Part shown: piece after piece, positions 1 to 64,000 of the stretch
Layout: every line of letters starts with the position of its first letter
Position numbering within the stretch: position 1 is the first letter of the stretch
From: Gemmatimonadales bacterium
Lineage (GTDB): Bacteria > Gemmatimonadota > Glassbacteria > GWA2-58-10
Reading direction: 5' to 3'
DNA length: 64,000 nucleotides
Assembly (NCBI GenBank): GCA_024278175.1
Contig: JAJRTS010000080.1
Span: forward strand, 1 to 64,000
Notes under the pieces: model-generated
Databases searched by the model: none
The model's input: the letters and a program-made list of their open reading frames with translations, nothing else
What the model was told of the DNA's origin: nothing
Translations under genes and position numbers: made by a program

Positions 1-1178
1 CCCTGGCCGGTACGCTGGGGCTGGCCGCCCGTTATCCGGGCGATGTCGGGATCGGGAACGATTCGTCGGTTGTGTTCAGGGAGGATTTCGAGTCGACTAC
101 GGTTGCCGGGCTGGGTCAGCTCTGGACCGATATCAGCAACAATAAAGACGCGGTTCTCGCCATGATAAAAGACGTCACGGCTCCGAGCGAGGGTAAAATC
201 TGCCTGGAGATGAAAGGCGTCAAGGGGCAGAACACCGGCGGGCACCTCTGGAAGTTGCTCGATGAGGGATACGAAAAACTTTATGCCAGGTTTTACGTCA
301 AGTTTGCCCCGGACGCGCCTTACGTGCATCACTTCGTCTACATGGGCGGCGAGGTCAACTCACCACCCTATCCCGTGGGCCGCGCGGGCAGCAGGCCCAC
401 CGGGTCCGACCGCTTCAGGGCTACTCTCGACCTGAACAGAACTACCGGCGACGACCTGGCGAGCCGCAAAGTGGCCGATCCGCCGGGAGCGTGGTCGTTC
501 TACTCCTATTGGTCGGAGATGCACAGTTGGCAGACTCCGGAAGGGGTCCCCGACGGGCGGCCCAGCCCGTACTACGGCAACTCGTTCGGCCCGGTGGAGC
601 AGCTGCAGGCCAGGCGTGGCCAGTGGCAGTGCGTGGAGATCATGGTCAGGCTCAACGACCCGGAGGGGCGCAACGGCGAGCAGGCGTTCTGGGTCGACGG
701 GAAACTGATCGAGCGTTACGGCCCCGGCACAATCGAGGGTACGTGGTTCAGGGACAAGTTCAGGCGGAGCGGGGTGTTCAACACCGACCCGCGGCCGTTC
801 GAGGGTTTCCGCTGGCGCACCGTGGACAGGCTGAAGATCAATATTTTTTCGCTCCAGTACTATCTGGCTGGTATTTTCCAGAACGACTACGACCCCAACG
901 ATCCGGACATCCCCTACAACGATGATGTCGCACGGGTCTATTTCGACAACGTGGTGCTGGCCACCGAGTATATCGGTCCGATTACGACCGGGCAGCGGCC
1001 CGGAGGAGACTACGACGGTGACGGGGAGGTGGGGATTCTTGACGTAATCAGGCTGATCCGCATGTGCATGGAGGAATATCCGGACGCCGGCGCGGACTAC
1101 AACCGCGACGGGGTCTGCAACGTGGTAGATGCGCTTGCGCTGCTGATTGACATCATGAAAGGCAATACGTTGAGCTGA
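1..1178 (+). CDS. Secreted dockerin-bearing protein, 5' truncated by the window edge
   Basis: The frame is open from the first bases, and the residues before the first possible start (GTG at 72) match the start of the next gene (LAGTLGLAARYPGDVG). The true start therefore lies outside the window. The body aligns along its length with the 411-residue neighbour. It has a beta-rich region typical of concanavalin-like polysaccharide-binding or lyase folds (for example LYARFYVKFAPDAPYVHHF). It ends in about 54 residues with two EF-hand-like calcium loops (DYDGDGEVGILD and DYNRDGVCNVVD), the layout of a type I dockerin. Dockerins normally dock enzymes onto cohesins; no cohesin is visible here. Relative to its paralog it has a short insertion (around LNRTTGDD). 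Catalytic activity is not assigned. Confidence 0.8.
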   Translation, partial: LAGTLGLAARYPGDVGIGNDSSVVFREDFESTTVAGLGQLWTDISNNKDAVLAMIKDVTAPSEGKICLEMKGVKGQNTGGHLWKLLDEGYEKLYARFYVKFAPDAPYVHHFVYMGGEVNSPPYPVGRAGSRPTGSDRFRATLDLNRTTGDDLASRKVADPPGAWSFYSYWSEMHSWQTPEGVPDGRPSPYYGNSFGPVEQLQARRGQWQCVEIMVRLNDPEGRNGEQAFWVDGKLIERYGPGTIEGTWFRDKFRRSGVFNTDPRPFEGFRWRTVDRLKINIFSLQYYLAGIFQNDYDPNDPDIPYNDDVARVYFDNVVLATEYIGPITTGQRPGGDYDGDGEVGILDVIRLIRMCMEEYPDAGADYNRDGVCNVVDALALLIDIMKGNTLS

Positions 1179-1190
1179 GTTTCATGTGTC

Positions 1191-1234
1191 AGCCGGTAAA
1201 ATGGTCACTGAAACTATTTTTCTACCGGCTGTTT
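1191..1234 (+). terminator. Possible intrinsic terminator after the first dockerin gene
   Basis: A perfect 9-bp inverted repeat (CAGCCGGTA / TACCGGCTG) with a 23-nt loop lies 13 bases after the stop codon and is followed by only three T residues. The stem is convincing; the long loop and short T-tract make termination uncertain. Confidence 0.4.
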
Positions 1235-1348
1235 GCCGTCTTTTGGGCAGGCGGTATTCGGCGATAAAAAATCCAAATTATTTTTCGATTTCGAGGTTTT
1301 GAAACAGCTGCTGACAAAAGACCTGTTATTCATCCCCGGAGCGAACAA

Positions 1349-2584
1349 ATGAAAGCGACAGTCGTTATATCATGCCTACTGGCAATTCTATTGCTGGCCG
1401 GGATTGCCGCCACCCAGGGCAACGGCGGCGAGGAGCGGACCACCCTGGCCGGCACACTGGGTCTTGCCGTCCGCTACCCCGGCGATGTCGGGATCGAGAA
1501 CGATTCCTCGGTCGTGTTCACGGAGAATTTCGAATCGGTTTCGGTTGCCGACCTGGATCAGCGCTGGACACAAATCAGCAACAAGAATAACGCGGTTCTT
1601 TCCATGGTCAAGGACAACACTACTCTGGGAGAGGGCAGAACCTGCCTGGAGATGAAAGGCGTCAAGGGCCAGAACACCGGTGGTCATCTCTGGAAACTTC
1701 TCGACAAGGGTTATGATCAGCTATACGCCCGGTTCTACTGCAAGTTTGCCCCGGATGCGCCCTATGTGCACCATTTCGTTCACCTCAGCGGCAAGGTCAA
1801 TTCGCCCCCTTATCCGGAGGGCGGCGCGGGCACCAGGCCCACCGGAGCCGACCGCTTCTCGACCAGTATCGACCTGGTGGGCCGCAAAGTGGCCGATCCT
1901 CCCGGAGCGTGGTCGTTCTACTCTTACTGGTCGGAGATGCACAGTTGGCAGACCCGGGAAGGGATTCCCGACGGACGACCCAACCCGTATTACGGCAACC
2001 TGTTCGGCCCGATTGAACCGCTGCAGGCAAAGCGCGGCGAGTGGCAATGCGTGGAGATCATGGTCAGGCTCAACGACCCGGAGAAACGCAACGGCGAACA
2101 GGCGTTCTGGATCGACGGGAAGCTGATCGAACGCTACGGTCCCGGCACAATCGAGGGCACGTGGGCCAACGATTCGTTCCGCCGTACGGGAGTGCTCAAT
2201 ACCAATCCGCAGCCGTTCGAGGGTTTCCGCTGGCGCACCACGGATAAGCTGAAGATCAATATTTTCTGGCTTGAATACTATCTGGCTCACGTTTTCGAGA
2301 ACGACTACAACCCCCACGACCCGGACATCCCTTACAACGACAATGTGGCGCGGGTCTATTTCGACAACGTGGTGCTGGCCACCGAGTATATCGGGCCGAT
2401 CGTGACGGGACAGAAGCCCGGTGGTGACTACGACGGCGACGGGCAGGCGGGGATTCCTGACGTGCTCAGGCTGATCCGCATGTGCATGGAGGAATATCCG
2501 CCTGCCAGTGCTGACTACAACCGCGACGGGGTCTGCAATGTGGCCGATGCGCTCGCGCTGCTGCTGGATATCATGAAGGGGTAA
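1349..2584 (+). CDS. Secreted dockerin-bearing protein (tandem paralog)
   Basis: This 411-residue protein starts with a signal peptide (hydrophobic ILLLAGIAA core, residues 1-23). A beta-rich central domain follows, and residues 358-411 form a dockerin-like module with two Ca-binding loops (DYDGDGQAGIPD and DYNRDGVCNVAD), each followed by a helix. It is a close tandem paralog of the gene before it, and similarity continues at DNA level. The central domain has the look of a polysaccharide lyase or lectin jelly roll, but I see no diagnostic catalytic motif, so the role is inferred only as extracellular polysaccharide binding or degradation. The ATG at 1349 is preceded by a GGAGCG ribosome-binding site and gives a complete signal peptide. 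Confidence 0.85.
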   Translation: MKATVVISCLLAILLLAGIAATQGNGGEERTTLAGTLGLAVRYPGDVGIENDSSVVFTENFESVSVADLDQRWTQISNKNNAVLSMVKDNTTLGEGRTCLEMKGVKGQNTGGHLWKLLDKGYDQLYARFYCKFAPDAPYVHHFVHLSGKVNSPPYPEGGAGTRPTGADRFSTSIDLVGRKVADPPGAWSFYSYWSEMHSWQTREGIPDGRPNPYYGNLFGPIEPLQAKRGEWQCVEIMVRLNDPEKRNGEQAFWIDGKLIERYGPGTIEGTWANDSFRRTGVLNTNPQPFEGFRWRTTDKLKINIFWLEYYLAHVFENDYNPHDPDIPYNDNVARVYFDNVVLATEYIGPIVTGQKPGGDYDGDGQAGIPDVLRLIRMCMEEYPPASADYNRDGVCNVADALALLLDIMKG

Positions 2585-2631
2585 AGTGTTGGGCTGAGTC
2601 CCGGAGGCGTTGCCGGGATAGCTTGCGGATA

Positions 2632-2675
2632 ACAGGCCTGTCCCGCGGATAGCCGTGAGACAAGCCTGTTTTTTT
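2632..2675 (+). terminator. Rho-independent terminator
   Basis: An 11-bp stem with one G-T wobble (ACAGGCCTGTC / GACAAGCCTGT) is followed by seven T residues. It sits about 50 bases after the second dockerin gene and before the convergent SPOR gene. Confidence 0.85.
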
Positions 2676-2753
2676 ATGGAAGCAATGTGAGGGACTGGCC
2701 GCGGGTGTGTGGGGAAGCAGAAGAACTGAAGTCTCAGGGGCTGGCTGGTCCCG

Positions 2754-4271
2754 CTATCTGGCTGTTTCCATGATCTGCCACTCGTTGATAACGCCCTCGG
2801 CCAGCAGTCTTGCGGCCTCGTTTTCCGCGGCTTTTTCGTCCTCGTAGGCGCCAACCCGTACCCGGTAGAGCCTTCGCGGTCCGGCCATCGCCGGAGAGAT
2901 GTGCGTGGGGACGCCCTGAGCGTTCAACCGTTTTGCAAGCTCCACGGCCCGGGTGCTGTCGCCCAGGGCGGCCACCTGGATAGCGTATTTGCCCTCGATT
3001 GCCACAGGCAGGCCGCTGCCCCTCTCCGGCTGGGAGCCACTGGTGCCTGGTTCCGCCTGTTCCGTGGATTTTTTCTGGCCAAAGGCTGATACGCTACTCT
3101 GCCAGAGTGGCCTGGAAAAATAGACCAGCGCGATTAAAACCGCCACCGCCAGCGTAAGACGGAACCAGCGTACTCCGTGTCCCAGGGGCTTACGGCCGGT
3201 TGCGGCCAGGCGCTGAAACCAGCCGTGCAGCCGGCTGTCGAGCGAGACGTCCCTGGTGCGGGCGGCCTCATCCATCGCCTGGCGGGCCAGGCTCTCGTCG
3301 CCGTTGCCCACGCCTTCCAGGCGTAAGGTGCCCTCGTCCGGCTGTTCGCCCCAGTCGGCCGGGCGGCTGCCGAGATTGTCCGGCAACTCGGCTTGGGCGG
3401 GGATGCGTTTTTCCTCGATAACTCTGCGCAGGCGGTTGGCCAGGGCGTCGTCGCGCTCTCTGGAGTCGTAAATTTGCTCCAGCTTACGCAGCATTCCGGC
3501 CACCTCGGTGTCGTAGCCGATCTCGGCGGCGCTCAGGTAGAACTGGGCCGCGTTGTCGTCAGTGCGGGCGAACGAGATCAGCCGCGGCACGGCGAAGCGG
3601 ATGATTTTCGCCTTGTGGCGGGGATAGAGCTTGATAGCGCGCAGCAACACCCGTTCGCTCTCGAAATTGAGCTTGCGCCGCAGGGTGTACTCGCGGGCCA
3701 GGATCCCCACCAGCCGGTCGTCCGGGAGCTCGTGGTAGCGGCGGCGAAGGTGGTTGAAGCTTTTCTCCGCCAGCCTTGCTCTGCGGCTGTAGGCCTGGAT
3801 CAGGAACTCGTAGTAACGCTTCTGCCCCGGGTCGTCGGCCAGCACGTCCTCGTAGATCGAGAGCGCCTGCTCGTCCTCGATACGCATCCCCAGCAGGATA
3901 TCTCCGAAACGCCGGGCTACCCGGCGCGAGAGTTTGGCGCGCGTGGTGTTGAAAAACCAGCAACTGTCCAGGTAACTCAACAACCGGCGGTAGGCGCGGA
4001 TCAGCAGCCTGGGGTGGTATTCACGGCGAAGGCTGTCGAGTTCATGGTGCAGCATCATGCCCACCCGCCAGCGGCCCCAGACGCTCATAACCGCGCTGAC
4101 AAGCAGCAGCACAACGGCCCAGGTGCCCACGATCAGCGGCCAGTCCTCGCCGCCCGCACCGCCGCCGTAAACACCCTCGTGATACCAGGTGAGCACCTTG
4201 AACACCGCAAGCAGCGCCGCGAACGTGCCGAAAAAGACCCGTGCGGAAACATATTTGAGAAAGTGCGTCAT
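2754..4271 (-). CDS. SPOR-domain membrane protein with TPR-like middle
   Basis: The 505-residue product has two N-terminal membrane segments (about residues 13-33 and 45-65). A helical, repeat-like cytoplasmic or periplasmic middle follows (ALSIYEDVLADDPGQKRYYE resembles a TPR pair). A third hydrophobic segment lies near 372-390, and a C-terminal SPOR domain covers about 425-505 (YAIQVAALGDSTRAVELAKR ... YRVRVGAYED). SPOR domains bind denuded septal peptidoglycan, so a cell-envelope or division role is likely, but the specific function is unknown. The start overlaps the end of the upstream cupin gene by four bases (ATGA), implying translational coupling. Confidence 0.8.
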   Translation of the reverse strand: MTHFLKYVSARVFFGTFAALLAVFKVLTWYHEGVYGGGAGGEDWPLIVGTWAVVLLLVSAVMSVWGRWRVGMMLHHELDSLRREYHPRLLIRAYRRLLSYLDSCWFFNTTRAKLSRRVARRFGDILLGMRIEDEQALSIYEDVLADDPGQKRYYEFLIQAYSRRARLAEKSFNHLRRRYHELPDDRLVGILAREYTLRRKLNFESERVLLRAIKLYPRHKAKIIRFAVPRLISFARTDDNAAQFYLSAAEIGYDTEVAGMLRKLEQIYDSRERDDALANRLRRVIEEKRIPAQAELPDNLGSRPADWGEQPDEGTLRLEGVGNGDESLARQAMDEAARTRDVSLDSRLHGWFQRLAATGRKPLGHGVRWFRLTLAVAVLIALVYFSRPLWQSSVSAFGQKKSTEQAEPGTSGSQPERGSGLPVAIEGKYAIQVAALGDSTRAVELAKRLNAQGVPTHISPAMAGPRRLYRVRVGAYEDEKAAENEAARLLAEGVINEWQIMETAR

Positions 4272-4609
4272 TTATTCAACGGGATCACGCAGATAAATTC
4301 CAGTGTCTGCTCGCCGGGGTTGCGGAACTGATGTTCAATCCCCTCGGGAACGAACGCCGCGATGCCGGGTTCCAGGATGTAGTTCTTGCCGTCAACCATC
4401 AGTTCACCACTGCCGCGCCAGACGAATATTTCGTGTTCGCCGGGATGGCTGTGGCAGGGAGAGTGCCCGCCGGGTTCAAGCTCGATCATCCTCATCGCGA
4501 AATTCTCCGCTCCGTCGCGCTCGCCCACCAGCCAGCGGATTCCCGCGCCCTTTGCTCCTTCGCCCGCAAACTTCTCCAGCGTCACATCGTGGTAATCCGT
4601 GTGTTTCAT
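4268..4609 (-). CDS. Single-domain cupin protein
   Basis: This 113-residue protein carries both cupin motifs. Motif 1 is GHSPCHSHPGEHEIFVWRG, giving the HxH...E metal ligands. Motif 2 is GIAAFVPEGIEHQFRN, giving the last His ligand. A divalent metal site is therefore expected. The length matches a minimal one-domain cupin; substrate or sensor function cannot be told from sequence. The start follows a GGAGG site eight bases upstream. It is the first gene of a two-gene unit with the SPOR protein. Confidence 0.85.
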   Translation of the reverse strand: MKHTDYHDVTLEKFAGEGAKGAGIRWLVGERDGAENFAMRMIELEPGGHSPCHSHPGEHEIFVWRGSGELMVDGKNYILEPGIAAFVPEGIEHQFRNPGEQTLEFICVIPLNK

Positions 4610-4639
4610 CTTTTCCGCCTCCCACTGGAACGATAATAA

Positions 4640-4669
4640 TCAGCGGCGGCGCTTTTTGCCGTCCGCTGA
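4640..4669 (-). terminator. Hairpin downstream of the alpha/beta hydrolase gene
   Basis: Arms TCAGCGG and CCGCTGA form a stem 21 bases beyond the stop codon of the hydrolase gene. Downstream on the minus strand is TTATTAT rather than a clean U-run, so termination is possible but not certain. Confidence 0.35.
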
Positions 4670-4690
4670 ATTTGCCTGTTATCCACGATC

Positions 4691-5533
4691 TTAATTATTT
4701 TTCGTCTTAACCGTTTCTGCAATAAACTTCTCAAAAATTGGATAAAACTCTTCCGTGTTGTCGGCATAAACCATATGATCGGAATCCGACACTTCAAAAT
4801 ACATGCATTTTTTCAAAGTCTTTTTCATTTTTACTGCTTCTTCCTTTGAAAGATGCCAGCTGTTTTCGGCGCGCACCAAAAGGACGGGACACTGAATTTG
4901 TTTTAAAATATGATGCCAATCCTGATAATAGACGTCAATCGCCGACATCGCCTGCCTTGAAAATAAGAAATCGTAACCAGTGGTATCTTCAAAAAGACTG
5001 TCCAGGAAATATCGCACATTTGTTGCTCGTGGGAAACGCCTGAACAGGTCGTATTCCGCCTCCTTGTAAGACCCGTAAGGCGTGGGCCAATCATTCGTAA
5101 AACTATCGACAGGAGGAACTTTATCAGGAGCAAGGTTTGATAAGTTTTCGGGGCCCTCTGCCGATGCATCGAGAATTATCAGGGTCTTAACGGCTTGCGG
5201 GTACATTGCCGCAAGATAGGCTGCGTTCCGTCCGCCGATTGAATGGCCGACAACAATTGCCGGTACACAGTTAAGATTTTTGAGCAGCAGATATGAATCG
5301 GTCGCAAAATCTTCTCCAGCGTATCGCGCAATCTGTTTATCGCTTAGTCCGTGGCCGCGCTGATCGGGTGCAATTACGCGAAACTTATCGCCATAGCGGG
5401 ACATGAAGCCCGTCCATGTTTCACCTCGTCCCCATTTTCCGTGAAGGCAAAGCATGGGTAGTTCACCCGAGCCTGAATCCCGATAAAAAATATTCAGCCC
5501 ATTCACCTTTTGAATCGCTCTCGTGATTTCCAT
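4691..5533 (-). CDS. Alpha/beta hydrolase
   Basis: The 280-residue protein has the alpha/beta hydrolase fold. LCLHGKWGRGETW is the oxyanion region, VVGHSIGGRNAAYLA contains the nucleophile elbow (GHSIGG), and the DSDHMVYAD segment near the C-terminus holds the catalytic His. A likely acid lies in the LLVRAENSW strand region. No signal peptide is present, so it is probably cytoplasmic. The gene is clearly more AT-rich than its neighbours, which suggests relatively recent acquisition. Substrate unknown; proline iminopeptidase-like and esterase-like family members look similar. Confidence 0.8.
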   Translation of the reverse strand: MEITRAIQKVNGLNIFYRDSGSGELPMLCLHGKWGRGETWTGFMSRYGDKFRVIAPDQRGHGLSDKQIARYAGEDFATDSYLLLKNLNCVPAIVVGHSIGGRNAAYLAAMYPQAVKTLIILDASAEGPENLSNLAPDKVPPVDSFTNDWPTPYGSYKEAEYDLFRRFPRATNVRYFLDSLFEDTTGYDFLFSRQAMSAIDVYYQDWHHILKQIQCPVLLVRAENSWHLSKEEAVKMKKTLKKCMYFEVSDSDHMVYADNTEEFYPIFEKFIAETVKTKNN

Positions 5534-5569
5534 CTTTTTCTTTCATGCATGACAAACGTCCAACCCGGG

Positions 5570-7645
5570 CTAATAGTTCAGCGGATCGAACTGTACCTCG
5601 GGAGTGTTCTGTCCCCCCTGTCCCGCCTTTTGCATCACGGCGTCGACCTGCGAGGGCAGCAGGGCCACACGGATCAGTTCGGTGGGCGGAGTGGCGGGGG
5701 TGGCCGGAAGCCCGGAGTAGGCGTCAACCTCCACGAACTCGATTCCCGGCGGTACGGGAAAATCCAGTTCCGGCGCATCCTCGGTGGCCCGGAGCATGAA
5801 CATGCCCCACATCGGCGCGGCCCCCCGCGAGCCTGTCATTCCGTGCCTGCGGCCGTTTTCCAGATAGCGCATCTCCCGGTTGTCGTCGAACCCCACCCAG
5901 CAGGCCGTGGATATGCCGGGGGTGTAGCCCACGAACCAACTGTCGCGGTAGTCGCTGGTGGTGCCGGTTTTGCCGGCGGCCGGGTGGCTGAACCCCATCC
6001 GGCGGATAACCGCGCCGGTACCGCGATCCATCACGCCGCGCATCATGTCCACCACCTGATAGATCAACTGCGGGTTGCCCACCTCGCGGCCGCGGGGGAT
6101 CGGGTCAAACAGCACGTTGCCGCGGGCGTCCTCGATACGCTTGATCGCGTGGGGCTCGTAGTAGAGACCGCCGGTGGCCAGCACCGAGTAGGCTCCGGCC
6201 ATTTCCACCGGGCTGACTCCACTGGTGCCCAGCGCCAGCGAGGGAGTGGGCATGATCGGACTGGTGATCCCGAAGCGGCGGGCGGTTTCCGCTACACGCT
6301 CGGGTCCGGCCAGGTCGATCAACTGGGCGGCGATCACGTTGCGGCTGCGTTCGAGGGCTTTCTTGACAGTCATCCGTCCCATGAAGTCGAGCTCGAAATT
6401 ATTCGGGCTCCAGCTCCGGCCGCCCGGCAACTGGTAAGTGACAGCGCTGTCGACCAGGGTGGAGGCAGGGCTGAGGCCGGTTTCCTGCATGGCCGTGTAA
6501 TAAACGAATGGCTTGAAAGCGCTTCCGGGCAGGCGGTTGGCCGCCTCCGCGCGGTTGAACTGGCTGCCGCGGTAGTCCCGCCCGCCCACCATCGCCAGGA
6601 TTGACCCGGTGCCGCTCTCAACCGCCACCAGCGCGCCCTGGGGATATTCGCCGATCTCCCCTCGTTCGCTGCGGGAGTGATAGTCGGGCAGGCCGAACAG
6701 CTTGTCGATCCTGCGCATGTTGCTTGCCACGGCGGCCACGGCCGCGCTCTGCATGCGCTGGTCGATAGTGGTATAGATTTTCAGGCCGCCGTAGTAGAGG
6801 AACTGTTCGCCAAAGCGGCGGGTGATCGTGCCCTTTACGTAGTCGAGGAAATAGTTGCTGCGGGCCTCGGCCTCGGTGTATCGCTTGAGGCGCAACTCCT
6901 CCTGCTCGGCGGCCAGGCGTTGGGCGCCGCTGATCAGGCCCAGCTCCTCCATCCTGCCCACGATCCAGAGCTGACGGCTGCGGGCGCGGCCGGGGTGGGC
7001 GTAGGGGTTGTAGATCGAGGGGCCGTTGAGCACAGCCACCATCAGGGCCGACTCGGCGACAGTGAGCTGGTCGGCGTGCTTGGCGAAATAGACCCGGCTG
7101 GCCGCCTCGATCCCGTAGGCCCCGCTGCCGAAATACATGTTGTTGCAGTAGGCCTCCAGGATTTCGTCCTTCTCGAACATGTATTCCAACTGAAGGGCCA
7201 GCAGGATTTCTTTCACCTTGCGGGTGCCGGTCTGGGCCAGGCTGAAAAAGAAGTTGCGCGAGAGCTGCTGGGTAAGCGTGCTGGCCCCGCCCTCCACCCT
7301 GCCGGCGCGGATATTGGTCCAGACCGCGCGCAGGATCCCGGTTTTGGATATTCCGGCGTGCTCGTAGAAATCAAAATCCTCCGCAGCCAGCAGGGCGTTG
7401 CGGAAATGGGGGCTGATCCTGGAGAGCGGTACGCGGTTTTTCTCACCCATGGTGGCGATCAGCTTACCCGTGCTGGAGTAGAACTCGGTGCGGGTGTTCA
7501 GCACCAGCTTTTCCAACTCGTCGGGGAGCTGGGGAATATCGCGGCCGACAATAATCACCAGCGCCACGCCGGCGCAAAATCCCAGCACGGAGGCGATTAC
7601 TCCCAGATAGAACAGGGACTTGATGATTTTATACAGCGTTTTCAC
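5570..7645 (-). CDS. mrcA: Penicillin-binding protein 1A (bifunctional transglycosylase/transpeptidase)
   Basis: This class A PBP polymerises lipid II and cross-links peptidoglycan. A signal anchor spans about residues 12-33. The GT51 domain shows EDFDFYEHAG (catalytic Glu at 89) and GGASTLTQQLSRN (119-131). The transpeptidase domain has SAFK (Ser375, Lys378), SRN (434-436) and KTGTT (559-563), all intact. The length (691) is slightly short for PBP1A and leaves no large C-terminal extension. The gene follows an intergenic stretch with C/G-run repeats and lies downstream of an unknown membrane protein on the same strand. The symbol is by family; ponA is an equally used name. Confidence 0.93.
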   Translation of the reverse strand: MKTLYKIIKSLFYLGVIASVLGFCAGVALVIIVGRDIPQLPDELEKLVLNTRTEFYSSTGKLIATMGEKNRVPLSRISPHFRNALLAAEDFDFYEHAGISKTGILRAVWTNIRAGRVEGGASTLTQQLSRNFFFSLAQTGTRKVKEILLALQLEYMFEKDEILEAYCNNMYFGSGAYGIEAASRVYFAKHADQLTVAESALMVAVLNGPSIYNPYAHPGRARSRQLWIVGRMEELGLISGAQRLAAEQEELRLKRYTEAEARSNYFLDYVKGTITRRFGEQFLYYGGLKIYTTIDQRMQSAAVAAVASNMRRIDKLFGLPDYHSRSERGEIGEYPQGALVAVESGTGSILAMVGGRDYRGSQFNRAEAANRLPGSAFKPFVYYTAMQETGLSPASTLVDSAVTYQLPGGRSWSPNNFELDFMGRMTVKKALERSRNVIAAQLIDLAGPERVAETARRFGITSPIMPTPSLALGTSGVSPVEMAGAYSVLATGGLYYEPHAIKRIEDARGNVLFDPIPRGREVGNPQLIYQVVDMMRGVMDRGTGAVIRRMGFSHPAAGKTGTTSDYRDSWFVGYTPGISTACWVGFDDNREMRYLENGRRHGMTGSRGAAPMWGMFMLRATEDAPELDFPVPPGIEFVEVDAYSGLPATPATPPTELIRVALLPSQVDAVMQKAGQGGQNTPEVQFDPLNY

Positions 7646-7745
7646 AGGCGGAGCTCTCAGGGTGTATCAGCCGGATTGATTGTATAAATTCGCGCGATGG
7701 ATAATAAATATAATCTGCCGCCAGACTTTCCCGGTGTACCGAATG

Positions 7746-7845
7746 AATCCCCCCTGGCCCCCCTTTGAAAAAGGGGGGAATTGCCAGCCGTACCATTGAG
7801 CGAACCCGTTTCCCCCTTTGAAAAAGGGGGATTGAGGGGGATTTC
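7746..7845. repeat. Pair of inverted C/G-run hairpin repeats
   Basis: Two units lie in opposite orientation. The first has TCCCCCCTGGCCCCCC followed by TTTGAAAAA and a G-run; the second has CCCCC, TTTGAAAAA, GGGGG and then ATTGAGGGGG. Each can fold into a strong hairpin, and the two can also pair with each other. They occupy the gap between PBP1A and the upstream membrane protein. Translating them gives the well-known artefactual peptides of the PLFQRG / FFKGGPGGI type. Confidence 0.85.
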
Positions 7846-7890
7846 AGTAAAAGGTTCAATCCTGATTACTAAGAATTCGCCGGGCTAAAA

Positions 7891-8808
7891 CTACGGCGGC
7901 GGTGCGGTTCCGCCCTTGCCCCCGGTTTCGCTTGCGATCGGCGGGCGGCCCGCCAGAGCGTTCATCTCATCGGCCAGGTACAGCACGGCCAGGCTGCGGC
8001 CCAGGATCCGGACCGTACTCAATCCCTGGTCGCCGCTGAGCTCAAACGCGATCTCGGTTCTCTCGCCCACAACGTTCTGCAGGTCGATACCCACGCGCAG
8101 CAGGCGATAGCGCCAGGCCACCAGTTCATCGCTGTCCAGCGGGATTCCGCTGCGCTGCTGGGCCGGCAGGCGCGCCCAGGCGTCATAAAATACATCGGCC
8201 GGGTATGGCTCCTGGGTGTTGAAACTCCCATCGTCCTGTCCGAACGGCCGGGACTCCCGCCCGCTCATAAAATAGGTCACGTAGTCCGCCGCCAGCCGCC
8301 ATTGCTGCAGCACGTTGTTGGAACCATCGACCAGGAAAAATAAAAGATCTCCGTCCGAGAACTCGATCAGCGTACGCTGCCAGCCCTCCAGTGACCCGAT
8401 CAGCTCCAGCAACCGCAGCGGCTCGATAATCAGCGCGCTCTGGTAGGCGGGCAGGCGGTTGTAGATTTCCAGGAAACGGTCGCGGCTCAGCAGCACCTGC
8501 TCACGTTCGCGGGCCATCCCGATCAACTGGACTATCTGCTCCACCGGCTCGTCCAGCGAAACCCGGGCGCGACGGTCCTGCACCAGGTCGTCGAGCTGCT
8601 CACGCACTTTTTCGCTGAGTGAGACTGTCTCCCAGATCTTACCGCCCTCCTGACGGTCGGCGTTGTGCCAGGTCAGGTAGCGGCCGATAGCGCGCTCCAC
8701 GTAGCTGACCCGGAACTCCAGCACCACCGCCGCCGCGGTGATTCCCACGGCCAGCACGGAGAACGCTATCCTGTACCACTGGTCTCTGATGTATGTGCCG
8801 ATACTCAT
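7891..8808 (-). CDS. Membrane-anchored protein of unknown function
   Basis: The 305-residue protein has a single N-terminal transmembrane anchor (about residues 12-33, IAFSVLAVGITAAAVVLEF) and a large, mostly helical extracytoplasmic part rich in charged residues. It ends in a short Gly/Pro-rich tail. I do not recognise a domain. It is transcribed toward the PBP1A gene across a repeat-containing gap of about 245 bases, so a cell-envelope role is only suggested by position. Confidence 0.65.
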   Translation of the reverse strand: MSIGTYIRDQWYRIAFSVLAVGITAAAVVLEFRVSYVERAIGRYLTWHNADRQEGGKIWETVSLSEKVREQLDDLVQDRRARVSLDEPVEQIVQLIGMAREREQVLLSRDRFLEIYNRLPAYQSALIIEPLRLLELIGSLEGWQRTLIEFSDGDLLFFLVDGSNNVLQQWRLAADYVTYFMSGRESRPFGQDDGSFNTQEPYPADVFYDAWARLPAQQRSGIPLDSDELVAWRYRLLRVGIDLQNVVGERTEIAFELSGDQGLSTVRILGRSLAVLYLADEMNALAGRPPIASETGGKGGTAPPP

Positions 8809-8912
8809 TATTTTTGCCGTTTTTTACCGTGTCGGGCTTCGTCGGCTTTTGAAAAAAAGTTTTGAGTGGCGGTTCCAACCCCACGAAAGCGATGCTTTAG
8901 CTTCACGACGAG

Positions 8913-8965
8913 AAATCCCCCCTGGCCCCCCTTTGGCAAAGGGGGGAAGCAAGTCCCCCTTGTAT
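8913..8965. repeat. C/G-run hairpin repeat
   Basis: The unit begins AAATCCCCCCTGGCCCCCC, followed by TTTGGCAAA and a G-run, the same family as the repeats near 7.75 kb. It is followed by a shorter CCCCCTTGTATATATAGAAGGGG hairpin. It lies in the 334-base gap between the membrane protein and the AICAR transformylase genes; that gap otherwise holds only a degenerate mobile-repeat copy. Confidence 0.8.
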
Positions 8966-9024
8966 ATATAGAAGGGGTGCCTGCCGCCATAGCCGGCGGA
9001 GGTTGTCTGTCTCATCAACCGGCA

Positions 9025-9142
9025 ACGTGTTGAACGGTCGTCAGCTGTCAAGGGTCAGCCAGGGGCTGATTCACATGCCCTTGCAGCTAAAAAAGTAATA
9101 AATTTGATTTCAGGGTCGTTGAAAGTTATTTCGACGGCCCTC
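9025..9142 (+). repeat. Shrunken derivative of the 205-bp MITE-like family
   Basis: It keeps the family's left end (CGTGTTGAA), a short version of the inner inverted repeat (AGCTGTCAAGGG ... CCCTTGCAGCT) and the right-end hairpin (AGGGTCGTTGAA ... TTTCGACGGCCCT), but the centre is deleted. It abuts the stop codon of the AICAR transformylase gene. Confidence 0.6.
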
Positions 9143-10261
9143 TTAGTGATGGCTGAAACAGCGCTCGCCCGTGAACACCATCGCAATCCCGTGCTCGTTG
9201 CAGGCCTCCACCACCTCAAAGTCACGGAAGCTGCCGCCGGGCTGGATGATCGCGGCGATCCCGTGTTTGGCGCAGGCGTCGATAGAGTCGCGAAACGGGA
9301 AGAACCCATCGCTGGAGAGCACCGCGCCCCTGAGCGAGGCCGCCCCGTGGTAGCCGGTGGCCTTGGCCACGGCCTGCTCCACCGCCCCCACCCGGTCCTG
9401 CTGGCCCGTGCCCACCGCAATCGTGCGGCCGCCGCCGGCGATCACCACGCCGTTGGAGCGTACGTTAAAATTGACATACCAGGCGAACAGCAGATCGCGC
9501 GCCTGTTGTGGGGTCGGCTTGTGCTTACAGACAATCTCCTCGCCCTCCTTGTTGGAGGCGCGGGCGGGCAGCAGGTCACTCTCGCCGCGGATGGCGCTCA
9601 GAAACGGCTCGGCCGCCACCAGGGTCCCGTCGCCCAGCACCTTGATTTCCAGCACTCCGCCGCTGTCGTCCCCCTCGAAGCGGGGCAGCTTGTCCAGCGG
9701 GCCGCAGCGCATCACGCGGATGTGACGGTTGCGGCGGAAGCGCTCGAAATCCTCCAGCACGGCCACCGCACCGTCCTCGAACGAGGGGGCCACCACGCCC
9801 TCGACCATCGTGCTCATGATCTCTTCGGCCGTGGCCACTGTTACCGCCGTGTTGAACGCCACCACGCTGCCGAACGCGGCGCGGCTGTCGCAGTCGCGCG
9901 CTTTTTTGTACACCTCCACCTGGTCTTCGTTCTCGAACTGCGCCGCCGCGCCGGAGGGATTGAGGTGTTTCATCACCGCGCATGCCGGGCGCTCGAAATA
10001 TTTCACGATTCCCAGGGCGTGATGGATGTCCTCCAGGTTGGTCTGGCTCAGGCCGCCCTTGCCGCTCTTGAGGATCTCCATCGCGCCGATCACCCCCCCC
10101 AGCTTATCACTTTTGGGGCGGTAGAACGCCGCGCCCTGGTTGGGGTTAGTGCCGTAGCGCAGGTCTTCCACCTTCTCGTACGAGACGCCCAGCACCTCGA
10201 ACCCGTCGGGGAATTTTTTACCACTGGCGGTGAAATACATCCTGGACATTTTTTTTGCCAT
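9143..10261 (-). CDS. Stand-alone AICAR transformylase (PurH C-terminal domain only)
   Basis: The enzyme transfers a formyl group from 10-formyl-THF to AICAR in purine biosynthesis. All 372 residues correspond to the AICARFT domain. RYGTNPNQGAAFYR lies near the N-terminus. KHLNPSGAA contains the catalytic Lys-His. DCDSRAAFGSVVAFN and GGSFRDFEVVEACNEHGIAM, with a final FTGERCFSHH, are also typical. The usual N-terminal IMP cyclohydrolase (MGS-like) domain of about 200 residues is absent and the gene has its own start and GGAGA ribosome-binding site. Cyclohydrolase activity must come from another gene. It is 45 bases downstream of a glycosidase gene on the same strand. Confidence 0.88.
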   Translation of the reverse strand: MAKKMSRMYFTASGKKFPDGFEVLGVSYEKVEDLRYGTNPNQGAAFYRPKSDKLGGVIGAMEILKSGKGGLSQTNLEDIHHALGIVKYFERPACAVMKHLNPSGAAAQFENEDQVEVYKKARDCDSRAAFGSVVAFNTAVTVATAEEIMSTMVEGVVAPSFEDGAVAVLEDFERFRRNRHIRVMRCGPLDKLPRFEGDDSGGVLEIKVLGDGTLVAAEPFLSAIRGESDLLPARASNKEGEEIVCKHKPTPQQARDLLFAWYVNFNVRSNGVVIAGGGRTIAVGTGQQDRVGAVEQAVAKATGYHGAASLRGAVLSSDGFFPFRDSIDACAKHGIAAIIQPGGSFRDFEVVEACNEHGIAMVFTGERCFSHH

Positions 10262-10306
10262 CGGTCTTTCTCCACTTATTTATTGTGATGTAATTATCTG
10301 AAAAAT

Positions 10307-11818
10307 CTATTCAATAACCAGCGCCCAGTCCCCCTCGCCGGGTGCGCTGAAACTCACCTTGCCCGCCGCTACCGCCCCGGTTTCTTTTTTCTCGCCCGTG
10401 CGCGGGTCAATCCAGCTTGCCGAGAGGCCGCTGCCGGATATTTTTACCGTGACCTCCCCGCCTTCCGGCAGATATACGAGATAGTGCTCACCCGGCTGGG
10501 CAAAGCAAAAACCCTGCGAAACGAGCGAATTATCCGGGTTCATTGTATCCAGCGGCAGGGCCTCCATCGTGCGGCGCACAATGTCCGCATAGCCCCAGGT
10601 CTCTTCCCAGCGGGAAAACTCCGCGCTCATCGGCTCGTCGTTGTCCTTGTTGAACACCTGGTAACTGCCTCCCGCTGCTGCAATCGCCCACATGCCCTTG
10701 CGGGCAAGTTCGGCTTCGTCCGGCGCCAGCGGCGTCCACTCGATCAGCGAGGCGGGCAACGGCCAGCCGGCGGCTGCGGTAGTGGCGCGAAGGTGACGGA
10801 TCATCGCGCCCAGCGAGGCGGGCGAGGTGCGGTTGAACTGCATGGCCGTGGTAGAAAAAGACTTGTCCCCGGCCAGCTTGAACTCGTCGTTGGAGAGCTG
10901 GTGCACTGTTACCGGATGGCCCAGCGGGTCATAGCGTGCAAACATCGCCCCGCGCGAGGAGCACCACTGGGTCGTAAAACACTCGTCGAACTCCTCGGCC
11001 AGGTTCCAGACGATGCCGGGGAAGCTGCCGAAACGGGCGCAGAGGTAGCGGATCAGCATTTCTTCCTGTGCGGTGGAAATCGAGTCGCTGATCTGGCAGC
11101 AATCGTCCAGATAGAGCACGATATGGGCCACCATCCCGTGGCTGTCGAGCCGGCGCACCACACCCTCTAACCGGTTCATGAAGTCCAGGCAGATATTATC
11201 GAAATCAGGCTTGTCGAACCCGCCAGTCCAGGGGGTGACTTTCATCTCAGGGCCGCCGTCGCCCGGCCCGGCGTTGGTTACGCCCATGTAGAGGCTGTTC
11301 ACTCCCCTGGAGGCCAGGTAATCGATACCCTCGTAGCGCTGCTGCTGGGTGATAAACGCGCTTGCCAGGAAGCACTCCGGATCGTTGGCTCCGGACTCGA
11401 AAAACGGCGTACCGTCGGCCCAGCGCAGCCAGCGCGGACGGGCCGGGTCGAAACCGAGGGGGCCGCGGTTGTTACTTGCATTTACGGTAAAAATACCGTT
11501 TTTGCCGTCCAGCGCCTCGCGGTTGCTTTCTGTGCGCCACTGCCACCGGCCGACCTGCCCGGGGGAGAACCGCAGCTTGAACACGTCGCCTTGTGTGCCT
11601 CCGGCCCCGTCGCCGTCAAAAAAGCCCTCCACACGATATTCAGTGCCGGAGGGTGAGGTGAACACGCCATGCAGTTCTACTTCCAGGAACGGATTTGTCC
11701 AGCCGGAGTCGTTGAGCCTCAACTCGAAAATATCCCACCGTCCCACCTGGGCGGGTGCGCCCTGGTCGCCGAACAGGGAGGCGGCGGTCATCAGCAGCAG
11801 CGGGATAAGGTGTCTCAT
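10307..11818 (-). CDS. Secreted glycoside hydrolase-like protein (DUF5060 / DUF4038-type)
   Basis: From the ATG at 11818 the protein has 503 residues and begins with a signal peptide (HLIPLLLMTAASLFG). A longer TTG start 12 bases upstream would place the ribosome-binding site GGAG inside the gene, so the ATG is preferred. Domains in order are an N-terminal beta-sandwich of DUF5060 type (ELRLNDSGWTNPFLEVELHGVF), a TIM-barrel of the DUF4038 apiosidase-like type (PRWLRWADGTPFFESGAND; GIVWNLAEEFDE with likely catalytic acids), and a C-terminal putative collagen-binding-like sandwich (HYLVYLPEGGEVTVKISG). It probably acts on plant or algal polysaccharide outside the cytoplasm; substrate unknown. 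Confidence 0.75.
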   Translation of the reverse strand: MRHLIPLLLMTAASLFGDQGAPAQVGRWDIFELRLNDSGWTNPFLEVELHGVFTSPSGTEYRVEGFFDGDGAGGTQGDVFKLRFSPGQVGRWQWRTESNREALDGKNGIFTVNASNNRGPLGFDPARPRWLRWADGTPFFESGANDPECFLASAFITQQQRYEGIDYLASRGVNSLYMGVTNAGPGDGGPEMKVTPWTGGFDKPDFDNICLDFMNRLEGVVRRLDSHGMVAHIVLYLDDCCQISDSISTAQEEMLIRYLCARFGSFPGIVWNLAEEFDECFTTQWCSSRGAMFARYDPLGHPVTVHQLSNDEFKLAGDKSFSTTAMQFNRTSPASLGAMIRHLRATTAAAGWPLPASLIEWTPLAPDEAELARKGMWAIAAAGGSYQVFNKDNDEPMSAEFSRWEETWGYADIVRRTMEALPLDTMNPDNSLVSQGFCFAQPGEHYLVYLPEGGEVTVKISGSGLSASWIDPRTGEKKETGAVAAGKVSFSAPGEGDWALVIE

Positions 11819-12017
11819 CGGTTTCTCCAATCGGTGGGCCGTAGTAACCGGTCAGATGGCGGTGCATATCCAGAAAGTTAAACAACGCAAGGGTATCAGT
11901 CAATCGGTTCGACAGGGCAAAGCGGGATTGCGCGGGCGGGAATCGGTTGTTTTCACCGCGGCGGGGCATTAAGTTTTTATAGGAGGGCCGCCGAAAAAAC
12001 ATGCAACGGTCCTTTAG

Positions 12018-12221
12018 CAGCGTGTTGAAATATTACGAAAGTATGGGCATCCGGTTGTCAAGGGCCGTTTCCAGCCAGGCCGGCCTAAACAGCGCGAGCG
12101 ACGCAACTGATTTGTATAGCACAAGTAGCGAAATCGACAAAAGAAACGGCTTGCCTTGCCCTTGACAACTAACAGCGCGAAATTTTCACATCAGGGCGTT
12201 GAATGTCTTTATTTCAACGCC
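12018..12221 (+). mobile_element. MITE-like element, copy A
   Basis: About 204 bp, flanked by CCTTTAG on both sides (12011-12017 and 12222-12228), as expected for a target-site duplication. The ends carry matching inverted sequence (left GCGTGTTGAAATA, right TATTTCAACGCCC). An inner inverted repeat (GGTTGTCAAGGGCCGTTT at 12053 and AAACGGC...CCCTTGACAACT ending 12170) can fold the core. There is no coding capacity. It fills much of the 467-base gap between the DUF5060 glycosidase and the GH42-like gene; the rest of that gap (11819-12010) shows nothing recognisable. Confidence 0.8.
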
Positions 12222-12285
12222 CCTTTAGACTCTATCAGTCAGGCTTCCCGGCGGAAAATCCTGTTTAACGTGAGGAGTTGTCAAG

Positions 12286-15200
12286 ATGGCAAAGCCCGTT
12301 AGAAGGATCTTGACAAAAGTATTGGTTCTGGCTGCGATCTGTTGTGCGGCAGGCTTGAACGCCCAGGACGAATGGGGCCGGTTGCAGAATTTCGAGGACG
12401 GCGACGTGAGCCGCTGGAGCCTTAAGGGCCAGGGCAGCGTGGCGCTCGACAGCAGCTATGCCACCCAGCGCAAGCATAATCTGCGGGTGGATTTCGGCCG
12501 GGGGGCGTCGCTGAGTGTCGACCTGGGGGGCCTCTGGCGGATGGAGGAGATTATCCGCGAGAAGTTCAGCGACGAGGGCGGGGGCGGATGGAAAATCTAC
12601 GAAGCTTTTTTTACCGACATCTACGCCCCGGAGCCGGTGGGACTGCTGGTGACGTTCAGGGACAGCGTGGGCGGAGTGTGGCAGGAAGTGCGCTACCTCA
12701 AGAAGGGGCTGAACCTGCTCCAGTTCCGCCGCGAGAGCCTTCACGGGCTGGATTTCAACAGCCTGAAATCCGTCAGCTATGCCCCTGCCGCGGCCGCGAG
12801 GCTTTATTTCGATCACGTACGCACCTGGGAATACCAGCCCGAGCTGGACCAGCGCGGCAAGATGGATATCGTCTACAGCGACTCGATAGCAACCCCGCAT
12901 GTGAAGTGGCAGCGTCCCGACGCCGGCGGCGCGATTAAGGGTCTGTTCACCCCGCGGGCCGCCTCCGGGCGGGTGATGGTGGAGTTGATGCAGCGTTTCG
13001 AGTTGCAACCCACCACGGTTACGTTCGAGCCCTCGCTGGGCCTTCACCGCTGGGCGTTCGGTGATTTCTACGGCACGAGGGCGCTGGGCTACGACCACGT
13101 GGACGACAAGTTCACGCTCAGCTACACCGATCTGACCAGTGAACTGGAGAGCGACAAGCAGTTCGACGTGATCGTGCTTCAGCCGATGAGGGGTTGGGGC
13201 AACTGGCCCCCGGAACTTCGCAGCGCCCTGCTGGAGCGGGTGCGACAGGGTGCGGGGCTGGTGCTGTTTCAGCCGACCTGCCGGCAGGCGGATTCGCTGT
13301 TCAGCCTGCTCAGCCCGCTGGACGGCCGGGTGCGCATGGAGCAGGTGAGAGTGCGTGAGGCCGACCAGCCCGAGGAACTGCCCGGCGGGATGCGCCGGGA
13401 ACAGTGGAGCGTGGCCGACACCAGCCATTATATAACCCGCGGCCTTGCCCTGGAGCTGATTCCCACGGTGGATATCCCGTACCTGGAGTATGAGGCCGAT
13501 GGCGCGCAGGTGCTGATCGCCAGCCGGAGCGGCTCGCCGATTCTGGCGGTGGGCAGTTACGGCAAGGGCCGCGTGGTGGCGTTCGGTTGGGTGGACCAGG
13601 GGATGTTTCCCACGGTGGAGAACCCGCTGGAGGAGCGCGAGGGCTTGCCGTACTGGGAGTATATCTATGGACTGACAGGCCGGGCAATCCGCTGGGCCGC
13701 CGGCCGCGGCGATACGGAGCACGGAATTTTCTCACCTTCGATAACCGGCGGCAGCGGCGACCTGACAGTCAGCGCGGAGTTGCGGGGCGTGTCGCCCGGC
13801 GACTCACTGGAGATAACCGTTCACAACGGCGGCTGGGATGCGCTCAAAACAGCCAGGCTGGCGGCGCCGGCGTCGGGGCGGATCGAGCACAGATTTGACC
13901 ACACTTACCCGGCCAGCCGCGTTGTGGCCGGACTGCGGCACATCCGCGCCGGCGGCCGGGTGCTGGATTTCGCCACGGCCACCGCCTCGTTCCGCCCGCC
14001 CGGCACGGTGGAGGCAATCGAGCCGGATAAGGAAACTGTTCGGCTGGGAATCGTGTTGAGCGGCCGGGTCAGATTCCGGGGCAGTCCGCACAAGGTGGCC
14101 CTGAGCCTGACCGACAACCGGGGCCGGGTGCTGGGAGCGGACACGCTGGAAGTGGAGGGCAACTCCATCCGCTTTGCGTTTAACACCAGAGGTTGTCTCA
14201 GCCGGCGGGCGGTGGTCTCGGCGAGCGTGCTCTCGCCGGGCGGAGACGCCCTGCACACCATGCGGCGGCCGGTGTTTATCGACCGGCCGGCCTCGTGGGA
14301 CGACTACGAGGTGATGATGTACCGCTTTATGCCGATGGTCACGGCGGGGGAATGGAATTACCTGGATCGCAGGATGGAAGAACTGGGCGTTACCGCCTGG
14401 GCGGCGATTGACCCGGAGTTTGTCTACCGCAGCAACCTGGGGATTCAGGCCGAGACGCGGCTCGATAGCGAGGAATCGCTGGACGGAGAGGGCGAGATTC
14501 CCTACAGACAGGCCAAAACCAACTACCTCAAAACCCACGATAAAAAGTTCCTGCACAGGATCCACTGCCTTCACGACCCGGCTTATCTGGAGCAGCAGCG
14601 GCGGGTAATGAGCGAGAAGGTATCGCGGTTCAAGCGCTTCAGCCCGTTGAGCTACTACGCCTACGAGGAGCCGTCGCTGACCCACTACGGCGACGCGTTC
14701 GACCTGTGTTTCAGCTCCCTCACGCTGGCCGCGTTCCGCCAGTGGCTGAACGGGCGGTATGGCGCGTTGGAGGCGCTCAACAGCCAGTGGGGGACGTCGT
14801 TCGGCCAGTGGGACGAGGTGATCCCGGACGATACGTTCGAGGCGCAGGAGCGGGGAAACTACTCAAGTTGGGCGGATCATCGCACGTTCATGGAACTCTC
14901 CTACGCGCAGAACTATGCTTACGTGCGCCGGTTGGTGCGCGAGGTGGATGACGACGGCCTGCTGATGATGACCGGCACCCAGCGCACCGTGCCGCAAAAC
15001 GGCTACGACTACTACCTGATCGACCAGGCGATCGACCACACCCAGCCCTACGGCGAGCCCGCGCGGCACAAGGCGTTCATGCGCGAGTGCGGCAAGATCA
15101 CCGGTTGCACGGGCTATGGCGTGTGGGGTCCAAAACTGGATTACGAGCTGTGGAGCAGACTGTTCGCCGGGCACACGGCCGGCAGCGCCATTTTCTGGCA

Positions 15201-16566
15201 GTTTTCCACTATCGACCCGGACTACCGGCTGAGCAAGAGCGGCCGCGACATGATGAGCGTTTTCGGCGAACTGCGCCACGGCGGAATCGCCCGGCTGATC
15301 GCGGCGGGTGAATCGACGCCCAGCGAGGTTGTGCTGCTCTGGTCGATGCCGTCCATTCACGGCGCCTGGATTCAGGACGGGACCATAGTTGAGCAGGACG
15401 GGGCGCCGAGTGCGATGTTCAAGCGCTGGGAGGCAAACTACGAGAGCTGGCGCTGGCTGCTGGAGGACCTGGGCATACCGTACCGGGTTATCAGTTACCA
15501 GATGCTCGAGGCCGGCTGGCTGGACGGTTCGGGGGCGAAAATCCTGGCGCTGCCCAATTCTATCGCGCTCAGCGACAGTGGAGCCGGGAGGATTTCCGCT
15601 TTTGTACGCGGGGGCGGAGTGCTGATCGGCGATGCGCAGCTGGCCCAGATGGACGGCCACTGCCGCTGGCGCGGCGCGGGAGCGCTGGACAGCATTTTCT
15701 CTATCACATCAATTCCGGGCCAGGTGCAGGTGAGCGAGGGAGTTATCGAGCGCTCAAACGGCTGGGGGCTGGCAAGCGCCGAGAGCGGAATCAGCGCCGT
15801 GGCCGCCGACAGGCTGGACCTCAGCGCCGGTCTGCCGCTGATTTACCGCAGCCGCTACGGCGAGGGCTGGGCCTATTATCTTAACGCTTTCATGGCCGGC
15901 TATGGCCGCCTTCGCGTGGAGCGCCGGGGTGGCGAGGTGCGCAAATCGGTGTCCAGGCTTCTTCACGATGCCGGCTACAAACCCCGCTTCCGCATTCGCC
16001 CGGCCAGCGGCACGGACCTGCGGGCGGTAAAGATGACCACATACAATCTTGGCAAGGGCAGCCTGATCGGGCTGATCAAGGACTACCGGATGCAGGAGCC
16101 GCCGCTGGATATCGAGGTGCGCCTGCCGGAAGAGGGCTATCATTACGATGTGCGCAGCGGGCGTTACCTTGGCCGCGGCAAAATAATCCGCGTCGCGATA
16201 ACCACGGGAGAGATCAAGCTGCTGGCCAGCCTGCCCTATCAGGTGACCGATGTCACCGTGGACCTTCCGCGCAAGGTTAAACGTGGCGGCAAGGTGGAAT
16301 GTTGTTTCAAGGTGAACGTGGCAGCCACCTATCCGGATACCTCCAGCGCCGGGCCGCCCGAGCCGGGGCCCCATGTGTTTGTTGTGGAGGTCTACGGGCC
16401 GGACGGGAAGAAACTGAATCACTACGGCGGAAACGTGGAAACGGAATCCGGGTCCGGGAAGAAAAAATTTCACCTGGCGTTCAACGACAGCAGGGGGACG
16501 TGGCGTGTACGGGTGCGCGATGTGGCCAGCGGAGTGTTCAACGAAAGGTACATGCATGTCGAGTAA
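12286..16566 (+). CDS. Very large secreted GH42/beta-galactosidase-like protein
   Basis: The 1426-residue protein has a signal peptide (residues 1-25, VLVLAAICCAAGLNA). An N-terminal carbohydrate-binding-like sandwich and a ThuA/glutamine-amidotransferase-like segment follow (FDVIVLQPMRGWGNWPPELR). A family 42-like catalytic barrel comes next: YYAYEEPSLTHYGD places two Glu residues at about 794-795, and FRQWLNGRYGALEALNSQWG is the classic GH42 helix. A trimerisation-like flavodoxin fold (VVLLWSMPSIHGAW; KILALPNSIALSDSG) and beta-sandwich domains complete the chain. Typical GH42 enzymes are about 650-700 residues, so this is twice the usual length. The start has a GAGG site eight bases upstream. 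Confidence 0.75.
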   Translation: MAKPVRRILTKVLVLAAICCAAGLNAQDEWGRLQNFEDGDVSRWSLKGQGSVALDSSYATQRKHNLRVDFGRGASLSVDLGGLWRMEEIIREKFSDEGGGGWKIYEAFFTDIYAPEPVGLLVTFRDSVGGVWQEVRYLKKGLNLLQFRRESLHGLDFNSLKSVSYAPAAAARLYFDHVRTWEYQPELDQRGKMDIVYSDSIATPHVKWQRPDAGGAIKGLFTPRAASGRVMVELMQRFELQPTTVTFEPSLGLHRWAFGDFYGTRALGYDHVDDKFTLSYTDLTSELESDKQFDVIVLQPMRGWGNWPPELRSALLERVRQGAGLVLFQPTCRQADSLFSLLSPLDGRVRMEQVRVREADQPEELPGGMRREQWSVADTSHYITRGLALELIPTVDIPYLEYEADGAQVLIASRSGSPILAVGSYGKGRVVAFGWVDQGMFPTVENPLEEREGLPYWEYIYGLTGRAIRWAAGRGDTEHGIFSPSITGGSGDLTVSAELRGVSPGDSLEITVHNGGWDALKTARLAAPASGRIEHRFDHTYPASRVVAGLRHIRAGGRVLDFATATASFRPPGTVEAIEPDKETVRLGIVLSGRVRFRGSPHKVALSLTDNRGRVLGADTLEVEGNSIRFAFNTRGCLSRRAVVSASVLSPGGDALHTMRRPVFIDRPASWDDYEVMMYRFMPMVTAGEWNYLDRRMEELGVTAWAAIDPEFVYRSNLGIQAETRLDSEESLDGEGEIPYRQAKTNYLKTHDKKFLHRIHCLHDPAYLEQQRRVMSEKVSRFKRFSPLSYYAYEEPSLTHYGDAFDLCFSSLTLAAFRQWLNGRYGALEALNSQWGTSFGQWDEVIPDDTFEAQERGNYSSWADHRTFMELSYAQNYAYVRRLVREVDDDGLLMMTGTQRTVPQNGYDYYLIDQAIDHTQPYGEPARHKAFMRECGKITGCTGYGVWGPKLDYELWSRLFAGHTAGSAIFWQFSTIDPDYRLSKSGRDMMSVFGELRHGGIARLIAAGESTPSEVVLLWSMPSIHGAWIQDGTIVEQDGAPSAMFKRWEANYESWRWLLEDLGIPYRVISYQMLEAGWLDGSGAKILALPNSIALSDSGAGRISAFVRGGGVLIGDAQLAQMDGHCRWRGAGALDSIFSITSIPGQVQVSEGVIERSNGWGLASAESGISAVAADRLDLSAGLPLIYRSRYGEGWAYYLNAFMAGYGRLRVERRGGEVRKSVSRLLHDAGYKPRFRIRPASGTDLRAVKMTTYNLGKGSLIGLIKDYRMQEPPLDIEVRLPEEGYHYDVRSGRYLGRGKIIRVAITTGEIKLLASLPYQVTDVTVDLPRKVKRGGKVECCFKVNVAATYPDTSSAGPPEPGPHVFVVEVYGPDGKKLNHYGGNVETESGSGKKKFHLAFNDSRGTWRVRVRDVASGVFNERYMHVE

Positions 16567-17311
16567 AGCGGGAAGCGTACCGGGGCGGCCGGAATTGTCG
16601 CGGTTGGAACGGAAGGTGCTCAAGCTGATAGATGGCTTGCACTCGTGCCGCGCCCTGGAGTTGACCCCCGGGCGCGGCGCACTGACAGCGGAACTGGCGC
16701 GGCGCGGCCACCGGGTGAATGCGCTGGATATCGCGCCGGAAAACTTCAGCGCCGATAAAACCAACATCCGGCTTGCGGCGGGCAACCTGGATGACCCGCT
16801 GCCCTACGCCGACAACTCTTTCGAACTGGTTGTCTGCTGCGAGGGAATCGAGCACCTGGAGCGGCAGTACGAATTCGCCCGCGAACTGGCCCGGGTAATG
16901 GCTCCCGGCGCAATGCTGGTGATAACAACACCCAACATCAACAACGTCGCCAGCCGCCTGCGGTTTCTGCTGACCGGTTTTTTCTCCCTGGCGGTGCGGC
17001 CTTCCAGCGAGTTCGAGCGTAACCGCTATATCGAACACATCTACCCGCTTACTTTCTGGCAGTTTCGCCATATCCTGCATACGGCGGGACTTAAAATCGA
17101 GCTGGTGGATACCGACCATATCCGCAGGAGCGCCCTGATTCTCGCTCCCCTCTGGCCGCTGAGCCGCCTGCTTACCGGCCGTAAACTGGCCGGCGAGCAG
17201 GACCCCCGTCAGCGCGGGGCCAACCGGGAAATCTGCTCCCAACTGCACACTCCGGCGTTGTTTTTCGGCCGGACGATGATCGCCGTGGCCAGGCGGAACG
17301 GCAAAATCTGA
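16556..17311 (+). CDS. SAM-dependent methyltransferase (class I)
   Basis: The 251-residue protein shows the class I methyltransferase signature: ALELTPGRGALTAELARRG (motif I), VNALDIAP (motif II acidic residue) and FELVVCCEGIEHLE (post-motif). It resembles Methyltransf_11 proteins that act on small molecules or glycan precursors. The ATG at 16556 has an AAGG site seven bases upstream; longer in-frame starts lie inside the preceding gene. It overlaps the end of the GH42-like gene by 11 bases, so the two are translationally coupled, which is odd for a secreted glycosidase and a cytoplasmic methyltransferase. Confidence 0.82.
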   Translation: MSSKAGSVPGRPELSRLERKVLKLIDGLHSCRALELTPGRGALTAELARRGHRVNALDIAPENFSADKTNIRLAAGNLDDPLPYADNSFELVVCCEGIEHLERQYEFARELARVMAPGAMLVITTPNINNVASRLRFLLTGFFSLAVRPSSEFERNRYIEHIYPLTFWQFRHILHTAGLKIELVDTDHIRRSALILAPLWPLSRLLTGRKLAGEQDPRQRGANREICSQLHTPALFFGRTMIAVARRNGKI

Positions 17312-17334
17312 TTAAGCGGATGAATCAAACCAGC

Positions 17335-17368
17335 CAGGGGCTGCACCGGATCGACCGGGCAGCCCCTG
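17335..17368 (+). terminator. GC-rich hairpin after the methyltransferase gene
   Basis: Perfect 10-bp arms (CAGGGGCTGC / GCAGCCCCTG) with a 14-nt loop lie 23 bases after the stop codon. There is no T-run, so this is a weak terminator candidate. Confidence 0.35.
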
Positions 17369-17426
17369 CTCATGTGCGGTGGTAGGTAACCCGCACCGTG
17401 GGCGGATTTACAGGCAAAGTGAGCAG

Positions 17427-17514
17427 GCGGCTCCGGCACGTTCATTGCCAAAGCCGCCGGGGGAGGGATTTGAGCCGGAGGGGGGGCGCAAAGCAATGAA
17501 CGTGCCGGAGCCGC
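17427..17514. repeat. Palindromic element 1 with a 44-nt G-rich loop
   Basis: Perfect 22-bp inverted arms (17427-17448 and 17493-17514) enclose a 44-nt loop that starts CAAAGCCGCC and ends GCGCAAA, with several G-runs between. A sister element lies at 48901-48990 with the same loop length and loop ends, but with different arm sequence that is again perfectly complementary. It sits between convergent genes (methyltransferase and nitroreductase). Confidence 0.85.
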
Positions 17515-17532
17515 GCCCGCGGTCTTTCGTTT

Positions 17533-18102
17533 TTAACGCTCAGTTTTTTTCGCAACTGCCGGGGCGGGCAACTCCGCCGGCGATATGGGGTTGCCCGTGC
17601 GCCTGCTGAATTTTTCGCGATGGAGCACATCTTGCAGCGATCGTTTTACACGCCGCGGCGGGTGGTTGTCGGCCGGGTAGCCCAGCGCCACCGTGCTGAC
17701 CAGTTTGTATTGCTCGGGAGCGCCCACGAGTCGCACGATTTTTTTTGCGTAGGGCTTCTTGTCCCCGGCCACCCAGCAGGAGCCGAGACCCTGGGCGAAA
17801 GCGGCCACCATCAGGTTCTGAGTGGCCGCCGAGCCGTCTTCCAGGTAGTACTTGGTATCGCGGCAGAGCACGACAATGCACACCGGCGCCTGGGCGAGAT
17901 ATTTTCCGTAGTCGCACAGTGCGGCGATCTGTCCGCGGACCCTGGCGTCGGTGACCACCACGAACTCCCAGGGTTCCACTCCCCGGCCCGTGGCGGCCAG
18001 CCTGGCGGCATCGACAGCAGCCTCCACCTTTTCCCATTCGACAGGTTCCGTGCTGTAACTGCGGATACTGCGCCTTCCTCTCAGTGCGTCCATTGCATCC
18101 AT
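17533..18102 (-). CDS. Nitroreductase-family flavoprotein
   Basis: This 189-residue protein has the FMN-binding nitroreductase layout: RRSIRSYSTEPVEWEKVEAA at the N-terminus, GVEPWEFVVVTD, and the later NLMVAAFAQGLGSCWVAG, which closes the active site. The length is normal for the family. It probably reduces quinones, nitro compounds or acts in cofactor metabolism using NAD(P)H. It is divergent from an Rrf2 regulator gene and shares the 236-base intergenic region with it, so joint control is plausible. The final 15 or so residues (PAVAKKTER) are a loose charged tail. Confidence 0.88.
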   Translation of the reverse strand: MDAMDALRGRRSIRSYSTEPVEWEKVEAAVDAARLAATGRGVEPWEFVVVTDARVRGQIAALCDYGKYLAQAPVCIVVLCRDTKYYLEDGSAATQNLMVAAFAQGLGSCWVAGDKKPYAKKIVRLVGAPEQYKLVSTVALGYPADNHPPRRVKRSLQDVLHREKFSRRTGNPISPAELPAPAVAKKTER

Positions 18103-18226
18103 CGTGCTCTCCAGGTGGGCTGGTTGGAAAGTGACGGGGTAAGCCGGCCAGCGGCAAAAAAAAGCAACAATATTTGATAATCAGACGTTAATAATTGGAG
18201 ATTGAAGCTGATTTAACAGATGGCGA

Positions 18227-18255
18227 TTGACAGCAGAATAAATGCTTGTTATTTA
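18227..18255 (+). promoter_or_regulatory. Candidate sigma-70-type promoter of the Rrf2 gene
   Basis: TTGACA at 18227-18232, a 17-nt spacer and TATTTA at 18250-18255. The predicted transcription start falls on the palindrome just downstream, as expected for an autorepressed promoter. Confidence 0.55.
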
Positions 18256-18257
18256 CT

Positions 18258-18272
18258 ATAATTCCGAATTAT
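18258..18272. promoter_or_regulatory. Candidate Rrf2-regulator operator
   Basis: ATAATTC-C-GAATTAT is a perfect 7-1-7 inverted repeat immediately after the -10 element and 66 bases before the Rrf2 start codon. Its length and AT-rich palindromic form fit operators of dimeric Rrf2 regulators; binding is inferred from position only. Confidence 0.5.
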
Positions 18273-18338
18273 TTTTCCACAATAAGTTGTAGCTTTGTTT
18301 AGCCGGCGGTTAACTGCTGGCTGGAGGGATTGCTTTCG

Positions 18339-18782
18339 ATGCATTTCAGTGCTCAGGAAGAGTATGGTTTGCGTTGTGTGCTGCACCTTGCGCGCAAACA
18401 AGATGCGAATTCCGTGACCGCCCGCGAAATCAGCGAGTGTGAGCAGATCAGCCTCGACTACGTGCACAAGCTGCTCGGTATTCTCAAACGCAATGGCTTG
18501 ATCACGAGTATCCGGGGGATCAACGGCGGATTCAGTCTCAAGCATCCTCCCGGGGAAATCTCGGTATGCGATGTGCTGAAGATGTTGTCCAGCGAGCTTA
18601 ACAGCGAGGGACACTGCGCCAAGTTCAGCCGCCGTAAGAGTCACTCCTGCCAGGGCCAGGTGGAATGTAAGGTTAAGCCCTTCTGGGATACGGTTTTCCG
18701 CATTTACGAAGAGTTCGGTTCACGAGTCACCATTCAGGACCTGATTGACAGCCGGATTCCCACTGTGAAAATCAGCTTCTAA
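18339..18782 (+). CDS. Rrf2-family transcriptional regulator, probable Fe-S sensor
   Basis: The 147-residue protein starts MHFSAQEEYGLRCVLHLA, the standard Rrf2 N-terminus, preceded by GGAGGG ten bases upstream. The longer TTG start nine bases earlier is disfavoured. The winged helix is clear (VTAREISECEQISLDYVHKL, then IRGINGGFSLKHPP). Three Cys residues lie in the dimerisation-region loop (HCAKF, HSCQG, VECKV), the number used by IscR, NsrR and RsrR to hold a [2Fe-2S] or [4Fe-4S] cluster. It is likely to sense redox, nitric oxide or Fe-S status, to regulate itself, and possibly to control the divergent nitroreductase. Confidence 0.88.
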   Translation: MHFSAQEEYGLRCVLHLARKQDANSVTAREISECEQISLDYVHKLLGILKRNGLITSIRGINGGFSLKHPPGEISVCDVLKMLSSELNSEGHCAKFSRRKSHSCQGQVECKVKPFWDTVFRIYEEFGSRVTIQDLIDSRIPTVKISF

Positions 18783-18871
18783 CACTCCCTGCCGGATTTT
18801 TACTCTCTTTCGTCGCGCACATCGGGCAGGCCCCATAGCGGTGCCTGCCCTTGCGCGTCCGCCAGTTATCG

Positions 18872-21064
18872 CTATTCCAGCATTTGCCCGTAAGTGTCCA
18901 GGAAACCTGTTCCGGTCCCCCGGTTGATTATCCGCAGACGGCGCTCCTGATTCAGTACCTTGTAAAACAACTCGGCCTGGCCGTAGGCTTTTTTCACCTT
19001 GCCGGCGGGAACCGGGTGTCCCATCGGGTCCGCCAGGCTGGCCAGCACCAGCGGACGGGGAGCGATAGCCGCAGCCAGCGCGGGCAGGTCGTAGTGAGCG
19101 AGCGCGCCGCGGACCACGTTGTCCAACTGGTCCTGATGGTATCTGGCGTCGATCACAGCTTTCCAGCTCACAAGCCCACCCTCGATTATCACCGAGCCGA
19201 TCCTGCTGTCGAACGCGGCCGCGTGCATCGCCGGTACGCCCATGCGTCCGTTGGCCACCAGCAGCACTTTCGCTCCGCCGCTGAGTTTGCTCAACACTTC
19301 GGCCGAGCGTGAGATATCGTTGGCGCGCATGCCCACAAGGCTGCGGTTGACATGGAAAGCCATCAAGGGCACGTCCCAATCGGGCGAGAACCACTTGACG
19401 AACAGGTCGCTGCGCCTGGAGGGGCGGGCCAGTTCCCCCTGGCCGCGGATATCGGGGGCAAGCACCGGGTGGCCTGCGCGCACCAGCTCGGCTATGTCTG
19501 TGTTGGCGTCATCCCCCTTGTTATAGTTGGAGATCCAGAGAACGGCCGGTTTGTCGACAGACTGTTTTTCAGGGTGGAACAGCAGTGCGGGCAGAGTGAT
19601 TCCAGCTTCAACATTGTAGCTGATCAAATCAATTTTCATGCCCTGCCGCTCGATTGTGCCCCTGTTCTGCAGGTCAAGCTCGCCCCGGGTGCGTGCGAAC
19701 GCAGAGAGTTCTTTCGCCCTGGCGATTATCCGTTCACGCTCGGCCTCTATCTCCGGCAGGTGGATCGGTTTTTTCTCGGTGTACATGATTTTTTTGGCGA
19801 ACTTGCGGTTGAGCGAAGCTATCGTCTCGGCGTCGTCGTAACTGGTGCTCACCTGCCCGGTGGGCGTGGCCCACAGGTCCTGGTCGCTTTCGGGAATGCG
19901 TTCGGGCTCGACATAATCGATCTCGCGGCCCTGGAGGTGTTTGGCGAACCACTGAACACAGGCCTCGCGGCGGGGCTTACTGTAACCGTGGATGTCGTCC
20001 GCCTCGAACTTGGCCACCTTGTCCCGCGCGCCGAACAGGCTGTAGACCCGGCTGGCCTCGTTGTAGGTGTGACGTGCGCCGACAATATTGAAAAAGTCCT
20101 GGATCGCCAGGTTCATCATGTACGGTTTGGGCGCGAACGCCAGCGGAAAGTCGCCGAAATCCAGCCCGTTGCCGATGAAGGGGAGCATGTTCTGCTCGGC
20201 GTCCTGGGGGCCGATAGTCGACCACAGCTTGCGCCAGGAGGTGATATAACAGCTCGGAACGGCCGCTGCCAGCCGGGTGTCCATCGCCGCGATATAGGCC
20301 GTGGCCATGCCGCCGCCGCTGTTACCGGTCACGGCGATCCGCTCCGGGTCCACATCGGGCCGCTCCATAAGGTAATCGATACAGCGGATCATATCCCAGA
20401 CAAAATAGGTGGCGGCGTTGGCCCCGGTGAGCAGGCACTGGATACCGGGCAGGGTGTGCTCGGTGGTGGTGCCTTCCAGCCAGGTGCCGCCCAGGCTCTC
20501 GTCCCAGTACATGAAACGCTCGCCCTGGCCCGGCGGGTCGAACGTGAACACGAGAAATCCCTCTTCCGCCAGATCTGCCCAGATCGCCTGGTACACGCCG
20601 GCGGCCTTGCCGTTCATCGAGTGGCCGCAGGTGCCCAGTACCGCCGGGTAAGGTTTTTGCGCGCCCTTGGGAACGTAAACGTTACCGGTAACGTAAAAAC
20701 CGGGCATACTCTGCAGCACCACGTTCTCGATCGTGTAGCGCTCGCGCTCCAGGCGGCCGGTCACTTTTGCCTTGAGGTCGGTTTTCTCCGGCAGGGGCCC
20801 CAGGGTGGATAACATCCGTTCCCGGACCAGCTTCTGACGTGCCCGCACGTCGTCGGCGCTGCGCAGCGAGGCGATTTCACTCTCGCGCCGGTCCAGGTAG
20901 TCCCAGGCAATTTCGGTCAGGTAGCTGTAGAGCATTTTTTTTGCCTGTGCCGCCTCGGCGTTTGTTTTCCAGACAGTCAGCTCACGCTGGGCAAGCAGGC
21001 AGGCGGGAATCAGACAAAGAATCAACGCGGCAAGAACCGGGTGGACCAGACGTCGTAAATTCAT
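18872..21064 (-). CDS. Secreted acetylxylan-esterase-like protein with two hydrolase lobes
   Basis: The 730-residue protein has a signal peptide (residues 1-25, ending LLAQ). The first alpha/beta-hydrolase lobe is AXE1/dienelactone-hydrolase-like (PAVLGTCGHSMNGK; FTFDPPGQGERFMYWD), with an intact nucleophile elbow VTGNSGGGMATAY. A second hydrolase-like lobe (PAVLWISNYNKGDDAN; VLAPDIRGQGEL) has LLVANGRMGVPAM where a GxSxG elbow would be expected, so it lacks the nucleophile Ser and is probably non-catalytic. It likely removes acyl groups from polysaccharide. The hairpin at 18824-18850 (GGGCAGGC / GCCTGCCC) downstream may mark the end of the convergent transcripts. Confidence 0.75.
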   Translation of the reverse strand: MNLRRLVHPVLAALILCLIPACLLAQRELTVWKTNAEAAQAKKMLYSYLTEIAWDYLDRRESEIASLRSADDVRARQKLVRERMLSTLGPLPEKTDLKAKVTGRLERERYTIENVVLQSMPGFYVTGNVYVPKGAQKPYPAVLGTCGHSMNGKAAGVYQAIWADLAEEGFLVFTFDPPGQGERFMYWDESLGGTWLEGTTTEHTLPGIQCLLTGANAATYFVWDMIRCIDYLMERPDVDPERIAVTGNSGGGMATAYIAAMDTRLAAAVPSCYITSWRKLWSTIGPQDAEQNMLPFIGNGLDFGDFPLAFAPKPYMMNLAIQDFFNIVGARHTYNEASRVYSLFGARDKVAKFEADDIHGYSKPRREACVQWFAKHLQGREIDYVEPERIPESDQDLWATPTGQVSTSYDDAETIASLNRKFAKKIMYTEKKPIHLPEIEAERERIIARAKELSAFARTRGELDLQNRGTIERQGMKIDLISYNVEAGITLPALLFHPEKQSVDKPAVLWISNYNKGDDANTDIAELVRAGHPVLAPDIRGQGELARPSRRSDLFVKWFSPDWDVPLMAFHVNRSLVGMRANDISRSAEVLSKLSGGAKVLLVANGRMGVPAMHAAAFDSRIGSVIIEGGLVSWKAVIDARYHQDQLDNVVRGALAHYDLPALAAAIAPRPLVLASLADPMGHPVPAGKVKKAYGQAELFYKVLNQERRLRIINRGTGTGFLDTYGQMLE

Positions 21065-21234
21065 CGGCGATGGGCTCCTTATTACGGTGGATTACTGATC
21101 GGAAGACAAGAGGGACAAAAAGAAGGAACGTTATTCACCCATGATAAACTAATTCCGGCGGCAGACAAGGAAAATCCGCGGTGGGAGGGTTGCGGGCGGC
21201 AGCTAAGGGGCGGGGCGCCTGAAAAAACGCGCTT

Positions 21235-21834
21235 TCAGAAAATACCCTGGACGCCGGAAATCTCGGCCTCGAACTTCTCGATATGGCCCTCGATATAAAT
21301 GTCGTGGCTGTCAAGCCGGGTGGGTTCAACCACGAACCGGATCCCGAACACGACCTCGGGAAAGGCGAAAATCTGCCTGAGCCTGGGGTCCTCGCTGCTC
21401 AGTTCGAAATCGGCCGGCAGAAACATCTTGCGCTGGACCTGGACCGCGATCGGGTCGTTGTAGATGTCAACGCTGTTGCCGATATAGAGGATCATCGAGG
21501 TGGCGCCATCGTGGTTGCCGGGCTTCACCAGCATCTTGAGGTATACCTTGGCGTTCTCTATCTCCACCAGCTTATAGCCGTTCAAACCGATGGGGATCAC
21601 TACCGGTGAGATCAACGCGGCCATGCTGCCCAGCTCCCCGGCGGCCTTCACAGTGTCCAGCGGCAGCTCTTCGCTCAACTTGAAAGTCTGGCTGCGGTAG
21701 TTGATCAGCGTGGCATCGAGTTGCGGGATCAGGTCCAGGCGCTCGCGCTTGGTGGTGTTGCTGCAGCCGGTGGCCAGAGTCAGCATCAGGGCGGCAAGCA
21801 GGCGCAGATGCTTGTGGGCGATAAGGTTTTTCAT
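21235..21834 (-). CDS. Lipoprotein of unknown function
   Basis: The 199-residue protein has a lipoprotein signal peptide whose lipobox reads LATGC (Cys at about residue 24). The mature part is mostly predicted beta-strand with no family I recognise; the late Water-stress/LEA-14-like beta pattern is only a visual impression. A short unrelated gap of 170 bases separates it from the esterase gene; that gap shows nothing recognisable. Membership of an operon with the esterase cannot be shown. Confidence 0.7.
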   Translation of the reverse strand: MKNLIAHKHLRLLAALMLTLATGCSNTTKRERLDLIPQLDATLINYRSQTFKLSEELPLDTVKAAGELGSMAALISPVVIPIGLNGYKLVEIENAKVYLKMLVKPGNHDGATSMILYIGNSVDIYNDPIAVQVQRKMFLPADFELSSEDPRLRQIFAFPEVVFGIRFVVEPTRLDSHDIYIEGHIEKFEAEISGVQGIF

Positions 21835-21995
21835 CGATTGCTCCTTAAGGATAACTACTCCCGCGCCCGTCGGTATGTTTCATCGTGGAGACGAAAACCC
21901 GCCCACACTGCATTAAGCGGGACGGGTTTTCGATGGAAGCTTATAAAGAACCGCCGGAAAAAACTCAACGGTCACGAGATTTTTTGCTGTTAAGG

Positions 21996-22183
21996 CATGT
22001 GGGAACCTCTAAAAATCATCTTTCGGCTGCGCCCGGCTACGTAACCGCCCGGCTGCGTTTTCGTTTAAAAACCGTCCTCAACATAGCGCTGCTATGCTTC
22101 CGGCGGTTTTTGTCCTCAAGCCTTGCCGGAGCAGTTTCTCGCTCGGGCTCGCTTCAAAATTCAATTATTGGAGGTCCCCATGT
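21996..22183. mobile_element. TIR-bounded MITE-like element
   Basis: About 185 bp bounded by imperfect inverted ends (CATGTGGGAACCTCTAAAA on the left; on the right, reading inward, CATGGGGACCTCCAATAA). Inside, a hairpin at 22067-22111 has arms AAAAACCG/CGGTTTTT and CATAGC/GCTATG. No protein is encoded. It accounts for most of the 430-base gap between the lipoprotein and secF genes. It is unrelated in sequence to the 205-bp family. Confidence 0.6.
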
Positions 22184-22264
22184 AACTAAACTTCTGGCTG
22201 GCCTTGAGAGCCGGATTCCACTGGCCACTGTTTTTTTTCCACACGCCGCTAATACTTTCGCGGC

Positions 22265-23350
22265 TCAGACGGCGATCTTGCGGTTGCTCAGTTCGGTGCT
22301 GCTGCCGAACCGGCTGTGCCAGTAAATCAGCACGGGGCTGGCGATATAGATCGACGAGTAGGTACCGACGACGATGCCGATAAAAATCGCCAGGGCGAAC
22401 GAGCGGATCACCTCGCCGCCGAAAAGCAGCAGGATCAGGATAACGAGCATCGTGGTCAGCGAGGTGACCAGGGTGCGGCTGAGCACGTGGTTGATACTCT
22501 TGTTGATTATCCGGTCGAGGCTCAGGCGTTTGCGTTCCTTGGGATACTCCTCGCGGATCCTGTCGAAAAGCACGATCGTATCGTTGAGCGAATAACCGAC
22601 AATCGTCAGCAGCGCGGCGACAATCGAGAGGTCAAGCTCTTTGTTGAGCAGCGAGAAAATGCCTACTGTAATCATGACGTCGTGGATCAGCGCCACAATC
22701 GCGCCCATGGCGTACTTGAAATCGAACTTGACACAGATATAACCGATAACCGCCGCGCTGAGCAGGATGATCAGGATCGTCCAGAGGTCGCTGGCCAGCA
22801 CCACGCTGGACGAGCTGACTGTCAGCACCAGCAGGCCGAAAATGAGCGTTACCAGTACTCCCAGGAAGCTTTCGGCCTCGAAACGGATCGAGATATAGAT
22901 GACAATCCCGATCATGGCGAACAGCATCGCCAACATCGCTTTTTCTCTCAACTCGGTGCCGATTTTTGGCCCCACCAGGTCGTTCTGTTCCACGATATAA
23001 GGATTGTCCGGGAACGCCGAATCGAACTGGGTCTGGATCTGCCCCAGGTAGTTGTTGTCGCTGGCATCGGCAAGCTGAAGGCGGATAAGGACGTGGTTAC
23101 GGTCGCCGAAATGAGTGACCTCAAAGGACTCCAAACCGGCCCGGTTCAACGCGCTGCGCACATCCTCGGCCGCCACATCCTTGTCAAAATTGAAAGTGAT
23201 CGCCGCGCCGCCGGTGAAATCGATCCCGTATTTCGGGCCGCCGTGGGCAATCAGTGAAATTATGCCGATCACGATCACCGCCAGCGAGATTCTCAGCGCG
23301 ATTTTGCGATGAGTGATAAACTCAAAATCAGGATTATTGATCAGTTCCAT
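22265..23350 (-). CDS. secF: Protein translocase subunit SecF
   Basis: The 361-residue inner-membrane protein is the partner of SecD in proton-driven export. The first membrane segment (residues about 18-36) is followed by YGIDFTGGAAITFNF, the conserved SecF start of the periplasmic domain. Later segments include GALVALIHDVMITVGIF-like helix 4 (seen as GAIVALIHDVMITVGIFSLL) and VGYSLNDTIVLFDRIREEY. Length is slightly above the usual 300-320 because of the periplasmic part. secD ends 68 bases upstream, so the two are co-transcribed. Confidence 0.95.
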   Translation of the reverse strand: MELINNPDFEFITHRKIALRISLAVIVIGIISLIAHGGPKYGIDFTGGAAITFNFDKDVAAEDVRSALNRAGLESFEVTHFGDRNHVLIRLQLADASDNNYLGQIQTQFDSAFPDNPYIVEQNDLVGPKIGTELREKAMLAMLFAMIGIVIYISIRFEAESFLGVLVTLIFGLLVLTVSSSSVVLASDLWTILIILLSAAVIGYICVKFDFKYAMGAIVALIHDVMITVGIFSLLNKELDLSIVAALLTIVGYSLNDTIVLFDRIREEYPKERKRLSLDRIINKSINHVLSRTLVTSLTTMLVILILLLFGGEVIRSFALAIFIGIVVGTYSSIYIASPVLIYWHSRFGSSTELSNRKIAV

Positions 23351-23418
23351 TTCAAATTGCTCCCGGGTTCCTGGACTTGCAGAACTGTTGACGATTTAAG
23401 CTCACGGATCGCCTGATC

Positions 23419-25302
23419 TCAGATGGCGATGGACTTTACACTTTTACGGCTGGTCCACAGGTCGAAAATGACCCTGGTGACATAAATCGCCGTGAACATA
23501 CTTGTGGCCAGGCCGATCGAGAGAGTTACCGCGAATCCCTTGATCGGGCCGGTGCCGAACTGGAAGAGCACAATAGCGGTGATAAACGTAGTCACGTTGG
23601 CGTCCATGATCGTGCTGAACGCCTTGTCGTAACCCGCGTCGATAGCGGCGCGAAGGGTCTTGCCCGCTTTCAGCTCCTCGCGGATACGCTCGAATATCAG
23701 CACGTTGGCGTCCACCGCCATCCCGATTGTAAGGATCAGCCCGGCGATACCCGGCAGGGTGAGCGTAGCGTTGAAACCGGCCAGCACGGCCAGGATGATT
23801 ATCATGTCGAAGAGCAGGGCCACATTGGCCACCATCCCGCCGAAACGGTAGTAAACCAGCATGAACAGCACCACCAGGCCCAGGCCGATCATGCCCGCCC
23901 GGCTGCCCTTGGCGATAGAGTCCGCGCCCAGCGAGGGACCAACCGAACGGCTCTCGGCAATATTGAGCGGGGCGGGCAATGCGCCGGCCCGCAGCACTAT
24001 CGACAGGTCGCGGGCTTTCTCCATCGTCTGCACACCCTCGATCTGCGCCCGGCCGTTGGGAATCCGGCTCATGATCCGCGGGGCGAACTTGACTACCCCG
24101 TCCAGCACAATCGCAAGGTCGCGCTGGATGAACCGCTCGGTGATCACGGCGAAACTGTCGGCGCCCTCGCCTGTGAGCTCCATCATCACCAGCGGTTTGT
24201 TGGCCGTGGAGGGGTCGTAGCCGCTGCCCAGGGTGGCGTTGGCGTCGGCCAGGAAACCGCCGGTCATCTCCGGCTTGTCCTTCATCAGGAACACACGTTT
24301 GTACTCGGTGCCGTCGGGGCCGGTGTAGTTCGTGTCATCGTCGCCCCACGCCACTTCCAGCGTGTCGGGCTCGTCGTTTTCGTCGGCGCTGCGGTAGCGA
24401 AGGTAATCCACCATATTGGAAACCTCGGCCATCGCCACAGTCTTGGCCACTTCGGGAATTTCGAGGTATGCGCGTACCAGCGGCACGTTGTTGACAGGCA
24501 CCAGCAGTTCGCTCTGCTGACGGCCCCCGGCCTGCGTCGGCTCCTGGAAAAACAGGCGGCTGAACGTGTTCTTGTCCCCGGCTGATAGCTGGCCGCCCTC
24601 GTCGAGCAACTCGTCGAACCCGTCGGTATCTTCCGTGGTCGTGTCCGCTGCCGCTGTGTCGGTGGCGGCGGTGTCAGCCTGGTCCTCGCCGAACATTTTC
24701 ATCGGGTCGAAACTCTCGTCAGCCTGCGCGTCGGTGGCAGCCATGGTGTCGCCGGTTTCGGTCGCTGCCGCCGCTGTCTCGCGCTCCTCGTCCAGCAGGT
24801 AAAGCTCGTTTCCCTCGATCAACTCATCGACAATGGTCAGCACCTCGCGGAACTCGCCCTGGGGCTTGACCAGCTTGAACTCAAGGTACGCGCTCTGTTC
24901 CACCAGGGCGCGTGCACGGGCGGTATCGACCACGCCCGCCAACTCGACAATAATTCGTTCATCGCCGGCTTTCTGGACCAGCGGTTCACTGACGCCAAAC
25001 TGATCGACACGCGTGCGGATAATCTCCAGCGCCCTGTCGATAGCGTCGCTTTCCTCTTCCTTGCTCATCTTCATCTGGTCCCGGTCGAGCTCAAGCACCA
25101 GGTGCATGCCACCCTGAAGGTCCAGGCCCAGCTTGATACTTCTCTCCTCCAACTCCCGCAATCGTTGCGGTTCCGAGAGGTGCATCAGGCGGCGTGCCTC
25201 GGGTGTTTGTCTGGCCAGGAAAAACGTGGGCCAGAGGTAGTAGATACAACCGAAAAAGATCAGCAGGATGAAGATTATCTTGAACTTGATGTTCTGAAAC
25301 AT
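23419..25302 (-). CDS. secD: Protein translocase subunit SecD with an acidic insertion
   Basis: The 627-residue protein has the N-terminal membrane segment (about 9-28), the KLGLDLQGGMHLVLELD motif at about 57-73, the P1 head region, and the six-helix SecD core with PGIAGLILTIGMAVDANVLIFERIREE. Between about residues 172 and 237 lies an Ala/Thr/Asp/Glu-rich low-complexity stretch in the periplasmic P1 region that ordinary SecD proteins lack. The rest is intact, so function is expected. A good promoter lies about 125 bases upstream. Confidence 0.95.
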   Translation of the reverse strand: MFQNIKFKIIFILLIFFGCIYYLWPTFFLARQTPEARRLMHLSEPQRLRELEERSIKLGLDLQGGMHLVLELDRDQMKMSKEEESDAIDRALEIIRTRVDQFGVSEPLVQKAGDERIIVELAGVVDTARARALVEQSAYLEFKLVKPQGEFREVLTIVDELIEGNELYLLDEERETAAAATETGDTMAATDAQADESFDPMKMFGEDQADTAATDTAAADTTTEDTDGFDELLDEGGQLSAGDKNTFSRLFFQEPTQAGGRQQSELLVPVNNVPLVRAYLEIPEVAKTVAMAEVSNMVDYLRYRSADENDEPDTLEVAWGDDDTNYTGPDGTEYKRVFLMKDKPEMTGGFLADANATLGSGYDPSTANKPLVMMELTGEGADSFAVITERFIQRDLAIVLDGVVKFAPRIMSRIPNGRAQIEGVQTMEKARDLSIVLRAGALPAPLNIAESRSVGPSLGADSIAKGSRAGMIGLGLVVLFMLVYYRFGGMVANVALLFDMIIILAVLAGFNATLTLPGIAGLILTIGMAVDANVLIFERIREELKAGKTLRAAIDAGYDKAFSTIMDANVTTFITAIVLFQFGTGPIKGFAVTLSIGLATSMFTAIYVTRVIFDLWTSRKSVKSIAI

Positions 25303-25425
25303 CTGAGAAAACTCCCATGCGGGTAAGCGTTACGCGTCAATTTCATCGGGTGTGTGTCCCTTAGCCGGCTAAATCCGCAGTGCGCGGAAACAGCCGCCAT
25401 CGGCGAGCAAGTACGAGAATCATAT

Positions 25426-25454
25426 AAAATAGAAATCACCTAACTACTTGTCAA
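25426..25454 (-). promoter_or_regulatory. Sigma-70-type promoter of secDF
   Basis: Read on the minus strand: TTGACA, a 17-nt spacer and TATTTT, in the AT-rich gap upstream of secD. This is one of the best promoter matches in the window. The leader to secD would be about 115 nt. Confidence 0.65.
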
Positions 25455-25562
25455 CCTAAATATATCTTATATTTTGCTTAACTTGCTGTGTTTGCGCTAA
25501 CTTGTAAGCCCCCGGCGCGGCAGGCGGGGTTGCACTGGTACTAATTTGGACGCAGGTGTATT

Positions 25563-26456
25563 ATGACTCTGGTCAGCGTGATAATCCCCACATATAACCG
25601 CTGCACGATGTTGCGCGAGGCGGTGGAAAGCGTGCTTAACCAGACTTTCCGGGAGCTGGAGCTGATCGTGGTCGATGACGGCAGTGGCGACGGAACCGCT
25701 GAGCTGCTGGCCGGTTACGGCAATAGCATCATGACGATCCGCACCGCAAGGCACGGGGTATCGGCGGCGCGCAACACCGGTGCGCTCCGGGCGCTGGGGC
25801 GCTGGCTGGCGTTTCTCGACAGCGACGACATCTGGTTGCCGGAGAAACTCGAACGTCAATTAGAGGCGCACAACAATCAGCAGGAAAAAAAATTCAGCCA
25901 TACGGACGAGGTCTGGCTGCGGCGGGGGCGGAGGGTCAATCCGATGAAGAAGCACGGCAAGCGCGGCGGCCGGATTTTCGAGTGGTGCCTGCCGCTGTGC
26001 CGGATCAGCCCCAGCAGCGCGATGATAGATGCGAAGTTGTTCCGGCGCCTCGGCGGGTTCGACACGCGCTACCGGGTTTGCGAGGACTACGAGTTCTGGC
26101 TGCGGCTGACCGCGCAAGAGCCTGTGCTGTTTCTCGACCGGCCCTTGCTGGTCAAGCGCGGCGGGCACGACGACCAGTTATCAGGCGCCCACTGGGGGTT
26201 CGATCGCTGGCGGGTGCGGGCCCTGCGCGGAGTCATTGACAGTGGCTCGCTGGACAACGGCCAGCAGCTAGCGGCCCTGGAGGAACTGCTGCGCAAGGCG
26301 GCCGTGCTTGAAAACGGTTACGCCAAGCGGGGCAAACGCCTGCAGGCGCTGCGCTATAGCAGGATGATTGAGGCGGCGGAGGTGGAAAGGGATAAGCTGG
26401 CAGGTACTTTGAACTCAGAGGTTATGCAGAGCCGGAAGGGAGAGGGGGCCGAATGA
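25563..26456 (+). CDS. Glycosyltransferase family 2
   Basis: The 297-residue protein begins VSVIIPTYNRCTMLREAVES and has VVDDGSGDGT and LAFLDSDDIW, the nucleotide-sugar and metal (DSDD) motifs of GT2 inverting enzymes. CEDYEFWLRL supplies the probable catalytic base (ED). No membrane segments are present. It adds a sugar to a surface glycan or glycolipid acceptor of unknown identity. Its stop overlaps the next start by four bases (ATGA), making it the first gene of a three-gene coupled operon with a ParB-like protein and a radical SAM protein, an unexpected grouping. Confidence 0.9.
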   Translation: MTLVSVIIPTYNRCTMLREAVESVLNQTFRELELIVVDDGSGDGTAELLAGYGNSIMTIRTARHGVSAARNTGALRALGRWLAFLDSDDIWLPEKLERQLEAHNNQQEKKFSHTDEVWLRRGRRVNPMKKHGKRGGRIFEWCLPLCRISPSSAMIDAKLFRRLGGFDTRYRVCEDYEFWLRLTAQEPVLFLDRPLLVKRGGHDDQLSGAHWGFDRWRVRALRGVIDSGSLDNGQQLAALEELLRKAAVLENGYAKRGKRLQALRYSRMIEAAEVERDKLAGTLNSEVMQSRKGEGAE

Positions 26457-27472
26457 GCGAGCAGCGGATTCTCGAAGGCACGGAACTGACTATAATGGAA
26501 ATAGGCGGGCTGGAAGTCGCCGACCGCACGTGGGCCGTGAGCTGGCCCGGCGAGCGGTTGGATAAGGCGCTGGAGGCCAGCGTGCGGCAGTTGGGCGTGG
26601 TCCGTCCGCTGTGGGCGCTGGAGAGCGACGAGGGCGCTGTGCTTGTAGTCGATGGGTTCCGGCGGCTGGCGGCGGCCGGGGCGGCGGGGATCGACAGTGT
26701 GCCGGTTGTCCTGCTTGATAAAAAAATTCCCGCTGATAAAATTTTCCTCGCCCGCTGTTTCGATATTGCCGGCCGCCTGAGCCCGGTGGAGGCCTCCCGG
26801 CTGGCGGACAAACTTCGCAGGAAATTTGGTGCCGATGACGATGAATTGGCAAAAAATTTCCTGCCGCTGTGGGGGATGGGAAGCTCCGCCAGCGTACTGA
26901 AAAAACTGCGCGAACTGGAGCGCCTGGGCGAGCCGGTGGCTCGCTGGTGCGCGGAAAACAAAACGGGCCTTCGCGAGGCGGGCCTCTGGGCGCGCCTTCC
27001 CCGCCAGGGCCAGCGGGCGATGCTGGAGCTGGTGCGTGCGTTCAAACCCGGTGGCAACCTTCTCCGCGGTTACCTGGAACTGGCCGGGGAAATCTCCCTG
27101 CGCGAGAATGCGGATATCGAGGAGATTTTCTCCGACGCCCGCATCCGCAAGCTGATGCTCGATCCCCACGGGGCGGCCTCCGGCGGACGGGAGAGTGTCC
27201 ACCGCGTGCTGCTCGAACGCCGTTACCCCGCCCTGAGCGAGCTGCGCGCCAGGCTGACAAAACTCAAGGGCGGGCTTGGCCTTGACGGGCCGCTGGGCGT
27301 GGAACCGCCGCGCCTGTTCGAGGGCGAGCGTTACACGGCCCGGTTCGAATTCGGCAGCGCCGAAGAGCTGGAGCAGGTTGCGCTGAAGCTGCTGGGCGCG
27401 GCCCGCAGCGGCAGGGTCGGGGCGCTGTTCACTCTGCTGGGCGCACCGGCGAAGAGCGAGGGGAAAGAATGA
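26453..27472 (+). CDS. ParB/Srx-like N-terminal domain protein
   Basis: The 339-residue protein has an N-terminal ParB-like fold at about residues 20-90: LEASVRQLGVVRPLWALE, then VVDGFRRLAAAGAAGIDSVPVVLLD. The GERRYRA box of chromosome-segregation ParB is changed to DGFRRLA. The middle is helical (LSPVEASRLADKLRRKFG is reminiscent of the ParB HTH lead-in) and the C-terminus is unassigned. No Walker-type ParA gene is nearby. It overlaps the genes on both sides by four bases, so it is tightly coupled to the radical SAM gene that follows. Confidence 0.7.
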   Translation: MSEQRILEGTELTIMEIGGLEVADRTWAVSWPGERLDKALEASVRQLGVVRPLWALESDEGAVLVVDGFRRLAAAGAAGIDSVPVVLLDKKIPADKIFLARCFDIAGRLSPVEASRLADKLRRKFGADDDELAKNFLPLWGMGSSASVLKKLRELERLGEPVARWCAENKTGLREAGLWARLPRQGQRAMLELVRAFKPGGNLLRGYLELAGEISLRENADIEEIFSDARIRKLMLDPHGAASGGRESVHRVLLERRYPALSELRARLTKLKGGLGLDGPLGVEPPRLFEGERYTARFEFGSAEELEQVALKLLGAARSGRVGALFTLLGAPAKSEGKE

Positions 27473-28581
27473 TCCGCGAGTTCGACACGATTTTTGTCCA
27501 CCCGGAGGTGGCGAACAACCCTCGCACCAGGGAACTGCTGGGGCGCGTGCCGCACCGCCGGGCGGTGGAGATAGAACAGATGGAGAAACTGGCGCGCCGC
27601 AGCCGCGAGGACCCACAATCGAGCGTGATGCGCGGCAAGTTCAACCTGGCCCTGGCTCCCTACAAGGGCCGTCAGGTGGAACCCTGCCCGGCCAGCCCCG
27701 GGATGAGTTGTTGTTGCTACCGGGTGATCAACCTGGTGGCCGGCTGCCCGATCGACTGCTCCTACTGCGTGCTGCAGGGCTACCTCAACCGGCCGACAAT
27801 CACGGTTTACCCGGAGCTGGAAAAAATATTCTCCGAGCTGGAAGGGGAGCTTGCCGCCGAGTGGTTCGTGCCGCCGCGCTACGGTACGGGTGAGCTTTCG
27901 GATAGTCTGGCGCTGGACAACCTGCTGCGGTTCTCCCCGGAGCTGATCCGCTTTTTTGCAAAATATCCCAAAAGCTGGTTCGAGCTGAAAACCAAGGGCG
28001 CGCAGGTGGAGTCGATTCTGGATGTCGATCCCGTGCCGCCCAACACCGTGGTTAGCTGGAGCGTGAACCCGCAGAAAGTGATCGACTCCGAGGAGCGGTT
28101 CGCCGCCTCGCTGGACCAGCGTCTGGAGGCCGCCGGGCAGGTGCGCGACGCCGGTTACAAGCTGGGCTTTCATTTCGACCCGATATTCCACTACGATCGC
28201 TGGCGGCGGGACTACCGCGAGGTGGTGGAGAAAATCTACGCCGTGGCCCGGTCCGGCGACATTGCCTGGATCAGCCTGGGCTGCCTGCGCTACAGCCCGT
28301 GGATGGCCCCGTACTACGAAGAGCGTTTTGCAAAGCACCCGCTGCTGGCCGGTGAGCTGAGCCTCGTGCCCCCCGACGGCAAGTACCGCTACCCCCAGCC
28401 GCTGCGGATAGAAATCTACCGGGCGCTGAACGAGTGGATTGCCGAGCGTGACAGCGATGTGTACGTGTATCTGTGCATGGAGAGCGCCACCGTGTTCCGC
28501 TGGGCGCTGGGCCGCGAGGTGGCCGGCGACTGCCTGGGTGTGGAGCGCGGGTTCCCGCCCCCGCCGGGATGGAGCGGATGA
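27469..28581 (+). CDS. Spore photoproduct lyase-like radical SAM protein
   Basis: The 370-residue protein carries CPIDCSYCVLQGYLN, a CX3CX2C [4Fe-4S] site at Cys93, 97 and 100 in the exact context used by spore photoproduct lyase (SplB). The later FELKTKG and VVSWSVNP segments fit the same family. From memory, the Bacillus enzyme's hydrogen-donor Cys (C141 in its AACTSD segment) aligns with RYGTGELSDSLAL here, which has no Cys. It is therefore more likely a family member with a different reaction than a true DNA-repair lyase. There are no sporulation genes in the window. An additional Cys cluster (MSCCCYRV) precedes the cluster motif. Confidence 0.8.
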   Translation: MIREFDTIFVHPEVANNPRTRELLGRVPHRRAVEIEQMEKLARRSREDPQSSVMRGKFNLALAPYKGRQVEPCPASPGMSCCCYRVINLVAGCPIDCSYCVLQGYLNRPTITVYPELEKIFSELEGELAAEWFVPPRYGTGELSDSLALDNLLRFSPELIRFFAKYPKSWFELKTKGAQVESILDVDPVPPNTVVSWSVNPQKVIDSEERFAASLDQRLEAAGQVRDAGYKLGFHFDPIFHYDRWRRDYREVVEKIYAVARSGDIAWISLGCLRYSPWMAPYYEERFAKHPLLAGELSLVPPDGKYRYPQPLRIEIYRALNEWIAERDSDVYVYLCMESATVFRWALGREVAGDCLGVERGFPPPPGWSG

Positions 28582-28616
28582 GAGGATGATTGTTTTCTTA
28601 GCTGCAAGTGAACCGA

Positions 28617-28830
28617 AGGGGCGCTGAAATAAAACATTCAACGCCCTCGAATAAAAATGTTTCGCTTTGGTTAGTTGTCAAGGGCAAGGCAAGCCGTTCC
28701 TTTTACTGGTTTTGCTCTTTGTACTATTCCAAAGGTGTTACATTGCTTCCGCCTGATTTCGGCGGGCTAAACAAGAACGGCCCTTGACAACCAGACGCCC
28801 ATACTCCGGTAATATTTCAACACGCTTTTA
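28617..28830 (-). mobile_element. MITE-like element, copy B (reverse orientation)
   Basis: It is the same 205-bp family as at 12.0 and 52.0 kb, in reverse orientation. The inner arms GTTGTCAAGGGC and GAACGGCCCTTGACAACC are present, and the ends read GCGCTGAAATAAAA and AATATTTCAACACGC. It fills almost the whole 274-base gap between the radical SAM gene and the SGNH gene, ending 26 bases before the latter's ATG. No matching flanking duplication is obvious for this copy. Confidence 0.8.
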
Positions 28831-28855
28831 AAATCGGCAATAAACAGGGGACCCT

Positions 28856-30031
28856 ATGAGAAAAACATCAGCAGCCGTTAACCGGTCGGGCAGGTACCGT
28901 AAATTGGTAATCGGAGGCTTAATCGCCCTGGCGCTGCTCTTGATTCTCGAATCAGTAGGGCAGATTACATTTTATCTCTCAAAAGGCGTTCCTTATTACT
29001 CTGTTAAAAATAAAATCCGGCAATCTACTCAATTCTCTCCCTACACACTATACAGATATCCGGCAAATTCTTCTGTGTACATGTCGGGATATCCGGATGT
29101 GCTCAAGACGGACCGGTACGGGTTTATCCACAATGGCCAGGATAGAGAAATCAAAAATGAAGAATACACCGTATTTATCCTTGGCGGTTCCACTGTGGAA
29201 GGGCGCGGGGCTTCATCCAATTCCCACACGATATGTGCGCAATTGGAAATCATTCTCTCGAAAAAGATCAATATCGACAGACCCATCAGGGTGATTAACG
29301 CCGGGCATGTGGGTTTCAATGCATATCAGGAATTCCTTTTGTCAAGCAGCCGGCTTATCCAGGAATTTTCACCGGACATGGTAGTGTCTTTAAACGGCCG
29401 TAACGACGCATATTATCTGGTTGATCGGATGGGTGATGGTTGGAAGCCGAACTGGCAACCATATTACGATGAGTTGGAACACAACGTCAACTCCTTGATG
29501 CAGAAACCGCTAGTGGGTGCTTTTCGCCTTCTGGCCAGCGGTTTGGCTGACTATTTGACGATAGATGATGGGATCAGACGACTTGTAGCTCCTCCCGTTA
29601 CTTACGACTCAATAGCAGTGCCGGCTGAGATAGTGGGACAGGGAGTAAAGTCTTATTTGACGGCGTTGGAATTGTGCAAAACCAATGCAAACATGTATGG
29701 ATTCGACTTTCTCGCCGTACTTCAACCGGTACTGTTACCCAACATGAAAATCAGCGCCAGTCAGGTGGAACGAGACATGGTAAAGCACTTTCTGAATAGC
29801 TATTCCAGGGCTGAATACTATGTTCCCTATATCGATTCATTCTACAAACGAGTAGTTGCCGATACCCGGGAATCTCAATGGTTCCACGACATGTCGGACA
29901 TCTTTCAAAACAATGCCGAAACCTTGTATTATGATTCCTGCCACTACAACGACAGGGGGAATCGGTTGATTGCCGAGCGGCTGGCTGAAGTCATCGTTCC
30001 GGTTATTGCCGCCCGATCGGAGGGCCAATAA
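28856..30031 (+). CDS. Membrane-anchored SGNH/GDSL-like hydrolase
   Basis: The 391-residue protein has one N-terminal membrane anchor (about residues 20-42). An SGNH fold follows: block I reads FILGGSTVEGRG (Ser in GGST), NAGHVGFNAYQ is the Gly block, LNGRNDAYY is the Asn block, and DSCHYNDRGNRLIAERL gives the catalytic Asp-His pair. This combination is typical of O-acetyl esterases acting on surface polysaccharides or peptidoglycan. The gene is noticeably AT-rich compared with its neighbours. Its promoter region is displaced or supplied by the MITE copy directly upstream. Confidence 0.8.
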   Translation: MRKTSAAVNRSGRYRKLVIGGLIALALLLILESVGQITFYLSKGVPYYSVKNKIRQSTQFSPYTLYRYPANSSVYMSGYPDVLKTDRYGFIHNGQDREIKNEEYTVFILGGSTVEGRGASSNSHTICAQLEIILSKKINIDRPIRVINAGHVGFNAYQEFLLSSSRLIQEFSPDMVVSLNGRNDAYYLVDRMGDGWKPNWQPYYDELEHNVNSLMQKPLVGAFRLLASGLADYLTIDDGIRRLVAPPVTYDSIAVPAEIVGQGVKSYLTALELCKTNANMYGFDFLAVLQPVLLPNMKISASQVERDMVKHFLNSYSRAEYYVPYIDSFYKRVVADTRESQWFHDMSDIFQNNAETLYYDSCHYNDRGNRLIAERLAEVIVPVIAARSEGQ

Positions 30032-30064
30032 AAAAGCCCGCACTCATTGAGCACGGGCTTTTGA
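30031..30064. terminator. Bidirectional intrinsic terminator
   Basis: AAAAGCCCG and CGGGCTTTT form a perfect stem with flanking A- and T-runs, between the convergent SGNH and accA genes. The symmetry lets it serve both strands. Confidence 0.85.
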
Positions 30065-30087
30065 TTACACACGTTTTATCTGTAAAA

Positions 30088-31044
30088 TTATTCCTCGAAC
30101 TCACCCATGTGTGAAAACTTCTCCACCCGCTGGGTCACCAGATCCTCTTCGCTCAGACGGCGCAACTGGCTCAGGTGTTTGTCCAGCACCTTGCTCATGT
30201 TCGCCGCTGTTCCGGCAAAGTCCATGTGCGCCCCGCCGTTGGGCTCGTCGATTATCTCATCGATTATACCGAACTTCATCAGGTGCGCCGCGTCGATCTT
30301 GAGCGCCCTGGCCGCTTTCTCCTTCTCCTCGGCGTCGCGCCAGAGGATCGAGGCGCAGCCCTCGGGGCTGATCACCGAGTAGATCGCGTTCTCCATCATC
30401 AGCACGCGGTTGCCCACGCCCAGGGCCAGCGCTCCTCCGCTGCCGCCCTCGCCGATAACTATCGCCACCAGCGGCACCCGCAGCATGGCCATCTCGCGAA
30501 GGTTGCGGGCGATAGCCTCGGCCTGGCCGCGCTCCTCGGCCTCGATTCCCGGATACGCGCCCTGGGTGTCGATCAGCGTGACTATCGCCCGGCCGTACTG
30601 CTCGGCCATCTTCATCAGGCGCATGGCCTTGCGGTAGCCCTCGGGGTGGGCCATCCCGAAATTGCGATAGATTTTTTCCTTGGTGTCCCGCCCCTTTTGC
30701 TGACCGATCACCATCACCGGCTTGCCGCCGAAGAGCGCCCAGCCACCCACGATCGCCGGGTCGTCACGAAACTGGCGGTCGCCGTGGAGCTCGATAAAAT
30801 CCTCGAACACGGAGTTGATATAGTCCAGGGCGAAAGGCCGGTTGGGATGGCGCGCCAGTTGCACACGCTGGTACGGAGTGATCTTGCGGTAGACGTCATC
30901 ACGCACCTTGGCCAGTTTCGTCTCCAGCTTTTCGATCTCGTCGTGCACGTCCAGACCCTCGGTATCCGCGATCCGGCGCATCTCCTCGATCCGCTCGATC
31001 ACTTTGCGGATCGGCTGCTCGAAATCAAGGTATACTCCGCCCAT
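30088..31044 (-). CDS. accA: Acetyl-CoA carboxylase carboxyltransferase subunit alpha
   Basis: This subunit makes malonyl-CoA with AccD in fatty-acid synthesis. From the ATG at 31044 it has 318 residues, the normal length, and begins MGGVYLDFEQPIRKVIERIE. A longer reading from 31092 has no ribosome-binding site; CGGAG precedes the chosen start by five bases. VMVIGQQKGRDTKEKIYRNFGM, LIDTQGAYPGIEAEERGQAEAIA and IGEGGSGGALALGVGN are characteristic. accD is not in the window. Confidence 0.95.
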   Translation of the reverse strand: MGGVYLDFEQPIRKVIERIEEMRRIADTEGLDVHDEIEKLETKLAKVRDDVYRKITPYQRVQLARHPNRPFALDYINSVFEDFIELHGDRQFRDDPAIVGGWALFGGKPVMVIGQQKGRDTKEKIYRNFGMAHPEGYRKAMRLMKMAEQYGRAIVTLIDTQGAYPGIEAEERGQAEAIARNLREMAMLRVPLVAIVIGEGGSGGALALGVGNRVLMMENAIYSVISPEGCASILWRDAEEKEKAARALKIDAAHLMKFGIIDEIIDEPNGGAHMDFAGTAANMSKVLDKHLSQLRRLSEEDLVTQRVEKFSHMGEFEE

Positions 31045-31184
31045 TGCAACTCCGTATATAAGTTTTAATATCTTCCCGCCGCTTCCCCTCACCGTCTGCT
31101 AATTTGACTAACATCGCCGTGAGGGTCAAGCTTTTTATGTTGCCAAGCGGTATAAAATGCTCCGGGCTAACGCGGTAAAAAAAG

Positions 31185-32387
31185 CTATTTGTCCAGACCC
31201 AGCAGGCCGGCCGCCACCGCGCGGCAGAGTTTTTCCAGTTGCGGCTGCTCCAGGTTCAGGCAGTCCACCAGCCAGTCTCCCTGACCGGTGTAGAACGTGC
31301 TCCAGGTGTAGTCTGTATCGGTGGCGTCCGAGCGCAGGAACCAGGACCACAGCTTGTAGAGCCTGGCGGTGGGCAGGATGTCCGTGCCCCAGAGGATCTT
31401 GTCCTGGCAGCGGATCAGCAGCTCGCGTGCCTTGGCCGCCCGGCGGTCCTCGATACCGTCCAGGGCCTTGCCCTTGCCGATCTCGCCCAGCCGTCCCGAG
31501 GTGTCGCTGTAGAGGTTGGGCTCACTCCCCAACAGGGAGGCGAACTCGTCCATTTTCTCCCACGGGTAGTTGGCCAGATGGACCGCCACGAAATTGGTCT
31601 CCCGGATGTCCTCCACCAGGCGGAAGAACGCCTCGTGCATCTTCCAGTACTCCTTCTCGCCGTGCTCCGGGTGCCAGTGCCATTCGGGGAAGCAACTCAG
31701 CTCGCGGGAGCGGTCGTTGCCCTCCAGGGGGAAGAAAAACGAATGGGGGTCGCCGTAGTGAATCCAGACCGGCAGACCCAGAGCGCCCGCGTGGGCGAAA
31801 ACTTCCTTGTAGCGCGTGTCGCCCAGCGGGGCCACCGAGCCGTTGGACCTGATCGAGAGCCCCACGTCCTTGTGTACCTTGACCCCGCGCACGCCCATCG
31901 CCTTAACCTCGTCCAGGTGGACGCAGGCTTTCTCCACGAACCCCGGCTCGTCGAGCCGCCAGTCGAATCCGGCGAAACAAATCACCCGTCCGGCCAGCGG
32001 GCCGTTGTTCCAGGCCTCTATCTCGCGCTTCTGCTCGTCCCAGAACTTGTAGAGCGGGAGCGTGATAATGCGCTCGATTCCCGCCCCGTCCAGGATCTCC
32101 TTCAACTCCGGAACCAGCCCCGGCGTTTCCGGGTAACCCTCCAGGTGGCTGTGCCCGTCGATTGCCCCTTCCACTGCCAGCCTGGTCAGCGGCGAGTCCC
32201 ATTCAACCTGGTTGGCGTTCAGTTGCAGCGTGGCCATCCGGTGATAGCTGTCAACCTCTTCCATTGCGTTGTCCGGTACTTTCATCCAATTCCAGCCCGG
32301 GTAGCGGTGAGGCGCCTTGAGCGCCCAGAACTGCTCTACTTCCGTCAGCCTCTTTTCCAGTTTCTCGTCCTGCGCCCGCGTCTTCAT
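31185..32387 (-). CDS. Amidohydrolase-family TIM-barrel protein
   Basis: The 400-residue protein has the metal-binding strand-1 motif IDGHSHLEG (HxH). VKVHKDVG, where the Lys or His can bridge the metals, VWIHYGDPH, NFVAVHLANYPW and YSDTSGRLGEIG are at the positions of later barrel strands. This is the amidohydrolase_2 (PF04909-like) pattern of decarboxylases and lactonases such as ACMSD. No signal peptide is present. Substrate unknown. It is divergent from the CE7 esterase operon and has a convincing promoter. Confidence 0.8.
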   Translation of the reverse strand: MKTRAQDEKLEKRLTEVEQFWALKAPHRYPGWNWMKVPDNAMEEVDSYHRMATLQLNANQVEWDSPLTRLAVEGAIDGHSHLEGYPETPGLVPELKEILDGAGIERIITLPLYKFWDEQKREIEAWNNGPLAGRVICFAGFDWRLDEPGFVEKACVHLDEVKAMGVRGVKVHKDVGLSIRSNGSVAPLGDTRYKEVFAHAGALGLPVWIHYGDPHSFFFPLEGNDRSRELSCFPEWHWHPEHGEKEYWKMHEAFFRLVEDIRETNFVAVHLANYPWEKMDEFASLLGSEPNLYSDTSGRLGEIGKGKALDGIEDRRAAKARELLIRCQDKILWGTDILPTARLYKLWSWFLRSDATDTDYTWSTFYTGQGDWLVDCLNLEQPQLEKLCRAVAAGLLGLDK

Positions 32388-32459
32388 CTATCCTGCTCCA
32401 GTCACTACGGTTGTGGGCCCTGACACCACTTCGCTATCATGGCTGCAAATCGACCAGCT

Positions 32460-32488
32460 ATAATAATTGTCACCGGAAAGAAATGCAA
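32460..32488 (-). promoter_or_regulatory. Candidate promoter of the amidohydrolase gene
   Basis: On the minus strand: TTGCAT, a 17-nt spacer and TATTAT, giving a leader of about 65 nt to the start at 32387. It lies in the divergent gap shared with the esterase operon. Confidence 0.5.
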
Positions 32489-32587
32489 TACGCTCGCCTG
32501 CGGCCAGCTTGCGAACGTAGGGGATCGGGCTTAAGTTGTGCCAGAGGTTAGTTTTCATATCCGGACAGACTAATTACAACGGAGGAG

Positions 32588-33886
32588 ATGTTGAGAATAT
32601 TCAGCAATGTGTTCGTTACGCTGGTGCTGCTTGCCTGCGCCGCCGGTTCGCTTGTGGCGGCGGAGACCGGATTGACGGTCAGCGCCGACAGGGCAGATGC
32701 CACCTACTCGCTGGGCGATACGGTAACTTTCACGGTCGAATGCACGGACAGGGACGCGGCCGTGCAGTATCTGCTCAGTATCGACGGTGAGACCGAGCTC
32801 GAAACGGGCGCGCTGGAGCTGCGGCGCGGCAGGGCCACCGTGCGCGCCGTGCTGAACCAGCCGGGTTTCCTGCGGCTGCAGGCCACCACCGGCGATGGCG
32901 AGCAGGCGGTCCGCGCCTACTGGGGCTGTGCCGTGGAGCCGCTGGCGATCCGCTCGGCGGGTGTGCTCCCGGATGATTTCGAGCGGTTCTGGGCCCAGGG
33001 CAAGGCCGAACTGCTGCGGGTTGCGCCGGATTTCCGGATCGAGGAGGTAACCGGCGATGAGCATTCCTCGCGGCTGTTCCGGGTCAGCGTGGCCAATATC
33101 GAGGGCAGCCGCATGTTCTGCTGGTATCGGGTGCCAAAGGGCGAGGGCCCGTTTCCGGCCGTGCTGTCAATCCCCGGCGCGGGAGTGCGCAAGGAGGGCA
33201 CGCGCGAGAACTACGCTCAGGCCGGGTTCGCCGTGCTGACCATGGCCGTGCACGGAATCGGCCAGGACCATCCCCTGGAATACTACGATACTCTCAGGCA
33301 TGGCTTGCTCTCCGGTTACCCGTATTTCGGCATGGACGATCCCTATCGCTACTACTATCGCCGGATGGTGCTGGGGGCGATCCGCTGTATCGATTTCCTC
33401 AGCACCCGCGGGGAGGTCGACAAGACGCGAATCGCCGTGGCGGGATCGAGCCAGGGCGGCGGGATGAGCCTGCTGGTGGCCTCGCTGGATAAGCGTATCC
33501 GCGCGCTGAGCGCCAATGTCCCCGCTCTCTGCGACCACGCCGGCAGCCTTCAGGGACGTCCCTCCGGGTGGCCGCGCCTGCTGCGGCACGCCGGTGCTGG
33601 CCAGCGGAATCGGGTGCTGCGCACCATGGGCTACTTCGACGCAGCTACGGCCGCCTCGCGGATCGAGGTGCCGGCCCGCCTCTCGGCCGGGTTTATCGAC
33701 CGCACCTGCCCGCCGTCCACCGTGATGGCCGCGTTCAACAACCTGCGGGGGCCGCGCACGATCGAGATGGTGCCCGGGATGGGACATGCCACTCCCAAAG
33801 GTTACAGTGAGGACTGGCCCCGCTGGCTGATGGACGCACTGGATGGGAAAGTAACGGGACTGAAAGTTATTCAGGGGGAGCTTTAG
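32588..33886 (+). CDS. Secreted CE7-type acetylxylan esterase
   Basis: The 432-residue protein has a signal peptide (about residues 1-24, ending SLVAAE) and a beta-sandwich N-terminal region. The CE7/AXE1 hydrolase domain follows: FPAVLSIPGAGVRKEG, then VAGSSQGGGMSLLVAS with the GSSQGG elbow, and GFIDRTCPPSTVMAAFNN with the Asp, and PGMGHATPKGY with the His of the triad. It deacetylates xylan or cephalosporin-like substrates in the periplasm or outside. The ATG at 32588 is very close to a GGAGGAG site; TTG at 32591 is an alternative. It is the first gene of a six-gene operon; the next start is one base after its stop. Confidence 0.85.
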   Translation: MLRIFSNVFVTLVLLACAAGSLVAAETGLTVSADRADATYSLGDTVTFTVECTDRDAAVQYLLSIDGETELETGALELRRGRATVRAVLNQPGFLRLQATTGDGEQAVRAYWGCAVEPLAIRSAGVLPDDFERFWAQGKAELLRVAPDFRIEEVTGDEHSSRLFRVSVANIEGSRMFCWYRVPKGEGPFPAVLSIPGAGVRKEGTRENYAQAGFAVLTMAVHGIGQDHPLEYYDTLRHGLLSGYPYFGMDDPYRYYYRRMVLGAIRCIDFLSTRGEVDKTRIAVAGSSQGGGMSLLVASLDKRIRALSANVPALCDHAGSLQGRPSGWPRLLRHAGAGQRNRVLRTMGYFDAATAASRIEVPARLSAGFIDRTCPPSTVMAAFNNLRGPRTIEMVPGMGHATPKGYSEDWPRWLMDALDGKVTGLKVIQGEL

Positions 33887-33887
33887 G

Positions 33888-34931
33888 ATGTCGATTGGCG
33901 TAGTGGTTATAACCCCCGGCTGGGTGGCGGGGGAGCATATCCGTGGGTTCGTGGAGAACCGGCACACGCATATCGCTGCGCTAGTGGCTTTCTCGGAAGC
34001 CCAGAAATTGCGCGCCGCTGAATACTGCAAAAAATACGGGTTCGAGTGCCGGGTGACCGATAACCTGGGCGACGCCCTGGCGATGGACGAGGTGAAAATC
34101 GCCACGGTCTGCTCGATCAACTGTTTCCACTATGAGCATACCCTGGCCGCGCTCAATGCGGGCAAGCACACGCTTACCGAAAAGCCGCTGGCGATGAAGC
34201 CCGCGGAGGTGGAAACCCTGGCTGCAACCGCCGCTGAAAAAGGGCTGGTAACAATGGCCGGGCATATCGTGCGCTATTTCCCGGCGGTGGTAAGCCTGAA
34301 GAACCTGGTGGAGCGTGGCGATATCGGCCAGGTCTACCACGTGGAGGCCGACTACTGGCACCAGCTTACCCCGGGGTGGAAAAGCAAGGCCGCAACGGCG
34401 GGCAGCGCGATGTTGATGGGCGGGATTCACGCGCTGGACCTGGTGCGCCACCTGATCGGCGAGGAGCTTAAGGTTGAACGGGTCAGCGCGCTGAGCAGCG
34501 GTCCCCATCGCCGGCAGGATTTCGACTACCCGCCCAACGTGTCGGCCCTGATTGCGTTCGAGGGCGGCAGGACCGCGCGGGTGGGTGTGAGCGTGGAGGC
34601 GGCGATGCCCTACACGTTTCATCTCCAGGTAAACGGCACACAGGGCGCGATCCGTCAGAAAAAGTTCCACGCGCCGGAGCTGTTTCCGGGCGAGACGGGT
34701 TTCGTGGAGCTCGGCGGCGGTTTTCCCGACGACTGGAACGTGGCCTGCCACCCGTTCAAGGACGAGATTGATGATTTTATCGATTGTGTCCGTGAGGGCA
34801 GACCAAACCAACTGGATTTCAGCCGGGCCAGGGCCACCTACGACCTGCTGTTCGATATCGAGCAAGCCGCGGCCACCAACACTATCATCAAGCCCCGCGA
34901 TTGCCGGGGCGATCTGTGCATGCCGTACTGA
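33888..34931 (+). CDS. Gfo/Idh/MocA-family dehydrogenase
   Basis: The 347-residue protein has an N-terminal Rossmann domain, the EKPLAMKPAEVETL segment (the EKP motif with catalytic Lys) and C-terminal GGIHALDLVRHLIGE, carrying the catalytic His. Members oxidise or epimerise sugars and inositols with NAD(P). The glycine-rich loop near the N-terminus is VVITPGWVAGEH, a variant of GxGxxG. It begins one base after the esterase stop codon, so it is translationally linked to it. Confidence 0.88.
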   Translation: MSIGVVVITPGWVAGEHIRGFVENRHTHIAALVAFSEAQKLRAAEYCKKYGFECRVTDNLGDALAMDEVKIATVCSINCFHYEHTLAALNAGKHTLTEKPLAMKPAEVETLAATAAEKGLVTMAGHIVRYFPAVVSLKNLVERGDIGQVYHVEADYWHQLTPGWKSKAATAGSAMLMGGIHALDLVRHLIGEELKVERVSALSSGPHRRQDFDYPPNVSALIAFEGGRTARVGVSVEAAMPYTFHLQVNGTQGAIRQKKFHAPELFPGETGFVELGGGFPDDWNVACHPFKDEIDDFIDCVREGRPNQLDFSRARATYDLLFDIEQAAATNTIIKPRDCRGDLCMPY

Positions 34932-34951
34932 ACCCAAGCGCGAAGGCGCCT

Positions 34952-36355
34952 ATGACCGGCCGGAACTTGCACACCCTGGTTTCCAGCTATTTGTGCTGGC
35001 CGTTGCTGCACGGGCCCTGGCGAGCGGAAAAGTGGCTGGCCCGCAGGTATTACCGGGAGAAGACCGCACTGGCGGCCCTGCCGCTGGAGCGGAGAATGCG
35101 GGCGGCTGAGGCCAGGCTGGGTGCGCTGCTGCGCTGGGCGGGCACAACGGTGCCGTATTGGCGCCAGTGGTTTTCCGCAGCCGGGCTCAGCCCGGCAAAG
35201 CTGGACAAGCCGTTTGAAGTTCTGCGCTCATTGCCGGTAACCGGCCGCGAGCTGCTTCAGGAGACCCCGTCCCTGCTGCGCTCGGAGCGGTGCGAGGGGT
35301 TGTTTCCGCTGGCTAACCACAGCGGCGGCTCCACGGGTACTCCGCTGGAGTTTATCACCTGCAGGCAGTCGCGATCGCGGGTGATGGCCTCGGCCTGGTA
35401 CGCGGACAGCACGGCGGGATGGTATCCGGGCGCAGGCACGGCATATCTCTGGGGCGCTGACCGCGAGGTCCGTTCCCGCCGCACGTTGGCCGGATCGCTC
35501 AAGCTCGCCGCGCGTAATGTGCGTCTGTTCAACGCGTTCGATATCACCGAGGACAGACTCCTTGCCGCGCACCGCTCGCTTAACCGCCGTCCGCCGGAAG
35601 TGCTGATCGGCTATGCGGGCAGCCTGCACCTGCTTGCCCGCCTGCTTCGGCAAAGGGACGAAAAACCTGCATATCCCCGCAAGGCGGTGATCTCCTCGGC
35701 GGAAACCCTGACCGGTGATATGCGTGAAGACCTGGAGCGGGTTTTCGGGGCGGATAAGGTATACAACCGCTACGGTTGCCGCGAGGTGGGCCTGATCGCC
35801 CATGAGTGCCCTGAGCACGGAGGGCTGCACGTTAATATCGACGACCTGGTGGTGGAGGTGGTGGACGAGCGCGGGGAGCCGGTGGAGCCGGGCCAGGTGG
35901 GCCGCGTGCTGGTGAGTTCCCTGCACGGCAGTGCGATGCCGCTGATCCGCTACGAATTGGGCGATCTGGCCGAGTGGGCCACACAGCCCTGCTCCTGTGG
36001 CGACAAGTCGCCCCTGCTCTCCCGGATAGCCGGCCGCCGGAGCGATACGATCAGGACCACGGGCGGACGCCTGGTGCATGGCGAGTATTTTACTCACCTG
36101 TTCTATGGGCACACTGCGGCGGTGCGGCGGTTCCAGTTTATCCAACGTGGTCCGGCCCGGTATCTGTTGCGCTATCAGGCCGCCGGGCCGCTGCCGGTGC
36201 AGGTGGAAGCCGCTCTGCGGCTGGAGCTGGCGGCGCAACTGGGTGATGATTCAGACATCGAGTTCGAGCGTTGCGAGCGCATTGAACCCTCGCCCTCGGG
36301 CAAGCACAGGTTTACGATCAGTCTGCTCGATGAGCAGCGGAACGAAAAGGTTTAA
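34952..36355 (+). CDS. CapK / phenylacetate-CoA-ligase-like adenylate-forming enzyme
   Basis: From ATG 34952 (GAAGG five bases upstream; a longer start lies inside the previous gene) the protein has 467 residues. NHSGGSTGTPLEF is the ATP-binding P-loop of the ANL superfamily, VISSAETLTGDMRE and YNRYGCREVGLIAHEC are the A3-A5 motifs, and SRIAGRRSDTI fits A7-A8. The Cys-rich PCSCGD segment near the C-terminus is a feature of CapK proteins. This group is common in capsule and surface-glycan clusters, where it activates an acid for attachment to a sugar; its acid is unknown here. Confidence 0.82.
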   Translation: MTGRNLHTLVSSYLCWPLLHGPWRAEKWLARRYYREKTALAALPLERRMRAAEARLGALLRWAGTTVPYWRQWFSAAGLSPAKLDKPFEVLRSLPVTGRELLQETPSLLRSERCEGLFPLANHSGGSTGTPLEFITCRQSRSRVMASAWYADSTAGWYPGAGTAYLWGADREVRSRRTLAGSLKLAARNVRLFNAFDITEDRLLAAHRSLNRRPPEVLIGYAGSLHLLARLLRQRDEKPAYPRKAVISSAETLTGDMREDLERVFGADKVYNRYGCREVGLIAHECPEHGGLHVNIDDLVVEVVDERGEPVEPGQVGRVLVSSLHGSAMPLIRYELGDLAEWATQPCSCGDKSPLLSRIAGRRSDTIRTTGGRLVHGEYFTHLFYGHTAAVRRFQFIQRGPARYLLRYQAAGPLPVQVEAALRLELAAQLGDDSDIEFERCERIEPSPSGKHRFTISLLDEQRNEKV

Positions 36356-36356
36356 A

Positions 36357-37877
36357 ATGCTTGAGATGCTGACAGGAAAGTTTGTGGCCGCCGTGCGCGA
36401 CCCGGAGTTAACCGGTTACCCGGCCGAACCCCCGTTCGGGCCGTCGCGGGTCTACCCGGAGTACCCCTTTCCCTGGCCCGTGGGCGGCTCCTCCGCTGGC
36501 TCGGTGTACGATCTTGTGCGCCGCGCACTGGCCACGCTGGGCCTGGACCGCGCCAATTTCGGCAAGCCGGGCTGGAACCCGCTGGGCGTGGTAGCCTCTC
36601 CCGGTTGCACCGTACTGGTCAAGCCCAACTGGGTGCGGCATTCCCTCCCCGGTGGTCCACTGCCGGAGGTGCTGGTGGCTGGTGCGGCGGTAATCCGCCC
36701 CGTGCTGGACTACCTGGCTATCGCGCTGGGGCCCGGGGGCCGGATCGTGCTGGCCGACGCACCGTTGCAGAGCGCTGATTTTAACAGAATCCTTGAACAG
36801 AACGGCGTGGCCGCCCTGCAAAAATTCTGGGCGGGCCGTGGCCATCCGCGCCTGGAAGTCCGCGACCTTCGCAAAACCGCGGTGGTTGTGGCCGGGGGCG
36901 ACAGAATCACCGGGCGGAGCGAACTGGCCGGTGACCCGGCGGGCTACCGGGCCGTGCAGCTTGGCGGGCACAGCCATTTACGCGGGATCGAACAGGACTG
37001 GCAAAAATTCCGGGTCACCAACTACGTTCCCGGCGAGATGGCGCGCCATCACAGACCGGGTATCCACGAGTACCTGGTGTCCGGCAGTGTGCTGGAGGCC
37101 GACGCCGTAATCTGTCTGGCCAAGCTGAAAACCCATCGCAAGGGCGGGATCACCGCCGCGCTGAAAAACATGGTTGGGATCAACGGCAGCAAGGACTGGT
37201 TGCCCCACCATCGCCAGGGAGCGCCCGCGCGGGGCGGGGACGAGTACCCCGGCGTCAATCCGCTCAAGGAAATGGCGGCGAGGATGGGCGATGCCCTGGC
37301 GGCGACGCGGCCGGGAGTGGGCTACGGTTTGCGCTGGCAGGCCCGCCGGGCGCTGGCGGTTGCCTCACGCCTGCTGCCCGGCAGCGGTGTCAACGAGGGA
37401 AGCTGGTACGGCAACGACACGTTGTGGCGGATGATCCTGGACCTGAACACGGTCCTGTTCTACGCGGGCCGCTCCGGGCTGATCGAGAGCGCGCCGCAAC
37501 GCAAGTACCTGGCCCTGATTGACGCGGTGGTGGCGGGCCAGGGAGATGGCCCGTTGCACCCGGACCCGGTGAGCGCCGGCGCTTTGCTGGCGGGGTTCAA
37601 CCCGCTGGCGGTCGATGCGGCCGCCACGGCGCTTTTCGGTCTGGACCCGTCGGCCATCCCGATGATCGCCCGGGGGTTTGAGTGCGCCGGACGGGCCGGG
37701 CGCTATCCGCTGGTCGATTTCGGGATGGACGAGGTCCGCGTCATCTCCAACTTTCCCGGCTGGGACGGGGCCTGCCCCGCCGCGCCGGAGCGGATTACCG
37801 GCAGGCTTAACCTGAAACCCGCCGCTGGCTGGATCGGCAGGCTGGAAGTGGGGGAGGCGGGCGATGAGCGGGCTTGA
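36357..37877 (+). CDS. DUF362-domain protein
   Basis: From ATG 36357 (AAAAGG six bases upstream, directly after the previous stop) the protein has 506 residues. CTVLVKPNWVRHS, GGRIVLADAPLQSADF, ICLAKLKTHRKGGITAALKNMVG and ALIDAVVAGQGDGPLHPDPV are the conserved DUF362 segments, which form a metal or Fe-S associated fold of unknown reaction. There is no ferredoxin-type CxxCxxC at the C-terminus, unlike many DUF362 proteins. An upstream extension to 36078 would overlap the previous gene by 280 bases and is not supported. Confidence 0.82.
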   Translation: MLEMLTGKFVAAVRDPELTGYPAEPPFGPSRVYPEYPFPWPVGGSSAGSVYDLVRRALATLGLDRANFGKPGWNPLGVVASPGCTVLVKPNWVRHSLPGGPLPEVLVAGAAVIRPVLDYLAIALGPGGRIVLADAPLQSADFNRILEQNGVAALQKFWAGRGHPRLEVRDLRKTAVVVAGGDRITGRSELAGDPAGYRAVQLGGHSHLRGIEQDWQKFRVTNYVPGEMARHHRPGIHEYLVSGSVLEADAVICLAKLKTHRKGGITAALKNMVGINGSKDWLPHHRQGAPARGGDEYPGVNPLKEMAARMGDALAATRPGVGYGLRWQARRALAVASRLLPGSGVNEGSWYGNDTLWRMILDLNTVLFYAGRSGLIESAPQRKYLALIDAVVAGQGDGPLHPDPVSAGALLAGFNPLAVDAAATALFGLDPSAIPMIARGFECAGRAGRYPLVDFGMDEVRVISNFPGWDGACPAAPERITGRLNLKPAAGWIGRLEVGEAGDERA

Positions 37878-38181
37878 GACCCTGCTGGCCGGGGAAATCC
37901 GCCGGGTGTTGGAGTTCCATCGCTGGGGCGGAGCAGCCGAGGGAGTTACCGAGGGCGGCACGGTTTACAACTATCGCCGGGGTGACCTGCGTGAGGATGT
38001 ACATAAACTGCAAAAGCTCTGCCGCCGGGTGGCCGCCTCGCTGGGCCGTCAGGCCCAGCCGGAAGTGGAGACCCTGCTGGCCGGCGGAAGCATGTACCGC
38101 CGTAGCGCCGACTATCTAAAGGCGCGGGAGTATTTCCTGCGCCTGCTGGAGCTGGTGCGGCGGGAGGCCCGATGCGCCTGA
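37864..38181 (+). CDS. Small protein of unknown function in the glycan operon
   Basis: This 105-residue protein overlaps the DUF362 gene by 14 bases and the GT4 gene by 10, so translational coupling on both sides argues that it is real. It is helical and charged, with a conserved-looking GTVYNYRRGDLREDVHKLQK segment. I do not recognise the family. Its position suggests an accessory or scaffolding partner of its neighbours. Confidence 0.6.
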   Translation: MSGLETLLAGEIRRVLEFHRWGGAAEGVTEGGTVYNYRRGDLREDVHKLQKLCRRVAASLGRQAQPEVETLLAGGSMYRRSADYLKAREYFLRLLELVRREARCA

Positions 38182-39320
38182 TGCACCTGACCAGCTCCGG
38201 CGGCTGGGGCGGACGCGAGATGTACCCCCGCACCCTGGCGGCGGTGCAGCGCGAGCGCGGCCACACAACGATAGTGGTGGCCAAGCGGTACACGCCGCTC
38301 GCGCGCTCTCTGGCCGAAGCGGATATCCGGCATCGTATCCTGCGGGTCGGCCCCTATCTCGATCCACCGGCCGCGTTGGCGCTCTCGCGCGTGATGCGTG
38401 AGTTCAACCCCGACGTGATCCATATCCACCTCAGCCGTGACCTGGCCCTGGTGCGCATGGCACTGGCGTTCTGCGGCCTCCGGCCCGCGGTAATCCTGCA
38501 CAAGCATATCGCCAGCGCGGGCAACAAGCGGGATTTTTTACACCGTTACCTGTACGGGGGCATGGACAAGGTGATCGCGGTCAGCGAGTTTGTCAGGCAA
38601 AGCCTGCTCGCATCCTGCCCGCTGGAGCCGGACGAGGTGGAGGTGCTGTTCAACGGGGTCGATACGCGGCAGTTTATCCCGGCCGCGGAACTTGGCACGC
38701 AGGAGCGTAAACGAATCCGCGCGGAGCTGGGGGCTGATGACAACAGCGTGCTGGTGGGTGTTATCGGCCGGCTGGACCCGCGCAAGGGCCAGCAGTGGCT
38801 GATCCGGGCCGGCGGGGTGCTGGCCGGGAGCGGCCGGGAGTTGCGCTACGCGCTTGTCGGCGCCAGCGAGCAGGACTACCGCGCGGAGCTGGAGGCGCTG
38901 GTCGCTAAGCTGGGACTGGCCGCCGTGGTAAAATTCACCGGCCATCGCACGGACTCCCGCCGATTGTACGCCTCACTGGATATACTGGTAGTGCCCTCGT
39001 TCGAGGAGGCGTTCGGGCTGGTGGCGGTGGAGGGAATGTTATCGGGGCTGCCGGTGATAGCGAGCAACTCCGGGGCGCTGCCGGAGTTTGTGGAGGGTGG
39101 CGTCAACGGGTTGCTGGTGGAACTGAATGATGATTGCGCGTTGGCCGGAGCCATTGCCCGGCTGGCCGACAAGCCGGAGCTGCGGGCCTCGCTGGGCAGC
39201 AGCGCCCACCAGTGGGCGCGCGGCAACCTGGAGATGGGCCTCGTGCTGGAGCGGCTGGACGGGCTATACACTCGTTGCCTGGAAGGGCGGAAAATGCTCG
39301 GGAGCCGCCCCTGTGAATAA
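38172..39320 (+). CDS. Glycosyltransferase family 4
   Basis: The 382-residue retaining glycosyltransferase has an N-terminal acceptor domain (HLTSSGGWGGREMYPR) and a GT4 donor domain: VGVIGRLDPRKGQQWLIRA and LVVPSFEEAFGLVAVEGMLSG, holding the E-x7-E nucleotide-sugar motif. Also typical is VKFTGHRTDSRRLYASLD. It is the last gene of the operon. Its stop codon touches a double-hairpin repeat that probably closes the convergent transcripts with galE. Confidence 0.9.
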   Translation: MRLMHLTSSGGWGGREMYPRTLAAVQRERGHTTIVVAKRYTPLARSLAEADIRHRILRVGPYLDPPAALALSRVMREFNPDVIHIHLSRDLALVRMALAFCGLRPAVILHKHIASAGNKRDFLHRYLYGGMDKVIAVSEFVRQSLLASCPLEPDEVEVLFNGVDTRQFIPAAELGTQERKRIRAELGADDNSVLVGVIGRLDPRKGQQWLIRAGGVLAGSGRELRYALVGASEQDYRAELEALVAKLGLAAVVKFTGHRTDSRRLYASLDILVVPSFEEAFGLVAVEGMLSGLPVIASNSGALPEFVEGGVNGLLVELNDDCALAGAIARLADKPELRASLGSSAHQWARGNLEMGLVLERLDGLYTRCLEGRKMLGSRPCE

Positions 39321-39365
39321 ATCCCCTCTATCAAGAGGGGTGCCCGCTGAAAGCGGGCGGGGTGG
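39320..39365. repeat. Double-hairpin repeat, copy 1
   Basis: Two short hairpins in a row, CCCCTC-tatcaa-GAGGGG and GCCCGC-tgaaa-GCGGGC, lie between convergent genes. A second copy at 50247 keeps the first hairpin exactly and the second with a shorter stem. Confidence 0.8.
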
Positions 39366-39371
39366 ACAACA

Positions 39372-40358
39372 CTAGTCCACCGGCAGGGTTTGCTCCCAGG
39401 CCCAGGCGTGCTCGATGATTTTTACCAGTTCGGGGTACTCGGGCCGCCAGCCCAGCTCGCGTTTGAGTTTCTCGCTGGAAGCCACCAGCCGGGCGGCGTC
39501 GCCGCTGCGCCGGGGAGCTTGCTCCACCCTGGGTTTTTTACCGGTCACCTTAGCTGTCGCTTCTATCACCTCGCGCACGCTGAATCCCTCGCCGTTGCCC
39601 ACGTTATAAACCCGCGCCGTACCCTCGCCCCCCGGCTCCATCAGGCTCTCCACTCCCAGCAGATGGCTGGCGGCCAGGTCGCAGACGTGGATATAGTCGC
39701 GCACGCAGGTGCCGTCGGGGGTGTCGTAGTCCGAGCCGAATATTTTCAGCGAGCGCGCCGGATTGCGCACGGCCTTGAGCACCAAAGGGATCAGGTGGTT
39801 TTCAGGGTCGTGCTTCTCGCCGGTCTCGCGCTCAGGGTCGGCCCCGGCGGCGTTGAAATAGCGGAAGATGACCGCTTTCATCCCGTAGGCCGAGCAGAAA
39901 TCGCGGATAGTCTGCTCGATCATCAGCTTGCTCCAGCCGTAGGGGTTGATCGGCCCCAGGGTGTGGTCCTCGGGCAGGGGCGAGGTCTCGGGAGTGCCGT
40001 ACACCGCGGCGGTGGAGGAGAAAATTATCCGGCCAACGCCATATTTACGCATGGCGCGCAGCAGGTTCAGGCTGCCCTGGACGTTGTTGCGGTAGTAGCG
40101 GCCGGGATGTTTTACGCTCTCGCCCACGAATATCAGCGCGGCGAAATGCATCACCGCGTCGAACTTTTCAGCCTCAAATAACTTATCGAGCGTGGCCTCA
40201 TCGAGCAGGTCAACTTGTGCCAGCCGTCCCCAGCGCACCGCCTCGCGATGGCCGCGGCCGAGGTTGTCGGCCACCACTGTTTCGTGCCCCCTGCTGCTGA
40301 GCAACTTGTTGGCGTGGCTGCCGATATAGCCGGCCCCGCCGGTTAAAAGTATTTTCAT
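39372..40358 (-). CDS. galE: UDP-glucose 4-epimerase
   Basis: From ATG 40358 it has 328 residues and begins MKILLTGGAGYIGSHANKLL, the NAD-binding GxxGxxG. SSTAAVYGTPETSP and PYGWSKLMIEQ supply the catalytic Ser/Thr and YxxxK. Length and C-terminus (QAPRRSGDAARLVASSEK) are standard. An in-frame extension to 40505 runs through a repeat and is rejected; GAGGGG lies seven bases before the chosen ATG. It interconverts UDP-Glc and UDP-Gal for surface glycan synthesis, which fits the glycosyltransferase operon convergent with it. Confidence 0.93.
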   Translation of the reverse strand: MKILLTGGAGYIGSHANKLLSSRGHETVVADNLGRGHREAVRWGRLAQVDLLDEATLDKLFEAEKFDAVMHFAALIFVGESVKHPGRYYRNNVQGSLNLLRAMRKYGVGRIIFSSTAAVYGTPETSPLPEDHTLGPINPYGWSKLMIEQTIRDFCSAYGMKAVIFRYFNAAGADPERETGEKHDPENHLIPLVLKAVRNPARSLKIFGSDYDTPDGTCVRDYIHVCDLAASHLLGVESLMEPGGEGTARVYNVGNGEGFSVREVIEATAKVTGKKPRVEQAPRRSGDAARLVASSEKLKRELGWRPEYPELVKIIEHAWAWEQTLPVD

Positions 40359-40403
40359 CCTTTTACCCCTCTCTTTCGAGACCTTTGATTTAATCAAAGC
40401 ATA

Positions 40404-40456
40404 GTGAGGGGGAGAGACAAAACCTTTTAAAAAAGGTTCTTTTCTCTCCCCCTCAC
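40404..40456. repeat. Near-perfect long hairpin in the galE leader
   Basis: Arms of about 25 bases, beginning GTGAGGGGGAGAGA and ending TCTCTCCCCCTCAC, enclose the inner palindrome AACCTTTT-AA-AAAAGGTT. A further 17-base palindrome (CTTTGATT-T-AATCAAAG) sits at 40383-40399, and a TATAAT-like -10 (minus strand) at 40505-40510. These occupy the 305-base gap between galE and the K+ channel gene. Confidence 0.8.
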
Positions 40457-40663
40457 ACTCCCCCTCTCTTTTCCCAAAATTTTTTATCAAGGGGTGTATC
40501 TGCAATTATATCATGTAGTTACAATAACAGGCCTGGATTTCCTAATTCATATACAAAAATGAGAGATCTGTAAAACTCCCTGATAACAATTCAGTCATCC
40601 GATTTTTCAAAGGTCTCCAAAAGTCTATCTTTCGTGTCATGGAATAATATCGCTCAAGGCCGC

Positions 40664-41458
40664 TTACCCTTGCCCGTGCGAACCTAATTTACTTCCGCAG
40701 GCCCGGCAATAGCCGGCGTCCGGAGCATGGCCGACCAGCGCACATGCCGGGCAGGCGATGTTGTTCCGGTGGGTGCCCGCCTCCACCAGCACCTGCACCA
40801 GCCGGCCCGCCTGCCAGGGGATCAGCACCACGCCGCTGGAAATCATCAGCGCCGTGAACCAGCGTCCCATCTCCGTTACCGGTGTGATGTCCCCGAACCC
40901 GACCGTGCTCAGGGTGACGATCGCGAAGTAGAACGCATCGCCGAAATTGCGGATCGTGCCGCCGGGAGCGCCGGTCTCCGCGTAGTGGATAAACCCGGCC
41001 CAGATAAACATCACCGTGAAAATGGTAAACAGCACCCGGACTATCTGAAGCTGGAGGCGGCTGAGCCTGCCGAAAAAGAACGCCTCGGTTTCCAGAAAGC
41101 GGGTGAAACGCAGAATGCGCAGCGCCCGCAGGGCGCGCACGAAGCCGAGGGTGTGAACCTGGAAGAATATGGGCAGGATCGAGAGCAGGTCGACGATGCC
41201 GAAAAAGCTGAGCGCGAAACGCAGCTTTGATTCAGCGCTCCAGAGGCGCAGCAGGTATTCGACTGTGAACACGGCCACCATCCCCAGCTCCAGCAGCACC
41301 AGGCTGGTGGGCACCTCGTCCAGCGCGTGATAAGTGATTACCACGAACAGCACGCAGGCGGCCAGGTTGACCACCAGCAGGAATAACTCGATCAACTTGC
41401 CGACGGTGGTGCTGCAGTCTTCGAGGTAGAACGCAACCCGCTCCTTGATCCGGCTCAT
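40664..41458 (-). CDS. Voltage-sensor-type potassium channel with zinc-ribbon tail
   Basis: The 264-residue protein has six membrane segments. S4 carries Arg at every third position (residues 108, 111, 114, 117, 120 in FVRALRALRILRFTRF). The selectivity filter is TVGFGD at 185-190. After S6 the C-terminus holds CPACALVGHAPDAGYCRACG (Cys236, 239, 251, 254), a four-Cys zinc ribbon in place of the more usual RCK domain. It starts six bases after the stop of the upstream hydrolase fusion, so the two are co-transcribed. Confidence 0.88.
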   Translation of the reverse strand: MSRIKERVAFYLEDCSTTVGKLIELFLLVVNLAACVLFVVITYHALDEVPTSLVLLELGMVAVFTVEYLLRLWSAESKLRFALSFFGIVDLLSILPIFFQVHTLGFVRALRALRILRFTRFLETEAFFFGRLSRLQLQIVRVLFTIFTVMFIWAGFIHYAETGAPGGTIRNFGDAFYFAIVTLSTVGFGDITPVTEMGRWFTALMISSGVVLIPWQAGRLVQVLVEAGTHRNNIACPACALVGHAPDAGYCRACGSKLGSHGQG

Positions 41459-41464
41459 GGTTGT

Positions 41465-43561
41465 TTACTCTCCCACCAGATGAATGGTTGCCTTGCGCAC
41501 ACAGAACGCGTCATAACTGGTCTCACCGAATACACGGCCGCTGAACACGAGATAAAAACTTCGGCCGTCTTCGGAAATCCATTTGCTTGGGATCCGGTAA
41601 CCGTGGGTATCGCCGAGGCCCCAGTAGGGAGTGAAAAAGGCCGTGCGCCACGGTCCCCAGGGTTCTTTGGCTTCATATATTCCCCAGGCGCCGCGATGGT
41701 TGGAGGCCATCGCCATCAGGTAGCGGTCGATCCCCGGGTTGTATGTCACATCGATCCGGTGGCAGTGGCCGGGAAAGGAGAGCGTGGCGGCGCGTTCGCT
41801 TATATCCGCGCTCCAGGTCGGATTGCCCGCGTCGTCGTAACCGGCAAAAAACTCGTAGGCCCCGCGCTCGGTGATCCTGCTTTTGGGCACGCGGGCCAGC
41901 ACCACGCGGTCGTAATCTTCGTAGGCGCTGGGGCCGTCCTGGCTGTAGGTGTACACGTAGTCGTCGCGCGCGCCCGCATAGTCGCGGCCGAAATTGAGCA
42001 GCGTCGGGCAGCCCATGCTCTCGTTTGCGGTAAATTTGAAACCCCACTCCCAGGTTTTTCCGTGATCCTTGCTCCAGGCGAGCTGGGAGTTGGCGCTGTT
42101 GCGCATCCACATGTAGAGTACGCCGTCCACGCTGAGCATCCCGCTGGCCTTGGAGCCGTCCGGTCCCTGGCCCACTGTTTCGCCGGTTTCGGTGCGGATA
42201 TTGACCCCTGTCCAGTCCTCCGGGCCGCCATCGATCCGGGCCAGCCCGTTGCTCAGTTTTTTCTCGATCTCGTGCCTGAATCCCCAGCCGTCGCCGTAGG
42301 CCGTGTACATCGCATCGTCGTCGGCCCAGGTGATCGGCCAGTTGTCGCAGTCCACAGCGCCGATCTCGATTCCCTCGACTGGCTCGAACGAGATCGAGTC
42401 GATCAGGGTGCTGGCGGGCAGGGGCGGCTGGATAACCGCTTCCATTACCGGGTCCAGCAGGTGTTTTTCGATACCGCCCCAGAACGATGATTTTTCGCCC
42501 GTATCGAGCAGGCTGCCGTTGCGCACGATAATCATCTCCAGGCTGGGGATAACCAGCAGCACCTGGTTGCCCGCTCCCGCCCCGGCGAACGCGTCGCGGG
42601 GCACGTTTTCCCAGACCCCGTCGAAATTGGAGTAGAACCCCAGGGCGGGGGCCGGGTTCGGCTCACCGTCTGGCCGGGAGGGCAGCGGCGTGCCGGCGTA
42701 CTGCACAACCCTGTGCGCCCAGGTGGAATCCACCAGTTGCTTTCCCTCCCAGTTGCCCTTTCTCAGCAACAGCCGCCCCACCCGGGCGATAGTACGGGCC
42801 GTGTAGCCGCCGCCGCCCCAGTTGGGCACCAGTTTCAGCCCGTCCACCTCGAACGTTTTGCCGTAGCCCAGCGAGTAGCTCTCGCGCGGCGCGCCAATGG
42901 GGTCCATGATCCGCTCTTGCAGCAGCGTGCGGACATCGATCCCCTCTCTGGCGGTGATTACGTAACTGAGCAGCCCGATACCGGGATTGCTGTACTGGTA
43001 GCGGCTGCCCGGTTCATAGATGACCGGGGCCTGGCGCGCCGCCATGCTGAACGGGTCGGGGTCCTGCTGCCAGAAGCGGTATTTCCAACCGGTCTGCTCA
43101 AAATGGCCGACCCCGGGGGTCTCCGCGTCCTCGATTCCCGAGCTGTGGGTGGCGAGCTGGCGCACGGTAATCTTGCTGCGCAGCGGGTCGTTTTTCCAGT
43201 AGGGGATGTAGTTGCACACCGGGTCATCGGGCAGCACCTTGCCGTCGGAGAGGGCCACCAGCAGGCTCATTCCGCCCACCAGGGCCTTTGCCAGGCTGGC
43301 GGTGTAGTGCTGCTTGTCCGGTCCGTGGCCCTGGGCGTACCATTCCAGGGCTATTTTGTCCTTGCGCACCACCAGCAGGGCCTTGGTGCCGTGCTGGCGG
43401 TTGTCGTCAACCATCCGGGCCAGCCGCGTGCTGTCCAGACCGGCCAGCACGGCGGGCACGGTTTCCCACTCGAAATTTTTTGCCGCCGCGGCTGCCGGAG
43501 CCGCGGCGGATAAAGGCTGGCTGGCGGCTATCAGCAGCAGGGTAATGATCCTGAAAAGCAT
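41465..43561 (-). CDS. Serine beta-lactamase-fold hydrolase fused to a propeller-like domain
   Basis: From ATG 43561 (GGAGG five bases upstream) the protein has 698 residues and a signal peptide (about 1-20). The N-terminal half is a class C/penicillin-binding-like serine hydrolase: SLAK (Ser89, Lys92) and YQYSNPGIGLLSY (the YxN motif). The C-terminal half, from about residue 380, has repeated beta-strands (AWSKDHGKTWEWGF; YLVFSGRVFG) resembling five-bladed propellers of DUF4185 or sialidase type. The fusion points to extracellular action on a glycan or peptide-linked substrate. Confidence 0.75.
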   Translation of the reverse strand: MLFRIITLLLIAASQPLSAAAPAAAAAKNFEWETVPAVLAGLDSTRLARMVDDNRQHGTKALLVVRKDKIALEWYAQGHGPDKQHYTASLAKALVGGMSLLVALSDGKVLPDDPVCNYIPYWKNDPLRSKITVRQLATHSSGIEDAETPGVGHFEQTGWKYRFWQQDPDPFSMAARQAPVIYEPGSRYQYSNPGIGLLSYVITAREGIDVRTLLQERIMDPIGAPRESYSLGYGKTFEVDGLKLVPNWGGGGYTARTIARVGRLLLRKGNWEGKQLVDSTWAHRVVQYAGTPLPSRPDGEPNPAPALGFYSNFDGVWENVPRDAFAGAGAGNQVLLVIPSLEMIIVRNGSLLDTGEKSSFWGGIEKHLLDPVMEAVIQPPLPASTLIDSISFEPVEGIEIGAVDCDNWPITWADDDAMYTAYGDGWGFRHEIEKKLSNGLARIDGGPEDWTGVNIRTETGETVGQGPDGSKASGMLSVDGVLYMWMRNSANSQLAWSKDHGKTWEWGFKFTANESMGCPTLLNFGRDYAGARDDYVYTYSQDGPSAYEDYDRVVLARVPKSRITERGAYEFFAGYDDAGNPTWSADISERAATLSFPGHCHRIDVTYNPGIDRYLMAMASNHRGAWGIYEAKEPWGPWRTAFFTPYWGLGDTHGYRIPSKWISEDGRSFYLVFSGRVFGETSYDAFCVRKATIHLVGE

Positions 43562-43598
43562 CTTATCCTCCGGTCGTAACGGTTTCACGGCAAAAAAT

Positions 43599-44279
43599 TC
43601 AGAACTGGATCAGGCTGTCGGCGATACTGTCCACGTTACCGTAGCAGATCAGCTTGTCGCCGGCTTGAATTGTGCTGCCCGGGCTTGGCAGCGGGTCGAG
43701 TGCACCGTCGCGCTCGATCGAAAGCACCAGGATGTCACGCTTGCGGAAGTCCGTGTCGCGAAGAGCTTTGCCCACGTTGTGATCGTTTTCCTGCACGCGA
43801 ATTTCCACCACCGAGTAGTTGTCGTGGAAGTTCAGCAGTTCCTCGGCCGTGCTTTTGTGGAACATCGGGCGTTTCTCGATATAGCCGGTGAGCCACTCGT
43901 TAATCCTGCGCCACATTTTTTTGCGTCCGCTGATCCAGAAAATAGCGGCCACTATCGCCACCAGAGCCGCGGCCCGGACCAGGTTGAATTCCACGTTTTC
44001 GCGGCGGAAAACGGTAATTATCGAGGCCACGCCGCCAGCTAACCCCAGGTTGCCGGTCACCATCAGCACCATCACGATCCGCCTTCGCAGCTCGTGGCCC
44101 ACCACGGATTCGCTGGCCCGGGTGGTGAACCCGGTACCGGTCAGCGCACTGAGGGCCTGGAAGCTCGCGGTGGGACGGTCGAGCCCGGTGTTCATCAGCA
44201 GGATCGTGCCCACGCGGCTGACGAACAGGTAGATAGTGACCAGGGCCACTATCGGTAAGAATTCCCAGAGGATTGACAA
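43599..44279 (-). CDS. Membrane protein with TrkH-like pore segment and TrkA-C domain
   Basis: The 226-residue protein has an N-terminal membrane part with the pore-like ALSALTGTGFTTRASE segment, resembling one pore repeat of TrkH/KtrB. Two further membrane helices follow, then a C-terminal TrkA-C domain from about residue 145 (VVEIRVQENDHNVGKALRDTDFRKRDILVLSIERDG). TrkH proteins carry four pore repeats, so this half-like architecture would need to assemble as an oligomer. It is the first gene in a minus-strand group with the hydrolase fusion and the K+ channel. Confidence 0.72.
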   Translation of the reverse strand: MSILWEFLPIVALVTIYLFVSRVGTILLMNTGLDRPTASFQALSALTGTGFTTRASESVVGHELRRRIVMVLMVTGNLGLAGGVASIITVFRRENVEFNLVRAAALVAIVAAIFWISGRKKMWRRINEWLTGYIEKRPMFHKSTAEELLNFHDNYSVVEIRVQENDHNVGKALRDTDFRKRDILVLSIERDGALDPLPSPGSTIQAGDKLICYGNVDSIADSLIQF

Positions 44280-44423
44280 AACGGACCTCCGCCCCCGGCG
44301 GCCGGTTAGATTTTATTGTACCGGTGTTTTTTCGCGAAATATCGAGTTGACTTGTCCCGGAGCCAAGTTCGTTCTAATATATAGCAACTGATAGCCGGCT
44401 AACAACTCTTTGGAGGATCGTGC

Positions 44424-45434
44424 ATGTTTCGTTCATGGATTGCTCTGGCGTTGACAACGCTTGTGAGTGTGTCGGTTGCCTGTTCCGGTGAACCCGGGCA
44501 GGCGGAGCGGCAGCAGCAGGAACTCAACTGGCCGGATGCGGCCCGTGACGTCGAGATTGTTTCCAGTGTAGACGGGGCGGTGCAGATGGCGAAATTCCAC
44601 GTGCCGGAGCAGGTGGAAGTCGGCCCGGTGCCGCTACTGGTGTTGCTACACACCTGGAGCGGAAACTGGACCCAGGAAATGGGGATCGGGTGGCTGGAGC
44701 AGGCCCGGCGGCGCGGCTGGGCGTTTATCCATCCGGATTTCCGCGGCCCCAACGGCAGGGTTGAATCGACAGGCAGCGAGATCGCCACGGCGGATATCAT
44801 GGACGCGCTGGCCTATGCGTGCGCGCACGCCAATATCGACAGCAGCCGGATCTATCTGGCCGGAACCAGCGGCGGTGGGCACATGTCGCTGCTGACCGCC
44901 GGACGTCATCCGGAGGTCTGGGCTGGAGTGAGCGTCTGGGTGCCGATATTCGACCTGGCGCGCTGGCACGGCGAGTGCGTGGAGCGGGAGCTGGGCTACG
45001 CGGGCCAGATGGAGGCGGCCTGCGGCGGTGTGCCCGGCGCCAGCGACGAAGTCGACCGCGAGTACCTGGCGCGCTCCCCGAAATCGGTCCTGGATGGCGC
45101 GGGCGGCGTGAATCTAGAGATTAATGCCGGGATCCACGACGGGCACACGGGAGCGGTGCCGGTGGGGCATACGTTGCGCGCGTTCAACATGCTGGCCGCG
45201 GCCAACGCCTTACCCGGTAAAATGCTGGCGGAGGAAACGATAAAAAAATTCGAGAGCGGGGAAGCGGTTCCGGCCGGGCTGGCCGCGGAGCGCACCGACG
45301 ACCCGTCTTACGGAGAGAAAGCGGTGCTGTTCCGCCGCGAGGCGGGCCCGGTGCGGGTGACGATTTTCGAGGGCGGACACGAGGGGATTCCGGCCGCGGG
45401 CTGCCAATGGCTCTCCCGCCAGCGCCGCGACTGA
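44424..45434 (+). CDS. Secreted esterase/peptidase-like alpha/beta hydrolase
   Basis: The 336-residue protein has a signal peptide whose end (SVSVAC) could be a lipobox. LLVLLHTWSGNW is the oxyanion strand, FIHPDFRGPNG the second, and YLAGTSGGGHMSLLTA the nucleophile elbow (GTSGGG). GGHEGIPA holds the His. This is the prolyl-oligopeptidase/feruloyl-esterase-type fold. It is followed by an SMP-30 gene 86 bases downstream on the same strand, so a shared carbohydrate role is likely. Confidence 0.82.
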   Translation: MFRSWIALALTTLVSVSVACSGEPGQAERQQQELNWPDAARDVEIVSSVDGAVQMAKFHVPEQVEVGPVPLLVLLHTWSGNWTQEMGIGWLEQARRRGWAFIHPDFRGPNGRVESTGSEIATADIMDALAYACAHANIDSSRIYLAGTSGGGHMSLLTAGRHPEVWAGVSVWVPIFDLARWHGECVERELGYAGQMEAACGGVPGASDEVDREYLARSPKSVLDGAGGVNLEINAGIHDGHTGAVPVGHTLRAFNMLAAANALPGKMLAEETIKKFESGEAVPAGLAAERTDDPSYGEKAVLFRREAGPVRVTIFEGGHEGIPAAGCQWLSRQRRD

Positions 45435-45520
45435 ATTTTTACTGGTCGATCAACAACCTTTTGAACTGATTGCTTTACTGTTAAGCTGTTGCGGGATTTC
45501 TCCAAACAGGAGGTAGTGGA

Positions 45521-46447
45521 ATGAGAACGCTGGCCGTGCTGTTGATTTCCCTGACAATTCCGTTGACGGTATTTTCGGCGGTGATCAAGCCTGAGAACCC
45601 TTCGTTTAACGAAGTGGCCGATCCGGGTGCCGGGCTGGATACGGTGGCTGTCGGCCTGGAGTTTACCGAGGGGCCGGTCTGGATAGCGGGCAGTGGGGAG
45701 GATGAGCCGGGCTACCTTCTGTTCAGCGACATTCCGGCGGATATCATCTACCGCTGGTCGGCGGCCGGAGGGCTGAGCGTGTGGCGTTCGCCCAGCGGAA
45801 AGAGCAACGGTCTTCTGCTGGACGCGCAGGGTCGTCTGCTGGCCTGCGAGCACGGCAACCGCAGAGTGAGCCTGGTCCTTTCCCCCGACAGCGCGGTTAC
45901 GCTGTGCGGGAGCTACAACGGCGGTAAGCTTAACAGCCCCAACGATGTCGCCCTGGGGGCCGACGGTTCGTTGTGGTTCACCGATCCGCCCTATGGATTG
46001 GAAGGCCGGGAGCAGGAGCAGCCAGCTCAGTATGTGTTCAGGATGCCGGCCGGGGGTGGAGAGCCGGTGGTTGTGGCCTCGAACTTTGAGCGTCCCAACG
46101 GAATCGTGTTCTCGCCGGACAAGCAGACACTCTATATTTCAGACAGCGCCAGGAGGATAGTACGCGGTTTCGATGTGCTGGCGGACAGTTTGAAAGAGCG
46201 GAAGCCGCTGGCGGAAATTTCGCCGGGTGGCCCGGACGGGATGTGCGTGGACGAGGCGGGACGGGTGTACGTGACCGCGGGTGACGGGGTCCAGGTGTTC
46301 GCCCCCGGCGGCAAGTTGCTGGGACGGATTCTGACGCCCAATCAGCCGACCAACTGTTGTTTCGGAGGGCCGGAGGGCAAGACGCTTTTTATCACGGCGC
46401 GTCCGGATGTATACGCAGTCAAACTGAAAGTTCGCGGGTTGCCCTGA
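45521..46447 (+). CDS. SMP-30/gluconolactonase-family protein
   Basis: The 308-residue protein has a signal peptide (residues 1-20, IPLTVFSA) and a six-bladed propeller of the SMP-30 type: FTEGPVWI, LLACEHGNRRVSLV, NSPNDVALGADGSLWFTDPPYG and PDGMCVDEAGRVYVTAGDGV. The Glu, Asn and Asp positions match calcium-dependent lactonases. The start has AGGAGG seven bases upstream. Lactonase activity on sugar lactones outside the cytoplasm is expected. Confidence 0.9.
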   Translation: MRTLAVLLISLTIPLTVFSAVIKPENPSFNEVADPGAGLDTVAVGLEFTEGPVWIAGSGEDEPGYLLFSDIPADIIYRWSAAGGLSVWRSPSGKSNGLLLDAQGRLLACEHGNRRVSLVLSPDSAVTLCGSYNGGKLNSPNDVALGADGSLWFTDPPYGLEGREQEQPAQYVFRMPAGGGEPVVVASNFERPNGIVFSPDKQTLYISDSARRIVRGFDVLADSLKERKPLAEISPGGPDGMCVDEAGRVYVTAGDGVQVFAPGGKLLGRILTPNQPTNCCFGGPEGKTLFITARPDVYAVKLKVRGLP

Positions 46448-46520
46448 GGCAAGAGGCGGGCGAGTGTTTGTCCGCCGGGCGGGCCGTGTCGGCAGAGCCT
46501 GCCTCGTATCGACTTATCTA

Positions 46521-46551
46521 TTGCATTTAATGGCGGTTTAGATTATATAAT
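46521..46551 (+). promoter_or_regulatory. Candidate promoter of the GH97 gene
   Basis: A perfect -10 TATAAT (46546-46551) preceded by TTGCAT at 46521-46526 with a long 19-nt spacer. It lies in the 266-base gap between the SMP-30 and GH97 genes, which otherwise shows nothing recognisable. Confidence 0.45.
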
Positions 46552-46713
46552 TCAACCTTGAACGTTTGCAGTCAGCCCAGGTTGTTCCTGGTGAATCAAA
46601 GCGGTTTCCCGGTGGTAATCCACATCCGGGGCCGACACGGTGGCAACATGGCTGAAACCAGCTTTAAAACTATTTTTTTAACTTCCTATCAATCAAGTAC
46701 AGGGGGACACTCC

Positions 46714-48780
46714 ATGTTTAAGCGGTTGTCCGCCACGGCGGCATCAATGTTGGTAGTGGTGTTGGCAATTACATCCTGCGGTGAGTTTCACGACACGGGT
46801 GATGTCAGCGTCAAGAGTCCCGATGGCAAGATCGAGATGGTGTTTTCGCTCAAGGAAATGCAGGAGCCCTATCCCGTGGGCAGCGGGATGTATTATACGG
46901 TTGCATACCAGGGTAAGCAGTTGCTGGTTGAATCTCCCCTGGGACTTCAGTTGGGCAATGCCGGTACTATCTCCGGTAACATGCTGATCATGGCTGTAAG
47001 CGAAAGCGCGGGCGTGGACCAGTTCGACACGCCCCTGGGCAAGCAGTCCGCGGTTAAGGCGGAATACAATGAAACCCGGATCACGTTGCGCCAGAAGGAA
47101 ATACCGGCGATCACTTTCGACATGATCATCCGGGCTTACAACGACGGCGTTGCTTTCCGCTACTATCTGCCGGAGCAGGCGCCGGAAATCAATTTTCCCT
47201 CCGCCGAGCACAGTGGTTTTTTCAAAGATTTTACTCTGATCAACGAGTTGACCGGTTATTATTTCCCCGGCGATGAAGATGCTTTCGCGATGTTTCAGAT
47301 CATGCTTCCACCTCATAATTACGAGGCGCCTTTCGCCAAGATCCGTCTTGGCGAAATCTCCCGTGACAGCACCGTGGCTCTTCCGCTGCTGGTTCAGTAT
47401 GCCGACGGCGTTGCGATGTGTGTTGCCGAGGCTGACCTGGAGAACTATCCCGCATCCTATGTCACCGGTTCACGGGAAATTGACTTTGCCTTGAGCACTT
47501 CACTGGTACCGCTGCCCGGTGAAAAGCAGGTCAAGGGTTCCGGTTCGGTTCCGTTCGAAACTCCCTGGCGCGTGCTGATGATCGGCGAGAGCGCCGGTAA
47601 GCTGATCGAATCCGACCTGATCCAGGCCCTGAACGATCCGAGCAAGATCAGCGATGCCTCCTGGATCAAGCCCGGTAAGGCGTCGTGGGACTGGTGGAGC
47701 GGCAAAGTGGTCAAGATCCGCCGGGGCCGTGCCACCGAGGGCGATTTCGAGACCTCGACCTATGAGCATTATATCGATTTCGCCGCCGAAAACGGCCTGG
47801 AATACACCATTATCGATGACGGTTGGTACGGCGATGGCCGTGATCTTGGAGCGGACGCGACAACCGCGATTGAAACGGTGGATATGCCCTACCTGATCAA
47901 CCACGCCGATTCGCTGGGAGTCAAACTTATCCTGTGGGTCAACTGGGAATGCCTGATGGCCGGCAACGACTCCACGTTCGACAAGATGGAAAAAGTGTTC
48001 GCCACCTATCAGCAGTGGGGTATCGTCGGAGTCAAGGTCGATTTTATGGACCGCGACGACAAGAATATTGTGGACTGGTACCGCAAGACGCTGGAACTGG
48101 CCGCCAGGTACAAGCTGATGGTCGATTTCCACGGCGCTATCCGTCCCGACGGCATTCGTCGCACGTGGCCCAACCTGATCACCCGCGAGGGTGTGCTGGG
48201 TCTGGAGTATGTTAAGTGGAGCGAGCTGGTCACCCCCCGGTACAATGTCACCATACCCTACACCCGGATGCTTGTGGGTCCGATGGATTACACGCCCGGT
48301 GGTTTCAACAATACGATCGAGGGTAAGTTTACTCCGCGTTATATCAACCCGGAGGTTATGGGCACCAGGGCGCACCAGTTGGCGATGTTTATCGTCTACC
48401 AGAGCCCGTTGCAGGTGCTTGCCGACAGCCCGAGCAGTTACGCGGGCGAGGACGGGCTGGACCTGATCCGCGAAGTGCCCACTGTCTGGGATGAAACGCG
48501 TTTCGTGGACGGGACGCCCGGCGACTATATCGTGCTGGCCCGCCGCAAGGGCGATGCGTGGTATCTCGGCGCCATGACCAACTGGGAAGGCCGCGAGGTT
48601 GAAATCCCGCTCGACTTCATGGGTGCGGGCAACTGGAAGGCCCGCGTGTGGGCCGATGGCCAGAAAGCCGATAAGAACGCCGAGGACCTCGATACAATGG
48701 AGCTGGAGCTCGATACCGGCGCTCCGCTGGCGATCAAAATGGCGCCCGGCGGCGGATTCGCAGCTATCCTGACCAAGTGA
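46714..48780 (+). CDS. GH97 alpha-glycosidase (SusB-like), lipoprotein
   Basis: From ATG 46714 (AGGGGGA six bases upstream) the protein has 688 residues and a lipoprotein signal with lipobox LAITSC. An earlier start at 46558 would bury the signal and is rejected. The N-terminal beta-supersandwich (VSVKSPDGKIEMVFSLKE) is followed by the catalytic barrel: WDWWSGKV, YTIIDDGWYGDG, GVKVDFMDRDD and TREGVLGLEY. An Asp in the KVDFMD strand matches, from memory, the nucleophile of retaining GH97 enzymes, suggesting an alpha-galactosidase-like rather than SusB-like inverting mechanism. No susCD genes are nearby. Confidence 0.88.
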   Translation: MFKRLSATAASMLVVVLAITSCGEFHDTGDVSVKSPDGKIEMVFSLKEMQEPYPVGSGMYYTVAYQGKQLLVESPLGLQLGNAGTISGNMLIMAVSESAGVDQFDTPLGKQSAVKAEYNETRITLRQKEIPAITFDMIIRAYNDGVAFRYYLPEQAPEINFPSAEHSGFFKDFTLINELTGYYFPGDEDAFAMFQIMLPPHNYEAPFAKIRLGEISRDSTVALPLLVQYADGVAMCVAEADLENYPASYVTGSREIDFALSTSLVPLPGEKQVKGSGSVPFETPWRVLMIGESAGKLIESDLIQALNDPSKISDASWIKPGKASWDWWSGKVVKIRRGRATEGDFETSTYEHYIDFAAENGLEYTIIDDGWYGDGRDLGADATTAIETVDMPYLINHADSLGVKLILWVNWECLMAGNDSTFDKMEKVFATYQQWGIVGVKVDFMDRDDKNIVDWYRKTLELAARYKLMVDFHGAIRPDGIRRTWPNLITREGVLGLEYVKWSELVTPRYNVTIPYTRMLVGPMDYTPGGFNNTIEGKFTPRYINPEVMGTRAHQLAMFIVYQSPLQVLADSPSSYAGEDGLDLIREVPTVWDETRFVDGTPGDYIVLARRKGDAWYLGAMTNWEGREVEIPLDFMGAGNWKARVWADGQKADKNAEDLDTMELELDTGAPLAIKMAPGGGFAAILTK

Positions 48781-48809
48781 TCTTCAGACCATAGCCTGAA
48801 TCAACACTG

Positions 48810-48846
48810 AAGGGGCCGCACCCATCGAGGATGCGGCCCCTTCTTT
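48810..48846 (+). terminator. Intrinsic terminator of the GH97 gene
   Basis: An 11-bp GC-rich stem (AAGGGGCCGCA / TGCGGCCCCTT) with a short loop and a T-rich tail lies 29 bases after the stop codon. Confidence 0.85.
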
Positions 48847-48900
48847 ATGTACTGCCTGAGGTAGTAATCCCCTGTCCGGAAACCATGACACCGCCAGGAG

Positions 48901-48990
48901 CCGCGGGCCGGCACGGTAGTTGCTTTGCTCCGCCGCCCCCAGAAGTCCCCCCGCCCATGCGGTTTTGGCAACTACCGTGCCGGCCCGCGG
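48901..48990. repeat. Palindromic element 2 with a 44-nt G-rich loop
   Basis: Perfect 23-bp arms (48901-48923 and 48968-48990) enclose a 44-nt loop. Read on the minus strand the loop starts CAAAACCGC and ends GCAAA, with G-runs between, matching the loop ends of the element at 17427. The arms share CCGGCACG and TTGC with that copy but differ elsewhere, with compensating changes on the other arm. The element contains the stop codon of rlmN. Confidence 0.85.
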
Positions 48991-50159
48991 CCTTTGCCAC
49001 CCCGTTGTCGCCCGGCTTCTCTTTTCTCTGTCCTCACCGCTCGCCGTGCATGTGCCCCCGGCGTGCGCACTCCGGCGAGCTGTCCGCACGCTCCGGCGAT
49101 ATCGTTGCCGTGGGGGTCGCGGATTGTCACGGCTGTCTTGCAGAGTTCGAACAGCTTGTCGCGCAATTGGATCAACTCCGGGTGGGTGGGTTTCCTGAAC
49201 GTAAGGCCGTCGACGGGATTATAACCGATCAGGTTGATTTTGCAGGAAAGGCGTTTGCTGATCCTTGCCAGGGCTGTGATATCGGACTCGCTGTCATTGA
49301 TACCAGGCAGGACGAGGTATTCAAGAGTGATCCGCCTGCCGGTGATCCGGTTGCACTCGTGGCAGGCCTTGATAAGTTCGGGAAGGGGTGTTTTTGCGGC
49401 GACCGGCATCAGGTTGCGGCGCAGCTTGTCCTCGGCGGCGTGAAGGCTCAGGGCCAGTTTGACTTGGGGGAACTCTGTGCTGAAGCGGACCATCTGCTCC
49501 GGGAGCCCCACGGTACTGACTGTAATCCGCCGCGCCCCGACCTGCATGAAATCGTTATGGTTCATCACACGGATTGCGGACGCGAGGTTTTCGTAGTTCA
49601 ACATCGGTTCGCCCATGCCCATGAAAACGTAGTTCAGGCTACGGTCGCTGTTGGCGTTGTCGCTGTCGCGGATTTCACCACCCTGGCCGCCGCTGACAGG
49701 ATGGATCGTCTGGACCAGGATTTCTCCGGCGCTCAGGTTCCGTCCAGCGCCCAGCCGGCCGGTGGCGCAGAACGAACAGCCCAGGGCGCAGCCTGTCTGG
49801 GTGGAGAGGCAGACAGTGCGATGGCCACGCTGCATCGGGATCACCACGCTTTCGACCACGGAGCCGTCGTCGGCGCGCCAGAGCTGCTTGATCGTGCGGT
49901 CGCGGCTGACGGATTTTCCGGCGGTCAGCAGGGGATAAAGCTCATAGGCCGAGGCCAGCCGGGAGCGAAGCTCAATCGGCAGATCGGTCATCAGTGCGAA
50001 ATCGAGGGTACCGCGTTGAAAAACCTGACGCAGGATTTGTTTACCCCGAAACGGTTTCACTCCCCAGTGGCCCAACTGCTCGGTAAGATGGGCGGCCGCC
50101 TTGTTTGCGCCGAGATCGAGTAGCGATACTTTACTTTTATTGCTGTCTTGTTTTTTCAT
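48972..50159 (-). CDS. rlmN: 23S rRNA / tRNA adenosine-C2 methyltransferase RlmN
   Basis: RlmN methylates C2 of A2503 in 23S rRNA and A37 in some tRNAs. From ATG 50159 the protein has 395 residues. GCALGCSFCATG holds the CX3CX2C radical SAM cluster (Cys124, 128, 131). GHWGVKPFRGKQILRQVFQRG, VFMGMGEPMLNYENL and LALSLHAAEDKLRRNLMPV are typical. The canonical end (ACGQLAG) is followed by an extra basic tail of about 32 residues that reads into the palindromic element. A start at 50261 would lie in a repeat and is rejected. Confidence 0.95.
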   Translation of the reverse strand: MKKQDSNKSKVSLLDLGANKAAAHLTEQLGHWGVKPFRGKQILRQVFQRGTLDFALMTDLPIELRSRLASAYELYPLLTAGKSVSRDRTIKQLWRADDGSVVESVVIPMQRGHRTVCLSTQTGCALGCSFCATGRLGAGRNLSAGEILVQTIHPVSGGQGGEIRDSDNANSDRSLNYVFMGMGEPMLNYENLASAIRVMNHNDFMQVGARRITVSTVGLPEQMVRFSTEFPQVKLALSLHAAEDKLRRNLMPVAAKTPLPELIKACHECNRITGRRITLEYLVLPGINDSESDITALARISKRLSCKINLIGYNPVDGLTFRKPTHPELIQLRDKLFELCKTAVTIRDPHGNDIAGACGQLAGVRTPGAHARRAVRTEKREAGRQRGGKGRGPAR

Positions 50160-50246
50160 CTTCGTTTCTTTAAGTAGTGAATAATTACTTTGGCCGGGCG
50201 AAGGCGAAATCGATGTTTGATCGGGAGCGTTGTGTCTGCCCCGGAA

Positions 50247-50292
50247 AATCCCCTCTATCAAGAGGGGTGCCCGTATAAGCGGGCGGGGTGTG
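50247..50292. repeat. Double-hairpin repeat, copy 2
   Basis: The same unit as at 39320: CCCCTC-tatcaa-GAGGGG followed by GCCCG-tataag-CGGGC. It lies between rlmN and glyS. Confidence 0.8.
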
Positions 50293-50393
50293 TGTTGTTG
50301 AATGATTCCTTTGCCAGTCGAAGGAGTGCTTCATTGGTCAAGTCAAAAAAAGGCGCACGGACAGTGCGCCCCGATGCCTGCTGTATTCAATGG

Positions 50394-51710
50394 TCAGTCG
50401 TCGTCCTCGATAAAACGCGTCACCCAGCCCACTACCTCGTCAACTTTCACCCTGTGCTGAGCCATCGAGTCGCGCTCGCGGATTGTCACTGTCCCGTCCT
50501 CTACAGTCTGGCCATCGGCGGTGATCCCCAGCGGGGTGCCGGCCTCGTCCTGGCGGCGGTAACGGCGGCCGATCGAGCCGCCCTCGTCGTAGAACGACTT
50601 ATGCACGGGCTTCAGCCGCTCATACACATCCTTGGCCGCGGCAACCATCCCCTCTTTTTTCACCAGCGGGAACACGCCGGCCTTGATCGGGGCCAGCCGC
50701 GGAGCCAGTCCCAGCACCACGCGGTCCTCTTCCTCGCGGTAGGCGTCCACCAGGCAAGTCAGCAGCGTGCGGTCGCAACCGGCCGAGGTCTCGATCACGA
50801 ACGGGACGTAGCGCTCGCTATTTTTCTCGTCGAAATAAGTCAGCGCGTTTTTCTTGCCGCAATACTCGTTATGACGCCGAAGGTCGAAATCCGTGCGGTT
50901 GTGCACACCCTCCAGCTCCTGCCAGCCGAACGGGAATTCGTACTCGATATCGTAGGCCGCCCGCGCGTAGTGGGCCAACTCATCGGGGCCGTGCTCGTGC
51001 CAGCGAAGTTTATCCGGACTCAGGCCGAGAGCATTGTAATAGGCCATCCGGTCCTCGCGCCAGCTTTCGAACCACTGCTCGTCCGTGCCCGGCTTGACAA
51101 AAAACTGCATCTCCATCTGCTCGAACTCGCGGGTGCGGAACACGAAGTTGCCCGGGGTGATCTCGTTGCGGAACGCCTTGCCGATCTGTGCGATCCCGAA
51201 CGGCACCTTGCGCCGCATGGCGGTCTGCACGTTGGTGAAGTTGACAAATATCCCCTGGGCGGTTTCCGGGCGCAGGAACACCTCGCTGCCATCGTCCTCC
51301 ACCGGACCCATCTGCGTTTTGAACATCAGGTTGAACTTGCGCGCCTCGGTCAGCGTGTCCTTGCCGCAGTTGGGGCAGGCGCTGGTGTCTATCTGATCGG
51401 CGCGGAAGCGCTGCTTGCAGTTCTTGCAGTCCACCAGCGGGTCGGTGAATCCCTCCACGTGGCCGCTGGCCTCCCAGACCCTGGGGTGCATCAGGATACT
51501 GGCGTCCAGCCCGTCCACGTCGTCGCGGCGGCGGGTCATCCACCACCACCAGAAATCTTTCACGTTACGCTTGAGCTCCGAGCCCAGCGGCCCATAGTCG
51601 TAACAGGAATTGAGTCCGCCGTAGATTTCACTGCTCTGGAATATGTATCCCCGCCGTTTGCACAGGCTTACCAGTTTGTCCATTGTTGTTTCGCTCTTCT
51701 TGGCCGCCAT
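50394..51710 (-). CDS. glyS: Glycyl-tRNA synthetase (dimeric class II type)
   Basis: The 438-residue enzyme charges tRNA-Gly. [26 protein letters not shown] is motif 1 context (cited in part), [10 protein letters not shown] and ACPNCGKD are the zinc-binding Cys pairs, and [21 protein letters not shown] is motif 2. [22 protein letters not shown] is the C-terminal anticodon-binding domain. It is the eukaryote/archaeal-like alpha2 GlyRS rather than the GlyQ/GlyS tetramer. The start has AAGGAG nine bases upstream. Confidence 0.93.
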
Positions 51711-51772
51711 CGGGTCGCGCTCCTTGCTACCTTGACTTTATTCGATTGATTTCGAGTCTCGCAAAGAGCACA

Positions 51773-51801
51773 AATCTAACCGAGGACATGCGATAAGTCA
51801 A
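51773..51801 (-). promoter_or_regulatory. Sigma-70-type promoter of glyS
   Basis: On the minus strand: TTGACT, a 17-nt spacer and TAGATT, with a leader of about 55 nt to the glyS start. No T-box-like structure is evident. Confidence 0.55.
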
Positions 51802-51895
51802 CGGGAATTAAGGGGTTGCACGATTCGTGCGCGCACTGTCAAATCCGGCGCCGCCTGCTAATAAAAAACTCACGGGCGGAAGTGTGGGTTAGACT

Positions 51896-51924
51896 TTGAC
51901 ATACATGCTCAATCATGCTATTTT
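51896..51924 (+). promoter_or_regulatory. Sigma-70-type promoter upstream of the MFS-HEAT gene
   Basis: TTGACA, a 17-nt spacer and TATTTT. The MITE copy lies between it and the MFS start, giving an unusually long leader of about 320 nt; the insertion may have separated promoter from gene. The palindrome GCACGA-T-TCGTGC at 51818-51830 is nearby. The remainder of the 542-base gap is unremarkable. Confidence 0.5.
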
Positions 51925-52026
51925 TGCGATGCTTTTCCACCCACACATCACCGGCGTTACCCTGGGAGTCGGGAGAGACGGGTTTGGGGGCTGGTGGAAC
52001 CATTGTCGTAACAGTTTACCCTATTA

Positions 52027-52232
52027 AAGCGTGTTGAAAAATAACGAAAGTATGGGCGTTCGGTTGTCAAGGGCCGTTCCTCATAATGCCCGCCGAAATA
52101 TGGCGAAAGCAATGTAACTGCTTGGAATAACATAAATAGCAGAATCAATGAAAGGAACGGCTTGGCTTGCCCTTGACAACCAACCGAGTAAAATATTTTA
52201 TCTGAGGGCGTTGAGAGTTTTTTTCTGGGCGC
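52027..52232 (+). mobile_element. MITE-like element, copy C
   Basis: About 206 bp flanked by CCCTATTA on both sides (52019-52026 and 52233-52240). The inner arms GGTTGTCAAGGGCCGTTCC (52062-52080) and GGAACGG...CCCTTGACAACC (52154-52181) pair perfectly apart from a 9-nt insertion. Left end GCGTGTTGAAAAATA; right-end hairpin GGGCGTTGAGAG...GGGCGCCCC. It ends about 20 bases before the MFS gene. Confidence 0.82.
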
Positions 52233-52255
52233 CCCTATTATACAACGGAGCAATG

Positions 52256-54484
52256 ATGACTCCCCGCGAGTTTCCCGCGCGCCTGACCCAGGCGCAGAAA
52301 ATACGGGCGCAGAGGCGGTTCCTCGCTTTCGCGTCGATAAACGCGCTCTCCTACGCCGCGCTGGCGGAGAGTGTGCTGGTCCTGTTCGCCCTTCAGCTCG
52401 GCGCGCGCGACTGGCATATCGGTCTGCTGACCAGCTACGTCTACCTCACGCTCGTGTTCGTGCTGGTGGGCAAACTGATAGTCTCCCGGCTGGGCGCGGC
52501 GCGTACGTACAGCTACTGCTGGGGCACCCGCAACATTGTGGCCGGCACTTTTCTGCTGGCCCCCTGGCTCTATACCAACGTGTCGCCGGCGGTGGGACTG
52601 GTCTGGTTGATGGTGGCCGCGCTGGTGTTTTTCATCTTCCGCGCCATGGGCCTCTCGGCGGAGAACGTGCTGATCAACGATATTACCGGTGACGAGGACC
52701 GCGGCCGCTTTCTGGCCCGCTGGCAGGGGTTCGCCTATATCGGAATGGTGGGCATGCTGATGGCGGTCAGTTTCTGGCTGGGCGAGGACCCGGACTTCAG
52801 CCGTTTCCAGTGGGTGATCGGTCTGGGCTGCGTGCTGGGAATCGGTGCCAGCGCGTTCATGTTCGGCATGCCGGAGAGCGAGGCCCCCAGCCGCTCCAGC
52901 CGCGAACCGCTGGTCAACACGCTGCAGGTACTTTATGGAAAGCGAAAGCTCAAGCGCCTGATGGTGGCGTTTGCCGCGGTCTACGCGGCGATCCAGTTGC
53001 TGGTGCCGTTCCAGGTGCTGGCGGTCAAGAGCGGCTACGGGATCGGCGACAGCACCACGTTGATTTTCGTGGTGCTGCAGATGCTGGGGATGGTGGCCGG
53101 GAGCTGGCCCGTGTCGCTGATGATCGACCGCACGGGGCCACGCCCGATCCTGATAATCAACGTGCTGGGCATGGCGCTGCTGGCCGCGCTCTGGGCCATC
53201 TCGCCCGACAGCGTCCTGATGGTCTACTCCGGCGGCCTGTTTTTCCTGGCGGGCTGGTTCCTGGTGGGAGTGTTTATCGCCATGGGCCACTACTTCCAGA
53301 ACGTCATCCCCCGGGGCAGCATCCTGAACATGAACATGCTCTCGCTGGTGGTGGCGGGTACCTCGGCCGGGCTGGCCGGTACCGTGCTCGGCGGCGGGCT
53401 GCTGGAACTGCTGCGTGAGTTCGGACTGGGCGGCATGGAAGTCTACCGGGTCTATTTTATCGCCGTGGTGGCCGTGTTCGGCGTGGCCGTTGTGGCGGTG
53501 GTCCGCCTGCAGCCGCTCGCGGAGCGCAAGGTGCGCGAGGTGATGGGCATGATGTTCTCCGTGCGGGACTGGCGCGCGCTGGTAAACCTTCAGCGCCTCT
53601 CCGGAGTGCCGGAGCACGAGCAAAGCCTGGAACTGATCGACGAGCTGGGCACGCTGGGCAGTGAGCTTGGCGAGCAGGCGCTGGTGGAATACCTCGATAG
53701 CCCGCTGATAACCGTGCGCACCGCCGCGCTGGAGGCTCTGGACAGGATCGAGTTCGGCGACTCCACGGCGTTCCGCTTGATTGAGGAGTTGAAGGACGGC
53801 GAGTTCTCCACCGCGTTCATGGCCGCCGAGATCCTGGGCCGTCACCGGGTGGAAGTGGCCACCAGCGCGCTGCGCGAGGCGCTGTTTTCGAACGATTTCT
53901 TCCTGGAGGGCAAGGCGATGGTGGCCCTGGCCCAGCTTGAGGATTCCCCCAGCTATAACAGGATACTCGAGATATTCGCCACCACGTTCAACCCCCGGCT
54001 GATTATCCACGGGGCCAGGGCGATTTATTTTATTGGTGAGCCGGCCAACGTGCCGCTGCTGCTGAAAAAACTCGACCCCGCCTCGATCCCCGCCGAGCAC
54101 GACCAGATCATGGGCGCGGCCATGGGCCTGCTGGGCTGGGGCGGGAAGTTTTTTCGGCTGATGACGCTCTACAACCGGGGCGCCATGCAGGGGGTGGACA
54201 TGCTGGCCGACGACGTGGAAAAGATTTTTGCAGCACGCGCAGCGGAAGTAGATGCCGCCACCCGTGCCACTGTAAAAATATCGCTGGACGAGGCGGCTGT
54301 GCAACACCTCTCCGGCGAACCGGTGGCCCTGCTGGCCCTGCTGCGCCTGGCCGTGGGCAAGGGCGAACACGGTAAACTGGTAAAAACCCTGCTGGAGGAC
54401 GACGCCGCCGCGCGGATAAAAAACGCCAGCGGCCGCCTGCGGTTCAGCCTAACGATGCTGGGGGCTTATCTGGTGGTGGGGTGA
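52256..54484 (+). CDS. MFS transporter fused to a C-terminal HEAT-repeat domain
   Basis: The chosen ATG has GGAG five bases upstream; ATG 52253 is equally in frame. A reading from 52148 adds 36 residues encoded by the MITE and is rejected. The first 430 or so residues carry about 12 membrane segments with MFS-type loops (NVLINDITGDEDRGRFLARWQG; IDRTGPRPILIINVLG). From about residue 450 onward the soluble part consists of HEAT-like helical repeats (ELIDELGTLGSELGEQALVEYL; TVRTAALEALDRIEFGDS). HEAT repeats usually mediate protein contacts, so the transporter may be docked or regulated by a partner. Confidence 0.82.
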   Translation: MTPREFPARLTQAQKIRAQRRFLAFASINALSYAALAESVLVLFALQLGARDWHIGLLTSYVYLTLVFVLVGKLIVSRLGAARTYSYCWGTRNIVAGTFLLAPWLYTNVSPAVGLVWLMVAALVFFIFRAMGLSAENVLINDITGDEDRGRFLARWQGFAYIGMVGMLMAVSFWLGEDPDFSRFQWVIGLGCVLGIGASAFMFGMPESEAPSRSSREPLVNTLQVLYGKRKLKRLMVAFAAVYAAIQLLVPFQVLAVKSGYGIGDSTTLIFVVLQMLGMVAGSWPVSLMIDRTGPRPILIINVLGMALLAALWAISPDSVLMVYSGGLFFLAGWFLVGVFIAMGHYFQNVIPRGSILNMNMLSLVVAGTSAGLAGTVLGGGLLELLREFGLGGMEVYRVYFIAVVAVFGVAVVAVVRLQPLAERKVREVMGMMFSVRDWRALVNLQRLSGVPEHEQSLELIDELGTLGSELGEQALVEYLDSPLITVRTAALEALDRIEFGDSTAFRLIEELKDGEFSTAFMAAEILGRHRVEVATSALREALFSNDFFLEGKAMVALAQLEDSPSYNRILEIFATTFNPRLIIHGARAIYFIGEPANVPLLLKKLDPASIPAEHDQIMGAAMGLLGWGGKFFRLMTLYNRGAMQGVDMLADDVEKIFAARAAEVDAATRATVKISLDEAAVQHLSGEPVALLALLRLAVGKGEHGKLVKTLLEDDAAARIKNASGRLRFSLTMLGAYLVVG

Positions 54485-54498
54485 GGGGGGGGGTACCA

Positions 54499-55443
54499 TT
54501 AAGCGGTCCACTCCATGTGATCGTTGACCTTGATGCATTGAGCACAATTTGTAAAAATATTTTGAGATATGGGGCGGATTGCATGTGGATTGTGTAAGAC
54601 TAAACAATAATGATCTATAAAAATACTAGATTGAGTGGTATTGTAAAATTCCTCTAAAACCACTACAGCACCAACCCTTGTGTATCTTGGTGATTTGTCC
54701 GGTTTGAAAAAGTTTCCTTTGTATGTTGCATTTCTCAGAAAACTACCTGTTGGCCGTGTTGCTATTCTCGATGGTTCTATCGGTTTCATAGTTTTAATAT
54801 CCATCAATAATGCGATTCCCTCTTCCACATAGAATGCCTGTATAAGTGGATCTCGAAAATGAAATAATATTGTAGGATATTTCGGTACCAAGAAGAGTAT
54901 ATTATTGCATTCTTTTGCAAACTGCTCGTTAGCATTTTTGAGACATTTGTTCATTTTTTTTGAATCTTCAGTTAAGTGTAGTTCAGCATCTTCTTCCCAG
55001 AAAGGTGCCTTAACTTCAACATTAAATTGCTCACCATTATACTGAACTAATAAATCCAGCATTTTCCCACCTCTGCCCTTAGGTTTTGTTTCAACTTGAA
55101 GCCTTAATTTGCTCGCTAAGTACCAACAAGATAAGCATTCTGCAACAGCTGAGTAAAAATGAGCTCCATCTTTTCCTCGTAGTTTGGCAATCAAATCATT
55201 TCCTTCTTTTCCATCTAATAAACCGATTGCTTGTGCGGCTGAAAAATATGTTTCCCATGCAGCTTTTTTTGCCTTGAGATATTGAAGCCTTGTAACACTT
55301 AAATCATCGGGTGGAGGGGGATCGCTTGCTTCTAATACATCAATTCGAAAGTTCAGGTGATCAGTCATATTCTTAGTTGATTTCAGTTGTTCTAAAACAT
55401 GCGGTGTAAAGATATGCCGCATAATGCGTTCTGAGGTGCTCAT
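54499..55443 (-). CDS. AT-rich putative PD-(D/E)XK nuclease-like protein
   Basis: The 314-residue protein has the arrangement E102 (AVAECLSC), D130 (KMLDLLVQY) and E143-x-K145 (FNVEVKAPF), which fits the PD-(D/E)XK nuclease core with the typical beta-strand context. The rest is unassigned; no methylase or partner is adjacent. Its GC content is far below that of both neighbours, the clearest foreign signature in the window. It ends 14 bases from the end of the convergent MFS-HEAT gene. The start has AAGGA eight bases upstream. It could be an orphan restriction endonuclease or defence nuclease. Confidence 0.65.
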   Translation of the reverse strand: MSTSERIMRHIFTPHVLEQLKSTKNMTDHLNFRIDVLEASDPPPPDDLSVTRLQYLKAKKAAWETYFSAAQAIGLLDGKEGNDLIAKLRGKDGAHFYSAVAECLSCWYLASKLRLQVETKPKGRGGKMLDLLVQYNGEQFNVEVKAPFWEEDAELHLTEDSKKMNKCLKNANEQFAKECNNILFLVPKYPTILFHFRDPLIQAFYVEEGIALLMDIKTMKPIEPSRIATRPTGSFLRNATYKGNFFKPDKSPRYTRVGAVVVLEEFYNTTQSSIFIDHYCLVLHNPHAIRPISQNIFTNCAQCIKVNDHMEWTA

Positions 55444-55592
55444 TGTAATATTCCTTAACTCATATCAGTGGGATTCTGGTATGCAATTGTTAAATATCCG
55501 ACCGTTCCGTCAACTCTACACGCACAATCATACCGCTTCCCTTTTATGTGCCTCTAGTCCGGCCACTACACAATCTCCTGGTTACCCCTCCC

Positions 55593-56819
55593 TCACTCCC
55601 CCATCACCTTCCCCAACCTCTCCAGGAACCCCGCCCGCACCTCTTCCCACATTTCGTTGTGGCCCCGGCCCGTGCGCAGGGCAATCAGGTTCTGCGAGGG
55701 GATAATATACGCCCAGTTAAGACCGCTGCCCGCAATCCGGAACATATCCTTGGGAAACTGTTCTCCAAAAAATCCGTCCGCGTTGCTTTTCATGTTCGGA
55801 TATATTGCCGTTTCCCGGAACGAGCGCAAAAACTCAGCCGGTGCAAGCTGCCGCTCTGCCCAGCGGCCGTCGCCCAGCAGAAAGTAGGCAAACCGGGCGT
55901 AGTCACGGGGGGTAACCCGCAGCCCCCCGGCGCTGAACCAGCGGATATCCGCTTCCGGCTCCGGTGGCCCGTGGAAATCCAGCCCGGAAAAGCCAAGCGG
56001 GCGGCAGAGCCGCTCCCACAAAAAGCGCCATGCGGGCGTGCCGTAAACATTGGCCAGCACCAGCCCGATATGCGCGAACCCCACCGAGCTGTAGCTGGCA
56101 TCGACCATGCCCCACTCATCGGTGCCCGCCCACTGCTGCGGGTGTCCGGGGTCGAACGCCAGCTTGCCGGTAACAGGCCAGGCCTCGTCGTGGCCGGTCA
56201 CCCAGTCGGGGAACCAGGTCCACTGGTTGCGGCCCTGCTCGTAGCTGCCGCCCTCGGCGTTGCGCTCGGGGGCCAGGCCGGAGGTGTGACGGAAAATCAT
56301 CTCGAACGTGATCTGCTCCTTGCGCTGGTCGGAGAGCGGGAACCCCTGTGCCAGCCAGCGGGGATCGTGGACATGGCTGTTCCTGTCGATCTCGAACGGG
56401 ATTTTCCCTGTGCGGACGTCGTCGAGCATCATCCCAAAACAGGCGATGGCAAAACTCTTGCCGTTGGAGGAGATGTAGGTGCGGAAGTCCCTGGCCGCCG
56501 GGGTGTTGTACCACTCGCCGACAATCCAGCCGTCCTTGATCACAATCGTGCCCGTGTGCGAGGCGTAGGGTTGCCAGTCGCTGGCGGGCACGTCCAGGTT
56601 GAAGCGGCCGAACTCCTCCAGCGCTTCCGGGTCCAGCCCCAGCGAGCGCACGAACTCCGGATCGGTGTTGGTCCGCCAGCCGCCCTCGCGCTCAGGCGGC
56701 GGGAAGTATTTTGCCGGGGCCCTGTTTTCAGCTACATCGGGCATTGGTGTCGATTGGGCGCAGGTGAGCGTGAGTATCATGGTAAGAATCAGCATGCAGG
56801 TAAAAAAAGCCGGGCGCAT
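55593..56819 (-). CDS. Serine hydrolase (class C beta-lactamase family)
   Basis: The 408-residue protein has a signal peptide with a possible lipobox (TLTC). The SxxK motif appears as SNGK in YISSNGKSFAIACFG, and the second motif as YSSVGFAHIGL, with Ser in place of the usual Asn. The fold matches beta-lactamase/D-aminopeptidase proteins such as EstB. It is a separate family member from the fusion at 41.5 kb. A palindromic LacI-like operator lies directly upstream of its start. The 149-base gap to the nuclease gene shows nothing recognisable. Confidence 0.82.
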   Translation of the reverse strand: MRPAFFTCMLILTMILTLTCAQSTPMPDVAENRAPAKYFPPPEREGGWRTNTDPEFVRSLGLDPEALEEFGRFNLDVPASDWQPYASHTGTIVIKDGWIVGEWYNTPAARDFRTYISSNGKSFAIACFGMMLDDVRTGKIPFEIDRNSHVHDPRWLAQGFPLSDQRKEQITFEMIFRHTSGLAPERNAEGGSYEQGRNQWTWFPDWVTGHDEAWPVTGKLAFDPGHPQQWAGTDEWGMVDASYSSVGFAHIGLVLANVYGTPAWRFLWERLCRPLGFSGLDFHGPPEPEADIRWFSAGGLRVTPRDYARFAYFLLGDGRWAERQLAPAEFLRSFRETAIYPNMKSNADGFFGEQFPKDMFRIAGSGLNWAYIIPSQNLIALRTGRGHNEMWEEVRAGFLERLGKVMGE

Positions 56820-56840
56820 GGGAGTCTCCGGGGGAAGGTG

Positions 56841-56856
56841 TACTAAACGTTTAGTA
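56841..56856. promoter_or_regulatory. LacI-like operator upstream of the serine hydrolase
   Basis: TACTAAACGTTTAGTA is a perfect 16-bp palindrome with the central AACGTT core typical of LacI/GalR-family sites, 21 bases before the start codon. A weak promoter (TTGCTA, 17 nt, TTACTA, minus strand) overlaps it. The cognate regulator is not in the window. Confidence 0.5.
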
Positions 56857-56940
56857 AAATAATTAATATAGCGCTAGCAATGGTGGGGCTGTCCGGCTGC
56901 CGGGGCGGGGGATGTATCAACGGCCCGAAAGCGGCAGAGT

Positions 56941-57243
56941 TTATTTCCTCCGCTTCCGCGCCACGATTATCCGCACGATAATGACCCCAACCGAACTGCC
57001 GGCCATTGCCAGGGCGAACATCAGCAGGTGGTAGTTGTTCAGCTTCTCGCCCAGCACCCAAGCCACCGAGGCCAGCGAGAAAGCGGCAACGTAGCGCAGC
57101 CAGCCGCCCCGCCGGGGGGCCGACGGCTCCGGCTGCTCGCCGGAGCCGAAAATCTCGGCGTGCATCTTCTCGGCCTTTTCCTGAAGGTCCGGCCGATCCG
57201 GCGCTGTGCTGCGTGGGCGCCGTCTGTTGCTATAGCGGTTCAT
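56941..57243 (-). CDS. Small two-helix membrane protein
   Basis: The 100-residue protein has a charged N-terminal half (NRYSNRRRPRSTAPDRPD) and two predicted membrane helices (about residues 47-65 and 70-92) ending in a basic tail (VARKRRK). No family is recognised. It starts five bases after the stop of the hydroxyacid dehydrogenase gene on the same strand. Confidence 0.55.
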   Translation of the reverse strand: MNRYSNRRRPRSTAPDRPDLQEKAEKMHAEIFGSGEQPEPSAPRRGGWLRYVAAFSLASVAWVLGEKLNNYHLLMFALAMAGSSVGVIIVRIIVARKRRK

Positions 57244-57247
57244 TGTC

Positions 57248-58204
57248 TCACGCTCTTACCGGATGCGGCGGTGTGCGGCCCTCAAGCACCGCGCTCAGGT
57301 TTTCCGCGGCGATCTCTGCCATTTTCCGCCTGGTGGCGTGGCTGCCGCTGCCGATATGGGGCAGCAGCACGGTATTGTCCAGTTCCGTAAGGCCGGGAGT
57401 CAGTTTTGGCTCGTCGTAATACACATCGAAACCGGCCCCGGATATTTTACCGTTGCGAAGGGCCCGTACAAGAGCGGCTTCGTCTACCACCGGCCCGCGG
57501 GCCGTGTTGATCAGAGACGCCGTGGGCTTCATCAGGGCGATCCGGCGCTCGTCGATCAGGTGTTTTGTTTCCGGCGTGAGCGGGGTATGCAAACTGATAT
57601 AGTCAGCCCGGCTCATCAGCTCGTCCAGCTCCACCCGGCGCGCGCCGAGTTCCTGCTCGGCTTGCCGATTGGCCGTGCGGCTGTGGTAGATTATCTCCAT
57701 GGCGAATCCCGGCGCCCGTCGGGCAGTAGCCCGCCCGATCCGTCCCATGCCCACTATGCCCAACGTTGCGCCGTACACGTCCCGGCCCAGCAGCAGCTCC
57801 GGCGCCCAGCCGTTGAAGCGGCCCGCGCGGACAAGCCGGTCGGCCTCGGCGATTCTCCGGCCACAGGCCATGATCAGCGCCCAGGCAATATCGGCGGTGG
57901 CCTCGGTGAGCACTCCGGGCGTATTGGTCACTGTTACTCCACGGCCGGCGGCGGCTTCCAGGTCGATATTATTGTAGCCGACCGCGTAGTTACTGACAAC
58001 TTTCAGTTCCGGATGGCTTTCCAGAAACTCCCTGTCCACCCGGTCGCTGAGCATGGTGATCGTCCCGGCCGCGCCGTGGCACAGCTCGCTGAGCTCGTCG
58101 TAGCTCAGGCTGCGCTCATGGGGGCTGACAGTTACCGCGAATTTATCCCGCAGCTTGTCGATTGCCTGGCCGGGAAGGCGGCGGGTAACGACAACTTTAT
58201 CCAT
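57248..58204 (-). CDS. D-2-hydroxyacid dehydrogenase (glyoxylate/hydroxypyruvate reductase type)
   Basis: The 318-residue NAD(P)H enzyme has VGMGRIGRATARRA (GxGxxG), NTARGPVVDEAALVRAL with the substrate-binding Arg, DVYYDEP with the Glu and LLPHIGSGSHATR with the catalytic His. It is closest by eye to the GyaR/glycerate dehydrogenase group. The gene has GAGGAG six bases upstream and lies in a run with a TIM-barrel gene and rpe, suggesting sugar-acid or glyoxylate metabolism. Confidence 0.9.
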   Translation of the reverse strand: MDKVVVTRRLPGQAIDKLRDKFAVTVSPHERSLSYDELSELCHGAAGTITMLSDRVDREFLESHPELKVVSNYAVGYNNIDLEAAAGRGVTVTNTPGVLTEATADIAWALIMACGRRIAEADRLVRAGRFNGWAPELLLGRDVYGATLGIVGMGRIGRATARRAPGFAMEIIYHSRTANRQAEQELGARRVELDELMSRADYISLHTPLTPETKHLIDERRIALMKPTASLINTARGPVVDEAALVRALRNGKISGAGFDVYYDEPKLTPGLTELDNTVLLPHIGSGSHATRRKMAEIAAENLSAVLEGRTPPHPVRA

Positions 58205-58239
58205 CCGTTTCTCCTCGGTTTTTCACATCTCTTTTTCAT

Positions 58240-58276
58240 AGAGGGCCGTTGAACGGTCTTGTTGTGCGGTCCCTCT
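58240..58276 (-). repeat. Hairpin resembling the MITE right end
   Basis: AGAGGGCCGTTGAACGG ... GCGGTCCCTCT can fold and resembles the right-end hairpin of the 205-bp family (AGGGCGTTGAA...). It overlaps the stop codon of the TIM-barrel gene. The relation is tentative because only the terminal hairpin is present. Confidence 0.4.
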
Positions 58277-59189
58277 AGGCCTTGGCCCAGGCACGGCGGA
58301 ACATTCTCAGGGCGGCGGCAATCACGGTTTCGCTTTTCTCGGCGGGCGAGGGTTGGACCTCGAACGACACCATCGGCGGGTGCTTGCGGTTAAGGAAGCC
58401 GGCATTTTTCAGCGCATTGATAAAGTCCCGCGTCTGGTCGATCCGGTTTGCTCCGGCCCGTGTGCCGAACCCCGGATGCTGGTCGCCGTAGAGCGAATGG
58501 GCTTTGTCCAGCACGGCGTTGCCCAGATGGGCGGATGCCAGGTAGTCCTGCACCGGGCCGATCGCCTGGTCGGGAGTTTCGTCCAGCAGGGGCAGGTGGC
58601 TCAGGTCGACGGACAGGCCGAAATTCCCGGCGCCGCGGGCATAGATCAGCTCACACAGGTGAGCGGCTGTATCAGCGGGACCCACCAGGGCTTTCTTGTC
58701 AATCTCCCGGTCGAACACCTCGAGGATTATTCCCGGTCCCTGCCGTGCTTCGCTGTAAGCGCACAATTCGGCGATCAGGTCGGCGGTGCGCTCCAGATTA
58801 CCGGAACGATTGCCCGGGCCGGGGTCGGGGCCGCTGAGCAGCGACACGCTTTCCGCGCCCAGCGCCATGGCCTGGTCCACGTGACGGGTAAACACGTCCA
58901 GCGTGCGTTCGCGTCCGGCCTTGTCAGCCGAGCCGGGATCGAGCCCGGCGGCCAGGATCGCGGGTTGGGCGGCCAGGCCCAGATCCAGCATCGAGGACTC
59001 CAGCAGGGCCTTGAGCGGCTCCAGCAGGCGCTCGTCCTCCACCAGCTTCAACTCGATACAGCGAAAATCCGGCATTCGGGCGATCTGCTCCACAGTGGCC
59101 AGCAGGCTCGCCTCGTCATGCGCTACCTGCGGAAACGCCATGAAATGTACGATTCCCAGGCGGCAGTACAGTTCCACGGGTTCAATCAT
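58275..59189 (-). CDS. Sugar-phosphate isomerase/epimerase-like TIM-barrel protein
   Basis: The 304-residue protein has the xylose-isomerase-like TIM-barrel pattern: VHFMAFPQVAHDEA, ESVSLLSGPDPG, IILEVFDREIDKKALVGPAD with a metal-binding Glu, FGLSVDLSHLPLLDE with the His, and MVSFEVQPSP with the last Glu. It likely isomerises or epimerises a sugar or polyol. It is followed by a hydroxyacid dehydrogenase and preceded by rpe, forming a probable carbohydrate operon. Confidence 0.82.
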   Translation of the reverse strand: MIEPVELYCRLGIVHFMAFPQVAHDEASLLATVEQIARMPDFRCIELKLVEDERLLEPLKALLESSMLDLGLAAQPAILAAGLDPGSADKAGRERTLDVFTRHVDQAMALGAESVSLLSGPDPGPGNRSGNLERTADLIAELCAYSEARQGPGIILEVFDREIDKKALVGPADTAAHLCELIYARGAGNFGLSVDLSHLPLLDETPDQAIGPVQDYLASAHLGNAVLDKAHSLYGDQHPGFGTRAGANRIDQTRDFINALKNAGFLNRKHPPMVSFEVQPSPAEKSETVIAAALRMFRRAWAKA

Positions 59190-59264
59190 AGTTGGCTGAT
59201 CTCCTGCTCAAAATGACCCGCGCTCCTTTTGCCACTCCCATCGTTTTTTTGCTGTCCATGTCCG

Positions 59265-59939
59265 TTACCAGTTCGCCGTCACGTCCGCGCATGAATCGCG
59301 CAGCGCCCGGACCTGCCCGGCGTAGTCCCCGCTCCTGAAAATGAACGTCCCGGCCACCATCGTGTCCGCGCCTGCCGCGGCCGCCGCCGGTGCGGTTTCG
59401 GTGTTGATCCCCCCGTCGATCTGGATCAGCGGGTTCAGGCCGCGCCGGACGCAGTGACGTTTGAACGCGCGGACCTTGTCCAGCACGTCGGGGATGAACC
59501 GCTGGCCGCCATAGCCCGGATAAACGCTCATGAACAGCACCAGCTCCACCCTGTCCGCCAGCTCCAGCATCCCGTCAACGGGCGTGTTGGGGTTGACAGT
59601 CACCCCGGCCTGCACGCCGCGCCCATGCAGGTAATCGATCAGGGCCGCCGGGTCCGGCGAGACCTCGAGATGGAAATTGACCAGCGAGCAGCAGGCATCG
59701 ATATACTCGTCCACGTGACGCTCGGGCTGGACTATCATCAGGTGGGCGTCGAACGGCAGGCTGCACATGGCCGTGTAACGGCGGATCGTCTCGATCTCGA
59801 ACGTTACAGGTTTTACAAACCGTCCGTCCATGATATCAAGATGGATGGCTTCCACACCGGCGGCCAGTACGCGGTCGAACTCCGCCTGCATCTGCTCGTG
59901 GTCCGCGTTGAGAATGGATGGATGGATGCGAATTTTCAT
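59265..59939 (-). CDS. rpe: Ribulose-phosphate 3-epimerase
   Basis: The 224-residue TIM-barrel enzyme interconverts Ru5P and Xu5P. Signatures: HPSILNADHEQMQAEFDRV, IHLDIMDGRFVKPVTF (His and Asp ligands), DAHLMIVQPERH, MSVYPGYGGQRFIPDVLDKV and QIDGGINTETAPAAAAAGAD. Length is normal. It begins 45 bases after the lipoate-ligase stop on the same strand. Confidence 0.93.
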   Translation of the reverse strand: MKIRIHPSILNADHEQMQAEFDRVLAAGVEAIHLDIMDGRFVKPVTFEIETIRRYTAMCSLPFDAHLMIVQPERHVDEYIDACCSLVNFHLEVSPDPAALIDYLHGRGVQAGVTVNPNTPVDGMLELADRVELVLFMSVYPGYGGQRFIPDVLDKVRAFKRHCVRRGLNPLIQIDGGINTETAPAAAAAGADTMVAGTFIFRSGDYAGQVRALRDSCADVTANW

Positions 59940-59984
59940 TTTGCCACCTGCGATAACGTTTAGCTTTTTAGCTGAATTCCCAGA

Positions 59985-60860
59985 TCAACCCGTTACCAGC
60001 CCGCCCGAATTCGTCTTCCGGCCACCACTCAAGAGCCAGTCCCCGCTGCGGTAGCGTTCCTCGGCCAGGATTTCCGCCAGGCGAAGTTCATCCTGCTCCG
60101 GGACGTCCTCAAGCAGCTCCACGTCGAAAAAGCGGGCAAACCCGCTACGGAAACAGGCGGCGGTTTCCTCGTAGCTCACTTCTCTGGCCAGTATCTCGCC
60201 CAGTGAGGTCACGGCCAGACGCAGTTTTTTTGCCAGTTCCACCCGCCGTGCTTTATCCGTAAGACCGGGTTTAAGCTCGGCGAGCACCTGCTGAGAGTTG
60301 ACCAGCAGCAGCGAACCCTGCTGAAGAAACGCCGCGCCGCCGGGCAGTCTGAGCTGTGCGCTGCCCACCAGCTTGCGCCCCCCGGCAGCCACCTCGTGAC
60401 GGGACACGCTGGTGAAACAGGGATTGCGCATGCCCGCCGCGCCACGAGGGGAGGAGGAAGCACGGCCACCCTCCGGGCTGTCTGTCAGCGCACCCAGCAG
60501 GGCCAGCGACTCGCGGATCGCTCCGGCCACCGCCGCCGAGGTGCTCGACACGGAGCGGCCCAGGCGGTCCGTGTCTCCGGGGGCGGCCAGGCTGTAGGTC
60601 AGCTCGGTGTGGTGATACACGCCACGTCCGCCGGTGGGCCTGCGTACGACGTCGATCCCGCGCCCGCGGCAGAGATCGAGGTCCAGCTCGCGTGCTAATT
60701 TCTGATGGTAGCCAATGCTGACCGAGGGTCTGCTCCAGCGGTAGACCCTCAGCACGGGCGGACTTTTCCCGGCGGCCACCCGGCCCAGCAGCACCTCATC
60801 GAGCGCCATGTTGAACGCGGCGTCGGCTGGGCCGCTGTCGATAAAACGCCATTGATTCAT
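59985..60860 (-). CDS. Lipoate--protein ligase / octanoyltransferase family protein
   Basis: The 291-residue BPL_LplA fold protein begins NQWRFIDSGPADAAFNMALDE. SIGYHQKLARELDLDLC and VVRRPTGGRGVYHHTELTYSL contain the RRxxGGxxVYH acyl-binding motif. The catalytic Lys appears in GRKLVGSAQLRL. It transfers lipoyl or octanoyl groups to carrier domains such as GcvH. Proximity to gcvPB makes the glycine cleavage H-protein a plausible target, though a terminator and a repeat separate the two genes. Confidence 0.88.
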   Translation of the reverse strand: MNQWRFIDSGPADAAFNMALDEVLLGRVAAGKSPPVLRVYRWSRPSVSIGYHQKLARELDLDLCRGRGIDVVRRPTGGRGVYHHTELTYSLAAPGDTDRLGRSVSSTSAAVAGAIRESLALLGALTDSPEGGRASSSPRGAAGMRNPCFTSVSRHEVAAGGRKLVGSAQLRLPGGAAFLQQGSLLLVNSQQVLAELKPGLTDKARRVELAKKLRLAVTSLGEILAREVSYEETAACFRSGFARFFDVELLEDVPEQDELRLAEILAEERYRSGDWLLSGGRKTNSGGLVTG

Positions 60861-60870
60861 GATAATTCAC

Positions 60871-61007
60871 AAGCGTATTGAAAAATAGCGACAGTATGGG
60901 CATTGGGTTGTAAAGGGCCGTCCGGCGATTATGCCCGCCAAAAGCAAACGCCGGGCAATGTTTTTTTACAGTGTAACAGTTTGGAATAACATAAAGAGCG
61001 GCACTGC
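60871..61007 (+). mobile_element. MITE-like element, copy D (3'-truncated)
   Basis: It matches the left two-thirds of the 205-bp family: GCGTATTGAAAAATA, AGTATGGGCA, GTTGTAAAGGGCCGTCC, GCCCGCC and GTTTGGAATAACATAAAGAGC. The right third is missing and the sequence runs straight into the gcvPB terminator. Confidence 0.75.
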
Positions 61008-61034
61008 AAAAAAACCGGCGCTGGTGTCCGCCGG
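61008..61034 (-). terminator. Intrinsic terminator of gcvPB
   Basis: On the minus strand CCGGCG-gacaccag-CGCCGG is followed by seven or more T residues, two bases after the stop codon. Confidence 0.85.
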
Positions 61035-61035
61035 C

Positions 61036-62499
61036 CTAGTCCCCGGCAAGCGCCACCCGGCAGCAGACGTTCAGCTCGCGCGCGGCCTTGCCCTCGTTCA
61101 TCCGTCCCACGGGCGTGGTGAGCGGCGCTGAGGTTACTTTTTGCGGGTCCTGTTCGGCCTCGGCGGCAATCGCGATCATCGCCTCGCAAAACTCGTCGAG
61201 GGCCTGCAGGCTTTCGGTCTCTGTCGGCTCGATCATCAGCGCCTCGTGAACGATCAGCGGGAAATAGATCGTCGGCGCGTGGAACCCGTAGTCCAGCAGC
61301 CGCTTGGCAATGTCGAGCGTGCGCACTCCGAGGGCCTTCTGACGGTCTCCGCTGAAGACGCATTCGTGCAGACAGTCACCATCATAGGGTAGCTCGTAGA
61401 CGCCGCTCAGGCGATGGCGAATGTAGTTGGCGTTGAGCACGGCCAGCTCGGAAACGCGCTTGAGGCCCTCGGCTCCGTGCATGCGGATGTAGAGCCAGGC
61501 CCGGACGAGCACGCCGAAATTTCCCAAAAAGCCGTGCAGGCGGCCGATAGCGTCCGGGCGCTTGTAATCAAGGAAGTAACTGCCATCCTCGCCTCGCTCC
61601 ACTGTGGGCGCGGGCAGGAACGGCTCCAGTTTTTCGCCCACTCCCACCGGCCCGGCCCCCGGTCCGCCGCCGCCGTGGGGTGTGCTGAAAGTCTTGTGGA
61701 GGTTGAAATGCATCACGTCCACACCCAGGTCTCCCGGCCTGGCGCGCCCTAACAGGGCGTTGAGATTGGCCCCGTCCATGTAGAGCAGCGCCCCCGCCTC
61801 GTGGAGCATCCGCGCGGCTTTGGGCAGGTCCTTTTCGAACATGCCCAGTGTACTGGGATTGGTCACCATCATCGCCGCCACGTCCTCGTCCACCAGCTTC
61901 CCCAGGCGCTCCAGATCCAGCAGGCCGTCCTCACCGGACTTGAGCACAACCGGCTCGAAGCCGGCGATAGCCAGGCTGGCCGGGTTGGTGCCGTGGGCGT
62001 TGTCGGGGATAATCACCTTGCCGCGGGGATTGCCCTGTTGCTGGTGGTAAGCCCGGACCATCAGCATCCCGGCCAGCTCTCCCTGCGCGCCGGCGGCGGG
62101 CTGGAGCGATACGCGCGTCATGCCGCTGATCTGCTCGAGGTCCCCGGCCAACTGGTGCATCAGACCCAGCGCTCCCTGCACCGCCTGCTCGGGGGCGTGG
62201 GGATGCAGCAGGCCGAACCCGGGCCAGCGGGCGACAGCCTCGTTGATCTTGGGGTTGTGCTTCATCGTGCAGGAACCCAGCGGGTAGAGTCCCTTATCCA
62301 CGTGGTAATTGAGCGTGGAGAGTTGCACGAAATGCCTGATCACGTCGATCTCGGCCAGTTCGGGCAACTCGGGTTGCCTCCGGCGAAGCGCCCAATCGGG
62401 CAGCAGTTGGTCAACAGGTTGTTCAGGCACATCGCAAGCGGGCAGGCTGACTCCCGTGCGGCCGGGCCTGCTGAGGTCATAGATTGTCTTTTCCGCCAT
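61036..62499 (-). CDS. gcvPB: Glycine dehydrogenase (decarboxylating) subunit 2
   Basis: The 487-residue PLP subunit is the C-terminal half of the P-protein of the glycine cleavage system. MHFNLHKTFSTPHGGGGPG contains the PLP Lys. YPLGSCTMKHNPKINEAVA and NAHGTNPASLAIAGFEPV are family signatures. Subunit 1 (GcvPA), GcvT and GcvH are not in the window; they may lie beyond 64 kb. It ends at a clean terminator. Confidence 0.94.
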   Translation of the reverse strand: MAEKTIYDLSRPGRTGVSLPACDVPEQPVDQLLPDWALRRRQPELPELAEIDVIRHFVQLSTLNYHVDKGLYPLGSCTMKHNPKINEAVARWPGFGLLHPHAPEQAVQGALGLMHQLAGDLEQISGMTRVSLQPAAGAQGELAGMLMVRAYHQQQGNPRGKVIIPDNAHGTNPASLAIAGFEPVVLKSGEDGLLDLERLGKLVDEDVAAMMVTNPSTLGMFEKDLPKAARMLHEAGALLYMDGANLNALLGRARPGDLGVDVMHFNLHKTFSTPHGGGGPGAGPVGVGEKLEPFLPAPTVERGEDGSYFLDYKRPDAIGRLHGFLGNFGVLVRAWLYIRMHGAEGLKRVSELAVLNANYIRHRLSGVYELPYDGDCLHECVFSGDRQKALGVRTLDIAKRLLDYGFHAPTIYFPLIVHEALMIEPTETESLQALDEFCEAMIAIAAEAEQDPQKVTSAPLTTPVGRMNEGKAARELNVCCRVALAGD

Positions 62500-62537
62500 C
62501 CCCTTCTCTCTCTTCCTCTCTCTTTTTTAGCGGTAAC

Positions 62538-63218
62538 TCAGATTTCCAGCGAGCCGCCCGGCGGTACCACAACCACCTTGGCCCCGGTCCGGCTCTCAAC
62601 GTCCTGTTTGAACTTGTCCGCGTCCTGGGCGATCAACTCCCAGGTGTTGTAGTGCATCGGCACGACCGTTTTCGGCTGGAGCATCCTCACCGCTTCGAGG
62701 GCGTCGCCGGGGCCCATCGTAAAGTTGTCCCCGATCGGCAGCATGGCCACGTCAATGTCGTTCATCCTGCCGATCAACTCGAACTCCACAGTGAGGCAGG
62801 TATCGCCGGGATGGAAAACCGTTTTCCCGTCGAAATAGAACAGGAAGCCGCAGGGCCAGCAGACCACGGGCGCGCCCTCGATCCCGCCGCCGTGGAAGGC
62901 GGGGGTCAGCTTGACCGCGCCGAACTCGAACCGGCGGTAGCCGCCGATATGCATCGGGTGGTTCTGGACGTCCTGGCTGTCGAGGTAGCCGGCCAGCTCG
63001 TAGGTGGTAACCACCAGCGCACCGCAGCGGCGGGCGATCGGGATCGTATCGCCGATATGGTCGCCGTGGCCGTGAGTGAGCAGGATCGCGTCGCACTCGA
63101 TTGCCTCCGGGTCCACATCGGTCAGCGGGTTGCCCGAGATGAACGGGTCGATCAGCACCTTGTGGCTGCCGGTGTCGATAGAAAAAGCCGAGTGTCCGTA
63201 GTAGGTAAGGCTGGCCAT
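62538..63218 (-). CDS. UPF0173-family metal-dependent hydrolase
   Basis: From ATG 63218 (GGGAG seven bases upstream) the protein has 226 residues, matching UPF0173 (YtkL-like) proteins. ILLTHGHGDHIGD is the HxHxDH metal site of the metallo-beta-lactamase fold, followed by HPGDTCLT and PMHYNTWE. A 330-residue reading from 63530 overlaps tatD and is rejected. Substrate unknown. It is co-oriented with gcvPB 38 bases away. Confidence 0.9.
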   Translation of the reverse strand: MASLTYYGHSAFSIDTGSHKVLIDPFISGNPLTDVDPEAIECDAILLTHGHGDHIGDTIPIARRCGALVVTTYELAGYLDSQDVQNHPMHIGGYRRFEFGAVKLTPAFHGGGIEGAPVVCWPCGFLFYFDGKTVFHPGDTCLTVEFELIGRMNDIDVAMLPIGDNFTMGPGDALEAVRMLQPKTVVPMHYNTWELIAQDADKFKQDVESRTGAKVVVVPPGGSLEI

Positions 63219-63354
63219 CGGTTCGCTCCCTTGTTTCCCGGTTCGGATTTGCCCGCCGCGCACAGGGGCGGTGGCCCGCCGCGCGGGAGGGGGAACGTGC
63301 ATGGGGTCAATATAAAGAATAGGGCGGGGCGGGACAAGGGGAGGAGTCAGAGGG

Positions 63355-64000
63355 TCAGTCCGGGGGCTGGCCGAACAACCTGCAAAAATTATCCGTTGTG
63401 CAGCGGGAAATTTCCTCCACCGTTTCACCCCGTAGCTCCGCCACAACCTGTGCTGTGTGGACCAGCAGCGAGGGCTCGTTGCGCTTGCCGCGCTTCGGTA
63501 CCGGGGCCAGGTAAGGGCAGTCGGTCTCAAGCAGCAGGCGGCTGGCGGGGATAGCGCGCACGATATCAGCTCCTTTGTAATTCTTGAACGTCACCATCCC
63601 GCCGACACTGAAATAGCAGTCGAGCTCGATCAGCGCGGCCAGTTCGCTCTCGTTGCCGCTGTAACAGTGCACCTGCCAGGTTTTTTTATCGTGGGCGTAA
63701 CCGCGGAGTATGGCTATCAGTTCGCCGTAGGCCTCGCGGCAGTGGATCACCAGCGGCAGGGCGTTGCGCGCTGCCAGCTCGATGTGCGCCTCCAGGCTTT
63801 CGATCTGTATGCTCAGGGGACTGTGGTTGTAGTAACGGTCCAGCCCCGTCTCACCGATAGCCACCACCCGCCGGTCGGCGGCGAGGTTGTCGAAAAAATC
63901 GATCAGGCCGGTGCTGTAGTCTTTGGCGTCGTGGGGATGCAGGCCCGCCGTGGCGCTGATTTCCGGGTGGGCGGCGGCGTTTTCCAGTGCGGCCACCGAG
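63355..64000 (-). CDS. tatD: TatD-family metal-dependent hydrolase, N-terminus beyond the window
   Basis: The 213 or so visible residues are the C-terminal part of a TatD DNase-like TIM barrel: TAGLHPHDAKDY, VAIGETGLDRYYN with the metal-binding Glu, LPLVIHCREAYGELI, and LLLETDCPYLAPVPKRGKRNEP. The N-terminal DxHxH strand lies outside, and the frame is open to the last base, so the apparent GTG start at 63996 is only a window edge effect. Confidence 0.92.
   Translation of the reverse strand, partial: SVAALENAAAHPEISATAGLHPHDAKDYSTGLIDFFDNLAADRRVVAIGETGLDRYYNHSPLSIQIESLEAHIELAARNALPLVIHCREAYGELIAILRGYAHDKKTWQVHCYSGNESELAALIELDCYFSVGGMVTFKNYKGADIVRAIPASRLLLETDCPYLAPVPKRGKRNEPSLLVHTAQVVAELRGETVEEISRCTTDNFCRLFGQPPD

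Follow-up and report, generated by a model that had tools for sequence, protein, structure and literature searches.

What maintains two long palindromes that sit between convergent genes, differ in sequence and enclose loops of identical length? The window considered here, the whole 64,000-nt stretch of DNA analysed, holds palindrome 1 at 17427-17514 and palindrome 2 at 48900-48991, each with 100% complementary arms around 44 enclosed nucleotides, and no other perfect inverted repeats of such size with a spacer of up to 200 nt. Re-measurement confirmed the pair much as an earlier note had described it, with arms of 22 bp for palindrome 1, those of palindrome 2 being one base longer per side than stated there, at 24 bp. 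The note had also counted at least seven arm differences that leave complementarity intact; numbered from the inner end, the two palindromes disagree at eight of their first 22 arm positions, each time with a complementary change. Folded as single-stranded DNA, palindromes 1 and 2 score z = -7.8 and -7.4, respectively, against dinucleotide shuffles. The convergent gene pairs that the note placed around them could be identified, and the features of both loci are as follows.

16505..17311, + strand: methyltransferase-domain protein gene, left flank of palindrome 1, outside the element
17335..17368, no strand: separate hairpin CAGGGGCTGCACCGG-ATCG-ACCGGGCAGCCCCTG, conserved at the orthologous locus (L005/L171 alignment); probably the ordinary 3'-end hairpin of the methyltransferase-domain gene to its left
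17427..17448, no strand: left arm of palindrome 1 (22 bp)
17435-17448, + strand: candidate sigma-54 -24/-12 box GGCACGTTCATTGC in the left arm of palindrome 1, directed into the loop (consensus TGGCACG-N4-TTGC, PMC3224663)
17449..17492, no strand: loop of palindrome 1, 44 nt; family loops are unstructured and fast evolving (no covariation, low ortholog identity)
17493..17514, no strand: right arm of palindrome 1
17493-17506, - strand: candidate sigma-54 box in the right arm of palindrome 1, directed into the loop
17533..18102, - strand: nitroreductase family gene, right flank of palindrome 1, which lies 18 nt from its stop codon
46558..48780, + strand: GH97 glycoside hydrolase gene, left flank of palindrome 2
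48810..48842, + strand: terminator-like hairpin AAGGGGCCGC...GCGGCCCCTT-CTTT of the GH97 gene, conserved at the orthologous locus (L006/L255 alignment)
48900..48923, no strand: left arm of palindrome 2 (24 bp)
48910-48923, + strand: candidate sigma-54 box GGCACGGTAGTTGC in the left arm of palindrome 2
48924..48967, no strand: loop of palindrome 2, 44 nt
48968..48991, no strand: right arm of palindrome 2, overlapping the 3' end of the RlmN-like mechanical ORF
48968-48981, - strand: candidate sigma-54 box in the right arm of palindrome 2
48972..50261, - strand: RlmN-like radical-SAM methyltransferase gene, right flank of palindrome 2

A dispersed family in two uncultured lineages

The two palindromes are members of a family present in about 20 to 100 or more copies per genome in two uncultured groups. 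Copies were located by pattern and by a covariance model trained on 40 of them: the strict pattern GGCACG-N4-TTGC-N30-60-GCAA-N4-CGTG has 15 matches in the window's genome (G000) and none in a reversed control, and weaker copies added by the model bring the number to ~22. A genome of the same genus (G001) has ~21, and copies are present in all six of the six genomes of the source family, with none, at the filters used, in 292 other genomes of the phylum. Among 84,980 species genomes scanned, at least ~80 loci came up outside the source family, nearly all in Candidatus Coatesbacteria Bin_537 (G061), and at least seven Coatesbacteria genomes (G061 and at least six relatives) are carriers, the number reaching 50 to 100 or more in some of them. 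An RlmN gene adjoins a copy in G001 and G061 as well. The earlier note had suggested a search for further copies and would have abandoned its case had none existed and had a recent inversion or an assembly artefact explained the arms; since many exist, that objection falls.

Arm sequence is genome-specific, the central N4 being mostly TTTC in G061 and mostly GTTT in the related G064, and a few contigs that bear another genome's arm type, such as C10 of G064, may be contaminants or exchanges. Among the pattern matches listed outside the two lineages, the N4 are non-complementary and the matches look like chance, though further carrier lineages may exist. That the palindromes themselves are chance inverted repeats, recent inversions or assembly artefacts might be suspected from the copies at contig ends in the fragmented G061 assembly, and from a 109-nt terminal palindrome (L101) of the sort that an assembly fold typically leaves; for the family this is refuted by orthologous copies in independently assembled genomes, by the empty control and by the many distinct loops.

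From the inside outwards, each element consists of a loop of 37-44 nt, an arm GGCACG-N4-TTGC read towards the loop, and at least six outer stem pairs. The loops have conserved ends and a variable, unstructured middle, and an additional helix within them was rejected, as no pairs covary there. The note's proposal of a G-quadruplex at the loop tip does not survive as a family trait, as the G-runs are neither common to the copies nor conserved, being absent from sister loops (L010, L017 and L225 among them) and not retained in orthologous ones. Elaborations are lineage-specific: in G061 the pair just outside the stem is mismatched in 66 of ~93 copies, a conserved feature in which C faces T or A faces G. 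About 45-55 nt farther out, the G061 elements have another complementary stem of variable sequence, P1, whose pairing scores a mean of 17.5 against 11.1 for mismatched partners, and G067, another Coatesbacteria genome, has a conserved bulge in the element. Two pairs of facing sigma-54 boxes (L075:680-783 and L141:935-1036) enclose loops of ~59-75 nt rather than the usual ~43, and comparable spacings of 87-89 nt occur elsewhere in G061.

The arm as a candidate sigma-54 binding site

The earlier note overlooked that the arm core is a -24/-12 box: GGCACG-N4-TTGC equals the published consensus for the alternative sigma factor sigma-54 (RpoN), TGGCACG-N4-TTGC(W) (PMC3224663, PMC9765219). When tested as sigma-54 elements (GG-N10-GC with TGGCAYR-N4-TTGC), the arms conform, save for one arm in each of G063, G066 and G067. 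Arm variation falls where sigma-54 tolerates it, namely in N4, as C or T at -21 (GGCAC/GGCAT) and mostly as G or A at -20, and GG and GC are invariant, an invariance overstated by the arm-finding patterns, which required GG and GC ends, and less so at the orthologous loci found by the covariance model, on which more weight is placed. The resemblance is thus backed by the pattern of substitution, and supports the arm as a candidate binding site.

Partners for such a site are encoded in carrier genomes. The rpoN gene was found in G000-G005, G061, G063, G064 and G066, the RpoN box ARRT(V/I)AKYR is present in all four RpoN proteins examined, and all nine carriers tested have activator-type AAA+ genes, with 6-24 Sigma54_activat matches per genome. 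In G062 and G067, which are metagenome-assembled and may be incomplete, rpoN was not found and activators are present. In three distant Coatesbacteria genomes just one of the arms is canonical, the other reading GG-N11-GC in G067 and having GT replacing GG in G063 and G066; any sigma-54 function of both arms could therefore not be universal, with a canonical arm left in each clear case. As to driving a downstream gene, gene orientation around the copies is random.

Boxes of this kind also occur in IMG/VR tailed-phage contigs, as arrays of 5-12 perfect TGGCAYG-N4-TTGC boxes of alternating orientation in noncoding stretches (L319:3562-3765, L321:418-911, L334:219-913, L344:1882-2163, L325:689-903, L336:446-1241 and L347:13987-14186), those of L319 and L336 preceding terminase or head genes. 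They differ from the palindrome family because their N4 are complementary in just 3 of 53 pairs, and they may serve as decoys for RpoN, as promoters or as repeats of origin type.

Compensatory change and the question of structured RNA

Evidence that pairing itself is maintained comes from 16 loci common to G000 and G001, where flanking genes are mostly about 70-87% identical in nucleotide sequence. At the five key sigma-54 positions (GG, TGC) no change is seen in 160 comparisons (0/160), against 11 of 160 elsewhere in the box, 14 of 128 in N4 and 29 of 256 in the outer stem; compensation accompanies all seven changed pairs of N4 and five of six such pairs elsewhere in the box. The loops at these loci are largely unalignable, with identity near the shuffled level at most of them. 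The note's inference of compensatory change, and its view that a hairpin is either selected for or regenerated, are thereby upheld. Moreover, 17-18 of the 22 copies occupy the same locus in the same-genus genome with arms intact and loops decayed, and the copies are therefore constrained rather than dying insertions.

Across 40 copies and 20 pairs, none of the 800 cells departs from Watson-Crick pairing, by mismatch or G-U, and this includes the 400 cells of the 10 variable pairs (covariation score 0.443 versus 0.105 when shuffled). Structured RNA usually retains some G-U pairs, and their absence therefore favours pairing or copying of DNA, suggesting that pairing is maintained at the DNA level. 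This bears directly on whether the element is a 3'-untranslated or intergenic RNA hairpin acting as a bidirectional terminator, an RNase III site or a 3'-end protector, a proposal to which the strong stem, the covarying outer helix of G061 and the bulge of G067 lend some weight. In that outer helix, GU and AC mispairs are of similar order, which argues against RNA, and the Rfam covariance models gave no match at gathering score, a single hit below threshold, against a microRNA model from animals, being rejected as chance. Nor does the element resemble an intrinsic terminator, having a loop of 37-44 nt instead of a short one and no T-run.

Position relative to genes is informative on the same point. 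The copies are mostly intergenic and at gene 3' ends: of 42 copies in the window's genus, 27 are flanked by convergent and 14 by tandem genes, none has divergent neighbours, and a rough gene finder put one inside a gene. One side of a copy often lies 12-40 nt from a stop codon, which speaks for an RNA acting at 3' ends. The gene on the other side, however, often ends in a conserved terminator hairpin of its own. None of 101 copies in G061 is inside a gene, 60 being tandem, 11 convergent, 11 divergent and 19 at contig edges, so that 11 of 82 lie between divergent genes, again contrary to expectation for such an RNA. Loop orientation relative to genes is random (23:23), which together with the mispairs led us to reject a mRNA-sense RNA, whereas the orientation of the flanks is biased in Coatesbacteria (29:14 in G061, 9:1 in G067) and hints at a transcribed or oriented role. 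As an RNA would also leave the sigma-54 bases unexplained, we consider this account unlikely.

Copying, inversion and dispersal

Although vertically conserved, the elements bear signs of copying, and the hairpin can therefore be both vertical and dispersed. The loop is inverted relative to its flanks at two orthologous loci (L010/L154 and L025/L165, at a modest identity of 0.61-0.64), and in G061 its orientation relative to the flanks is near random. Loops are also exchanged between loci, being 90-95% alike despite unrelated flanks in L090/L140, L096/L132 and L082/L152.

Such behaviour invites comparison with REPINs, in which case the hairpin would be the mobile unit of a miniature mobile DNA, dispersed as single-stranded DNA by some transposase, and the likeness to sigma-54 sites would be incidental or that of a hitchhiking promoter. 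The layout fits, with inverted arms, a variable spacer of fixed length, compensation and extragenic siting (PMC3116915), and in G067 several copies share the hairpin alone, from -9 to about +80, within unrelated flanks. A recently spread subfamily in G003 (L212, L216, L220, L229, L232, L234-L236, L243, L245 and L246) carries inverted sequences at its outer ends (CCCGGAT...ATCCGGG) together with direct repeats of 4 bp (YTAR), as if spread on a DDE-type transposon; terminal inverted repeats and target-site duplication, the marks of a MITE, are seen in that subfamily only. One G061 locus (L119:3349) has the P1 inverted repeat without the central palindrome, P2, and is a possible empty site. In other G067 copies (L281, L283, L292, L293 and L294), the hairpin lies within a longer repeat unit (about 440-505 bp).

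Against this stand the shared loci with intact arms and decayed loops, arms that are not individually palindromic and carry no GTAG tag, and negative searches for a mobiliser. The link to REP/RAYT-type transposases raised by the earlier note was not borne out: no Y1_Tnp (RAYT-type) gene was found in G003, G061 and G064, three of the high-copy genomes, and the RAYT-like Y1 proteins of Coatesbacteria G063, G066 and G067 (L299, L300, L302 and L303) do not adjoin the element. The window's genome has IS200-type TnpA copies (L041-L046), several of them at contig ends. A RAYT/REP system was rejected. No gene recurs beside the copies, and the idea that a shared neighbour mobilises them or marks a regulon was likewise rejected. 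Mobile DNA of this kind is accordingly a somewhat unlikely explanation of the whole.

A tentative model

The reading that we prefer, to which as a whole we give a probability of about 0.42, is that the family consists of palindromes of facing sigma-54 boxes, dispersed in the manner of REPINs, on which RpoN is predicted to dock, which may serve as a block at gene ends and whose complementarity would be renewed by templated correction. RpoN-RNA polymerase would dock on one arm. The two predicted start sites are head-on and ~20 bp apart, and the pair would for this reason be a poor ordinary promoter; the element would more likely act as an orientation-neutral binding block or insulator. Templated correction, from arm to arm and copy to copy via a DNA hairpin, could keep complementarity, including that of N4 and the outer stem, and selection would hold the key bases GG-N10-GC.

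The insulator or 3'-end block function is a guess, because some arms are deviant, because rpoN went undetected in G062 and G067, and because intragenic sigma-54 sites in E. coli were found to have no roadblock effect (PMC4591121). Three further points count against the preferred reading, in that two sigma-54 sites alone need no complementary N4, the conserved mismatch outside the G061 stem persists where simple correction might erase it, and the flanks show the orientation bias noted in Coatesbacteria.

A putative sigma-54 hairpin promoter for single-stranded DNA is very unlikely, if economical. The arms of a single strand would pair to form a double-stranded -24/-12 element, the stem would end exactly at -12, and the loop would provide an already open start region, from which RpoN-RNA polymerase might prime or transcribe with no need to melt DNA. 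If true, it would account at once for the sigma-54 bases, for the complementarity that N4 must have, for a loop that is free except in length, and for why neither orientation nor inversion of the loop matters.

Comparison with known systems

REPINs are REP doublets that form hairpins, with inverted conserved arms, a variable spacer of constrained length, compensatory changes and many extragenic copies (PMC3116915). The family shares the inverted arms, constrained spacer, hairpin, compensation and high-copy extragenic dispersal. It differs in that its arm is a sigma-54-type box, where REPs are individually palindromic and tagged, in having no RAYT beside its copies or in three high-copy genomes, and in being strongly vertical within the genus.

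With sigma-54 promoters the family has in common GG-N10-GC, a pyrimidine at -21, and carriers with rpoN and activators. Unlike them, it is a face-to-face inverted pair (one arm non-canonical in G063, G066 and G067) with complementary N4 and an outer stem, set in random gene orientation and not upstream of a gene set. In E. coli, sigma-54 also binds widely at sites that are not promoters, which are conserved and mainly intragenic (PMC4591121). These resemble the family in being conserved and not sited as ordinary promoters, and differ in their mainly intragenic position and in not being described as palindromic or as dispersed repeats. Single-stranded hairpin promoters are also known, the F plasmid Frpo and the rolling-circle sso, which use sigma-70-type elements on mobile single-stranded DNA. 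Promoter elements in the stem and a start in an open loop would be common to both, putatively so for the family, which is chromosomal and of sigma-54 type.

No described sigma-54 palindrome family was found in the open-access literature and, set against it, the family adds to the known dispersed palindromic repeats a kind whose arm is, unexpectedly, a transcription-factor box. Compensation at orthologous loci makes it an unusually clean test, in natural genomes, of selection for pairing against templated palindrome correction. If RpoN binds, sigma-54 recognition is built into a dispersed and selectively maintained palindrome of uncultured lineages, tying REPIN-type repeats to the transcription machinery and putting in question the role of 20 to 100 or more head-on sites per genome.
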